DNA of 45,336 nt from Fragilaria crotonensis (lineage: Eukaryota; Bacillariophyta; Fragilariophyceae; Fragilariales; Fragilariaceae), in the NCBI GenBank assembly GCA_022925895.1, contig JAKSYS010000516.1, forward strand, positions 1 to 45,336, written 5' to 3'. The position numbers and the translations under genes are program-made. Shown here piece by piece: positions 1-45,336 of the stretch (positions are counted from its first letter, which is position 1; every line of letters begins with the position of its first letter). A model generated the notes under the pieces. The model made no database searches. It worked only from the letters and a program-made list of their open reading frames with translations, and had not been told where the DNA came from.

Positions 1-968
1 CCAGGTAGACCAAAGGAGTGCTGAGTTCAATCAAAAAAGAGTACAATGATTTCGTTTGAAAGGGACTTCGGTGTGGGTTTGCCCAGGTTCACAAGAATGG
101 GCTTCTGAGATCAGTGCGGAAAGAATGGCAACGCGACATATCGACATATCGTAATAGTCTTTGTGAAGGTCAATAATGTTGTTACGTGGGTTCATCACTT
201 AACATGACAACGCGACATATCGGAAATACATGTAGAATATTGTGATCCATACGTTTGTTCGATCACTTAACATCCTCCTTGCATTACGAATGGCCAAATC
301 ACCCAATCGCATACAACAAGATCATATATCAGATACATCAGTGAACACTTATAGGTCCGAGGTACTAAGATGGGGGTTCGGGATTATGATTGTTGTGTTC
401 TCGATATTCCAGATTTGTCCATTAACTCTCAGCTATTTAGCAGTGTGAAACATTTATTCGAAAGACGGTCAGCTACATGTGTCCAAGCAGTCTTTAATGG
501 ACATAGAATCTGATTAAGCCTGCATAGGATGTGAAATGAACAACATTTATCGTCCGAATTCTGCTAATAGGGACAAAGGGAACACTACGGAACCCGTAAG
601 CTGGTGTGGTAGGTTTGACTACTAAAGTAGCCTACTAAAGCTCGCTTTACTTGGATGCACTAACGCACCTCATTGATACGTTTATTAGTAAGTTCAACTT
701 ATATATACAGTACTATCGAGCTTACTAATTTACTGTCGCGTTTTGTACTACTACCGGTACGGCAAACTAGAAACATGTAATGCCGTGACAGGTGAACACC
801 CTAATTTCATTGATGAACATTTACCTGAAATTGCTAAATCAATCAACAGATTGGATGGTGAAGATGATAATGTGCAAAACCAAATAATTAGTTGAAATAT
901 ATCCTGCATCAGAACTAATAGTGTGGAGGGAATTGTGCATTTAATTGCACATTGAAGTTAGCTACTAC
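1..968. other. Gene-free stretch
   Basis: No coding region is recognised. The word GCGACATATCG occurs twice (about 133 and 213) with similar flanks, suggesting a small local duplication. Otherwise the DNA is AT-rich with scattered GTAC-type palindromes. Confidence 0.5.
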
Positions 969-970
969 TA

Positions 971-2030
971 GTGTCTATTCTCCTGGGCAAAATATTTAAT
1001 TAACGACACAATTGTTGTTAGATAAAAACAACATTTTCGTACCTTTGCAAGACGGTCTGTCGTGCAAATATTACTACGGGCTACACAACAATTGACATCG
1101 ACCATCGGCATCAAGAATACAACAAATGATTCCATTTCTTGAAATGTTGACAAAGAATAGTGTTTTTTAATCATCATGCAATGCGCTGAAGTGGGCGGCA
1201 AAGCATATAGTTTGTTCTGTTTTGTATTATTTGAGGCCCTTAACTATCTGTCGTTGGGCCTGGTATATATTCTACATGATTTTCATTGGTCGTTTTAGTG
1301 GGTGGAGCACTTCGCCATGCAGTACTGCTGTCTAATTTCTTCACGTTCTCAGACAAACTTCCCATATGCCCAGTCACGTTTCAATGTATGGTGAACCCGG
1401 TGATGACCTCACTTTCCGTTTGATTTGATTGGAGCATGTTCTAACCCAAAGGGAAATATGTGTCATAAACCAGCAAAATATTGTGACGTTCGGTATATAT
1501 TCTACACGATTATAATTTGCTGTAGAGATTGGTACATTTTCTACATGATTTTTCAACGTTTTCTTTGCTGTTGGACCTCTGTTTTTCTGTTCAATGCTGC
1601 TGATTTAGAACTTGAACGGAAGACAAACCTTCCATATGCCCCACCAAGGTATGTAAATGATGAACACGTTGCTGCCCTCACTTTCGGTTGAACGTGACAG
1701 GAGCATAATCTGATCATAGGATCAAATGTGTCATGAAATTCTGCTATCTGTCGTGAGTTACGGTATATATTCTACGTAATTCACGTGAAGAGAAAAAAAC
1801 AGAAAACTAAAAAATAAATCAACCCACCTCGTCGGGAACGTCTAATTGCGTTAGTTCTCATCTGAGTTAAAGGAAACCCATATGCCCCACTGGGTTTGAG
1901 GAGACCATGCTTGACACGATGGTCATGTAGTTTTGACAGGTTGCATAGGGAAGTCGGATTTCAGCGTAGGCTGAAAAATGTCTTTCATTAAATATTTGTC
2001 GTTAATTAATGACAGAAGTAGAATAGACAC
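971..2030. mobile_element. Non-autonomous TA-flanked transposon, 1.06 kb (copy A)
   Basis: Starts with GTGTCTATTCTCCT and ends with the inverse, about 13 of 14 terminal bases matching, and is flanked on both sides by TA (969-970 and 2031-2032). Just inside each end is an inverted TTAATTAACGACA (about 997 and 1999). The interior holds three diverged repeat units and no transposase. The terminal GTGTCTA, the subterminal TTAATTAA and an 18-bp interior word are shared with the element at 23290-24544. TA duplication points to the Tc1/mariner group, but the assignment is tentative because no transposase is encoded. Confidence 0.65.
1240..1910. repeat. Three diverged tandem units with GGTATATATTCTAC
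   Basis: The word GGTATATATTCTAC occurs near 1262, 1492 and 1762. A second landmark, CATATGCCC, follows near 1364, 1635 and 1880. This defines a unit of roughly 230-270 bp repeated about three times with heavy divergence. It forms the interior of the TA-flanked element. The same word, inverted, lies in the interior of the related element near 23783 and 24001. Confidence 0.65.
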
Positions 2031-2032
2031 TA

Positions 2033-3189
2033 GTATGCACAAAAAATGACTTAAGAGTGTCATTCCAAATAAGACACATGAACAAGCCCTGCCTATAACA
2101 CCATTCTTTGCGTCACTCAGCCAGCCCTCAGATGCTGTTTCTAAGTAGGAATCCTGCATCTACAAAAGTGGGGCAGGGAGTGTGGATTGCTTGCTCAAAA
2201 GTCAATTATGGGCATGTTTGATCCTATTCTTATGAATGGTGTAAAGCCTTCTGTCATAATGCAATGGTAGAGAGCCAGCCATGATGTTGATGACTTGCTT
2301 ACTATGCACTTTCATAGTGGGTAAAGGAGTGAAGAATTTACATAGATTATGTCATCACTAGCACCATTGCTACTACAACCATGCTTGGCAGCACCACTAT
2401 GATTGATGCCAACAACAATGATGGTGCTGAGGTTGTGAGATCATGGGTAACAGACATTGCTGCGGCAAAACTGTTCGTTTTCCCAGGCTACAGTGTCTTG
2501 TTCACACTGCAAATGGGACCCATTCTTGAGGACTTTTGAATGTTGTCTCACTGCTCTGATCTTGTTGTCATGAAATTGACTTCTGTGTTCAGCATGCCCA
2601 GCGAAGAAGCTAGCTCGTTGAATGAGAGCTCGGCAACAACAACAGGAGTCCAAGTAAAGCTTCAACATTGCAATAATGAGGATGATTGCAATCAGCTTGT
2701 TTGTTTGCAACCCTCAGTGAATGCTTTTAGGATGCAGGAATTGAACAGTTGCTTCTTGCATCTTGCACAATTGGGGAAGAAGACGGCAAAACTAAATGAT
2801 CATATTGTTTTGATGCACTGAAGAGGGTGACCAAGACGCAATCCATTATTGCAAAACAGGAGTTCCTCATAAGTTCTACTGCTGTCGACAATCCAAACAG
2901 AGACAATTGTACCTACTTGAGCTTCAAAAACTCAATCAAGGATTGGCACATGCGACTAAAGACTTGATGTTTGCTGAGGAATAGATAATTCTTGACAATG
3001 AAGTAGGAGCAGAGACTCTGGATGTCAATCAAGTAGACATGATGATTGATGCCACCATTTCCAGTGTGCTTCTCAACAACAGCAACAAAATGCCAATCAG
3101 GAGACGACAGGGAGCCCGATGCCAATGTTTCTCGCACCCGATGTGGACAAAGGTGACATGGTGGATAAATACAATATAGGCTAGTACTA
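2033..3189. other. Gene-free stretch between two mobile remnants
   Basis: Short open frames exist here, but none has a recognisable domain or a convincing codon pattern. The DNA is TG/CA-rich with many ATGATG and AACAAC runs. It may be decayed transposon sequence linked to the adjoining Harbinger remnant, but I cannot show that. Confidence 0.4.
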
Positions 3190-3990
3190 TGCATGTCCTT
3201 TTGATGCGGGAATGTGTTGTCGAACGAGAGCATCTGGAAATGGAGTCACATAATCATCATGAGTTTTGTCGTTGTCGCCCTCGTTGTCGTTGTTGCCATC
3301 ATCATCATTGTCATATTCATTAGCCCAAACACTATGGACGCCTTCTTCCCATCATTGTCTATCTAAGCCATCAATATCAAGGAGCTTTTTGTGTAGGTTG
3401 CAGCAAGTGAAGAATACTTTGTCAGGCCCATTTGTTCCGTGAATTCGTATTCCTGTGTTGAGAATAAGCCACCTCCCCTTCAGAACAATGCCAAAGGTGC
3501 ATTCTATAACTTTTCTTAGCGACTGCAACCATGCTGAAAAGCAAATCTCAGCTCAATGATTGCTTGTCTTGATTGGGGGGGGGCTGTTGGGCGATCACGG
3601 TATCCATTGTCAACAAACAACCACCCACCAAAGTAAGGCTGAAATACCACATCACCTGAGTTGTTATGCACAAGAACATTGAATTCAATGTTGTCTAGTA
3701 TCTTATAATCATCCAGTCCTTGCATGAATGGATCAAAGATGGTCAGGGTTTTGTTGTTCCACCTTGCAGGGTGCCCGGTTGTTGTCGCCAAGATGCGGCT
3801 GTGTGTGTTGACTTGAACGCAATACGTGCCTACCAATGCTTGTTTGGAACACACTCAAGGATGATGTGGGTAGCATCAGTGGAGGGCCATCTGCTGGTCA
3901 GCATGTTCTGCACACGATGGACTCAAGACATACCTCTGGTACAATGCAGTAGAGACAATTGGGTAAAACAGGGTTCGCAGTAAAAAACTA
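3190..3990 (-). pseudogene. PIF/Harbinger-type DDE transposase remnant
   Basis: Pieces of a DDE_Tnp_4-like transposase can be read in order on the minus strand but in different frames. First comes a DATHIILECVP segment (first Asp, about 3845-3880). Then come GHPARWNNKTLTIFD and WLFVDNGY (second Asp, about 3590-3610), and then VIECTFGI-LKGRW with the Glu (about 3475-3510). An RIHGTNGPDKVFFTCC segment and an acidic tail rich in D and N end near 3190. The best single frame, 3516-3854, covers only the middle. At least two frameshifts and an in-frame stop (DRQ-stop-WEE) break it. No terminal inverted repeats were found. Unlike the single-indel genes elsewhere in the window it also has a nonsense codon, so it is probably truly dead. 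Confidence 0.75.
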
Positions 3991-4392
3991 GCAAATTATC
4001 GATCATAAGCCCTAACTGTAACTGATCTCACCGTTTTTCAAGTGTATCTTGTTTACCCTGTTGACTTCGTCCCAAGCGCTTTGTACCGTAATCTGTGATC
4101 TTAGTTCTCCACCAGCGACGCAAGGCGCAACAGCAAAGTACTCCTGAGTACTCGACAAGTACAGTACCGATTTTCACGACTCGGGTCTGAGTACTTGTAG
4201 GCTCGTCTTGTACTCCGTTGTCCTTGGAAGCAAGTGCCTAACAAACTACTCCACTACCAGGAACGAGTAGGTTGAATCACAGTTCATTTGTACCCCCGCA
4301 ACCTTGGACCGCCCGGTCAGCCCTCGGGCGAATGAACATCTCCCTTTCCTGGTTATAATACATCCAGGACTGCTGGAACACAAAAGTCAGCC
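3991..4392. other. Intergenic, rich in GTAC/AGTACT words
   Basis: No gene seen. Around 4130-4280 there are many AGTACT, GAGTAC and TACTCC words, the same flavour seen in most intergenic DNA of this window. It would hold the 3' flank of the TPR gene. Confidence 0.45.
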
Positions 4393-7300
4393 CTAACGCA
4401 GTCGCATCTTCTTCAATTCTCCCAGCGACCCACGAATATCTGTCAGGATCTGTCGCTCAAGTAGCTCCTTTCGCCTCCCTTCTGATGTAGTATTCACTTC
4501 AGTCGCTCGAATGGCAAGTAATGCCTTTTCAAGTTTGTCCACTTCGGCTTCAACGTCGTTCTGCTTGCGATGCGCTCGACTCATCTTGTACAGAATTACT
4601 GCTTCAGCTTGCCGCCGGTTAGATGCGTCCTCGATACTTTCAAGCCTGGAGAGGATTTCTTCATAATATTGCAGTCCTTGAGAACATCCACCACTCGACG
4701 ATAATGCGTCGGCCAGACTGTCCATTGTCGTTATGACTGTTGGGTGAGTTTGGCCAAGAACTCCCTCCTGCAGCTAAATGCGCAAAGGATATCGTAAGCA
4801 AGATTTTGTCATAGCATTCGAGTACTGAAGGGCAAAACTTACACTGAGCGCTTCTTTAAGGACCAACGCGGCTTTTTGATGCATTTCGCGATAGCGATAG
4901 AGGTAACCGAGATTGCAAAGAGTCGTCGCAGTGCCAAACATAAGCGGACCGCTATCTGGTTCATGACACAAGGCGTTTCTCTGGATGTCAAGAGCGGCCT
5001 CAAAAGCTCGCCTTGCTTCTCTAAGTTCATTGAATTCGACATGAACACAGGCAATATTGTTGTATACCCTCGAGAGCGACGGGTGCAAGGCCCAGAGCTC
5101 GCTTTCGAATCGATAACGCTTCGAGAAACGCTTGCAGTGCTCTGTCGAATTGGTGCAATAGTAGCAACGAAATGCCGACCTTTACTTGTGACACGGCAAC
5201 TTCAGGGTGATCCCTCCCGAGAGATCCCTTTCGGACACGAACAGCAAGCTCGAAGTAGTCTAGAGCTTGCGTATGCTCATTTAAGCGCAGATGTACCAAA
5301 CCAACATTGTGAAGAGCAGCTCCGACATCCTCGTGAAGCTCGCCACGAATCCGACGCTGACACTCGAGCACAGCCATAAACAAATGTTTTGCTTCCTGCA
5401 GCCGGTTTTTCTGTAGAAGTGGTTAGCGAAAGCACGAAGGACGTTAAAACATCCGTTGAGGGCTTACCTTCAAGTACCGAGAGGCAACTACATGGATATC
5501 AGAAGGTGGCGCTCAGGGTTTCAAGCATTCCTTTTGACAATCGGACCTTTTGATCGATGATAGCAAAGTGATGTCGACTCAGCGGGGCAATGCCTTCATC
5601 GTTTTCTTCGAACTCCTTGTCGACGCCACCCCGCGGAGGAGACAATGGCTTCCGCCTTGCGTCCCCAGTCCATCGACCTCTCATAGTCTGGGCTAAAGGC
5701 TGAACAAGCTGTCCAAGGGTGTCGCGAGATGGGACAGATGCAGATGGCCTTACGACCATTATCTCGTGAGATGACAGGTTCACACCGTCATCGTCATCGT
5801 CGCCTCCCCGGACTAGAAAGGATGAAAGGAGATCCACTCGATCTCCACTTCCATTAATGAGACAACTCTCCTCTGCATCATAAGCGTGACTGCTGGATTG
5901 TCGGCCTAACGACGAATCAGATTCACTGCTACTTGGCGCGACAGGGGTTCTTGTATCGGAAACGAATGATCCATCCGGACTCGACGACTTACGAGTTGGT
6001 GACTGCCTGGGAATGTAGTGAGGTTCAATATAAATCTTCGTTTTTTCCAGTGTTCGGGATCTTCTCCTTTTTGGAGGATCGTTCAGTAGTGAATCATCCT
6101 CATCGGTGGGAGCAACGTCAGAAACAGTTGATGCGGCGTCTAGGGGTCGGGGGGGTGCTACAGCACGAGTTCCAACTCTTGCACCTCTTGAGAGTGGCTT
6201 AACGGGTTGAGACAGCACATCTTTTGATCTCAACTTGCGAGCAGCAATGGACTGAGCGATAAGCTCCAGCAACGGGGATGACGAATCAGCCTTTGGAGCG
6301 GGTGCGTCTTGCGCTACCTTTATGGAGCGGCCTGGAGATCCAGACGTAGCTGTGGATGGAGACGCGGGCAAATTTCTCGATATGCCAAACGATTCCGGTT
6401 CACGAGTTGACAAATCAGTGTGAATTGCAACTTTTCTCGATTTGTTGGGCGTTTGGTTACATCGAAAGGTGGGTCCTATTTCCTGCGGCATTAGCGATGA
6501 ATTTGTCCGAACCATGTCGTGTAGCGACTTCACTTGGAGAGACAGGGGGTGCTGATGCCCAAGGACGGTCGACCTTATCTCCAGTGATTCCGCTAAATGA
6601 CTCTCAGCCTCCCACATGACTATTTCGTTGGTGCCGTCTTGCCGCAGCCACTCTAAACCTAGACCACCGAGATTCGCTAACGTATCAGCCACTTCGAGTA
6701 GTCTCGCTCTCAGATCCTCACGGGTGCACTTCATGCGCTTGACTCGCAGATTATGTCGTTGAATATTCAGTGCCCTGGTCAGGCTGTCCTTCGACTCGCT
6801 GAAGTTTTGTAGGTGAAGGTGTGCCACGCCTAAAATGAAAGTGTGAGCATTAGGTGGAGGCACAAGGTATTTTGTATCGTTCCACGTACCGATGTTGTTG
6901 TGAAGATTCGCTATTAACGGATGGTGCGGATTGCTTGCGTAGTGTACGGTGCGGATTCTCAGAGCCTCCTCAAAAGTTATCAACGCAGGGTTGAATTGAC
7001 GAGCTTGAAGAAGCAGGAAGCCAATCTTCACCAAACTGACAGCCACGTTGGGGTGGTTCTTTCCTAGTGAATCTCGAGCCGTTCGGGCAGCCCGTTGGAA
7101 GCATTCCAACGACTGCTGGCGGACATGTGTCTGCTGCAAAGTTCCCTCTAACAAGATGTCTGCCCTTTGCGCGTGTACCATGCCCAAGTTGTGATAGGCT
7201 GATGCCACTAATGGATGGCGAGCACCATGCTGCTTCTGGTAAATGTCCAAGACTCTCCCAAGGAGGACAAGGGCTATATCATACTCTCCCTGTTCAACAT

Positions 7301-8929
7301 GGTTTTGTGCTGCCACCGCCATTTGATTCGCATCAGGCAGCTTGCTGTGTTTTCCAATCTGGCTTGGTAGGCTTGGATTGTCGCCTGCATCTAAGAGCAG
7401 ATCCCCCATCATGCTTCGAAGATTCTCGGAGCTGTGGGTGCTAGAGCTGTAGAGCGAGCTGTCTTGACTGCCAGATCGAAGGATTGCGAGGGCTCTACGT
7501 TCCGGCGTGACCTGTTGCGCATCTTCTTGCATTTTGCGGAAGCGTTTTGGAGGGTCTGAGGTGGCAGACGTTGAAGACGCATCAGTAGTCTCTGTTCCAT
7601 AGTCCCGTGATCGTGTTGGAGTCCTGAGAGTCGGTTTCATAGACAGTTGTTCACTCTTATGGATACTCAATTTCGCAGTAGTACTCACGCGTGACATAGC
7701 CTCCTCTTCGGAACTTGGAGACAACGGCACTAGATCACTCACCATCAAACGAATGTGTTCATCACTGGTGATGCTTGCATTCTCTGAAATCGCCAAGGAT
7801 GAATTAGATGATGCCAATTTATTTCGTTGTCTGGACGGTTCAAACCCTCGAATAGCGGGCCCCTCAGGACTGAATTGCAGGTATGGCGATCCAGCTGGCA
7901 TTTCATGGCCTTCGTGTATGTGGGTCTGCCTCCGCGACCTGGAGTTTCGAATCACATTGTCCAGTATCATATCAGTTTCAGAGAACAAATGAGCAACTAC
8001 GTCATCACCATCATCGTCAGTAGGTCTGTCTGGCTCAACTCTTCGTCGAAGATGTTGGGACCGACTACTTTGTCTGTGGGCAGAGGAATCGTGGCGGATA
8101 ATTCCGTTGACACCGCCATCGGTACATTGGAATGCTGCCCTCGATAGCCTGCTGGTTCTTGCTCTCCATCGTAAGTATAGCCAGTCCCTTGTCTCTCCAT
8201 TTCGAGACGTCTTCGATGCGAACGGTCTTGAGGCGTGGGCATTGCAAGCAGATGAACTGGTGTCGTTGGCGCAGACTTAGCAGTGTCGGAACGATTGCTA
8301 GAGTTATGCTGCACAGCCTCCATCTCCCCATCGTTCGCTACCCTCATCCTACGATCCACCGCTCTCGTGTGACGAGATCTATCAGTTGTTGCAGTCATAG
8401 AGACCTCAACTCGATTGGGTTTTCGTTCTGAAGAGGCTTCTTGTCCCCTGTAGCCGGCAGGCTCTTGCTCCCCGTCGTACGTGTTCCCCAAGCCTCGTTC
8501 CATTTGCAAACGACGTTTATGAGATCGATCAATAGGTGTTGGCATGGCGAGCAAAGACCCCCTGGTACTCGAACTGAAATTGCCATCACTCTCTGGAGAT
8601 GAAACTGGTGTTGCTGTCATAGAAGCGGTCGTTTGACTGGAAGGCGAATTCTTCATTGATTGCAACAATCCCCGCTTCTCCAACCTTTCGTAATCTGGTT
8701 GGTGCAGCTGTGATTGAGAGACGTCACCTTCAGACATATCCGATGTCGTAATGGTACGAGGCACCCGAAAGGAAAAGCATGATCGAGTTCCTATCCCTAA
8801 TTCCTTCATCTCAGCTTGTTGCTGTGCGTGTGGTCGCGCCGCCACTGTCACCACCTTAGTGCGCCGCCTTCCACTTCGACCATGCGGAGACGGCGTCATG
8901 TCATAATACAGCAAGTCAGTGGCTGACAT
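4393..8929 (-). CDS. TPR-repeat protein, kinesin-light-chain-like, with long disordered N-terminus
   Basis: Large scaffold-like protein (about 1449 aa after joining) with kinesin-light-chain-type TPRs. Diagnostic stretches are HPLVASAYHNLGMVHAQ, HPNVAVSLVKIG, HPLIANLHNNIGVAHL, VGAALHNVGLVHLRL, HPSLSRVYNNIACVHVEF and LGQTHPTVITTMDSLADAL. TPR block 1 lies about 7350-6600 and block 2 about 5410-4450. A Ser/Pro-rich linker separates them. The first 310 codons are disordered and carry a twofold motif, LLAMPTPxDRSHxRRL followed by YTYDGEQEPAGYRGQ or a close variant. Three GT-AG introns are clear: 6889-6830, 5467-5411 and 4842-4774. Three single-base shifts break the frame, near 8005-8012, 5503 and 5091. 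Correcting them gives exactly 1450 codons. Treating 8929-7997 as a separate gene is the alternative, but the acidic reading runs straight through the joint. The partner or cargo is unknown. Confidence 0.8.
6830..6889 (-). other. 60-nt intron in the TPR gene
   Basis: Donor GTACGT after ...HNNIG and acceptor TTTTAG before GVAHLHL. Removal restores a textbook TPR helix pair. The length is a multiple of three with no stop, so the unspliced frame stays open. Confidence 0.85.
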
Positions 8930-10480
8930 GCTTGTTTCTTGTTGCTCTACTGTGCGTTACCCAGGTTTGCTATCCGCGCAATCACAACGATCGCAATCAC
9001 ATGATAATATGCAATATTGGTAAGGAGGCGCCGGGCGGGTGCCTCAAAGTCTTCGATGGACCAGTACATGTGGCACGAGTACTTCAGTACCGTAACTTCT
9101 ACTGGACGACTGCCATTACAACGCTCCGAATTTAACTGCGCACCGTGCCGTTCGAGAGGACAGAGGGAGTGGAATGAATTGAGTCTTGTCTAAATTGGCA
9201 AATTGGCCGACCCACCGTGTGAATGGTAGCAGAGACATGCAGGTTGTGTGTCCTCTCTATGCATAGTCGAATGCCCGATGTCGCATGTCTTGTGCTACCG
9301 GGTACCGGTAACCGGTACTAGTTCCACTTGTATTATTGTAATAGGGACATGTATGCTATAAATTCCTGCAACCTGCAATTATGATAGTCTGAAGCACATG
9401 GTACAACATCGCAACGGAACACATAATTTGAGTTGTTTGATTATATTTCTATATCTAGTGAGGAGGTTTTGCATGTTGGAAATCGATGCGTTGCAGATTC
9501 AACGCTCGGCTCGGGTGCGCCGGTACGATTCCTGTTAAGATCCTCCCCCGTGTCCCATGTTCGTGTCCCATTTCCCATGCGACACCATAATCCATGTGTA
9601 TATGTTATATGTATGTATATGGTATGCTGTTGGACCTAGTATGTGGTACTGAGTACGCCATACAAGTGCCCTAGTTGTACCAGGTACCGGTACGTTGGCT
9701 GTGACAGGCGTCGATACAATGAAGTGAATCGTGAATCACGGCCCTACAGTATGGATGAACTCCAACAGTGCGCAATAACTGTATACGGTAAACGGAGTAT
9801 ACTTATCAGCAGGAGACAGGTGGATAATGGTACCTGGTATATTGGATGATGGGGAGCTTGTTGAAGATTAACCACGTACTCCAGGACCATGGTCTACGCT
9901 GGTACCTGGTACATACTGACAAACCTCATGCGACCTCAGTTGCTTGGTCTCGCCCTTATCGCCAAATTGAATGAAGGATTCAATTATTGGAAGAGGAACA
10001 GAGCGTGAATTTTCCAGCAGGAACAGGAAAGGATATTGGAATCAAAATGTTGATTGACGATTCGTTTTGTGAAACGGAGTCAATGACAGACAAGCACACA
10101 AAGTCAGTACCAGGTACCAATAATTTTGGGTTTCTCATCAATTGAGCCCGCCTTCATGCAGCGGCGGGTGCAAGCTAGGTCTGAGGTTGACAAAGGGATT
10201 GATTAGTTGGTCAGAATTAAAGGTCTAGATACCTTCACAACCTGCTTTGATACATTCAACCTCATTGGGGAGTACTACATGCTGCAGGGCTCTTTTGTAT
10301 GGCAGTACATTTGATGATCTTCTTGTGATGATCTTGGAGAAGTTGACATTAAAAATGCTCTCAGACCTCCACATTGTGACAAAAAGGTGGAATAGACAAT
10401 TTGTTTATCAACAATAGTTGATGACCCGCTGGAGGAGTTTTCCTTCCTTTGCTCTCATTGCAATGGATGGTCTGTCCCTT
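8930..10480. other. Intergenic DNA up to the left end of the big transposon
   Basis: No gene recognised in 1.55 kb. Between about 9290 and 9910 there are many GTAC-centred words (GGTACC, TACCGGTA, GTACCAGG). The part from about 9960 to 10480 has short interrupted reading frames (for example LVRIKGLDTFTTCFDTFNLI on the plus strand, about 10205-10265) and may be a decayed coding sequence into which the transposon inserted. I could not identify it. Confidence 0.4.
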
Positions 10481-10505
10481 CATCAGAAGGTGGCGGGTTT
10501 TACAC
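10481..10505 (+). repeat. Left terminal inverted repeat, 25 bp
   Basis: Begins CATCAGAAGGTGGCGGG and ends TTTTACAC. Its exact reverse complement is at 22202-22226. The next inner base differs, so the perfect match is exactly 25 bp. Confidence 0.95.
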
Positions 10506-10857
10506 GTAACAAATTTGGTACACTGTACCGTTTTTTTTTAAGTCCAGTACAGTGCGTAATATTTTTTTCCACTGTAATATGAAAAGGTTTATGTAATATC
10601 TCTTGTATCTTGAATAATTTTTTTCGAGTCCAGTACAGCTGTGTACCCTCTTATGCTACACCCAGCATCCAATTGTTTCTGTACCTTGGCTGTTGATGTC
10701 ATAACATCTAGCTGTGGCTGTAAAACCCCTTTTTGGTCGGGTGTAACATCCATTTACGGTTCCTCCTGTATACAGTATGACAGTAGTTCAATAGTACAGT
10801 GCTCCACTAGTGCAGTTTGCAATACATTCAACGTGTGCTTCTTCCAACGAGTGCTAT

Positions 10858-12611
10858 TTATAACTCAATGAAGGCATTGACTACCGGTTGATTCGTCCTC
10901 TCCAAACTCCGCTGTAAAGCAGTGTGATCTGTCTCCCTCTCTTGGCCCATTCGTGCTCCAGCACCTCCAGCCTGTTGCCTCAAACTGTTCATCAGCCACT
11001 CCTCTGCGTCCCTTGCATTTCGACTCGCTCTGTCCTCTTGCACCATCTCACACAATACATTGAATTGGAGAATCCCCTCTTCAGTCCAGCCCCCATATTC
11101 GTTTGACGTACCACCATCTGTATGTGTGTATTTTCCCACAATTCGTTTAGACCTTGGGTCCCCCCTTCTGTCTTCGTGATACCTTTTGATCCACTTGTCA
11201 ATGTAGGCATCGTAAAGCAGCAACGCAAATGCCTCATCTGAAACTGTGACTACGGGTGCGCCCGTATCATTCGATTTTGCGTCAGATATGGTAGCCTTGT
11301 ACTTCTTCCTGTTACCCCATCCCCTCTTTCCACACACACATTCTAGTAGTTCACCTGCGAACCACAGGAAAGCCTCCTTTTCCTCCACCGTCTGCGACTG
11401 GCGAAGTTTGCAAAGAGTGTCCATCGAATATGGTGGGGGGATCCACCTCATCCACATGATTCTTGATCTTCAGCAGTTTCATCGCTGCTTCTTGTGCCGA
11501 CTGTTCGCATGTGCTCCGTTTTGTATTGAGGGCACCCATGACGATGGTCTTGTACATCCTCACAAACTGTGGTGTATCGGCGGGCTTCTCTTGATCAAGA
11601 ATCACCTGCATCACCATATCGAAGTATTCTTTACATGTTATGAACTTGACCCCCCGAAAGATAACTGTTTTCACCGTAACTTGTATGCGATCCCTGATGT
11701 TTTTCTTTGTCAATCCCTTGGCAGTTCTGTATGACATGGCGCGTCTCTCTTGTTGTTGTGGCAACAACGTCACTCCATGCTGTTCAATACCTCCACCTTC
11801 CTGCACTTCTTGCGCTGTCCATTCCTGCAAGCCATGGAGACCATTCCCATCTCCAACGAGTCGTTGTTGTCCGTCAACTTGCCTGCCTTGGAATGGATTT
11901 GAGGAGCTCCTGTTGTCAGCTCTTTGTTGGCCTTCACGTCTGACGCCAACTAGGGTATAGTCTCTGGATGGAAGCCCTCCATTGTTGACAACGTTCGCAC
12001 CAGTTCCAGCAACATTGCCGTCTCCAACCTGGCTGCCACGCCTGCTGTCAACAAGTGGATAGTCTCTGGATGGAAGCCCTCCATTGTTGACAACGTTCGC
12101 ACCAGTTCCAGCAAGCAACATTGCCGTTTCCAACCTGGCTGCCACGCCTGCTGTCAACAAGTGGATAGTCTCTGGATGGAAACCCTCCATTGTTGACAAC
12201 GTTGGCACCAGTTCCAACATTCCCGTTTCCAACCTGGCTACCACGTCCGCCGCCAACAAATGGAAAGTCTCTGGATGGAGGCCGTCCATTGTCAACAACG
12301 TTTGCAGGGGGTGCAACGTTCATATTTCCAATCTGGCCACAGGTTCTGTTGTCAACAATTGGAGGTCCTCTGGATGGACGCCCTCCATTGTTCCTTTGAA
12401 GTACAACAGGATCATCATCATCGTCTTCGTCACTTACGTTGCTGTCTCCCTCATGCGATGGCGTTTCGAGTTCTGCAGCTCTACTACTTCTTGTTGCTCT
12501 CGTGTTCACGTTGTTTCCTGCGCGTCTCTTCTTCTGCACACCACCAATCTGACCCACACACTCTGTTTCTGGGTCCTCGTTTTCTTCATTCTGCGTCCGT
12601 TTGTGCGCCAT
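10858..12611 (-). CDS. Transposon accessory protein with coding minisatellite, frame broken twice
   Basis: Starts at 12611 (MAHKRTQNEENEDPETE). A basic and acidic N-terminus is followed by four to five repeats of about 33 residues built on GTGANVVNNGG-PSRDYPLVDSRRGSQVGNGN. A linker with KGLTKKNIRDRIQVTVKTVIF comes next. The C-terminal domain contains EAFALLLYDAYIDKWIKRYHED and EYGGWTEEGILQFNVLCEMVQ. I recognise the latter style from uncharacterised diatom transposon proteins but know no function. Two breaks are seen. A 4-bp GCAA duplication (12111-12114) in one repeat unit is absent from its sister unit. An extra base lies in the run of six at 11435-11440. Correcting both gives 583 codons. 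By analogy with the tnpA proteins of CACTA elements it could bind element DNA. That is inference only. Confidence 0.65.
11953..12390 (-). repeat. Coding minisatellite, about 99-106 bp units
   Basis: Units start with TCTCTGGATGG-type sequence near 11961, 12062, 12167, 12267 and 12368. Spacing is 99-106 bp, equal to 33-34 codons except for the unit carrying the extra GCAA. Inner units are almost identical and outer ones are diverged. Each contains CCATCCAG on the minus strand, the core of the intergenic motif cluster at 13622-14110. Confidence 0.85.
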
Positions 12612-13616
12612 GGCTGCTTACCTAATGATTTCGTGACAGTACTTGTCGTTTGGGGATTTTTTCCTTATGGCCGATGCAGTTTTGAGTTTGATGTATGAGC
12701 CTTCCCGCGCACGTATCTGGTTTTGAATGATAGTGTACGTAGTCATGTTACACAAGACCTCTTGTCTGTTTGTGTAATATTGTATTTATAATGTATACTA
12801 TTCTACTTTCTGTAACCTGCACACAGTAACTGTAGTATGTCGTGTTTGCAACATGGTTTTTAAATTGTTTTCTACAGTGCTGTACGTAGCATGTACTGTT
12901 GTGTTTTACGGATGTTCGTGTTTTGAATTGCTGCGCATGAAAGATAAACTACTCCTGCATATGCATGCATGTAAATAATTTCTTTTATTGGCATTGTTCG
13001 TTAAGCACGCTTATATTGTTACATATGTACGATAAACGTGGTAAGGATGTCAGTATGTACCATGTAGGAAATCGAATTTTTATGTCCTAATAGTCCCACT
13101 ACATGATAATTTCATCTGTTGTACTGGCTGCTACATATAAAATGATGTATATAATTAATACAATTTGTTAACAAAGTGTATCCTGTGATGTCGCATTCGT
13201 TAAGTATGTGTATCTCTAAATTTTGGATGTCATGCAATTAAATCCCTTGTAGTAAATGTGTCATGTATATTAACATGCAAATGATGCACCCAATTTTCTG
13301 TTTCAAATAAGTGGTTCAATGATATATTCTGTACTGCGTACTCCAATGTATAGAATCTTTCTAGTTCCGTCCTATGTATTCCATATATAAAAATTCATTG
13401 CTGTCTGTAAAGTTTGTTGCCTTGCATGTAGCATTGTAGTAAATCAATTTCATGTTTATCCATTGTCGGAATGAAGTCCCACATCGCTGTCTTGTACATA
13501 TCTTGTTTTCTTTGGTATGTCACGTACTGATTCCCACCGTGAATGTTTTCTCGCACGTTTCCCGCAAAGTTTGCGAATGCTCTCACATCATCACTCAAGC
13601 TCGTCGATCTTCAAAG
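12612..13616. other. AT-rich non-coding interior of the transposon
   Basis: No coding sequence is recognised. The DNA is AT-rich with many TGTA and ATGTAT words. As the upstream part of the minus-strand accessory gene it may hold its promoter. No terminal or direct repeats were found in it. Confidence 0.45.
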
Positions 13617-13621
13617 CAATC

Positions 13622-14110
13622 GTTACCATCCAGTAACACTTGTTTTGTTGTATCTATTGTTGCCATAGTAACAAGTGCTTTGTTTTGTCCATTGTTGCCA
13701 TCCAGTAACAGGAGATTGAATACGAGGTGATAGGTACTGACGAGGATTCCTCCTTTTGAATTTGTCCTGCGTAAGTGTTGCTGTTGATTTGTTACCATCC
13801 AGTAACAATCTTTGGTTCTACACTCGCTCGATTCCAAAGTAGTGGCATTTCAACAAGCTTGTCACGCGGTTCGTTTGCTTATCTCGCCAGTGTCTGGGTG
13901 CTTTTGATTCGTTGCCATCCAGTGACGTTGATGTGTACCACAAGGGAAGAGATTGGCCACGAATCACATTCGTTGTATCCAGGCTTTGATTTGTTGCCAT
14001 CCAGTAATGATCACTTGCTGTGCAATTGAATGGCAACCGGAGGGAATCATGTTGAGATGTGTTGACATTTGTCTGCTTGCCTCAGAAGACATTCGTTGCC
14101 ATCCAGTAAC
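13622..14110. repeat. Seven copies of GTTRCCATCCAGTRAC
   Basis: Copies at 13622-13637, 13659-13672 (shortened, GTTGCCATAGTAAC), 13694-13709, 13791-13806, 13911-13926, 13993-14008 and 14095-14110, all in plus orientation, 35-120 bp apart. The ends GTTAC/GTAAC are inverted around a 6-bp centre, as expected for a dimer-binding site. The last copy ends 26 bp before the oxygenase start codon. The cluster is a candidate binding array for the transposase or accessory protein, or a regulatory array for the divergent gene pair. Confidence 0.85.
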
Positions 14111-14136
14111 TATGTTTACCTGCACTGAACGACATT

Positions 14137-17100
14137 TTGTCACCAGGGATCATGTCCCCATCTCCTTCGGATAACAAACAACGAGGAAAACGCTCTTCAC
14201 CACATCGGAAGAAGAGCGTGCAGCGAGACAGTGCGGGCGACCGCAAGCGCAAGGCCAAAGGTTACGAACGTGGTCGTGGTGGTGCGTCACGACGTCGCGT
14301 TTCTCGCGCTGTGTCTGATGTTGTGGGTGGCCGCACTTTCCCCGGTGAGCTCTCCCGTTACATCATTGCTGGGTACGAGAATCCCCGTGTCTTTCCTGGT
14401 GTGCCATCAACCAAAGCTGACGGCCAAACCAAGGGCAAACGCAAGGTCTTCGTCCCCAGTGGCGGACAAAGCGCCGCCGTTTTGTCCAAGGGCCTGCCGA
14501 GGCACGTATCCGCTTTTTTCACCGAGCGCTTTCTTCATTACCAGAAGGCACCGGATACTGCTTCTCTGTCTGTCGGGGGTGGTGTCCCAATTGGTGCCAA
14601 AATCTGCAAGACAACATTTGTTGCGAGTATTCACTTCGCGTTCCTTGATACGTTCGGAATTGATAACGTTACTGTGGAGCGGTGTGAACACATGCGTAGC
14701 ATCCAATACAAGACAGGAGTTGTGGTCGTCCCTCATGCTCTTGAGGTTGTTGTTCTAGACGCGGTGTTGGCACGGTCCCGAACACACCCGAAGCCACTGT
14801 GTAACACACGTGCCACTGTCGACAAGCCTGTCAAGATGCATGTCGATGACGATGCTCTCCTCGATCCATGTCATGATGCCCGTTTCAGGGCAATGGTGGT
14901 AGTCCTTCCCGAAGCTGGTGTGTTCTACTGCCACCGCGAACGCAGGAAAGCTTGCGTGGGAGTCTTGAACAGTCTCGTTCCACTGGACATGAACTGGCTT
15001 CGCACACTACGGAATGGCACTTCTCTGAAGAGGTTTGCTAAGAATGGATACATCACCCATCTCTGGGAAGGTGATGGCAACTGCATCTGGAAGTGGAAGG
15101 TCAACCGTGGGTCGCCTGCGTTCAACATACCTTGCAGTCAGTTTGCATCTTTGTCTTCCGCTGTCTTCCGCTTCAACAAATGTCGAAACAAGACTGTGTA
15201 TCACGTTCAACAATGTGCTGACGAAGATTCGCCACGTTTGCCGCCTGACTTTATTGATGGAGAGGATTGCTCTTCCACAATGAGTCGCAAAGAGCTTCGA
15301 CGATTGTACCTGATGAAGTACGTCCGGTCGCCATCGGCGCGAAGGGGTTGTCGTCATTATGTTGCGGGTTTCCTCCACCGCAACGTTGACCCAGAATCAG
15401 TTTGGGTCGTAGATGCAGAGATGGAGGGTGACGTTGATCTGAACGTATCAACACACATTCGCCACCCTAGTAAGGGGAATGATTCGGTTGCCCTTTTTCG
15501 TGATTCCATGGTTCAGGTCAGACACCTTCCTGCACTTGGTGAAAGAGCTGTTGCTCTGCTGCGAGACATACACCAGCACGCCACTTCTGTTCGTGAACGT
15601 CGAGGGTCGAGAGGCGTCAGGGGTAATCACGGTGACCACGGTTCCATGCATCCGGTTGGGACCCGAATAATGAAAGATCGCACTGGCCCCTGGAGAACTC
15701 GATATGTGACATCATCATCACCGCGCGAACAACCGGCTCTTGCAGCCTGTGTTCGTGCAGCCGCGCAGCTTGCATCGACGTCTGTTCCTGCTGTCCTCCG
15801 AGTGATGCAGGACATGGAGGATGATGCGGACCTCAAGCCTTCTGGGGGCATGGCCGGTGATGGAACATTTGCTCGCGTGGCGCACACGATGGATGTTAGT
15901 GTGGACTTGTCGAATGCATCACACTATGACGTCAACGACGCCTCGTCATCATTTGCCATCTGGACGGAAGATTCGCCGGGTACCACGAACAATTGGTATC
16001 TCGTGCTTCCTAATGTATTTGGTAAGAAAACTAGAACTGGTCGCACCTACAACGGTGTTGCGATTAAGTTGACTCATGGTACACTTATATCATGGGATGG
16101 CCGGCTGATCAGGCACGCCACATCAATAATGGACAGGAAGCCTGGTTGTCATGTTTATGGTACCTTTTTTGGTGCAAAGGCTGCAATTGTGCATTATGGC
16201 GTTCGACGTGCCATCGCTGCGGAGCGACAACGCCGTGCATACGCAATCGCGCGAAGAACTGTCGTGAACTGCGATGATGGTGAACCTATTGTTGATATAG
16301 TTCCGTCGCCTGAATCAAAAGTCATAGTGGACAGCGACGAAGTTGGCTTGGATGGCTCCGTATCTTCCGCGGAGTCGGACGATGACTCATGGATTGCTGC
16401 GTTGGGGAGTGACCTGCATCTCGGTGATGACGTACACTACGACGACGACGACAGCACTGTTGATGATGGCGTGCCTGTCTCTGATGCCGTTGAGGGCGAT
16501 CAGGTCTCCGATAGTGGAATTTGGGACGAGCCTGATATTGCTGCTTGGAGGATTCCTCGACGATCGTTACCCGAGGTGCTGGATGTTGATGATGACGAGG
16601 AGACTCATTCATCGTCACGATTGGGATCACCATCCAAATCCGGCGATGCATCCTCTGCAAAGTTGCTAAAGTCGCATGTGATTGCATCCGCTTTTGACAA
16701 GCATCTACCCGACTTGATGGCTCCAGGTACGGAATGTTGGAGTTGTGTGGCATGCCACTCACTGTGCATCGACGGTGGTGAAACTTCTTGTCGAGATGCC
16801 CTACGCTTTGTCAGCTCAGGTGGCTCCTTCCGTGGGACTGTGGATGCAAGGGAAACACGTCATCCGAATCAGATGCGCCTTACGAATCGACAGAGGTTGC
16901 AACCCTTCTGTCCATTCCTTGGAGGTTGGATTGATGGTAATCGGGTTATCATCCGTGTGTACTACCCGTACTTCCGTGTCAAAAATGGGGAGGTTGGCTC
17001 TCTCTTTGATGTCTTCCACCCACGAAAGGTCACTGCCTTCCATTTGATTCGCGCATCTCGTGTGTTGGTTCCATGTCCCCATCTCCAATTCCATTTCGAG

Positions 17101-18257
17101 GAGTTTTGGAAACTGTTGTTGCCAGAGTTCACGACGCTGAGAACTGGCATTGAGTGGGTTGATGAGGTGGCATGGTATTACATTCAGATGGTCAGGTGCA
17201 AGACAAGGTATCCGCACATCCTCTCGACTCCACCGGCCTTTGACACATGGATTTATGTCAACGACTACGATTGGGCTGAGTTCAAAAAAGCAACCTCTCA
17301 GAATGTCATGGTTGGCGTTTCCGGTGATGGTGAGGCGGATGCACGGATGGTTGCCATCGAATCCCTCACTCCCGGAACTTACCTTGGTGGGAAATGCATC
17401 TACTTCCCATCAATACGCCTACGAGAAGTCTTCGCAAGGAAATTTGAACCCTTTCTGCCTGAGGGTGCTCGAACTCATGCTGGCCAAGAGGAAAGTGATG
17501 GCTCCCTTCCCGCCCTCATGGAATTGACCATCAAAGTATCATGTACTACTTCATGGTCAAGGTGACTGACAGCGATGTCGCCCGTCGCGTGCTTCGGAAG
17601 TGCGATGACGATTCTGATGTGATGATGCGGGAGGCAAAAGGACACCATACCCAGTGGTCTCGCGAAGTAACCAGTGGGGCGCTGACGAGGTATGATGAGG
17701 ACGACGCCTTCTTCTGTTATGACCTCAACTCTGAATTGTACGACCGGCGTTTCCGTTGGTATGAACTCAGTAGGTTTGAAGCGGCGAAGGAAGTAGGTCC
17801 AACATTCCAATGGAAATCTCTTCAGAACCTGTCCAAAGCCATGCATCAGATCTTGACTTTGCGAAAGCCCCCCGGTATTCTTGGACTCAATGGGGATAGA
17901 CATGCAGCTTTGGCAACCGAAACGCTGATCGATGCCTTATGGGAAATGATGACATTCGGATTGAGGTTTGCGATGGTGTTCGACAGGATGTGTCTTTGTG
18001 TGAAAACAGCAATTCCGTGCCTGGCTTCTCCACAGGTTGGTGATCTTCTGTCTGCATTCGCATCAATGATCATAACAAGGGTGCCAGAAGTCGTTCCACG
18101 GTATGCCTTCGCCTGCGATGATGCATTCCTACTCGAGTCATTGGCACTGAACATGGTGCGCATTCTTCCCTTCAGCAATAGAGATGCTTTCGGTATCCGG
18201 GACACGTTTGCCAGGATACTGCCAAGACATGGGGTGCGACGCAGGAATGGAAGGTAG
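14137..18257 (+). CDS. Transposon-encoded large protein with TET/JBP-like 2OG-Fe(II) dioxygenase domain
   Basis: About 1373 aa after one joint near 17500-17515 (frame 1 to frame 3). The N-terminus is strongly basic (residues 5-60). At about residues 560-690 lies a double-stranded beta-helix signature. H596-Y-D598 supplies the first His and Asp. A GVAIKLTHG strand follows, and then GRLIRHAT with the second His at H660. The spacing GVAx3THGx11HAT is the same as I recall for the catalytic end of TET enzymes, and HxDxx(N/D) is also TET/JBP-like. The usual 2-oxoglutarate-binding Arg after the second His is not where expected: His672 is there, and R667 is a substitute candidate. An Asp/Ser-rich stretch (about 735-830) precedes a cysteine cluster C867-x2-C870-x2-C873-x3-C877, perhaps zinc-binding. 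The rest is unrecognised. The start could instead be the ATG at 14152. TET/JBP enzymes oxidise methylated or plain pyrimidines in DNA; that activity here is inferred. Confidence 0.75.
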
Positions 18258-18318
18258 TACATTTTATATGTTAGAGGACTACATGTTTTACATTCCAAAC
18301 AAGACTTGTTCTGATGTA

Positions 18319-21300
18319 CTATGTACGTTGTCGCTTATCTGTGCTTCCTCGATGTCTGGCAGATCCCGATTCTCCATCTCCAATGGTGGCTGCCTTTCTT
18401 CGCTTTCCAACGGTGGGCTTTCGGACAGCGCTCCTGGAACCCTTACGGCGACTGCGGCGGGAAGCTGGGGATGGGGGGATGATTCTGTCCGGTCTGTGGA
18501 AACCTTCATCTCCACTTTCGTCAGACTCTGCTTTCTTCTTTGTTATGACAATTTCCTTGTACTTTTGGTGAATGAACAAGTCCCATGTTTTCGACCATTC
18601 TGTTTGGGGAAGCATCATGAAGATGTACATTGCATTCGGGATGGTCTGACCATCATTTTTGTGGACACAATCACTGAAATTGTCGGCAACTGCGACAGTC
18701 GGTCTTTTTATCGAGTCGACGTGGACAAGATAGAGAATCGGTTGGAGGCTGTTGGGGATCAAATCTAGTTGAAACTTCCGGAATATAGATCGGTCTCCCT
18801 CTTCATCTGCTTCCTCCTCGTCATCGCCAATTCCCCCGGGCTCCTCGTCATCACCATCGTCTTCACTGTCGTCACCATCGGGGAGTACCTCGTTGTATGA
18901 TTCAATGACAGCATAGAAACCAGGGTTCGGGACAGAAACCTCTTGGCCAGAATGCGGAAGTCTTATCTTGGAGCCATTCGTTACGTTGCAAAGATTGAGG
19001 AATGCATGAATGCGTGCAGGGAAGAGATCATCGTATCCATGCCATTTAACGAGAGCGTAATCATACCAGGGTTTACCATGGTAACATGGATGAGCACGAT
19101 AGATCTGACCATCCGCCGACTTGTACTCTGTATGACAATGAAGAATACGTGGAGTCGTATGGGGAAGTACATGTTTTGCAAGACATGTTGATACGTGAGA
19201 TGTCAAGTGATAGTCCTCTGGAGAGGGATCGTCAGCCTTCTTCTTCTTTGATGCATTACGCTTACAGACGATGACACCGTCAACATCTTCTTCCAAAGAG
19301 AATCTCTTGCCCTGGAGCCGATGAGTGTCAAGCATCATTGTAGGGATTTGCAACATGTCAGTTATACTTGATGCGCACTTCCGGATTGCAAGATTTTCGA
19401 TGTAACGCATGGCAGCCTGGAGTGTGAACGTTCCTTGACGCTTCTGGGTATTGCGTGTTGTATCCTTTGAGATGGTTATATGGGCAGACTCCGCATAACT
19501 ACTGTTCATAACCTCAGGAACGCCAAAGTTGAGCATGTCTTCATCCATGTGCAAGACGAGATGTGTCTTGATTGTTGTATTTCCCATGGTGCCAGAAAGT
19601 CGGGGGGCAACAAACTTCAGCGATCGCATTAGGGACGACACTGCAAGCCCAGATCGGGAGACAGATAGACGCGAGATGCGACTTTGCTTAAGCCATGCAT
19701 GCCACTCGAGCAGGGAACTCAGAAACATTTTCCAGTCCTCGACAAAATCAGGGTTGCTGAGGCTCATGTCCACTTCAACTTCTGGCGTGTGAGATGTGGG
19801 CTTTGACAACGTCGACTTCGATGAATGATGCTTCCTTCGCTTCGACATCTTTGATGACTTGAAGATTTCCGAAAAATGAGTAGTATGCAACGAGATGAGC
19901 ATGATGAATATGCAACCGGCGTACTCATGTCCGGGGATGTTGGCACCCGATGTAAAACCTTTTGTGACCGTTGTCCTGGGAACAAGTCGATCACTTTGAC
20001 GACCTACGCGCCGGTTGATGTCCAACAGCAGATTATCATACCTCTTGCCGGACTCGGATGCCTTTCCAATTTGCTTGAAGAAGGAATCAAGAACATTCTT
20101 GAACCAACCCAGGAGGATCAAGTGAAGGATCTCCCCCCTGGACATGCACCAAAAATCCCACGATTGTTGTGCGCACCAAACCTGACCGAATCGAATGCAT
20201 TGATGAGATACTGTTGTGAATTGGACTTCAACTCCAAAAACTGTCTGTTGGTGACCATTTGGTTAACTGAATGGGGAGTGCGTCTTGCATATGCCCTGGC
20301 CTTTGAATAACCGGATTTATCGGTCGGACATACACACGAACGACAAAGCTGAGCAACAGTTGAGGTCCGAGATTGGTAATGACCACAAAGAGCATCATGG
20401 CCAACCGTATCTCCAACTATGAATGGAACATAAAGGTGGAGGTGAACAGGGAAAGACTTTCCACGGTAATGGAGGTTCCATTTCAAACCAGATTCCTGGA
20501 GATCGAGATACCCAGACTCGCGCAAAATGAAGTCAATTTGAATGTGATACTCATTCAGTCGGTAGCAGGCTTCCGAAACATGGGGAGGACCCACAATGGG
20601 GAGTGGTGTATTCGGTCTGACTTCTCCAGGTTGGAAAGCACGTTCCTTGACTGGAGTTGTATTGATGAAACCCAAAACTCTCATTGCTGCGGGGGGTTTT
20701 GCGGATGTCGTGCGCCATCAGTCCATACGATACGACGATGGGTTCAAGGCTTAGCTTTCCACCACCTCCGATGTCGCAGGTCGTCTTATCAATTGCAAGC
20801 ACACATGGAAGTAACATATCTTCAGCTTTCTTTATCAGCAAGTCATATGTTTTCAGGTAGGACTTGCCTGTGTTTATGTCACCCAAAACCGAACCACATG
20901 GTCGCGCAAAAGGGTTAACATCCGGATTGTCAGGGTCATGGAATATATAGTTCTCATCCCGGTTCAGCTCAGCACACGAAAGGAAAGAATTAAAAACAGC
21001 ATGGGCACTGAAATAAACGATATCAACCTGACAGTTTGAGTATGGGAGATAAAGCTGCTTCAACATGGGGGTCAAACCTTCAAAGTCAACACGATTTTGC
21101 AACTTGCCCATGACGGTCTTTCGAGAACAGATGGGGATGTCACGAAAGGAATGTCCTCGAGAGCATGATCTGACGGCCCACTTCATCACCTCATCAAACG
21201 CAATCATCGGACATCTCAACCTCTTCAACGTCTGAAGTAGGTCCACCTGGACCTCCTCTTCCAAAGAAAACGTTTGGAGGTTGAGACCGTCATCATCATC

Positions 21301-21852
21301 TCTCTTGGACCAAGCGTCACCAAATGTATTGGGGAGAGTGAGTGGTGACTCAGAATTGTCGGAAAATGGTGCAACATTGCGGTCAGGATGGTCGGAAAAT
21401 GGTGCAACATTGCTGTCAGGATGTTCCGATTCCTCGTTGTTCAACGTGGCATCCACAGCATCGGTAAATAATTGCTCCCGGTCATCGTCCAGATCCGAAA
21501 AAGTGGAAGTACCAAAATCATCATCATCGACGGGTAGACGTGCGTAGTTATTTGACTTCAAGGACGGAGGAGCATAAGAAACACCAGTTTGACAGGTGGA
21601 AACGGGAAGGTGATCGCCACTCTGCTGTGCTTTGTTTGTCATTGTGCCGTCCAACAAACTTGGATCCCCTGAGTAATCCAAAGAACACTGAGGATGACTC
21701 GAGAAATGACGGGAGAGTCCCATTGAACCAGCAACGACATATCGACCACAGGAGAGGCATTGCTCTTTCTCTGGTGATGACATTAGAACCTTTTTTGCAT
21801 TTCTCTTGCGTGCATTCTCAATCTTACGTGAAAGTTTTGCTTGGAGACTCAT
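18319..21852 (-). CDS. Plavaka/CACTA-type DDE transposase
   Basis: About 1177 aa after two single-base corrections. An N-terminal C2H2-like finger (CLSCGRY...HFSSH) is followed by an acidic linker. The RNase H-fold core shows a first-Asp segment LPCVLAIDKTTCDIGGGG and KLSLEPIVVSYGLM, then FGFINTTPVKER. A second-Asp segment VGDTVGHDALCGHY and a Cys cluster CRSCVCPTD follow. VRFGAHNNRGIFGACPG/GEILHLILLGWFKN leads to a probable Glu in IPGHEYAGC. A C-terminal YRAHPCYHGKPWYDYALVKWHG segment typical of these proteins precedes a Lys/Ser tail. The order matches Plavaka-like transposases (CACTA/KDZ-related). Breaks are an extra T at 20668-20670, inside FGFIN, and a missing G in the run at 20132-20138, inside ACPGGEILH. 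Both are homopolymer changes, so the enzyme may be intact in reality. It would cut at the 25-bp ends. Confidence 0.85.
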
Positions 21853-22201
21853 GATTGTTTAGACAACAAAATTAGAATGATGAGCTGAGATGGTGAAAAA
21901 AGAGGAGCTGTCAAATCGATGAAATTAAGATATCGCGGGTCCACGGGACATGAAATGTGAAGAGTACTTGAGGGTAGGGACTCGGATGTCTTGATGAGTG
22001 CAAAAGAAACAGTGCACACGTAACATAGAAATGTACAGCGCACATCTGGATTTGTGCTACCGTACCAGGTGGTGTACCAAAAATGGAACACCAACTGGAA
22101 ATGGGGTGTATTTACACTTAAATATTACAGTGACATATAGGTATGTAGAATTTGTAACAAAATTGCCTACTTTTGTAAAATAATGTACTACGAAATACTA
22201 G

Positions 22202-22226
22202 GTGTAAAACCCGCCACCTTCTGATG
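22202..22226 (-). repeat. Right terminal inverted repeat, 25 bp
   Basis: Exact reverse complement of 10481-10505. It is followed by TT, as the left end is preceded by TT. Confidence 0.95.
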
Positions 22227-23289
22227 TTGGTGTGCTGGCAAGCAGCATCAAATTTTCAACTGGACAAAAGCATACCTTGCATTATCTCATGCCCAGAGTC
22301 CTGGAAGGTAAATTTGTTGAATGCTTTAATCATAGCAATTGCAGAACCAAGTCATCATATATCTTGGCTGAGTCCCCAGGTCTTGTTAGAGTCGTGCTCA
22401 CTTAGCTAAGCAATCCAGGGGATGTATGCACTATTCAACAAGGAGCTGGTGGTTGTTGTTGACAGGGCTTGCCCAGAAAACTCTGATGAATCTTTTGAAC
22501 AAGCAAATTGCGAAGAACATTATGGATGTTTCCAGGTGTGATGCACTAGCATTCTTGTGGATCTCAATTGATGGACTTTTGCGCCTTTGAGGAAGCACAA
22601 GCAACGCTACAGAATTTGCACAATATTCTGATCCTCCTCCTATCTTTGTTGATATTGTTCATTCAGAAAACAGGCGACCCTTGCTTCTAAGAGCAGACTT
22701 CCACAGGAATAGTGTGTTGGCAAGGGATTTGGAGTGTTGGGTGCACTTTGGTTACTGGTGTCGCAGCCCAACAACAAGGGGACTTGTTTTTTAACATAAT
22801 TTCCGATGTTGTATGACCATTGAGAATATGATCATGAGAAGAAACCATCTTTCAATGCATGGGTGCTTCTGAAATGTGTCATTTGTATGGTCATTTGCTA
22901 CCCACCACCATCTAGTACCTTGTTGTTCCATTTATGTGGCTGCTACACCTGCATTGAATTTTATGGCAGACAATCAAATGAGTCATTATGAAGACAGAGT
23001 GGGATGACATGCTCCTAATGAATTACTTATTTAGACAGCATGCATTACACTTAGGTTAGGCTTCTTGAGAACAATGCAGGCATTGTTTTTTCCTGGTTTG
23101 TTTTTGTGCCATTCTCATCAAAAGTGCTGCAGTCATTCTACATGAGAAGTTTCCCTATGAAAACTCTCATTAAATCCCAACCTCATCTTCAATTTTATCT
23201 TCACCATATTCAGTCTCCTCCATTCATGATGAGATGATTCCTTGACAACCCAATCGGATCACTCAATAGTCAGAGTTCGCTATCCTCTA
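22227..23289. other. Spacer between two transposons
   Basis: No gene recognised. Short interrupted frames are present on the plus strand (22224-22409, then pieces to about 22800), possibly remnants of the sequence hit by the 11.7-kb element, but I could not identify them or join them convincingly to the left flank. Confidence 0.4.
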
Positions 23290-24544
23290 GTGTCTACCCA
23301 CCCGACGGGGTTAATTAACCCCATTTGGGGTTAATTAACCCCGTATTTGCTCATTACAGAAACTGCTCGCTATTACTTGCAAGTTGTCCGTTGGACTAGA
23401 AATTTGGGCAGTGGCTCAAGAACTGTATGAATGTGTATGGTTTCAAGGCACAGTATCTGAATAATGTTTGTCATTGAGAAACAAGAGCTTTTCGGCATCA
23501 TTTTTCTGTACCCTCGAATTTTTTCACGTCATTTCTGATTTTGTCCAGCTGTAGAAGTAATACCAGATTCTACGTGAAACCCTCGATTCTAACCCACCGT
23601 GAAGGCCTTCGTTTTGATCATGTTCTCGAAAAATTCAAACAAAAGTAAGGTGACCATTGTGTTTCAAATAGATTGGAGTATTGTTTCTAAACGTGAAACT
23701 TGTCCTAATTTTCTTTATTCAAGCGACAGTACTCAATTATAGAGAGACATCAAATCAGAAGAAAACTACGTAGAAGAATCGTGTAGAATATATACTGTAG
23801 TCTACGGTGGATGAATTGATTTCTGTCCCCATTCTTTTAGATCGTATGCTTCTTAAGATTGAAACAACTTATGTTATCATCATCTTCAGTATACTTCGAA
23901 TGGTTATGCAGCATGCCGCATATCTGACCAGCTTTAAGTATTCACCGTGGAAAATTGATGTGAAAGAGGAGCCCCAGCGGACAATTTCTAGACAGAAGTT
24001 GTGTAGAATATATACCAAGCTTTTCGAAAAAATTCACTACTTCGACAGGTTTTGTATGAACTGTCAGAAGATGATTTCGCCACACAATACTTAACGAGTG
24101 AGGTTGCCATATACTTCGATAAGCGGTCGGTCATCGGTCACTCAGGATGTTTGCTTGGATATCTCAATTAGGAAGAGCATAAATGAATGAAAATGGACTA
24201 CAAAAAATTAAAAACTGTTTTGACCATACGTAGAACATGTACCACACTCCACGCAAAATTGCATCCCTTTTGTCGGAGACTGCTTGGGGATGAAAAACTC
24301 AAGTATCGAGCTTTTCTTCAGATCAGTGACTTCCACTGAAGATGAAGAAATTGAAAATGGACCAAATGAACACTGATAAGTTGAGTAATTCGTTTCACTT
24401 CGTGAATGCAATTGGAACATCTTTTTTCAGTGGACCGCAGTATAAAATGAACAGAAAAGCGTCTTGCACACGTACGAAAATGATGGGGTTAATTAAGGCA
24501 AATGACGGGGTTAATTAACCCCATGGCCCCGGGTGGGTAGACAC
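23290..24544. mobile_element. Non-autonomous TA-flanked transposon, 1.26 kb (copy B)
   Basis: Ends are inverted copies of GTGTCTACCCACCCG, flanked by TA on both sides (23288-23289 and 24545-24546). Inside each end are copies of the 16-bp perfect palindrome GGGGTTAATTAACCCC: 23307-23322, 23327-23342 and 24507-24522, plus a degenerate copy at 24485. The interior has no transposase. Its longest frame (23807-24094, 95 codons) resembles nothing. It is a relative of 971-2030: same terminal GTGTCTA, same subterminal TTAATTAA, and an 18-bp identical interior word. The empty site would read CTCTAGAG. Confidence 0.75.
23307..23342. repeat. Tandem pair of GGGGTTAATTAACCCC palindromes
   Basis: Two perfect 16-bp palindromes separated by ATTT, themselves inside a larger palindromic arrangement. 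A third perfect copy is at 24507-24522. Probably a subterminal transposase-binding or hairpin-forming structure of the surrounding element. Confidence 0.85.
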
Positions 24545-24546
24545 TA

Positions 24547-25017
24547 GAGCCATAGTATATGCATGTATATGATACATATGATACTCCGAGTAGAGAGAAA
24601 GTACAAGGTAGTACAAGACGTGTCTTGCTATGCATGCTGTGTACTACAAATGCGAAAAACGAGTGTATGATATAAACGCCGTACAAGTACTCCGAGTCTC
24701 CGAGTACGAGTAGACCTACCGGTAGTTGTACTGGACAATTGTACCTTGTACTCGGAGTAGTAGACTCGACACGTTGTTGACGCAGCACTGTACGTGTTTT
24801 TACTGGAATACGTACGAGTACTTGATATTGTGACCTCAGTAAAACACGCGTTTGAAGTTTGAATACAAAAATCTGGTACTAGATAGTAGTACTGAAATAC
24901 ATACCAGAACTGTACCAGGTACTGAGTACACGTTGTGTGACCGAACACCGAACTATCTGGTGTCAACTTGTCGCACGTTGATTGTTCATTTCCTTTTACA
25001 AGTACCATCGATCCAAG
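24547..25017. other. Intergenic, 5' flank of galactokinase
   Basis: No gene. Dense in GTAC, ACTCCGAGT, TACCGGTA and AGTACT words, especially 24660-24960. The galactokinase promoter must lie here, but I see no defined element. Confidence 0.45.
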
Positions 25018-26297
25018 ATGACCATTACCCTCAGCACTCTCTCACCCGCTCTCCAAAAGCTTGTTGAAGAAGCCAGAGGGCTGTATATCCAGAGCTACGG
25101 CTCCTCCACTGAGAACTTTTGCACCGTCGCTCCAGGGCGCGTCAATCTGATTGGTGAGCACACCGATTACACAGGTGGATTTGTCTTGCCGTTAGCAATC
25201 GACTATGGTACTGTCGTCTACGGTAGTGGTGCAATTTTGGAGGATGAATCAACAAGAACAAGTGAGATTGAATTGATTAGCGGCATGGCTCCTGATAAGG
25301 TTGAGAAGTTGACGATTGACGCAGATACAAAACCTCCGTCTGCCGATGAACACAACCATTGGACCAATTACGTGTTGGGTGTGGTTGCACAGTATCTTCC
25401 TGACTTGCCTCAAGGTACCTCGTTTTCCATCAAGATTGCCATCGCTGGCAATGTACCTCTCGGGGGAGGCTTGAGCAGCAGTGCCTCGCTCGAAGTGGCA
25501 ACCGCTCGCTTCCTAGAGTGTATCTTGGGCGATTCAGCGTTTTCCAGTTCCACGGACAAGCTCGCCGCAAAGGTTCGAGCCCTTCGTTGTCAGAAAGCTG
25601 AGAACGTATGGTGCCATTCGCCATGCGGGATCATGGATCAATATGTTAGCTCGGCAGCCTCGGAAGGCGCCTTGCTGCTTATTGATTGCACCTCCTTTGA
25701 ATACCAAAAAGTCCATGTCAAGCAGCCGTCGTCTGTCGTTTTGGTGGTGACCAATTCCAACGTCAAGCACGACATTGCGGGTGGTGAATATCCCGTGCGT
25801 GTGGCACAGTGTCGGACGGCAACGGTCGCCCTGCAAAGTTCAACAAGGGCATATCCACCCTCCGCGATGCGACGTTGCAGGACGTGCTTGCTGCGGAAGC
25901 GGACATGGACGAGATCTCCTTCCGACGTGCGAGACATGTTGTGACGGAAAATGCAAGGACGCTGGCAGCAAAGGATGCCTTGGAGGATGGAGACTGGGCG
26001 CTGCTTGGAAGTCTCATGAATGACTCACACACGAGTATGCGCGATGATTATGAAGTAAGTTGCTCGGAGATAGATGTTCTTGTGGACTTGGCACAGACGT
26101 TCAGTGGTGTATACGGAAGTCGCTTGACTGGAGGCGGCTTCGGAGGGTGCACTGTCACCTTGGTGGAAAAGGAAAGCGCGCCCGCTTTGATGGAGTATTT
26201 GAAGAAGGAGTACAAGGTACAGACTGGCACTGATTGCGACTGTTTTGAGACTAGTCCTGGTCCCGGTGCCAGACTTCTTGGTACTGATAGTGTCTAA
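25018..26297 (+). CDS. GALK: Galactokinase
   Basis: Phosphorylates galactose to galactose-1-phosphate, the first committed step of the Leloir pathway, in the cytosol. The galactokinase signature GRVNLIGEHTDYTGG is at residues 40-54. The GHMP ATP-binding loop PLGGGLSSSAS is at 147-157. Next come PCGIMDQ and NSNVKHDIAGGEYPVR, and finally LTGGGFGGCTVTLV near the C-terminus. After one correction it has 426 aa, normal for the family. The break is at 25834-25836: LQ followed by KFNKGISTLRDATLQD needs CAAAAG where CAAAG is read, a one-A deletion. The start at 25018 (MTITLSTLSPALQ) is preferred over 24982 because homology and base context begin there. The gene is convergent with the ORC6-like gene. 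Confidence 0.92.
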
Positions 26298-26730
26298 AAC
26301 GATAGTAGTAAGTCGATAGCTAGAGGCCTCTACGTTTGCAAAATTCGCTGTAAGCTTCAAATCTCGATTCGCTGAGGAAATTGAGTGCTCCCCACTCTAC
26401 ACTGGCCACGACAACCAGCCCTGATTCAGATGGGGTTGGACGGCAGAAGATGCACGTGCGTCACCGTCGCTCACATGATTAGGCCTTCGGAGTTTGGCTT
26501 GATTCCAATGAAACGAATCGAAATTCCTGAAGCGAAAAAAAGGGAACGCATTTGTAAGGAAGTTGTGGACAATCCTTTCCTCGACGACGACCAAGACAGG
26601 CGGCATCCGAAGGTTCGGTAACCCGCCACTTCTCAAGACACGGCCCTCCCAAATCGGCGCAAAACGGCATCGGCTGCCTTTTGCAGCGCTTGTGAGTCTG
26701 ACAAGTCGCCCTCCTTATCTCGCGCTTGGC
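26298..26730. other. Convergent spacer between galactokinase and the ORC6-like gene
   Basis: Open frames of 60-80 codons exist on both strands (for example plus 26385-26621) but overlap each other and show no domain. Probably two 3' UTRs. Confidence 0.4.
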
Positions 26731-27714
26731 TTATAGCAGTTGCAGAGTTTGCGACCTCCATGAACTGAAAGCGTCGCTATAGGTGTAAGTGGCAAGTGAT
26801 GCATGCCCGGTGGCGCCGGCGACTGACGAGACACCATTTTCCATGGATTCTGCCAATTCCGTCAGGTCAGCCGCAATTATGTTTTGACTAGACGAACTCG
26901 GCTGCCTCTTTAGCCGTTTTGTTGACCCGACCATCTCTGGTAGCAATCTTCTCTTTTTAAGTCTCACAATCTCATAAAACTTCTTGGCTTCCTTGTATAT
27001 ATCTTCGAATTCTTGTGACTGGACGTTTGCTACCTCCATCAGCATGGGCTTCAATTGATCCATGTGTTTAACTTGATTCTCCTCCATTACTAAACAGAAA
27101 CATGCAGATTCGTACCCTGGCTTCTTACGCTCCATGTCTTGTAGAAACCCGGATCGTTTAAATTTGTCTTTTAATCCCCAAACATGCAGCTGTATGTCCT
27201 TTATCAAATGCTGTGTAAGCTTCGCGAAACCGAAACTGTCTGGAATATGAGACCCTAATTTGATAGAGAGAATGGGGATGATGCTGCTGTTGTCCTTCCC
27301 GGGAAGGGTCTCTGCGGCTTGAGGGCGCGTAAATTTGAATCGAGAAGGCGCGCGCCCACCTCGAGATTGCGGCGCATGCTGTCTGTTCTGTCGTGGGGTA
27401 CTATCCATGTAGTTACCAATTTTTGCCGACATGGACTCAAAATCTTTCTTCTTCATCGTACATATCTTGCTCAGATTTGATTTGATCGCTATGCCATTCC
27501 GACGAAGGATCAAATCAAGCACAATAGCAGCTCGATTCTCGACACTGTCGCCCTTTCCAAGTCCTCCCACCTTGATCTTGATGGCAACCTTACGCAGCGT
27601 CTCTTCGGACGTGATTATGATATCTTTGGTAACCACGGTTCGATCATCGGAAGATATCTTCTCTACTATATTTTCTACAACAGAAGTCGCGGGGCGAGGC
27701 GGCGGTGGTGCCAT
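26731..27714 (-). CDS. Probable ORC6-like origin recognition subunit
   Basis: 327 aa from the ATG at 27714 (MAPPPPRPATS). A further upstream in-frame ATG at 27780 gives 22 unlikely extra residues. Three blocks line up in order with the two TFIIB-like cyclin folds of ORC6. These are LRKVAIKIKVGG with RAAIVLDLILRRNG and LSKICTMKKKDFESM; then SIIPILSIKLGSHI; then YESACFCLVMEENQVKHMDQL with a closing helix EFEDIYKEAKKFYEIV. The linker (residues about 110-150) is basic with RGGRAP. ORC6 helps load MCM at replication origins in the nucleus. The match is by pattern only and weak at any single position, so the function is tentative. That this is a real gene is firmer: one long uninterrupted frame. 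Confidence 0.6.
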   Translation of the reverse strand: MAPPPPRPATSVVENIVEKISSDDRTVVTKDIIITSEETLRKVAIKIKVGGLGKGDSVENRAAIVLDLILRRNGIAIKSNLSKICTMKKKDFESMSAKIGNYMDSTPRQNRQHAPQSRGGRAPSRFKFTRPQAAETLPGKDNSSIIPILSIKLGSHIPDSFGFAKLTQHLIKDIQLHVWGLKDKFKRSGFLQDMERKKPGYESACFCLVMEENQVKHMDQLKPMLMEVANVQSQEFEDIYKEAKKFYEIVRLKKRRLLPEMVGSTKRLKRQPSSSSQNIIAADLTELAESMENGVSSVAGATGHASLATYTYSDAFSSWRSQTLQLL

Positions 27715-28157
27715 TGCGATCACTGAACAAAGGGAGCTGGGTGAGATTTTTGTCACATGTGCCGCCTTCAATTGTCGCATCTGCGAGTACTGTACAATTT
27801 ACGTTGCGACATACTGGTAGATCACTTTACATGTATGTGTACCGGTACTATCGGTAGTCTCTGCGAAATACTCCCAGTACACAGTACAGTACAGAATATG
27901 TATATACATGTATGTATAGCAGCACATGTAGAAATGACTCAGGACACTGGTATTGTACCGGCTACGTGTAGACCCTTGTGATTACGGTATGTTGTAGGGA
28001 GTACTGGAATACTATACTTGGCGTACTACAAGTACCAAATCAAATGTGTCCGAAGCTGTTTTGGCCGTTGCTCCGCCGCCATCGGGAAAACTGTTAGATT
28101 CAAACGACGAAACCGATCCTCATTCTTTTCCAACACGACCTCAAAGGATTTCGCGCC
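27715..28157. promoter_or_regulatory. Divergent promoter region between ORC6-like and kinesin-4/PRC1 genes
   Basis: 443 bp separate two start codons pointing away from each other. The middle part (27820-27960) is rich in GTAC, ACATGTAT and CAGTACAGTAC words. No TATA-like box could be assigned with confidence. The plus-strand frame 28046-28234 overlaps the kinesin start and is probably 5' UTR. Confidence 0.45.
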
Positions 28158-31100
28158 ATGACGAAGACGACAACGGCGTCTTCAAGCACAACTCAAGTCC
28201 GCGTCGCGGTCCGAGTGCGACCCTTGACAACTAAGGAGCGAGATTGCAAGGCCGTAGTAGATGTTCGCCCTCCGGCATCCGTAGGAATCGCGGCACGCAC
28301 TTTCACTTACGATTTAGTGTTTGATGCAAGAGTGCCACAAGCTGCGCTGTATGATAAGGTGTCTCCCAATTTGCTCTCTTCATTTCTGGAAGGATATAAT
28401 GCAACTATTATGGCATATGGACAGACCGGATCAGGAAAGACGTTTACCATGGGGAGTGAGGTTCACAGCGCGGACGGTGAAGCTGGTTTGATTCCCCGAT
28501 TCATGACTTCCATCTTTGAATCGTTGGCGGAAAAGAAAGAAGCGCTTGTAGACTTTACTGTTCAAGCTAGTTTTGAAGTCTACGGAGAGGATGTGCATGA
28601 TTTACTTGATCAAGACCGAAAGACGCTTCCGTTACGAGACGATGCGAATGGTGGAGTTGTTGTAGCCGGTTTGACATACCGAGCCATTTCGTCGGCAGAC
28701 GAAGCTCTTGACGTATTGAATCAAGGAACATTAAACCGCACTACCGCTGCGACCTTAATGAATCTCACCAGCAGTCGCTCTCATGCAGTGTTTACGATAT
28801 ACTTATCACAGACAACTCGTGCAGACAACATTGATGTCACCACAACATCTAAGTTTACGTTAGTGGATCTAGCGGGAAGCGAGCGCATGAAAAAGACTGG
28901 AGCAGTCGGCGAGAGAGCTCTTGAAGGAATAAAGATCAATGAGGGTCTCCTAGCACTTGGGAATGTTATCAATGCCCTGGCAGATGAAGAACGTATCTCC
29001 AAGGAGAGGAAGATCCATGTGCCCTATCGTCAGTCAAAGTTGACACGACTCTTACAAGATGCTCTTGGCGGAAATTCTCAGACTCTATTTATTGCTTGTG
29101 TCTCGTCTGCTGACATCAATGTCAGTGAAACTCTATCGACGCTGCACTACGCAAACCGGGCTCGCAACATCAAGAATGCCCTGACAAAAAATGTCGACGG
29201 AGCTGCCTTGGAACTACAACGTTTGCAGGCTCTCAATGCCTTGTACTGCAAAGAATTAGTGCGACACAAATTCGATACTGATGATATGGAGAGCCCTGAG
29301 GTCAGGGAATATTTTGAAGCTTTGCATGATGCGGCTGCTATTGATGACGCCGCTTTCCCCGTTCTGCGGCCCCCAATGGCGGCACTACCAATCGATAAGC
29401 AGGGATTCGGAGAGTCCTCATTTGGCCCTGCATTCTCCGGCGCCACCACAGCAGTCGCTGCAACGCCGTCGAGAACGAATGCTAGTTTCATCGATGACAT
29501 CTTGGATGAGTCAATCTTGGAGGAGGTCAACCCAGCAGAAGAACTTGCAATTCTAGATCAGTTGCTCGAGCTCCAAAACCAGGACCACGAATTCAGCAAG
29601 AAGCACCGACAGAGCCAAGTCGAACTGAAACAAGTTCAGGGAGAGTTAGACGAACAGGAAGCCCTTTTGTTGCAACTACGGGACAGTCTCAAAGTCTATC
29701 ACAACATGAAGGAGAAGTATCAAATGCTGATGGCAGAGGTGCAGCAACTCGAGGTGGAAAAACTGTCGCTTGCTGATCAGCTTGAGAAAGTATCGGTGGA
29801 TCCAACCAAGGGCTGTTCACTGGCTATCAAGAAGAAGTTGGAGCGTGTCGAAGCCAGTCTCGTTGCGTGCCAGAAGCGATACTCGCAAGCACCAGCAGAA
29901 GTATCGCGAAGCTGAACAACAGGCCCAAAAATGCAAAGCCCTGGAACGCAAGATTTCTCAGTTGAAAAAAGATAAGATTTCCATGATCAAGAAGCAGAAA
30001 GAGGACACAATTCGTCATCGCGAGTTTACTGAGCAAAAAACCCGAGAATTGCTTGTTCTGAAAAGAAAAGAACGCACAGCCGGAATGAAAGTAACCAAGT
30101 TGCAAACGCAGATCCAGAACCATAGAAACGACCTTGCGAAACGCAAGCTGTACGCCGAAAAAGTGACGAACAAATTGAAGGAGACGGAAGCTCACTTGAT
30201 GAAACTCTTGTCTATGCGCAGTCGAGAATTACAAAATCGCCATGCGTCTCCTGGGCGTCGCAAGTCCATCCGTGTCCCACTTCTCAATGATGGATTTGCC
30301 ACGAATTCACAGGAATTGGAGTCTATGATGTTTCTCTTGAATCGTTTGGTTGTTGATCGAGTTACGCTCGAACAGACGAGAGTCCAGTATGAAGATCGTG
30401 TTGCTGAGTACAGTGAAATTATGCGAAAGATCAGGGAAGAAGTCAAGGTTCTAGACATAACAAAACAAGGTAGCGACGAGGCTGGCGAACAAGAACAGGT
30501 TGTTGAGGATCTTGAACTGAAGTTGGAAATTGTCAGTGGGGAAATAGAGATGTTGAATGCCAAGGTTGGGACGACTTCCATGACCAACGAAGAATCTGAC
30601 ATTGAGATGAAAGCCAAGCAAACAATTGGAACCCTTAGCGCACCTACAGTCCGTTCACTTCTATGGGATTTTGTTGGAAAGCTAGCTGATTCAGAACTTG
30701 AACGTCAAAGTCAATCCCGATCCATGGAAAAGAAGGATCGTGTTATTGAAAGCTTCGAAGCGGAGGTCAGATCCCTGAATCAACGGGTTGCTCTTCTAAC
30801 AAGCGACCTTGCTGAACGCCGAAAGCTAGCGGCCGGCGATGACGATCCGTTGGAGTTGATTCGCGACCTCAGGAAACAGCTTGAGGCTGCAAACGCGTCG
30901 TTGGGAGAATCAAAGGCGCTATCCCAGGAAAAGGAAAAGTTAACGACTGCCCTCAAGAAGGATCTTGCCACTGCTCGCTTAGAGTTACTTGAAATCAGCG
31001 AAAAGCTAGCGTTGTCGGACACAATCGTTCGCCAACGTTTGGATGATAACACGTCGGAGCGCACCTTGATGTTTTACAAACCCTTTGGAAACGAATGGTG

Positions 31101-33207
31101 TCCCAGACGACCAGCGGAATAAGTCTCGACTTGCCATCATGTCTTGTTTGGACGACACGTGTCAACGCCAAGTCCGCGATGCAAGAAAGCTCAAGCACGA
31201 TACTGAAATGGAGATCAATAGTCTCCGTGAGAAGCTGCGTATGATGTCGCAGGCTCGGAAAGTCCATTGCTTTGGACGATCCTATCGACCAGTCAACTCT
31301 TACGCAAGAACGAGACCAGCTCAAGGCCAGGTCGATCTTGTAACGCCTGAATATGAGAGTATGCTTGATCGTAAACATCGAATCATGAAGAGTGTGCGCA
31401 GTTTGACGCATGCAATGAACATCTCTTTGGAGGACCTTTCTCCCGACCTGAGAATGCTTCTGAGTGACGGTGACAGTGAAGGACAAGTTCCGCGCACAGG
31501 CAAGGATATGCGCGCGTCGATGAGAAAGGGAGTTGAAGGCATACTCCAAGCGTTGGAAGAGGGTTATCCCGTTGACGATCGAATTGTATCAGCAGAAACT
31601 ATTGCAGCTCCAAGATCGCTCCAATCAGAGTTCCTTGATCGATGCGAGCAAGACTTGACAAGCCTTCGAATGCAGAAATCGAGAAAGGCGGTGGCGAACT
31701 CTGACAAACGGAAGGAGGTCCACTCCCTGGTAATGGAAATGCACGTCACCGAAGGTGATATCAATAGCCTTATCTCGACTTCGACTGTTCATCCTATCCC
31801 GAGCTGGTGGGAGAAAGATGTAGCCGCACACGTTGTTGACGTTATTGTGAAAGAAGATGACATGGTCGACGTGTCCCCGATGTTCACACAGCACCTCGAC
31901 CATATCTGTGCAGTTCTAACGCTAGTGTCGGAACAACGAAAGAAATTATCAACTGCGCTGAAGGACGCTATCGATCGAGCTCAGAGGACGCTGTTGTCCA
32001 CAGTTGGCGAAGAGGTGGATGCAAGCGAAGCGTATGCTAGCTTTCACGAAGCCTTGTTCAATCTTCCAACCCTTTCGAAGGAACATATACAAACGTGTAT
32101 CGAGGAAATCAATGCACTTACGGCCGGAGTCGAAGTCATGACACAAAGCGAAATCGAGGCCCTTACAGTTGTGTGGGAAGCCCTTCACATCACGACGAAA
32201 GAAAAAGGAAATTTTTGGGGCGACATCGAGGATTTTTCCAAGGTTGCTGGATCCAAGGAAAAATCAATGTTCGAATCAATCCAGTCTTCGTCAGAAGAAT
32301 GGGTTTCGGAGGCCGTGAAAGAAGCATCAACTGCCTACCAATTACTAAGCACTCGCCTTCACAAGCTCGAGCAGATACACCTTGAGGTCGAGAAACTTCG
32401 TTCAAAACAGGATGCCAAAAGTCTGATCATTTCACTTGACTCTGAAATAAGGATCTTGACCTCAAGTCTTGCTGAATTTGAGGACAAGAAGTGCCACAAG
32501 CAGCGACTTTTGACAAAGAAAGCCAGAAGCTCAACTCTCTTGCGAGAGGAACGCTTTCGAAACAAATGCAAGGAAAGTTTGCGACTAAGTTACATCAACT
32601 CAAAGCTGCAGTAAAGTCTTGGAAAGAAAGCGATGGCGATGATTTTGAAGACGACGTGCTAAGCGAAGAAGTTCGCATGCTCCTTGACAACCCTGACAAA
32701 ATGGATACGCTAGTGAAAAAGCGCACAGGCTTCATGCACCTTCGCACAGTTCAGACAAAAGTGCCATTGGGAAAAAGGGCAGCCCTACATTTGACACCAG
32801 TGTCAGAGTCTCCTGTTGTGAAGAAACAACGATCAAGCGAGAATTCGTCGGAAGGGTCGACGGGTAGTGTTGGAAGTAACAATAGCGTTCATGGATCGAG
32901 AACGGTTCCAACTCGAGAGGCGCTCAATTCCAGCAGACCAGGGGTCGAGAATCGACCACCATCCGCATCGAGCTCCTCCAACTCCAGGAAACGAAAGCCA
33001 GAGACCACGCAGACACGAAGCCCAACTAAAATGAGATCGAGAGGCCGAAATGGAACTTCGAATAGCCCACTCGCGTCGCAAGGTGGGACTGCATCCATTA
33101 AGCGAAAGAAAACGGACCTGCACATTGCAAAACGAGGCTCTATGATGCCCTTTGGAAACGTTCTCGGAGGCGACGACTCCCCTGATGGAAACAGCACGAT
33201 TCCATAG
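28158..33207 (+). CDS. Kinesin-4 motor running into a MAP65/PRC1-like module (probable natural fusion)
   Basis: About 1682 aa after three single-base joints. Residues 13-345 form a kinesin motor: P-loop GQTGSGKT (88-95), SSRSHAVFTI, DLAGSER and HVPYRQSKLTRLLQDALGG. Residues about 440-975 are coiled coil with KIF4-type segments (ERKISQLKKDKISMIKKQKED; TVRSLLWDFVGKLADSELER). From about residue 990 the sequence changes to MAP65/PRC1/Ase1 character. It has LDRCEQDLTSLRMQKSRK, STVHPIPSWW and EIEALTVVWEALHIT. STLLREERFR and KQMQGKFATKLHQLKAAVKSW match the conserved microtubule-binding helices of PRC1. The tail (1520-1682) is basic and Ser-rich. Joints lie at 29858-29868, 31079-31087 and 32559-32562, the last a lost A in CGAAAACAAATG. 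KIF4 and PRC1 are partners at the anaphase midzone. The alternative is two genes, since an ATG at 31139 lies 16 bp after the first stop. Confidence 0.8.
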
Positions 33208-33245
33208 GCATAAATGCGCATACCACTGTATAACAAAAGTAGCAT

Positions 33246-34712
33246 CTATTGATTCAATGGTTTTAACCAAACTATCACAACACAAATGTTGTCTCCACTT
33301 CCTCGATTCAAAGCCTCAGAAGCAATATAACGTGACATGTTCTTTCGTCTCACATCCTGCATTCTTCGCGCAATCTTGTATCCTTCGCTGCCGGGCTCGA
33401 GGGACCCACTCGGCTTGACGGCCTCCATTTTCCGATGAACGAATTGCACAACTTGCTCCGAGGTCATGACATCCCACACACCATCAGATGCAAGAACAAT
33501 GAACTCATCATCCTCCCTTAGCGGGAAAAGTTGAATTTCTGCCTCGCCGCTAACAGTGGGTTTCGCAAAACGATCGCCAATGGCTCGCGACAAGGATAAA
33601 TTCTTGACTCGGTGAATCTTGCCATAATTATCCTCGATTTGCTCACCCATGTTCTCGATCCTCGCCCGCTCCTGTTCATCACCGGGTTTGTGATCTCGAG
33701 TCATATCTACCGCCATTCCACGACGACACAGCACTGCCCGACTATCGCCAACATTCGCCGACACCAGAGTTTTCGATCCATCTTCCCCTTCATGAATGGC
33801 TACCGCCAGCCGTGGATCCCTGATATTGCATCGCATCCTTGCCCAGCACTTCCGCATCGATCGACAGAAACGCCGCACGCAGCGCCATGACGAGCGAGTG
33901 GAGAGAGAATGTTCCATTTCCCACGACGTGCGTTTCCACTCGCGCTGAAAGCGTTGGTACAAGTGATGGCGCAAGTGTCGTGACACGTCGCTCCCACCGT
34001 GTCCATCAAAGACTCCCACAAACTTTCCGCCGTTTCCGATGAAGTAATCATCTTCCATGTAAAGACGGCCGCCTTGAATGGCGCGGACAGAAACCTATGG
34101 GATAGGAAAGAGACAAGGCGTAGCGTGAGCAAGGAGCAGTGCACGCGTGAAAAGAGAGAATACACAAAACGCGGAAGGACACGAGTTCAACAAGACATTA
34201 GGACTTACATCAAACGAGGTGCCGCCTTCACTGTTTGTTGCAACCGTAGGTTCTTCCTCATCGTCGTGCTCCTGAGCACGCTTGGACCCCAACAACAGAG
34301 TTTTTCCCTGAAAAGGGGGCAAGGAGCTCCCACCACCTCCACCTCCCCACGAAGCGAATCCAAACTCTGAGGATGGCGTTGGTCCACCCATGCTACTGGT
34401 TGTGTAGCAAATGGCCGCACCACTGACAAAGGCTGCCACAACGGAAGATGCGAGGAGTTCCCATGATGACCACCATAGCGAAGTGTCGGTGTCGTGAAGT
34501 GTTGACGATGCGCAGCGTAGTACACCGTTTGACGGAAGTGCGACGGCTTGATTGGGAATAGAATCCTGTAGTGCTGCAAATGAAGGAAGCGACAAAATGC
34601 TGTAACTTCTTGTTGCTCGAACAGAATCATCCAAAGTTGCGTATGATCTCTTTGCTAGGATGGCAACCAATCGAGATGAGGATGTCACGGACAGGCTTTG
34701 TGCTATCATCAT
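33246..34712 (-). CDS. Mitochondrially targeted, membrane-anchored PP2C protein phosphatase
   Basis: Metal-dependent Ser/Thr phosphatase, 450 aa. Exon 1 (34712-34209) encodes a Ser/Arg-rich presequence-like N-terminus (MMIAQSLSVTSSSRLVAILA) and one hydrophobic segment (about 84-103). Exon 2 (34094-33246) encodes the catalytic domain: RLYMEDD, GVFDGHGG, SANVGDSRAVL, LSRAIGDR, FIVLASDGVWDVM and EALNRGSGDNICVVIV. The intron 34208-34095 (GTAAGT...CATAG) joins SFD to VSVRAIQGG in frame. Between 33931-33940 and about 33805 the frame is shifted and then restored by two opposite single-base changes. In the other frame this stretch reads ALRAAFLSIDAEVL...QGSTA, as expected for PP2C. The protein is convergent with the kinesin gene, 38 bp apart. 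Mitochondrial location and membrane anchoring are predictions. Confidence 0.9.
34095..34208 (-). other. 114-nt intron in the PP2C gene
   Basis: Donor GTAAGTCC, acceptor CCCATAG. Removal fuses SFD with VSVRAIQGGRLYMEDD, the expected start of a PP2C catalytic domain. Confidence 0.88.
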
Positions 34713-36784
34713 GCTGAATTAGCAGGATATCGTTCCAGGTTCCTTGATCCAAGTAGCCGCTGCTGATAGACTGGTAACTGGTAGTACGATGTTCGAATAC
34801 AAGATTGATCTCAACAGGACGGCGATAGACGTCAAGACTCAAATAACTGTGAAAGCTCAAAGATCGAGGAAGAATTAATGATGTAATGGAGCACTCCTAG
34901 TCTCACACGCTCACTCTCGCGTTGATCAGCTACACCAATACGAGTTGCACAAGAGTTCTTTGTTATGGCAGGTCGGAAATGCGAGATACGATATGCGATC
35001 ACCAAAGATGAGATGTTCAACTATCCTCCAGTATTCTGACTTGTGACGCTCGGTGTACGTTGCTAAGAACTTAAGAATATGCATGTGCAGTACACAGAAC
35101 ACACAAACAACCAGAACTTGAGATTTGAGATCCTCCGGAACACCCGCGTCAAAGGCTGGATCGTTTTAAAGCTTTCTCACGAACTCTGGCCTCTGACACG
35201 CTTCTGGAGGTTAGTGGTAAGCCCCACTCAGAATGGATGGAACTTGGAGTACCTGGTACGATAATGACATCAGGATGACGTCCTTGTGTTTCGCAGTGAC
35301 AGCGTGACAGCTATCGAGAAAACTCTTCGTATGACATTTCATACGTCCACTCTATCACTATATACTAGCATGCATACACTACTAGTTGTATGAGAATAGG
35401 GTCTTCTACAGTACTGGAGTACTATGCATATTGAAATTGAGTGGAGGTGTCAATATTACTACAAGGGCCAGTACCGGTACATGAAGCATATCTTCCAGAG
35501 TTTAGGGATAAAGATGAAGTCAGTACAGTAGATGTATGATGCACTCTACTCCGAGTATTCTTTTAGAGACCAGTAGCTTTCACTCCCAGAACTCAGAACC
35601 GATTCTGAGTCAAAGCTACAGTACTGTAGCGGTAGAGTAAAAGGATTCTTACTCAACAGTACTAGTACTTGCTAATTGCACTATACACTATACAGTAACC
35701 GAAATTTGCCGAATTTCGCCTACAGTACCTGCCTTAGCTTGCTTATCATCGACGTGTTCCTTTCATCATAATTGAACTCCGCGAGGACCATCATTTTAGT
35801 GCCGCAGCTCCTCAAGACCACACAGTTGCTAGTACAAAAAAGGCTTCAATCCTCAGCAGAAGAAATCCAATCATCTGCATAGAACAAACAGCATGCAACA
35901 CAATGAGAGGGTCTGAAATGATTGCTGAATCCAACATGGAACAAGGGACATAACTTCAGATTTAAAATTTTGTCATCTTGCTGTTGTTAGGATAACAGAG
36001 GTGGCTGCATGCAAGGTTTGGCTCCTGCGAAAGGTAGTTTTCTTTACGGTCAACGAATTGCATTTGTGATGAGACTCGAGTTTTGCTGCCAAGACTTGAA
36101 CAAATCAGGAACCAACCTCAACATTGACATCTCAACAATGGTAAAACTTCAGACTAGTTCTTGAGTTCAAGACTTGTCAAATTCATATAAGTGGTTACAA
36201 TGATATAAACAAGATGTGCTGGCTGTGCAAAGTTTGGTTGCACAAGATGAGAGTCTTCACTGTCAAAGAAATCAAGTATTTCTGACAAGACTTTATCAAA
36301 TTAGAAACCAGCATCAACATTGATATCTCAACAAAGCAATACATAAGACTATTAGACAACTTTGCCAGAGAATACTTGTTGGTTACGTCCTCAACAAGCC
36401 ATATGCGAAGCATGGTTCTTGTAAATACTTCCGTAGACACTTCAGTACTGGGGCATCTAGGGCATAGCCCGTTTCCACCACGAGCTCCTGGTTCCTAACT
36501 CAAACCCTGTCACAACGTCACGACATACGTGGTATACATACTTGTAGAACATGAATGTCATACTCCCGAACCCGTGCGTGGCAGGAGGGCAACTGGATCC
36601 AACAAGACAACAGGACACAGCCCAAACCGCATCATTTCAGTCACATCCACGTATCGATAGTAATCATATCCACATATCTACGACTACTACACAGCGAAAC
36701 AGGGTTAACTGCAAAGCTGCAAAGCCACTGTTTTTGCTTTGATTGTACCGACGACTTGCATCTGAAAACAAACGAACGCGCACC
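34713..36784. other. 2-kb gene-free region between PP2C and metacaspase
   Basis: No gene recognised. 35340-35720 is dense in GTAC and AGTACT words. Between about 36050 and 36430 there are two diverged tandem copies, about 195 bp apart, of a segment containing CTCAACATTGACATCTCAAC or a close variant (near 36117 and 36312). These could be remnants of an old repeat. Confidence 0.45.
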
Positions 36785-38045
36785 ATGGCCTCCAGTTTCG
36801 ACGCTCAAGTTGAAAAGAGCATCCCAGCCGAGATCCATATGATCTCGGGATCTCATGATTCTCAAAGTAAGTACAAGTACTGTAGTACTTTACCTACCGG
36901 AAACTACGTGTACCCCTGGTAGTTGTAGGAACCGATGAATGATGAGCGAATCAGCTTTTTACGTCCCACGTCAATTGCTTCACCAAGATTCTCCATGGTC
37001 GTCGTTGAGTATCGCATATTCTTGGTTTTGATGGCATGGCACGCAGAAGCATCACAAACTAACACGCGCTGCCCTCTTTCATCTCGTGTGAATCGAATCA
37101 CAGCCAGTGCCGACGTGAGCAACGTATCCCAATTTCAACTCCCCGACCCTGCTGGCCGTGCAGGTGGCGCTTGTACGTCTGCAATTTTGCAGGTTTTGTA
37201 TAAGGACAAGCATCAACAGGCTGAGAGTTTGACGTGGGTCGAGCTCTTGCGTCGGATGCGTTCCGTCTTGCTCAATATGGGATTTGATCAAGTTCCCCAG
37301 TTGACGTCCTCCCGATTGATTGATGTACACAAGCCCATGTACATTGTTCCACCCGGATCGAACGGTACGAGGCGAGCGATTCTTATCGGCATTAACTACA
37401 AAGGACAGCAGGGACAGTTGAGTGGATGTCACAATGATGCGTCCAACATTGGAGAGTTTCTCGAGAGGGTGCACGGATTTTCGCGATCCAACATGCTCAT
37501 CCTTATGGATGATGGTAAGAATCATTCTCCTACGAAGGACAACATCATCAATGCCTTTAAACGGATTGCAGACTACAGCAAAGCTGAGATGTCGTATTTC
37601 TTCATTATTCTGGTGAGTGCCCTTCTATCAAGTAATGTGAGGATCAATTCCAACTAAGCACAATGACAAGTTTCTAACACATGCATCATTCCATGGCTCT
37701 TTTCTCTCGAAATGGGTAGGCCACGGCAGTCGTGTTCGAGATCAAGATGGCGACGAAGACGACGGGTATGACGAAACATTGGTTCCCGTCGATTTCCAGC
37801 GCAGCGGCCAGATTCGCGACGATGACATTTTCAAGATTCTCGTCCAACCCCTTCGTGCAGGCGTCACCATGACCTGTTTGATGGATTGTTGCCATTCCGG
37901 CACTGTCTTGGATTTGCCATATCGCTTTACTGCCGATGGCGATGTCATGCAGCGAAATGACAGGTTTCAACTCTTCGACAGCCCTGAGGGTGCCATTGCT
38001 GCTGCCTGTTGTCTTTTTGCACTGTTGTCTTGCATACTTGAGTAA
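36785..38045 (+). CDS. Metacaspase with p10 before p20 (type III layout)
   Basis: Ca2+-dependent cysteine protease of the metacaspase family (Arg/Lys specificity). Exons: 36785-36866, 37104-37612 and 37720-38045. The first junction joins ...ISGSHDSQ to [27 protein letters not shown]. This p10-type segment stands at the N-terminus. The p20 part follows: [21 protein letters not shown], the catalytic His in [11 protein letters not shown] and the catalytic Cys in [13 protein letters not shown] needs one C inserted near 37601 (TTCTTCATTATTCTG). That gives 305 codons with both introns removed. The layout p10-then-p20 has been described as type III, in secondary-plastid algae. It ends 70 bp from the convergent EME1 gene. 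Confidence 0.87.
36867..37103 (+). other. 237-nt intron 1 of the metacaspase gene
   Basis: Donor GTAAGTAC, acceptor AATCACAG. The phase-1 junction rebuilds the Thr codon in the DSQ-T-SADV motif. Confidence 0.85.
37613..37719 (+). other. 107-nt intron 2 of the metacaspase gene
   Basis: Donor GTGAGTGC, acceptor GGGTAG. It splits the Gly codon of the SGHG catalytic-His motif. Confidence 0.85.
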
Positions 38046-38115
38046 AGTGATGGTGAGCAGTTTAAGTAGTGCGGAGATTAACTGATTGTAGGTTTACCGC
38101 GAATTTCACCTTGCC

Positions 38116-39556
38116 CTACAACAACAGTTCATTCCGATTGTCGCATGTCATTGTCCTGTATATCTGTTCCGACAATTTCTTGCGGTGCCCTCGTTCTCCA
38201 AACAAGTGTGCCACCATATGTTCCTTAGGGCAGTCGTCGTCTTCCCCCAGGACAGCTCCAGGTGCCGTCGCACCTACAGGCTTCTGATAGGCCTGCCAGA
38301 GCGATCTAGCCGTCGGATAGTACTGTGCCAGTTGTTCAGCACGAGCGGCACTCATTCGTGGAATTTGTTGCAACATGCGTATCCATGCATCCTGAGCACG
38401 AGCTAGGGGGAGGCGCCGTGGCAGGTAGGGCGCATTTTAGTTTCCGGACACAGTCCAATTCCGTCACCTGTTGGGCATAGGGTTGTTCGGCAATGGCACG
38501 AGCCAGATCACGCAGGAATTCAATCACTTGGTTTTCGGATTTCAGGATTTGGCATTCGACGCAGAAGGCCACTTGCAGCCAAACAAGTGCGTCGTTGATG
38601 TCGCCTTCAGTGACCAAATGCCACCGTTGGGCCTGGGATGCAGCGTTCCAGTGACGACGAATCGTATCAATGATGCCAGGCAACAGAACAACAATTTTCG
38701 GTTTCTTGGAAGCCTTCCAATTGTTTCCCCATGAGGCGTAAATCTCCTCCAACCATTCTTCGAGTCGTGGGGTAGTCATCTTCTAATTCCGATCGTTCTA
38801 ACAATCTCAGAAAGTCATCTGGATCCGAGAATACAATCAGAAGACGGTCGACAAGTTGATAGCCATCGGCATTGACATCCTGAAACGCCCGGATTGCGGC
38901 CTTGGCACCGCCTGCAAGATAATCTCGGCGGAGAAAATGAATGGCTCTCTTGTCAACTCCTTCTGTTTCCATCACATGAGGACGCGTTTGGATCAGTGTG
39001 GTCCACGCTCTTCAGACCAGCTTTGTCTCAATGCTGGGTGCAGGAGGAGTCCAACTTCTTCCTTGGCAAACTTGCCAGAGATCTGTTGTGCCGCCAATTT
39101 TCGATTCAGCTTGTCCTCTTTAAGAGAAATTCGCTGCGATTCGCGTTCTTGTCGCTCATTTTCTCTGAGCACTTCCTTTTCTCTCTTTCGCCGTTGCAAT
39201 TCGAGCTCCTTGAGACGTCGACGCTCTGCGGTGGCAAGCTGGCGTTCGAGTGCCTTGTCCGGTGATTTGTGTGCTTTCGGACGCAGGCGTTTTGCAGCCA
39301 ACGACTCGACGTGAGTAGTACTGTCGTCATCGTCAGAAGAAGGAGAGTCGATCCGCGCGACTCTTGGTCGTCGTTTGGCAACAGTTGGTTTTGAAAAGAT
39401 GGACTCGGTCGGAATGTCAAAATCTGAATCATCCGAGGAGGATTTCACGGATAATGCAGCACTGGCCTTCGACTTCTTTTTCGCTGGCAACACCACCAAA
39501 CTATCATCAGAGGACGATGAATCGGAGGAAGAAAGGAGGCTAATGGGGTCTGTCAT
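38116..39556 (-). CDS. EME1: EME1-like crossover junction endonuclease subunit
   Basis: Non-catalytic partner of MUS81, which cuts branched recombination and replication intermediates in the nucleus. It starts at 39556 with an acidic Ser-rich region (LLSSSDSSSSDDS) and a charged coiled coil (ERRRLKELELQRRKREKEVLREN). A degenerate ERCC4 nuclease fold follows (ADGYQLVDRLLIVFSDPDDFL; KIVVLLPGIIDTI; ALVWLQVAFCVECQIL; VIEFLRDLARAIAEQPY). It ends with tandem HhH: QDAWIRMLQQIPRMSAARAEQL and YYPTARSLWQAYQKP. The conserved acidic triad of active XPF nucleases is not evident, as expected for EME1. Frame joints are near 38998, 38768 and 38420. Correcting one base at each gives 480 codons, close to animal EME1 length. 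Confidence 0.82.
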
Positions 39557-40050
39557 TGGTCATTCCGTCATTTCCGAATGGATTTCTGGTTACGTTTCGC
39601 TTTTTCATGTGTAATGAAATCGTGCCATGTGAAAAGTTTCTCCAAAAAATTCAAATCTGGAATTTGTCCGAGGAGTACACGCTACACGCGACATGTACCG
39701 GAATCTATGCAGTACGACGTAGGAGAGTAATCGATGATACTGTACTATGGAATACTACTGCTACTGGAGTCGCACATACGTTAAAGTCTACCGTACTCGC
39801 AGTACTGTATCATACCTGGTAATCAATGAATGCACTTTTGTCGTGTACTATGGATACAGTATAGTAGAAGCACCCAACGTAATACGTGCTACTCCGTTGT
39901 ACCGTACAAGAATAACGTTGATCCGAAGTCGGATTTTCATCACACCGAGTTCCCCCCAACAGTCAACGGTAACAGTAGAACAGTGGCAAGTGACCAGTAG
40001 GAAATCCCACAGCACAATCAAACTCCGCAGAAGTCACAAAGAAATCGACG
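39557..40050. promoter_or_regulatory. Divergent spacer between EME1 and BolA genes
   Basis: 494 bp between two outward-facing start codons. GTAC, AGTACT and TACCG words are dense from 39670 to 39920. No specific element can be named. Confidence 0.4.
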
Positions 40051-40476
40051 ATGCTCTCTAAGGTGCTGTCACCAACGACAGGAAGAATAGCATCGCCATT
40101 TGCAAAGTTACTGATTCGTACCATGACCTCGGTAGCAGCATCCATCGAATTCAAACTGACCAAAGAGCTTCAACCACTGCACCTAGAAATCCGCAATGAA
40201 TCCCATATGCACAACGTTCCCAAAAATTCTGAAACACATTTCAAGGTAATTGTCGTTAGCGACCAATTCGCCAAACTCCCAACACCCTTGCAGCGACATC
40301 GTCGAGTTAATGAAATCTTGAAAGAAGAATTGCAAGGTCCTGTGCATGCTCTTTCGATTGTGACCAAGACGCCGGAACAGTGGAAAAGCATGCAAGAGAG
40401 CGGCGCAGAAATTGGAGCGTCGCCAAAGTGTAGAGGAGGGGATGGAAGCTTGCCGCCGAAAGGGAGTGGAGTTTAA
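40051..40476 (+). CDS. BolA-family protein, probably mitochondrial
   Basis: 141 aa, single uninterrupted frame. BolA proteins pair with monothiol glutaredoxins to handle Fe-S clusters. Family motifs are HLEIRNESHMHNVPKNSETHFKV, VVSDQF, RHRRVNEILKEEL and GPVHALSIVTKTPEQW. The first 25 residues (MLSKVLSPTTGRIASPFAKLLIRTM) lack acids, carry Arg and Lys and look like a mitochondrial presequence. A second in-frame Met at residue 25 would give a cytosolic form without it. It converges on the IDH gene. Confidence 0.93.
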   Translation: MLSKVLSPTTGRIASPFAKLLIRTMTSVAASIEFKLTKELQPLHLEIRNESHMHNVPKNSETHFKVIVVSDQFAKLPTPLQRHRRVNEILKEELQGPVHALSIVTKTPEQWKSMQESGAEIGASPKCRGGDGSLPPKGSGV

Positions 40477-40736
40477 GATAGTATCAAAGTTGATTACCGT
40501 TAGTTAAGTTTTACGTTAAGTATGGCCATGAGGTACGCTGCTTTCATCGCCATATGTCGTGATGGCTACAACGGCCAAATTGACAATCGTTAGGGATTCA
40601 ACTAGAACGAGTGCGATAAGGCCAAAGTATTCTTCTCTTAGTCCATCACCTAGTATCCTATGCAAATCAAAATCAAGTGCACCAAACAAAAATGCAAGTC
40701 CAATCTTCGACGTAGGTGTGGAGGAACAACATTCCA

Positions 40737-42730
40737 TTAGACATCAGGATTCTTCACCTTCGCTGCCTTCGTCGGTGCGACACCCATCTTGACCAGCATT
40801 CTAGTAAACTCCACAATATCAATTTGTCCGTTTCCATCCACGTCGTATGTGTCAAATAGTGTCTTGACAGCATCTTCATCAACAGAGAAGTTACGACGGA
40901 ATTCACGAGACGGCTCCGACAAGGTGGAGGCGGAGCTTCATCCAATTGAGCGGCCAAATATCGATTCAATCTCCATTCCACCTTGTCAATAAATGCTTCA
41001 GTCGAAAATCCGGATGGACCAGACATATCCTTGGTACCTTGACCATATCTGAAAGTGTTGTGAATTGCCCTTCGCAACGTTTCCGTGAAGTTGAGCACCT
41101 TGTCCTTGACAGCCTGCTTTTCGGAGCTCTCGGGATGAGCATCGGCATCGAGCATGGCGGCATGATTCATCGCACCAATCATAGCCTCAACCAAACCCAG
41201 GGGATTCAAAGACGTTTCTTGACCAGCCAAATGCGCATGCCAGAGATCAGACACAGTGCCGTGGGAGGCTTCGAATTCCTTGATAAGTCTGCCATCATCA
41301 GTGACACCAACGAGGTTAGAGGTGATGAAACCAGGAGAACGATGCACTTGAGCAATCTGATCAGTCAACATATCTCCGTCGTAGTTGTGAGCGGCCATTC
41401 CAAAACCGCCATCAGTCCAACGAATCAACTGCATAGTTGCAGCATCGGAGATGAGATGTTGCAGCTCCCCTCCGCATCTTTCCAGCAAGCCAGCTTTGAG
41501 GAACTGCTCCTTGTATTCAGCATCGAAGATTTCTTTCATAGTGGCCCAGAATCCCTCCTGCCACTTGAAGACAGTTTTCTTGGTAACCACGTAAGGAGTG
41601 ATGCCAGCTTCGAAGCAACGCTTGAAAAACAAATGAGCAAGCGGTTTGACATTGTCGTAAGGGTTGTGATAGACGACTACAACGTTGTTGTCATCCGTCA
41701 GCTCTCTCTTGTCGACAATGAATGGAGCGTCTCCATCGGACGGTAGATAGGTGGTCAACAACGTTCCGCGCCCAACTTTGTTCCAACCCGCTCCGTACTC
41801 TCCCCCAACAGCATGTCGCTCGAAGAAAACAGGCTTCTTGTACCCAAGTTCAATCCCATCAATATGAATTGTATCACGGCTGATGGTGATACCATTCCAA
41901 CCGCGTCGCATGGCTCCATTCGGAGATCCGTAACTCTTCGAGAGTCCCATTTCCTTCACTTGCAGGGCAGAGGGAGTAATGGTTGGTTCCTTGAAAATGG
42001 CACCAATTCGAGAGCCGGCTTCGACAGCGTCATGTAAGACTTTATCGTTGGAAGCATCGCGAGCCTTGCAGGACAAGTCGTATCGTTCCCAAGTCGACGT
42101 ATCGAAGTATGGCTCAATCCACTGCTTTACGATAAGATTGCAGGCATAGTTGGTCATCTCTTCTCCACTGATGTATACCATAGGTGGTGCCAGGACTTTC
42201 TGACCTGGAACCAGAGTCGACTTGAATCTGAAAAATGATTGGAATGGGCCATGATTGGAAGTGCCTGAAGGGCGAAATGAAAATGTGAGTCGTCGACAAT
42301 GGGATAGACTTTGCTCCGACACAGAGATTGCGAAAAAAGTCGATAGTGACGTCAACGAGCGACCGATAAAGGATTCTGGTTCGAAATCGCCTTAACGGCA
42401 TCGTGAAGATATCGGTGCAGATATGGTGATCAAGGATATGGGCACAGATGCTACGATCATACGAGTCGTAGCGATTAACAGCGGCATGACGATGCAAATA
42501 CAATCGCTTTGGAATGGCGCCGGTGGAAGGATCGCTTAGAAGAAAGACGAATCGAATTCGGTGCATTGACTTCCACCTGCAGAATCTCTCATTGGGATAA
42601 TTTTTATCTCCTTTTCTATCTGATAAGCTCCCTAGTAGTACGCATAGATGCACTCACAGCTAGGCGAGAAGGGTGATGCTCCGCGAACAGCCCCTTGGGC
42701 AGCGCGAGATAAGGCGATGCGGAACGCCAT
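40737..42730 (-). CDS. IDH: Homodimeric-type isocitrate dehydrogenase with C-terminal EF-hand
   Basis: Oxidative decarboxylation of isocitrate to 2-oxoglutarate, mitochondrial. Exon 1 (42730-42654) encodes a presequence MAFRIALSRAAQGAVRG. Exon 2 (42227-40737) encodes the enzyme: ISRDTIHIDGIELGYKKPVFFERHAVGGEYGAG, the IDH/IPMDH signature NYDGDMLTDQIAQVHRSPGF, EASHGTVSDLW and NPLGLVEAMIGAMNHAA. At the C-terminus a frame change near 40922-40930 reveals an EF-hand with loop DVDGNGQIDIVEF. With one base added there, and the intron 42653-42228 (GTGCAT...TTCAG) removed, the CDS is exactly 523 codons. A more canonical GTGAGT donor at 42657 would break the frame. An IDH with an EF-hand-like C-terminal domain has been reported from Phaeodactylum as an NAD+ enzyme, which makes NAD+ use and Ca2+ sensitivity plausible. 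Confidence 0.9.
42228..42653 (-). other. 426-nt intron in the IDH gene
   Basis: Acceptor TTTTTCAG before ATTCAAG (FKSTLVPGQ) is clear. The donor GTGCAT keeps the frame. GTGAGT four bases upstream is a better consensus but leaves the frame off by one. Unusually long for this window. Confidence 0.6.
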
Positions 42731-43677
42731 GATTGTCGGAGTCCCAAATCTGGATTTGTGCGTTCCGTTTTCTTCTCCTTTTTTTCTTGCAGATGTCGTT
42801 TTCTGATGGTTGTTGGGCGATAGCACTTGTCACTGTTCGGCTGTGAAGTGCTTCAAGCTGCTGGGCACTGCGCATTTCCACCTCTGCACGGGACCGCGTG
42901 AAAACTCAAAAGTGCAAGAAGCTCCTTGCGTTTTTTTTTTTTTTACCTGGCACTGTATCATAGTACTTGTACTTGGCACTTGGCACCAGTAAGTATTAAC
43001 GTACATTTGCTGTCGCCTACTACCGGTAGTAGTCTACTGTACATAGTGCTTGGTTCTCGTATGCATATACATGTACCCACAGACGGACATTCCGAATTGC
43101 AGTGAAACCAGTACAATACTATTGTACCGGTATTGTGCCATGAGACAGAAATGGTTGTTTGGATTTTGGATCTTTGAAAATATAACGATTAGGTCTACTG
43201 GCACACCCTACCGGTACATGCGTACCGCGTTCTAATTGAATATATGATAGTACTCGGAGTTCGGAGTACATATCATACGATATACGATACTACAGTACAC
43301 AGTATGATGCATAAAATGCATATCATAGGTACTTCCATCTACTGGCGTACTCTGTAGCAGTGGTGTACTTCGACAAATGTTTGTAGGGTACAAGGTACAA
43401 GTACTTGTATCTTGTATATGCATACCTTGTAACTGGCACTTGTATATACTACATACATGTATATACCCATACCCTTTCCAAGATTCTACTTCCCCATTTT
43501 CCTACAGTACCATGTAGTACTTTGCGTACCGGCGGGACCAGGCATTGAAACATTGAAACATGAGAATCGACGGAATTTGTCGAAACGCCGACATGCATGG
43601 GGACCACATGGTACTTGTACTTGGTGTCAGGTACATAGATGTCATACAACTACAAGAGTACGGGTGCTCTACTTTGT
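42731..43677. other. Intergenic, very rich in GTAC palindromes
   Basis: No gene. Words such as CTACCGGTAG, GTACCGGTA, AGTACTTGTAC and ATACATGTA recur throughout 42960-43660. A run of 14 T occurs near 42931. Confidence 0.5.
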
Positions 43678-43685
43678 ATATGCAT

Positions 43686-44006
43686 CAGAGACGGGAATTT
43701 CAAACCCAGCCCACCCAAACCCACGGCCCACCCAAACCCATTGGGTTAAGGGTGGGTTTTGGGTGAGCTCAGGACTTCCTGGGTGGGTCTGGGTGGGCCG
43801 GCAAATCATAGCAAAAAATGACAGTAGATGTTTGCTACCGGTAGTAGTAGAAACATATACTCCAGTACTAACTACTGGGTTTGGGTGGGTTTGGGTAGGT
43901 CTTGGTAGATCGTATGGGTTCTGGGTGGGTTTGGGCTGGTACTTCCGTGAGCGTAGCTTTACGTGGGTACCCATGGGTTTGATATTTTCAGAAATTCCCG
44001 TCTCTG
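43686..44006. mobile_element. 321-bp hAT-type MITE
   Basis: Perfect 16-bp terminal inverted repeats, CAGAGACGGGAATTTC at 43686-43701 and its inverse at 43991-44006, flanked by a perfect 8-bp target duplication ATATGCAT (43678-43685 and 44007-44014). The 8-bp duplication and the CAG-type end are hallmarks of hAT elements. It has no coding capacity. Next to the ends are many copies of CCCACCCAAACCCA-like sequence (left) and its G-rich complement (right), likely transposase-binding repeats. Confidence 0.93.
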
Positions 44007-44175
44007 ATATGCATAGAGACCACAAGTCCAAACTGCCATCCGCCATCCGTTATAAATGCGGTTCTACTGCACCTAACTACTGTCAGAGTTTAGATGGAAT
44101 AGGCAGAAAGGCAATTAGCAATCGGTAGTCTACCTTCTAGGCAATCCGCCAAATTCAGTCATGCAGGAGGTAATT

Positions 44176-45110
44176 CTAAAGAATACTCTTGCCCATCATA
44201 GAGGTGATTATTTGGAGTCCAAGCTCAACAGTATCCTCCGCGCCCTTGCCATCCGCAAGGGTAGGGTTGAGCTCAACCAAATCGGCTGAAGCTAGATTGC
44301 CACTCATGGCCATCGCTTCTGCCACGTAGTGAGCTTCACGAAAGTTGAGCCCTCCACGGACGGCCGTTCCGGTGGCTGGAGCCAAGAATGGATCCACAGC
44401 GTCAATGTCGTAGGATAGGTGAAGTGGTCTGTTGGGATCGTCTTTCAGCAACTGGCCGAGCGCCATGTCCATAACTGCTCCAATTCCATAGTGATCAATG
44501 TCATGCATGGTGAAAGCAGTAATGCCAAGCTTTCGAATAATATTGCGTTCTGCCACATCTACATCGCGGAGTCCAACATATACCAGGGAGTCCGGTGACA
44601 GCCTTGGTCCATCGATCAACCAGCTCATACCAGGAAGCTCCGAAAATCGGGAGCGACTCCTCCATCAGAAGACCCACGGGCATGCCATGCATATTACCGG
44701 ACTCTGAAATCGCAGGTGTGTTAAGGTCAGCATGAGCATCTACCCACAGAACACCTGTGTTTGGTCTCGCACGTAGGACGCCGGCAAGGGATCCACCTAA
44801 TCGAATGATCACCTCCTAGAAGGAGAGGCGCCCATCAAATATCTTTCCTCGACTACCTTGGACAGATGCTCGTTGACAGCACCGACAATACCACAGTTTC
44901 GCGCACTCGGTATCGCAGTTTTGATGGCTCGATGTGCAATTTGCTCAAAATCAATATCGCCGATGTCATCGACCCTCCAACCCAACGACGTCAGCATGTT
45001 TCGAAGTCCACCTCACGAAGCAAAAGCGGTCCCGTATCAGTTCCTACGAATGGCTGCCCATACGTCATTGAGCACCAAGAATGGACACAGTTTTAGGAAA
45101 GGTGGCATGC
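44176..45110 (-). CDS. Arginase, frame heavily broken
   Basis: Hydrolyses arginine to ornithine and urea, part of the diatom urea cycle; Mn2+ enzyme. Segments in order on the minus strand: [56 protein letters not shown] (metal-binding His), [27 protein letters not shown] (DAHAD metal site), [34 protein letters not shown] (DxD metal site), [10 protein letters not shown], and the end SMMGKSIL at 44176. These pieces lie in different frames, so at least five single- or double-base changes are needed (near 45076, 45020, 44830, 44800 and 44650). All metal ligands are present. The true start is unresolved: a possible 3' splice site (CTCTTTCAG) lies just upstream of 45110. It could be a decayed gene rather than a mis-sequenced one. 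Confidence 0.78.
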
Positions 45111-45336
45111 TGAAAGAGATCCGTTTGATGCAATGACGGCATCATCTGATCCCGCACATTTCAAGTCCTGCACCCCCGCCGGTTGAAAACATCTTTGGGA
45201 GGTCCTCAATGTGGACGTGGATCTCATTTCAGTTATTACAACGTTGCGGATCATCTGCAGACAACAATATTTGTATTCGTTCGTAGTTGTATGAAACGCT
45301 AAAAGTTGTGAACCTGACTGAGAGCTTCCAGATTCC
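45111..45336. other. Upstream of arginase, window edge
   Basis: Probably the first intron or 5' region of the arginase gene. No coding segment could be recognised before the window ends. Confidence 0.35.

Follow-up and report, generated by a model that had tools for sequence, protein, structure and literature searches.

Genes and features at the locus

The stretch of DNA that was analysed (45,336 nucleotides, hereafter the window) contains a DNA transposon that carries, in convergent orientation, a gene for a TET/JBP-like protein and a gene for a Plavaka-like transposase. The following features were located.

10479..10480, target site duplication (TSD), left copy, TT; the insertion on contig C124 has TA instead
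10481..22226, whole PlavakaB-type DNA transposon, 11,746 bp; homology to the C124 insertion ends there, with terminal inverted repeats (TIRs) at both ends
10481..10505, plus strand, left TIR CATCAGAAGGTGGCGGGTTTTACAC, matching the right end over all 25 bp
10858..12617, minus strand, third open region of the element, with near-tandem repeats of about 100 bp
13622..14110, plus strand, six repeat copies around CCATCCAGTAAC, upstream of the TET-like gene
14152..17562, plus strand, TET/JBP-like protein, 1137 aa from the first ATG to the end of the first frame
15739..16212, plus strand, TET/JBP-like core, residues 535-692, delimited by alignment A4 and by hhalign to phage Tet_JBP
17499..18254, plus strand, C-terminal part of the TET/JBP-like protein in a different frame, found by BLASTP to an open-frame relative
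18319..21858, minus strand, Plavaka-like transposase, with open pieces at 20554-21858, 20121-20717 and 18322-20262 in different frames
22202..22226, minus strand, right TIR, 25 bp, perfect match to the left TIR
22227..22228, TSD, right copy, TT

The initial annotation had described a single protein at 14137-18257, a model that had to be revised: the stop-to-stop ORF around the core spans 14110-17565, and the remaining 250 or so amino acids lie in another frame (17499-18254), where BLASTP aligned them with residues 1096-1336 of a relative encoded in one frame (49% identity, E 5e-73). The interval 15814-16206 is a single open frame within ORF 14110-17565. In the residue numbering used here, which follows a translation starting at 14137, the HYD motif corresponds to residues 596-598 (from nucleotide 15922), THG starts at residue 646 (nucleotide 16072) and HAT at residue 660 (nucleotide 16114), with a gap of 11 residues between THG and HAT. 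Both elements described beforehand, H596-x-D598 and the GVA-THG-x11-HAT segment ending in H660, were present as described. Their TET-like spacing, as proposed beforehand, proved correct, since PDB chains of TET2 show the same GVA-THG-x11-HAT-type spacing as the window protein.

Upstream of this gene, the interval 13622..14110 holds six of the 12 matches to CCATCCAGTAAC in the window (at most two mismatches; mean expected by chance in the whole window, 3.1). As a guess, these repeats are perhaps candidate transposase-binding sites or a promoter element. Two pieces of the third open region (10858..12617) were searched against Pfam and gave no match.

A PlavakaB-type transposon with defined ends

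The ends of the element were established by comparison with contig C124, which bears an independent insertion and whose homology to the window ends at 10478 and 22230, with a precision of +/- 4 bp. Copies on contigs C183 and C265 occupy the same insertion site as the window on both flanks. For the C124 insertion, the rest of the assembly yielded no matching empty site. The first 24 bases of the TIR had 40 matches in the genome at two mismatches or fewer, versus none for a reversed control, and both genes were enclosed by paired TIRs on C466, C124, C183, C265, C153 and C122. PlavakaB transposons are defined, in the passages on them in PMC12730594, by CATCA..TGATG termini and a TSD of 2-3 bp; the element in the window has CATCA..TGATG ends and a 2-bp TSD. 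The gene thus sits in a DNA transposon with defined ends (10481..22226), in agreement with the earlier proposal that it was carried by one.

Paired TIRs located 2-3 kb apart on C571, C111 and C209 mark shorter derivatives of the element, of which the one on C571 contains a piece of the transposase; two of these derivatives are about 1.9 kb long. When the window element was compared with the C124 copy, 18 of 22 transitions fell in CpG, TpG or CpA (a raw count), and the CpG and TpG/CpA figures of the element are perhaps a hint of 5mC decay by deamination. Outside the element, at 23285-24549, we observed a MITE-like insertion of 1.27 kb with perfect inverted ends of 20 bp (CTCTAGTGTCTACCCACCCG) and palindromes (GGGGTTAATTAACCCC), nearly all of which is missing in contig C183, which runs across the site.

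The transposase and its pairing with the TET-like gene

The transposase piece at 20554-21858 matched PF18759 with an E-value of 0.026, below the cut-off, and no transposase match in Pfam was obtained for the pieces at 20121-20717 and 18322-20262. PF18759 was found in eight of nine transposase pieces from relatives (E 0.0027 or better), one of them over the cut-off (2.9e-8) and seven below it; the Plavaka identity comes from these relatives, the window copy itself remaining below the cut-off. Against IMG/VR the window transposase gave no significant match.

A KDZ transposase was considered and rejected: Pfam, which also contains a KDZ model, gave matches to no transposase family other than Plavaka, and the ends are those of PlavakaB. 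The Plavaka transposase is described in the relevant passages of PMC12730594 as having no similarity to KDZ. The pairing with a KDZ-type transposon that had been suggested for this locus was accordingly replaced by one with a Plavaka transposon having PlavakaB ends.

The association of both genes recurred in the genome. After merging, the genome had 100 places with the core and 84 with the transposase; 34 of the core places lay no more than 10 kb from a transposase place, compared with 2.7 expected at random, and the same convergent gene order was observed in 32 of these 34 pairs. The count of core places includes most, not all, matched rows, small extra pieces of places already counted having been left out. 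The other 66 core places had no transposase match within 10 kb, in some cases perhaps because the copies are broken or too divergent for the one transposase query used.

A conserved gene family in the genome

The window protein matched 51 pieces in the same genome (62 Mb, 881 contigs), and two divergent relatives used as queries matched 119 and 103 pieces. A core alignment of 29 rows was built from open-frame pieces picked by hand from more than 100 matched pieces, without L077, which is cut short, and L086, which is cut short and near-identical to L075; the 16 divergent pieces were likewise chosen by hand, mostly by open frame. Alignment A4 comprises 27 of the rows, without the near-identical copies L078 and L080, and alignment A1 comprises 15 of 26 segments.

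Although core identity to the window copy falls as low as 42% among the relatives, residues H596, D598, D601, W620, P625, W653-D654-G655-R656, R659, H660, T662, G675, F677 and K681 were identical in all 29 rows. The exact letters of the motifs are partly specific to individual copies (residue 646 is T in 13 rows, 647 is H in 26 and 661 is A in only two), and the frame conserved across the alignment reads G-x-A-[IV]-x-L-x-x-G-x11-H-x-T-S, where L, G and S each have a single exception. Residue 604 (nucleotides 15946-15948), close to the presumed active site, is Ser in the window copy and Gln in the other 28 rows. The median dN/dS was 0.17 (range 0.037-0.367; 78 usable of 351 pairs); purifying selection is acting on the TET/JBP-like gene.

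Profile comparisons relate the core to Tet_JBP proteins

No significant match was obtained for the window protein, its core, A1 or A4 in Pfam (PF12851 included), PDB sequences, IMG/VR or GTDB contigs, nor for the window proteins in PHROGs or the window core in phage records. The silence of Pfam weighs little, because NgTET1, a proven TET, itself fails to match PF12851. Searches of the genome with PF12851, PF20515, PF05063 and PF04082 returned nothing; as the controls were also silent, these zeros are uninformative.

Phage Tet_JBP proteins were gathered with NgTET1 as starting point. In an hmmsearch of 680 sequences with the family profile, gp26 of Nonlabens phage P12024L (L068) came out on top with an E-value of only 0.15, and the remaining Tets ranked among shuffled sequences. 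L068 is a true member of PF12851 (E 5.9e-27), and the family profile matched it in register and ungapped over 44 residues, from before HxD through YFxLP.

When the 27-row core was aligned by hhalign with 13 phage Tet_JBP proteins, a score of 36.3 was reached (E 1.6e-5, probability 79%), where E-values, here and below, hold for a single comparison, about half a dozen target sets having been compared and the winning phage group having been assembled after L068 stood out. In this comparison none of 100 column shuffles reached the score (mean 13.8), one of 100 shuffles in four-column blocks did (39.2), and the reversed profile gave 9.7. The score was 32.2 (E 8e-5) against all 22 phage proteins, a value that was reached by none of 100 column and none of 100 block shuffles, and 38.8 (E 6e-6) against seven distant phage rows from which L068 and its near relatives had been excluded; single distant phage proteins gave 17.4-34.4. 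Taken separately, the two subfamilies scored 34.6 and 31.3. Masking of the triad left a score of 28.8, and a longer region gave 36.4, with none of 100 shuffles reaching it. The shared register covered HxD, xxD, GF, YFxLP and the distal His.

Among the controls, pieces of the element's own transposase scored 8.7-12.8, pieces from the N-terminal part of the TET/JBP-like protein 13.1-13.7 and prolyl-hydroxylase-like dioxygenases 12.9, whereas the phage Tet group aligned with that same dioxygenase set at 42.0, a detectable relation. The actinophage Tet group alone was not detected (11.5). Initial profile comparisons, in which the Tet set consisted largely of actinophage proteins, gave no significant result (E 0.77, then P 0.21), and neither did an early comparison with a prolyl-hydroxylase-like pair. 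In a PSSM window test at the distal His, 11 of 12 Tet targets, all except L068, scored positive (p 0.035 or better) and both prolyl-hydroxylase-like proteins negative; at HxD, only L068 among 11 Tet targets gave a signal (p 0.008).

Homology of the core family to Tet_JBP, which is visible by profiles only, is in our judgement highly probable. The opposite case, a transposon protein that has no relation to TETs and shares their motifs by chance, would fit the weak single-sequence and HMM scores and the block shuffle that outscored the real profile (39.2 vs 36.3), but we hold it to be very unlikely given that the profile scores lie far above those of most controls and are in register from HxD, xxD and GF through YFxLP to the distal His.

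Proposed iron and base sites are conserved, the putative co-substrate site is altered

The following residues of the core were compared with those of known TET enzymes.

15922..15930, plus strand, H596-x-D598, proposed Fe(II) ligands, 29 of 29 rows, aligned with HxD of phage Tet_JBP
15937..15939, plus strand, D601, counterpart of NgTET1 Asp234, which reads N4 of 5mC, 29 of 29 rows
16102..16104, plus strand, R656 of the invariant WDGR, speculative substitute for the absent co-substrate Arg, 29 of 29 rows
16114..16116, plus strand, H660, proposed third Fe(II) ligand, 29 of 29 rows
16150..16152, plus strand, H672, equivalent of NgTET1 R289 by our own alignment reading; H, N, D or K in the family, never R

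The HxD...H triad that binds Fe(II) in TET/JBP enzymes was found in all 29 rows, aligned with that of phage Tet_JBP. According to the structural passages of PMC7854593, N4 of 5mC is read by Asp234 in NgTET1, Asn1387 in TET2 and Asp350 in CMD1. This position corresponds to the last one of HxDxx[DN]; phage Tet_JBP proteins have D or N there (21 of 22), and every row of our alignment has D601. R224 and R289 of NgTET1 are described in the same passages of PMC7854593 as strictly conserved Args for 2-oxoglutarate. The Arg of the last core strand, present in 22 of 22 phage proteins, was found in none of the 29 rows: by our own placing of this strand, the R289 position is occupied by H (20 rows), N (7), D (1) or K (1), and the flanking residues 671 and 673 are Arg in none. 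There is also no conserved Arg just before H596, where residues 591-593 are L, S/A/G/V and N, the placement of R224 being less certain. With the triad and D601 invariant and the Arg absent, the protein appears TET-like at its iron and base sites but not at its co-substrate site. The invariant R656 and R659 are, speculatively, candidate substitutes for the co-substrate Arg. Of the TET/JBP-like dioxygenase domain proposed in the initial annotation, the relationship stood, by profile-profile comparison, while the 2-oxoglutarate Arg expected of such an enzyme is absent from 29 of 29 rows.

The altered site bears on what the protein might do. A catalytically dead TET-like scaffold, kept to assist the transposase by binding DNA, would account for the absent Arg and for the recurrent association with the transposase; we consider it quite unlikely, since a scaffold would not need three iron ligands, and these are identical in 29 of 29 rows despite drift to 42% identity, a set in which dead copies are under-sampled because the rows were chosen for open frames. 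Alternatively, the protein could be a TET/JBP relative with a double-stranded beta-helix and Fe(II) that acts on another substrate, such as a histone, the transposase or RNA. Two NgTET1 residues, the Arg for 2-oxoglutarate and the His that binds the base, are not conserved in our own alignment reading, which points in this direction, as does the rest of the large protein, for which neither Pfam nor PHROGs contains a known relative. D601, the invariant counterpart of the base-reading Asp/Asn of TETs, argues against it, and so does a profile that matches Tet_JBP and not the prolyl-hydroxylase-like dioxygenases; we regard such a substrate as unlikely. It is reasonable to infer instead that the enzyme edits DNA base modifications.

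Host genome and methylation background

The window also encodes an isocitrate dehydrogenase (40754-42391), which matched PDB entry 6lkz with 798 bits, 6ixl with 586 and all others with at most 181. The yeast and human enzymes matched at about 165 bits. 6LKZ is the enzyme of Phaeodactylum tricornutum and 6IXL that of Ostreococcus tauri, as given in the text of PMC7460673. This one gene, of the diatom (Phaeodactylum) type, favours a stramenopile host over a fungus, in line with what had been claimed for this DNA.

The C5-methyltransferase profile PF00145 matched 13 pieces in the genome, all over the cut-off, and the five ORFs retrieved, two of which are near-identical, all matched PF00145. With such putative C5-methyltransferase genes, 5mC is possible in the host. 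These ORFs (L118-L122) lie on C869, C871, C399, C111 and C826, and one of them encodes a protein of 669 aa whose N-terminal region is long. Seven pieces in the genome matched the AlkB-type profile 2OG-FeII_Oxy_2 (PF13532).

Discussion

Fungal PlavakaB transposons carry a TET/JBP gene of the PE type (Kojima, 2025, PMC12730594, in the passages on these elements). The element described here resembles them, as far as that text goes, in its CATCA..TGATG ends, 2-bp TSD, Plavaka transposase and TET/JBP-like second gene, and also in that the TET likeness of the PE type surfaced only by HHpred and structure comparison (PMC12730594). The passages on TET-carrying PlavakaB in that source name fungi only, with two Agaricales species for Plavaka, and the fungal PE type has HxE where the present family has HxD; the two were likened by description, not by sequence.

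KDZ transposons, too, are said to carry TET/JBP genes (work attributed to Iyer in 2014); the shared trait is a transposon bearing a TET gene, the transposase here being Plavaka instead. With Tet_JBP proteins of PF12851 such as L068, the family shares HxDxxD, GF and YFxLP without gaps and a distal H followed, after one or two residues, by T; it differs from the phage proteins in having H, N, D or K in place of their Arg (22 of 22) and in lacking a Pfam match. CMD1 of Chlamydomonas is an algal TET homologue with an HxD...H triad and the Asp of HxDxxD (Asp350), but it uses vitamin C as co-substrate and keeps the alignable Args, according to the passages on it in PMC7854593. In the open literature on Plavaka, oomycetes and stramenopiles, no TET-carrying transposon outside fungi appeared among the matches listed, as far as their excerpts go. 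The excerpts of the Ectocarpus transposon paper describe giant KDZ and EnSpm elements with no mention of a dioxygenase, and the passages on Plavaka in Amoebidium and Auxenochlorella do not mention a TET gene.

We propose, with a probability of roughly 60%, that the element is a cut-and-paste transposon of the PlavakaB type and that the product of its second large gene, a divergent member of the wider TET/JBP DNA dioxygenase kinship, counteracts silencing by base oxidation. The enzyme would bind the DNA of its own transposon, flip out a methylated base and oxidise it, using Fe(II), O2 and a co-substrate, and the transposase and TIRs would thereby escape methylation silencing. The base would at first guess be 5mC, because C5-methyltransferase genes occur in this genome; 6mA or thymine might also serve. 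Fold, iron binding, substrate, co-substrate and the anti-silencing role are all features that we infer, and among the conceivable roles anti-silencing by base oxidation seems the likeliest. A bolder version, in which a transposon-borne TET/JBP branch outside fungi has replaced the 2-oxoglutarate-binding Arg, uses another co-substrate or binding mode, in the way of CMD1 with vitamin C, and writes an unusual base of its own rather than merely erasing 5mC, strikes us as doubtful.

TET genes on fungal transposons were known already; what appears to be new is a conserved TET/JBP-related gene on PlavakaB in a non-fungal-looking genome, with a probably altered co-substrate site. If our proposal is true, this would be a second lineage of TET-armed transposons, strongly conserved and with about 100 core places in a 62-Mb genome, and it would bring with it a divergent new enzyme family. 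The absent Arg raises the question of whether TET-type chemistry may run on another co-substrate, and anti-silencing through DNA base oxidation would be a wider strategy of transposons.
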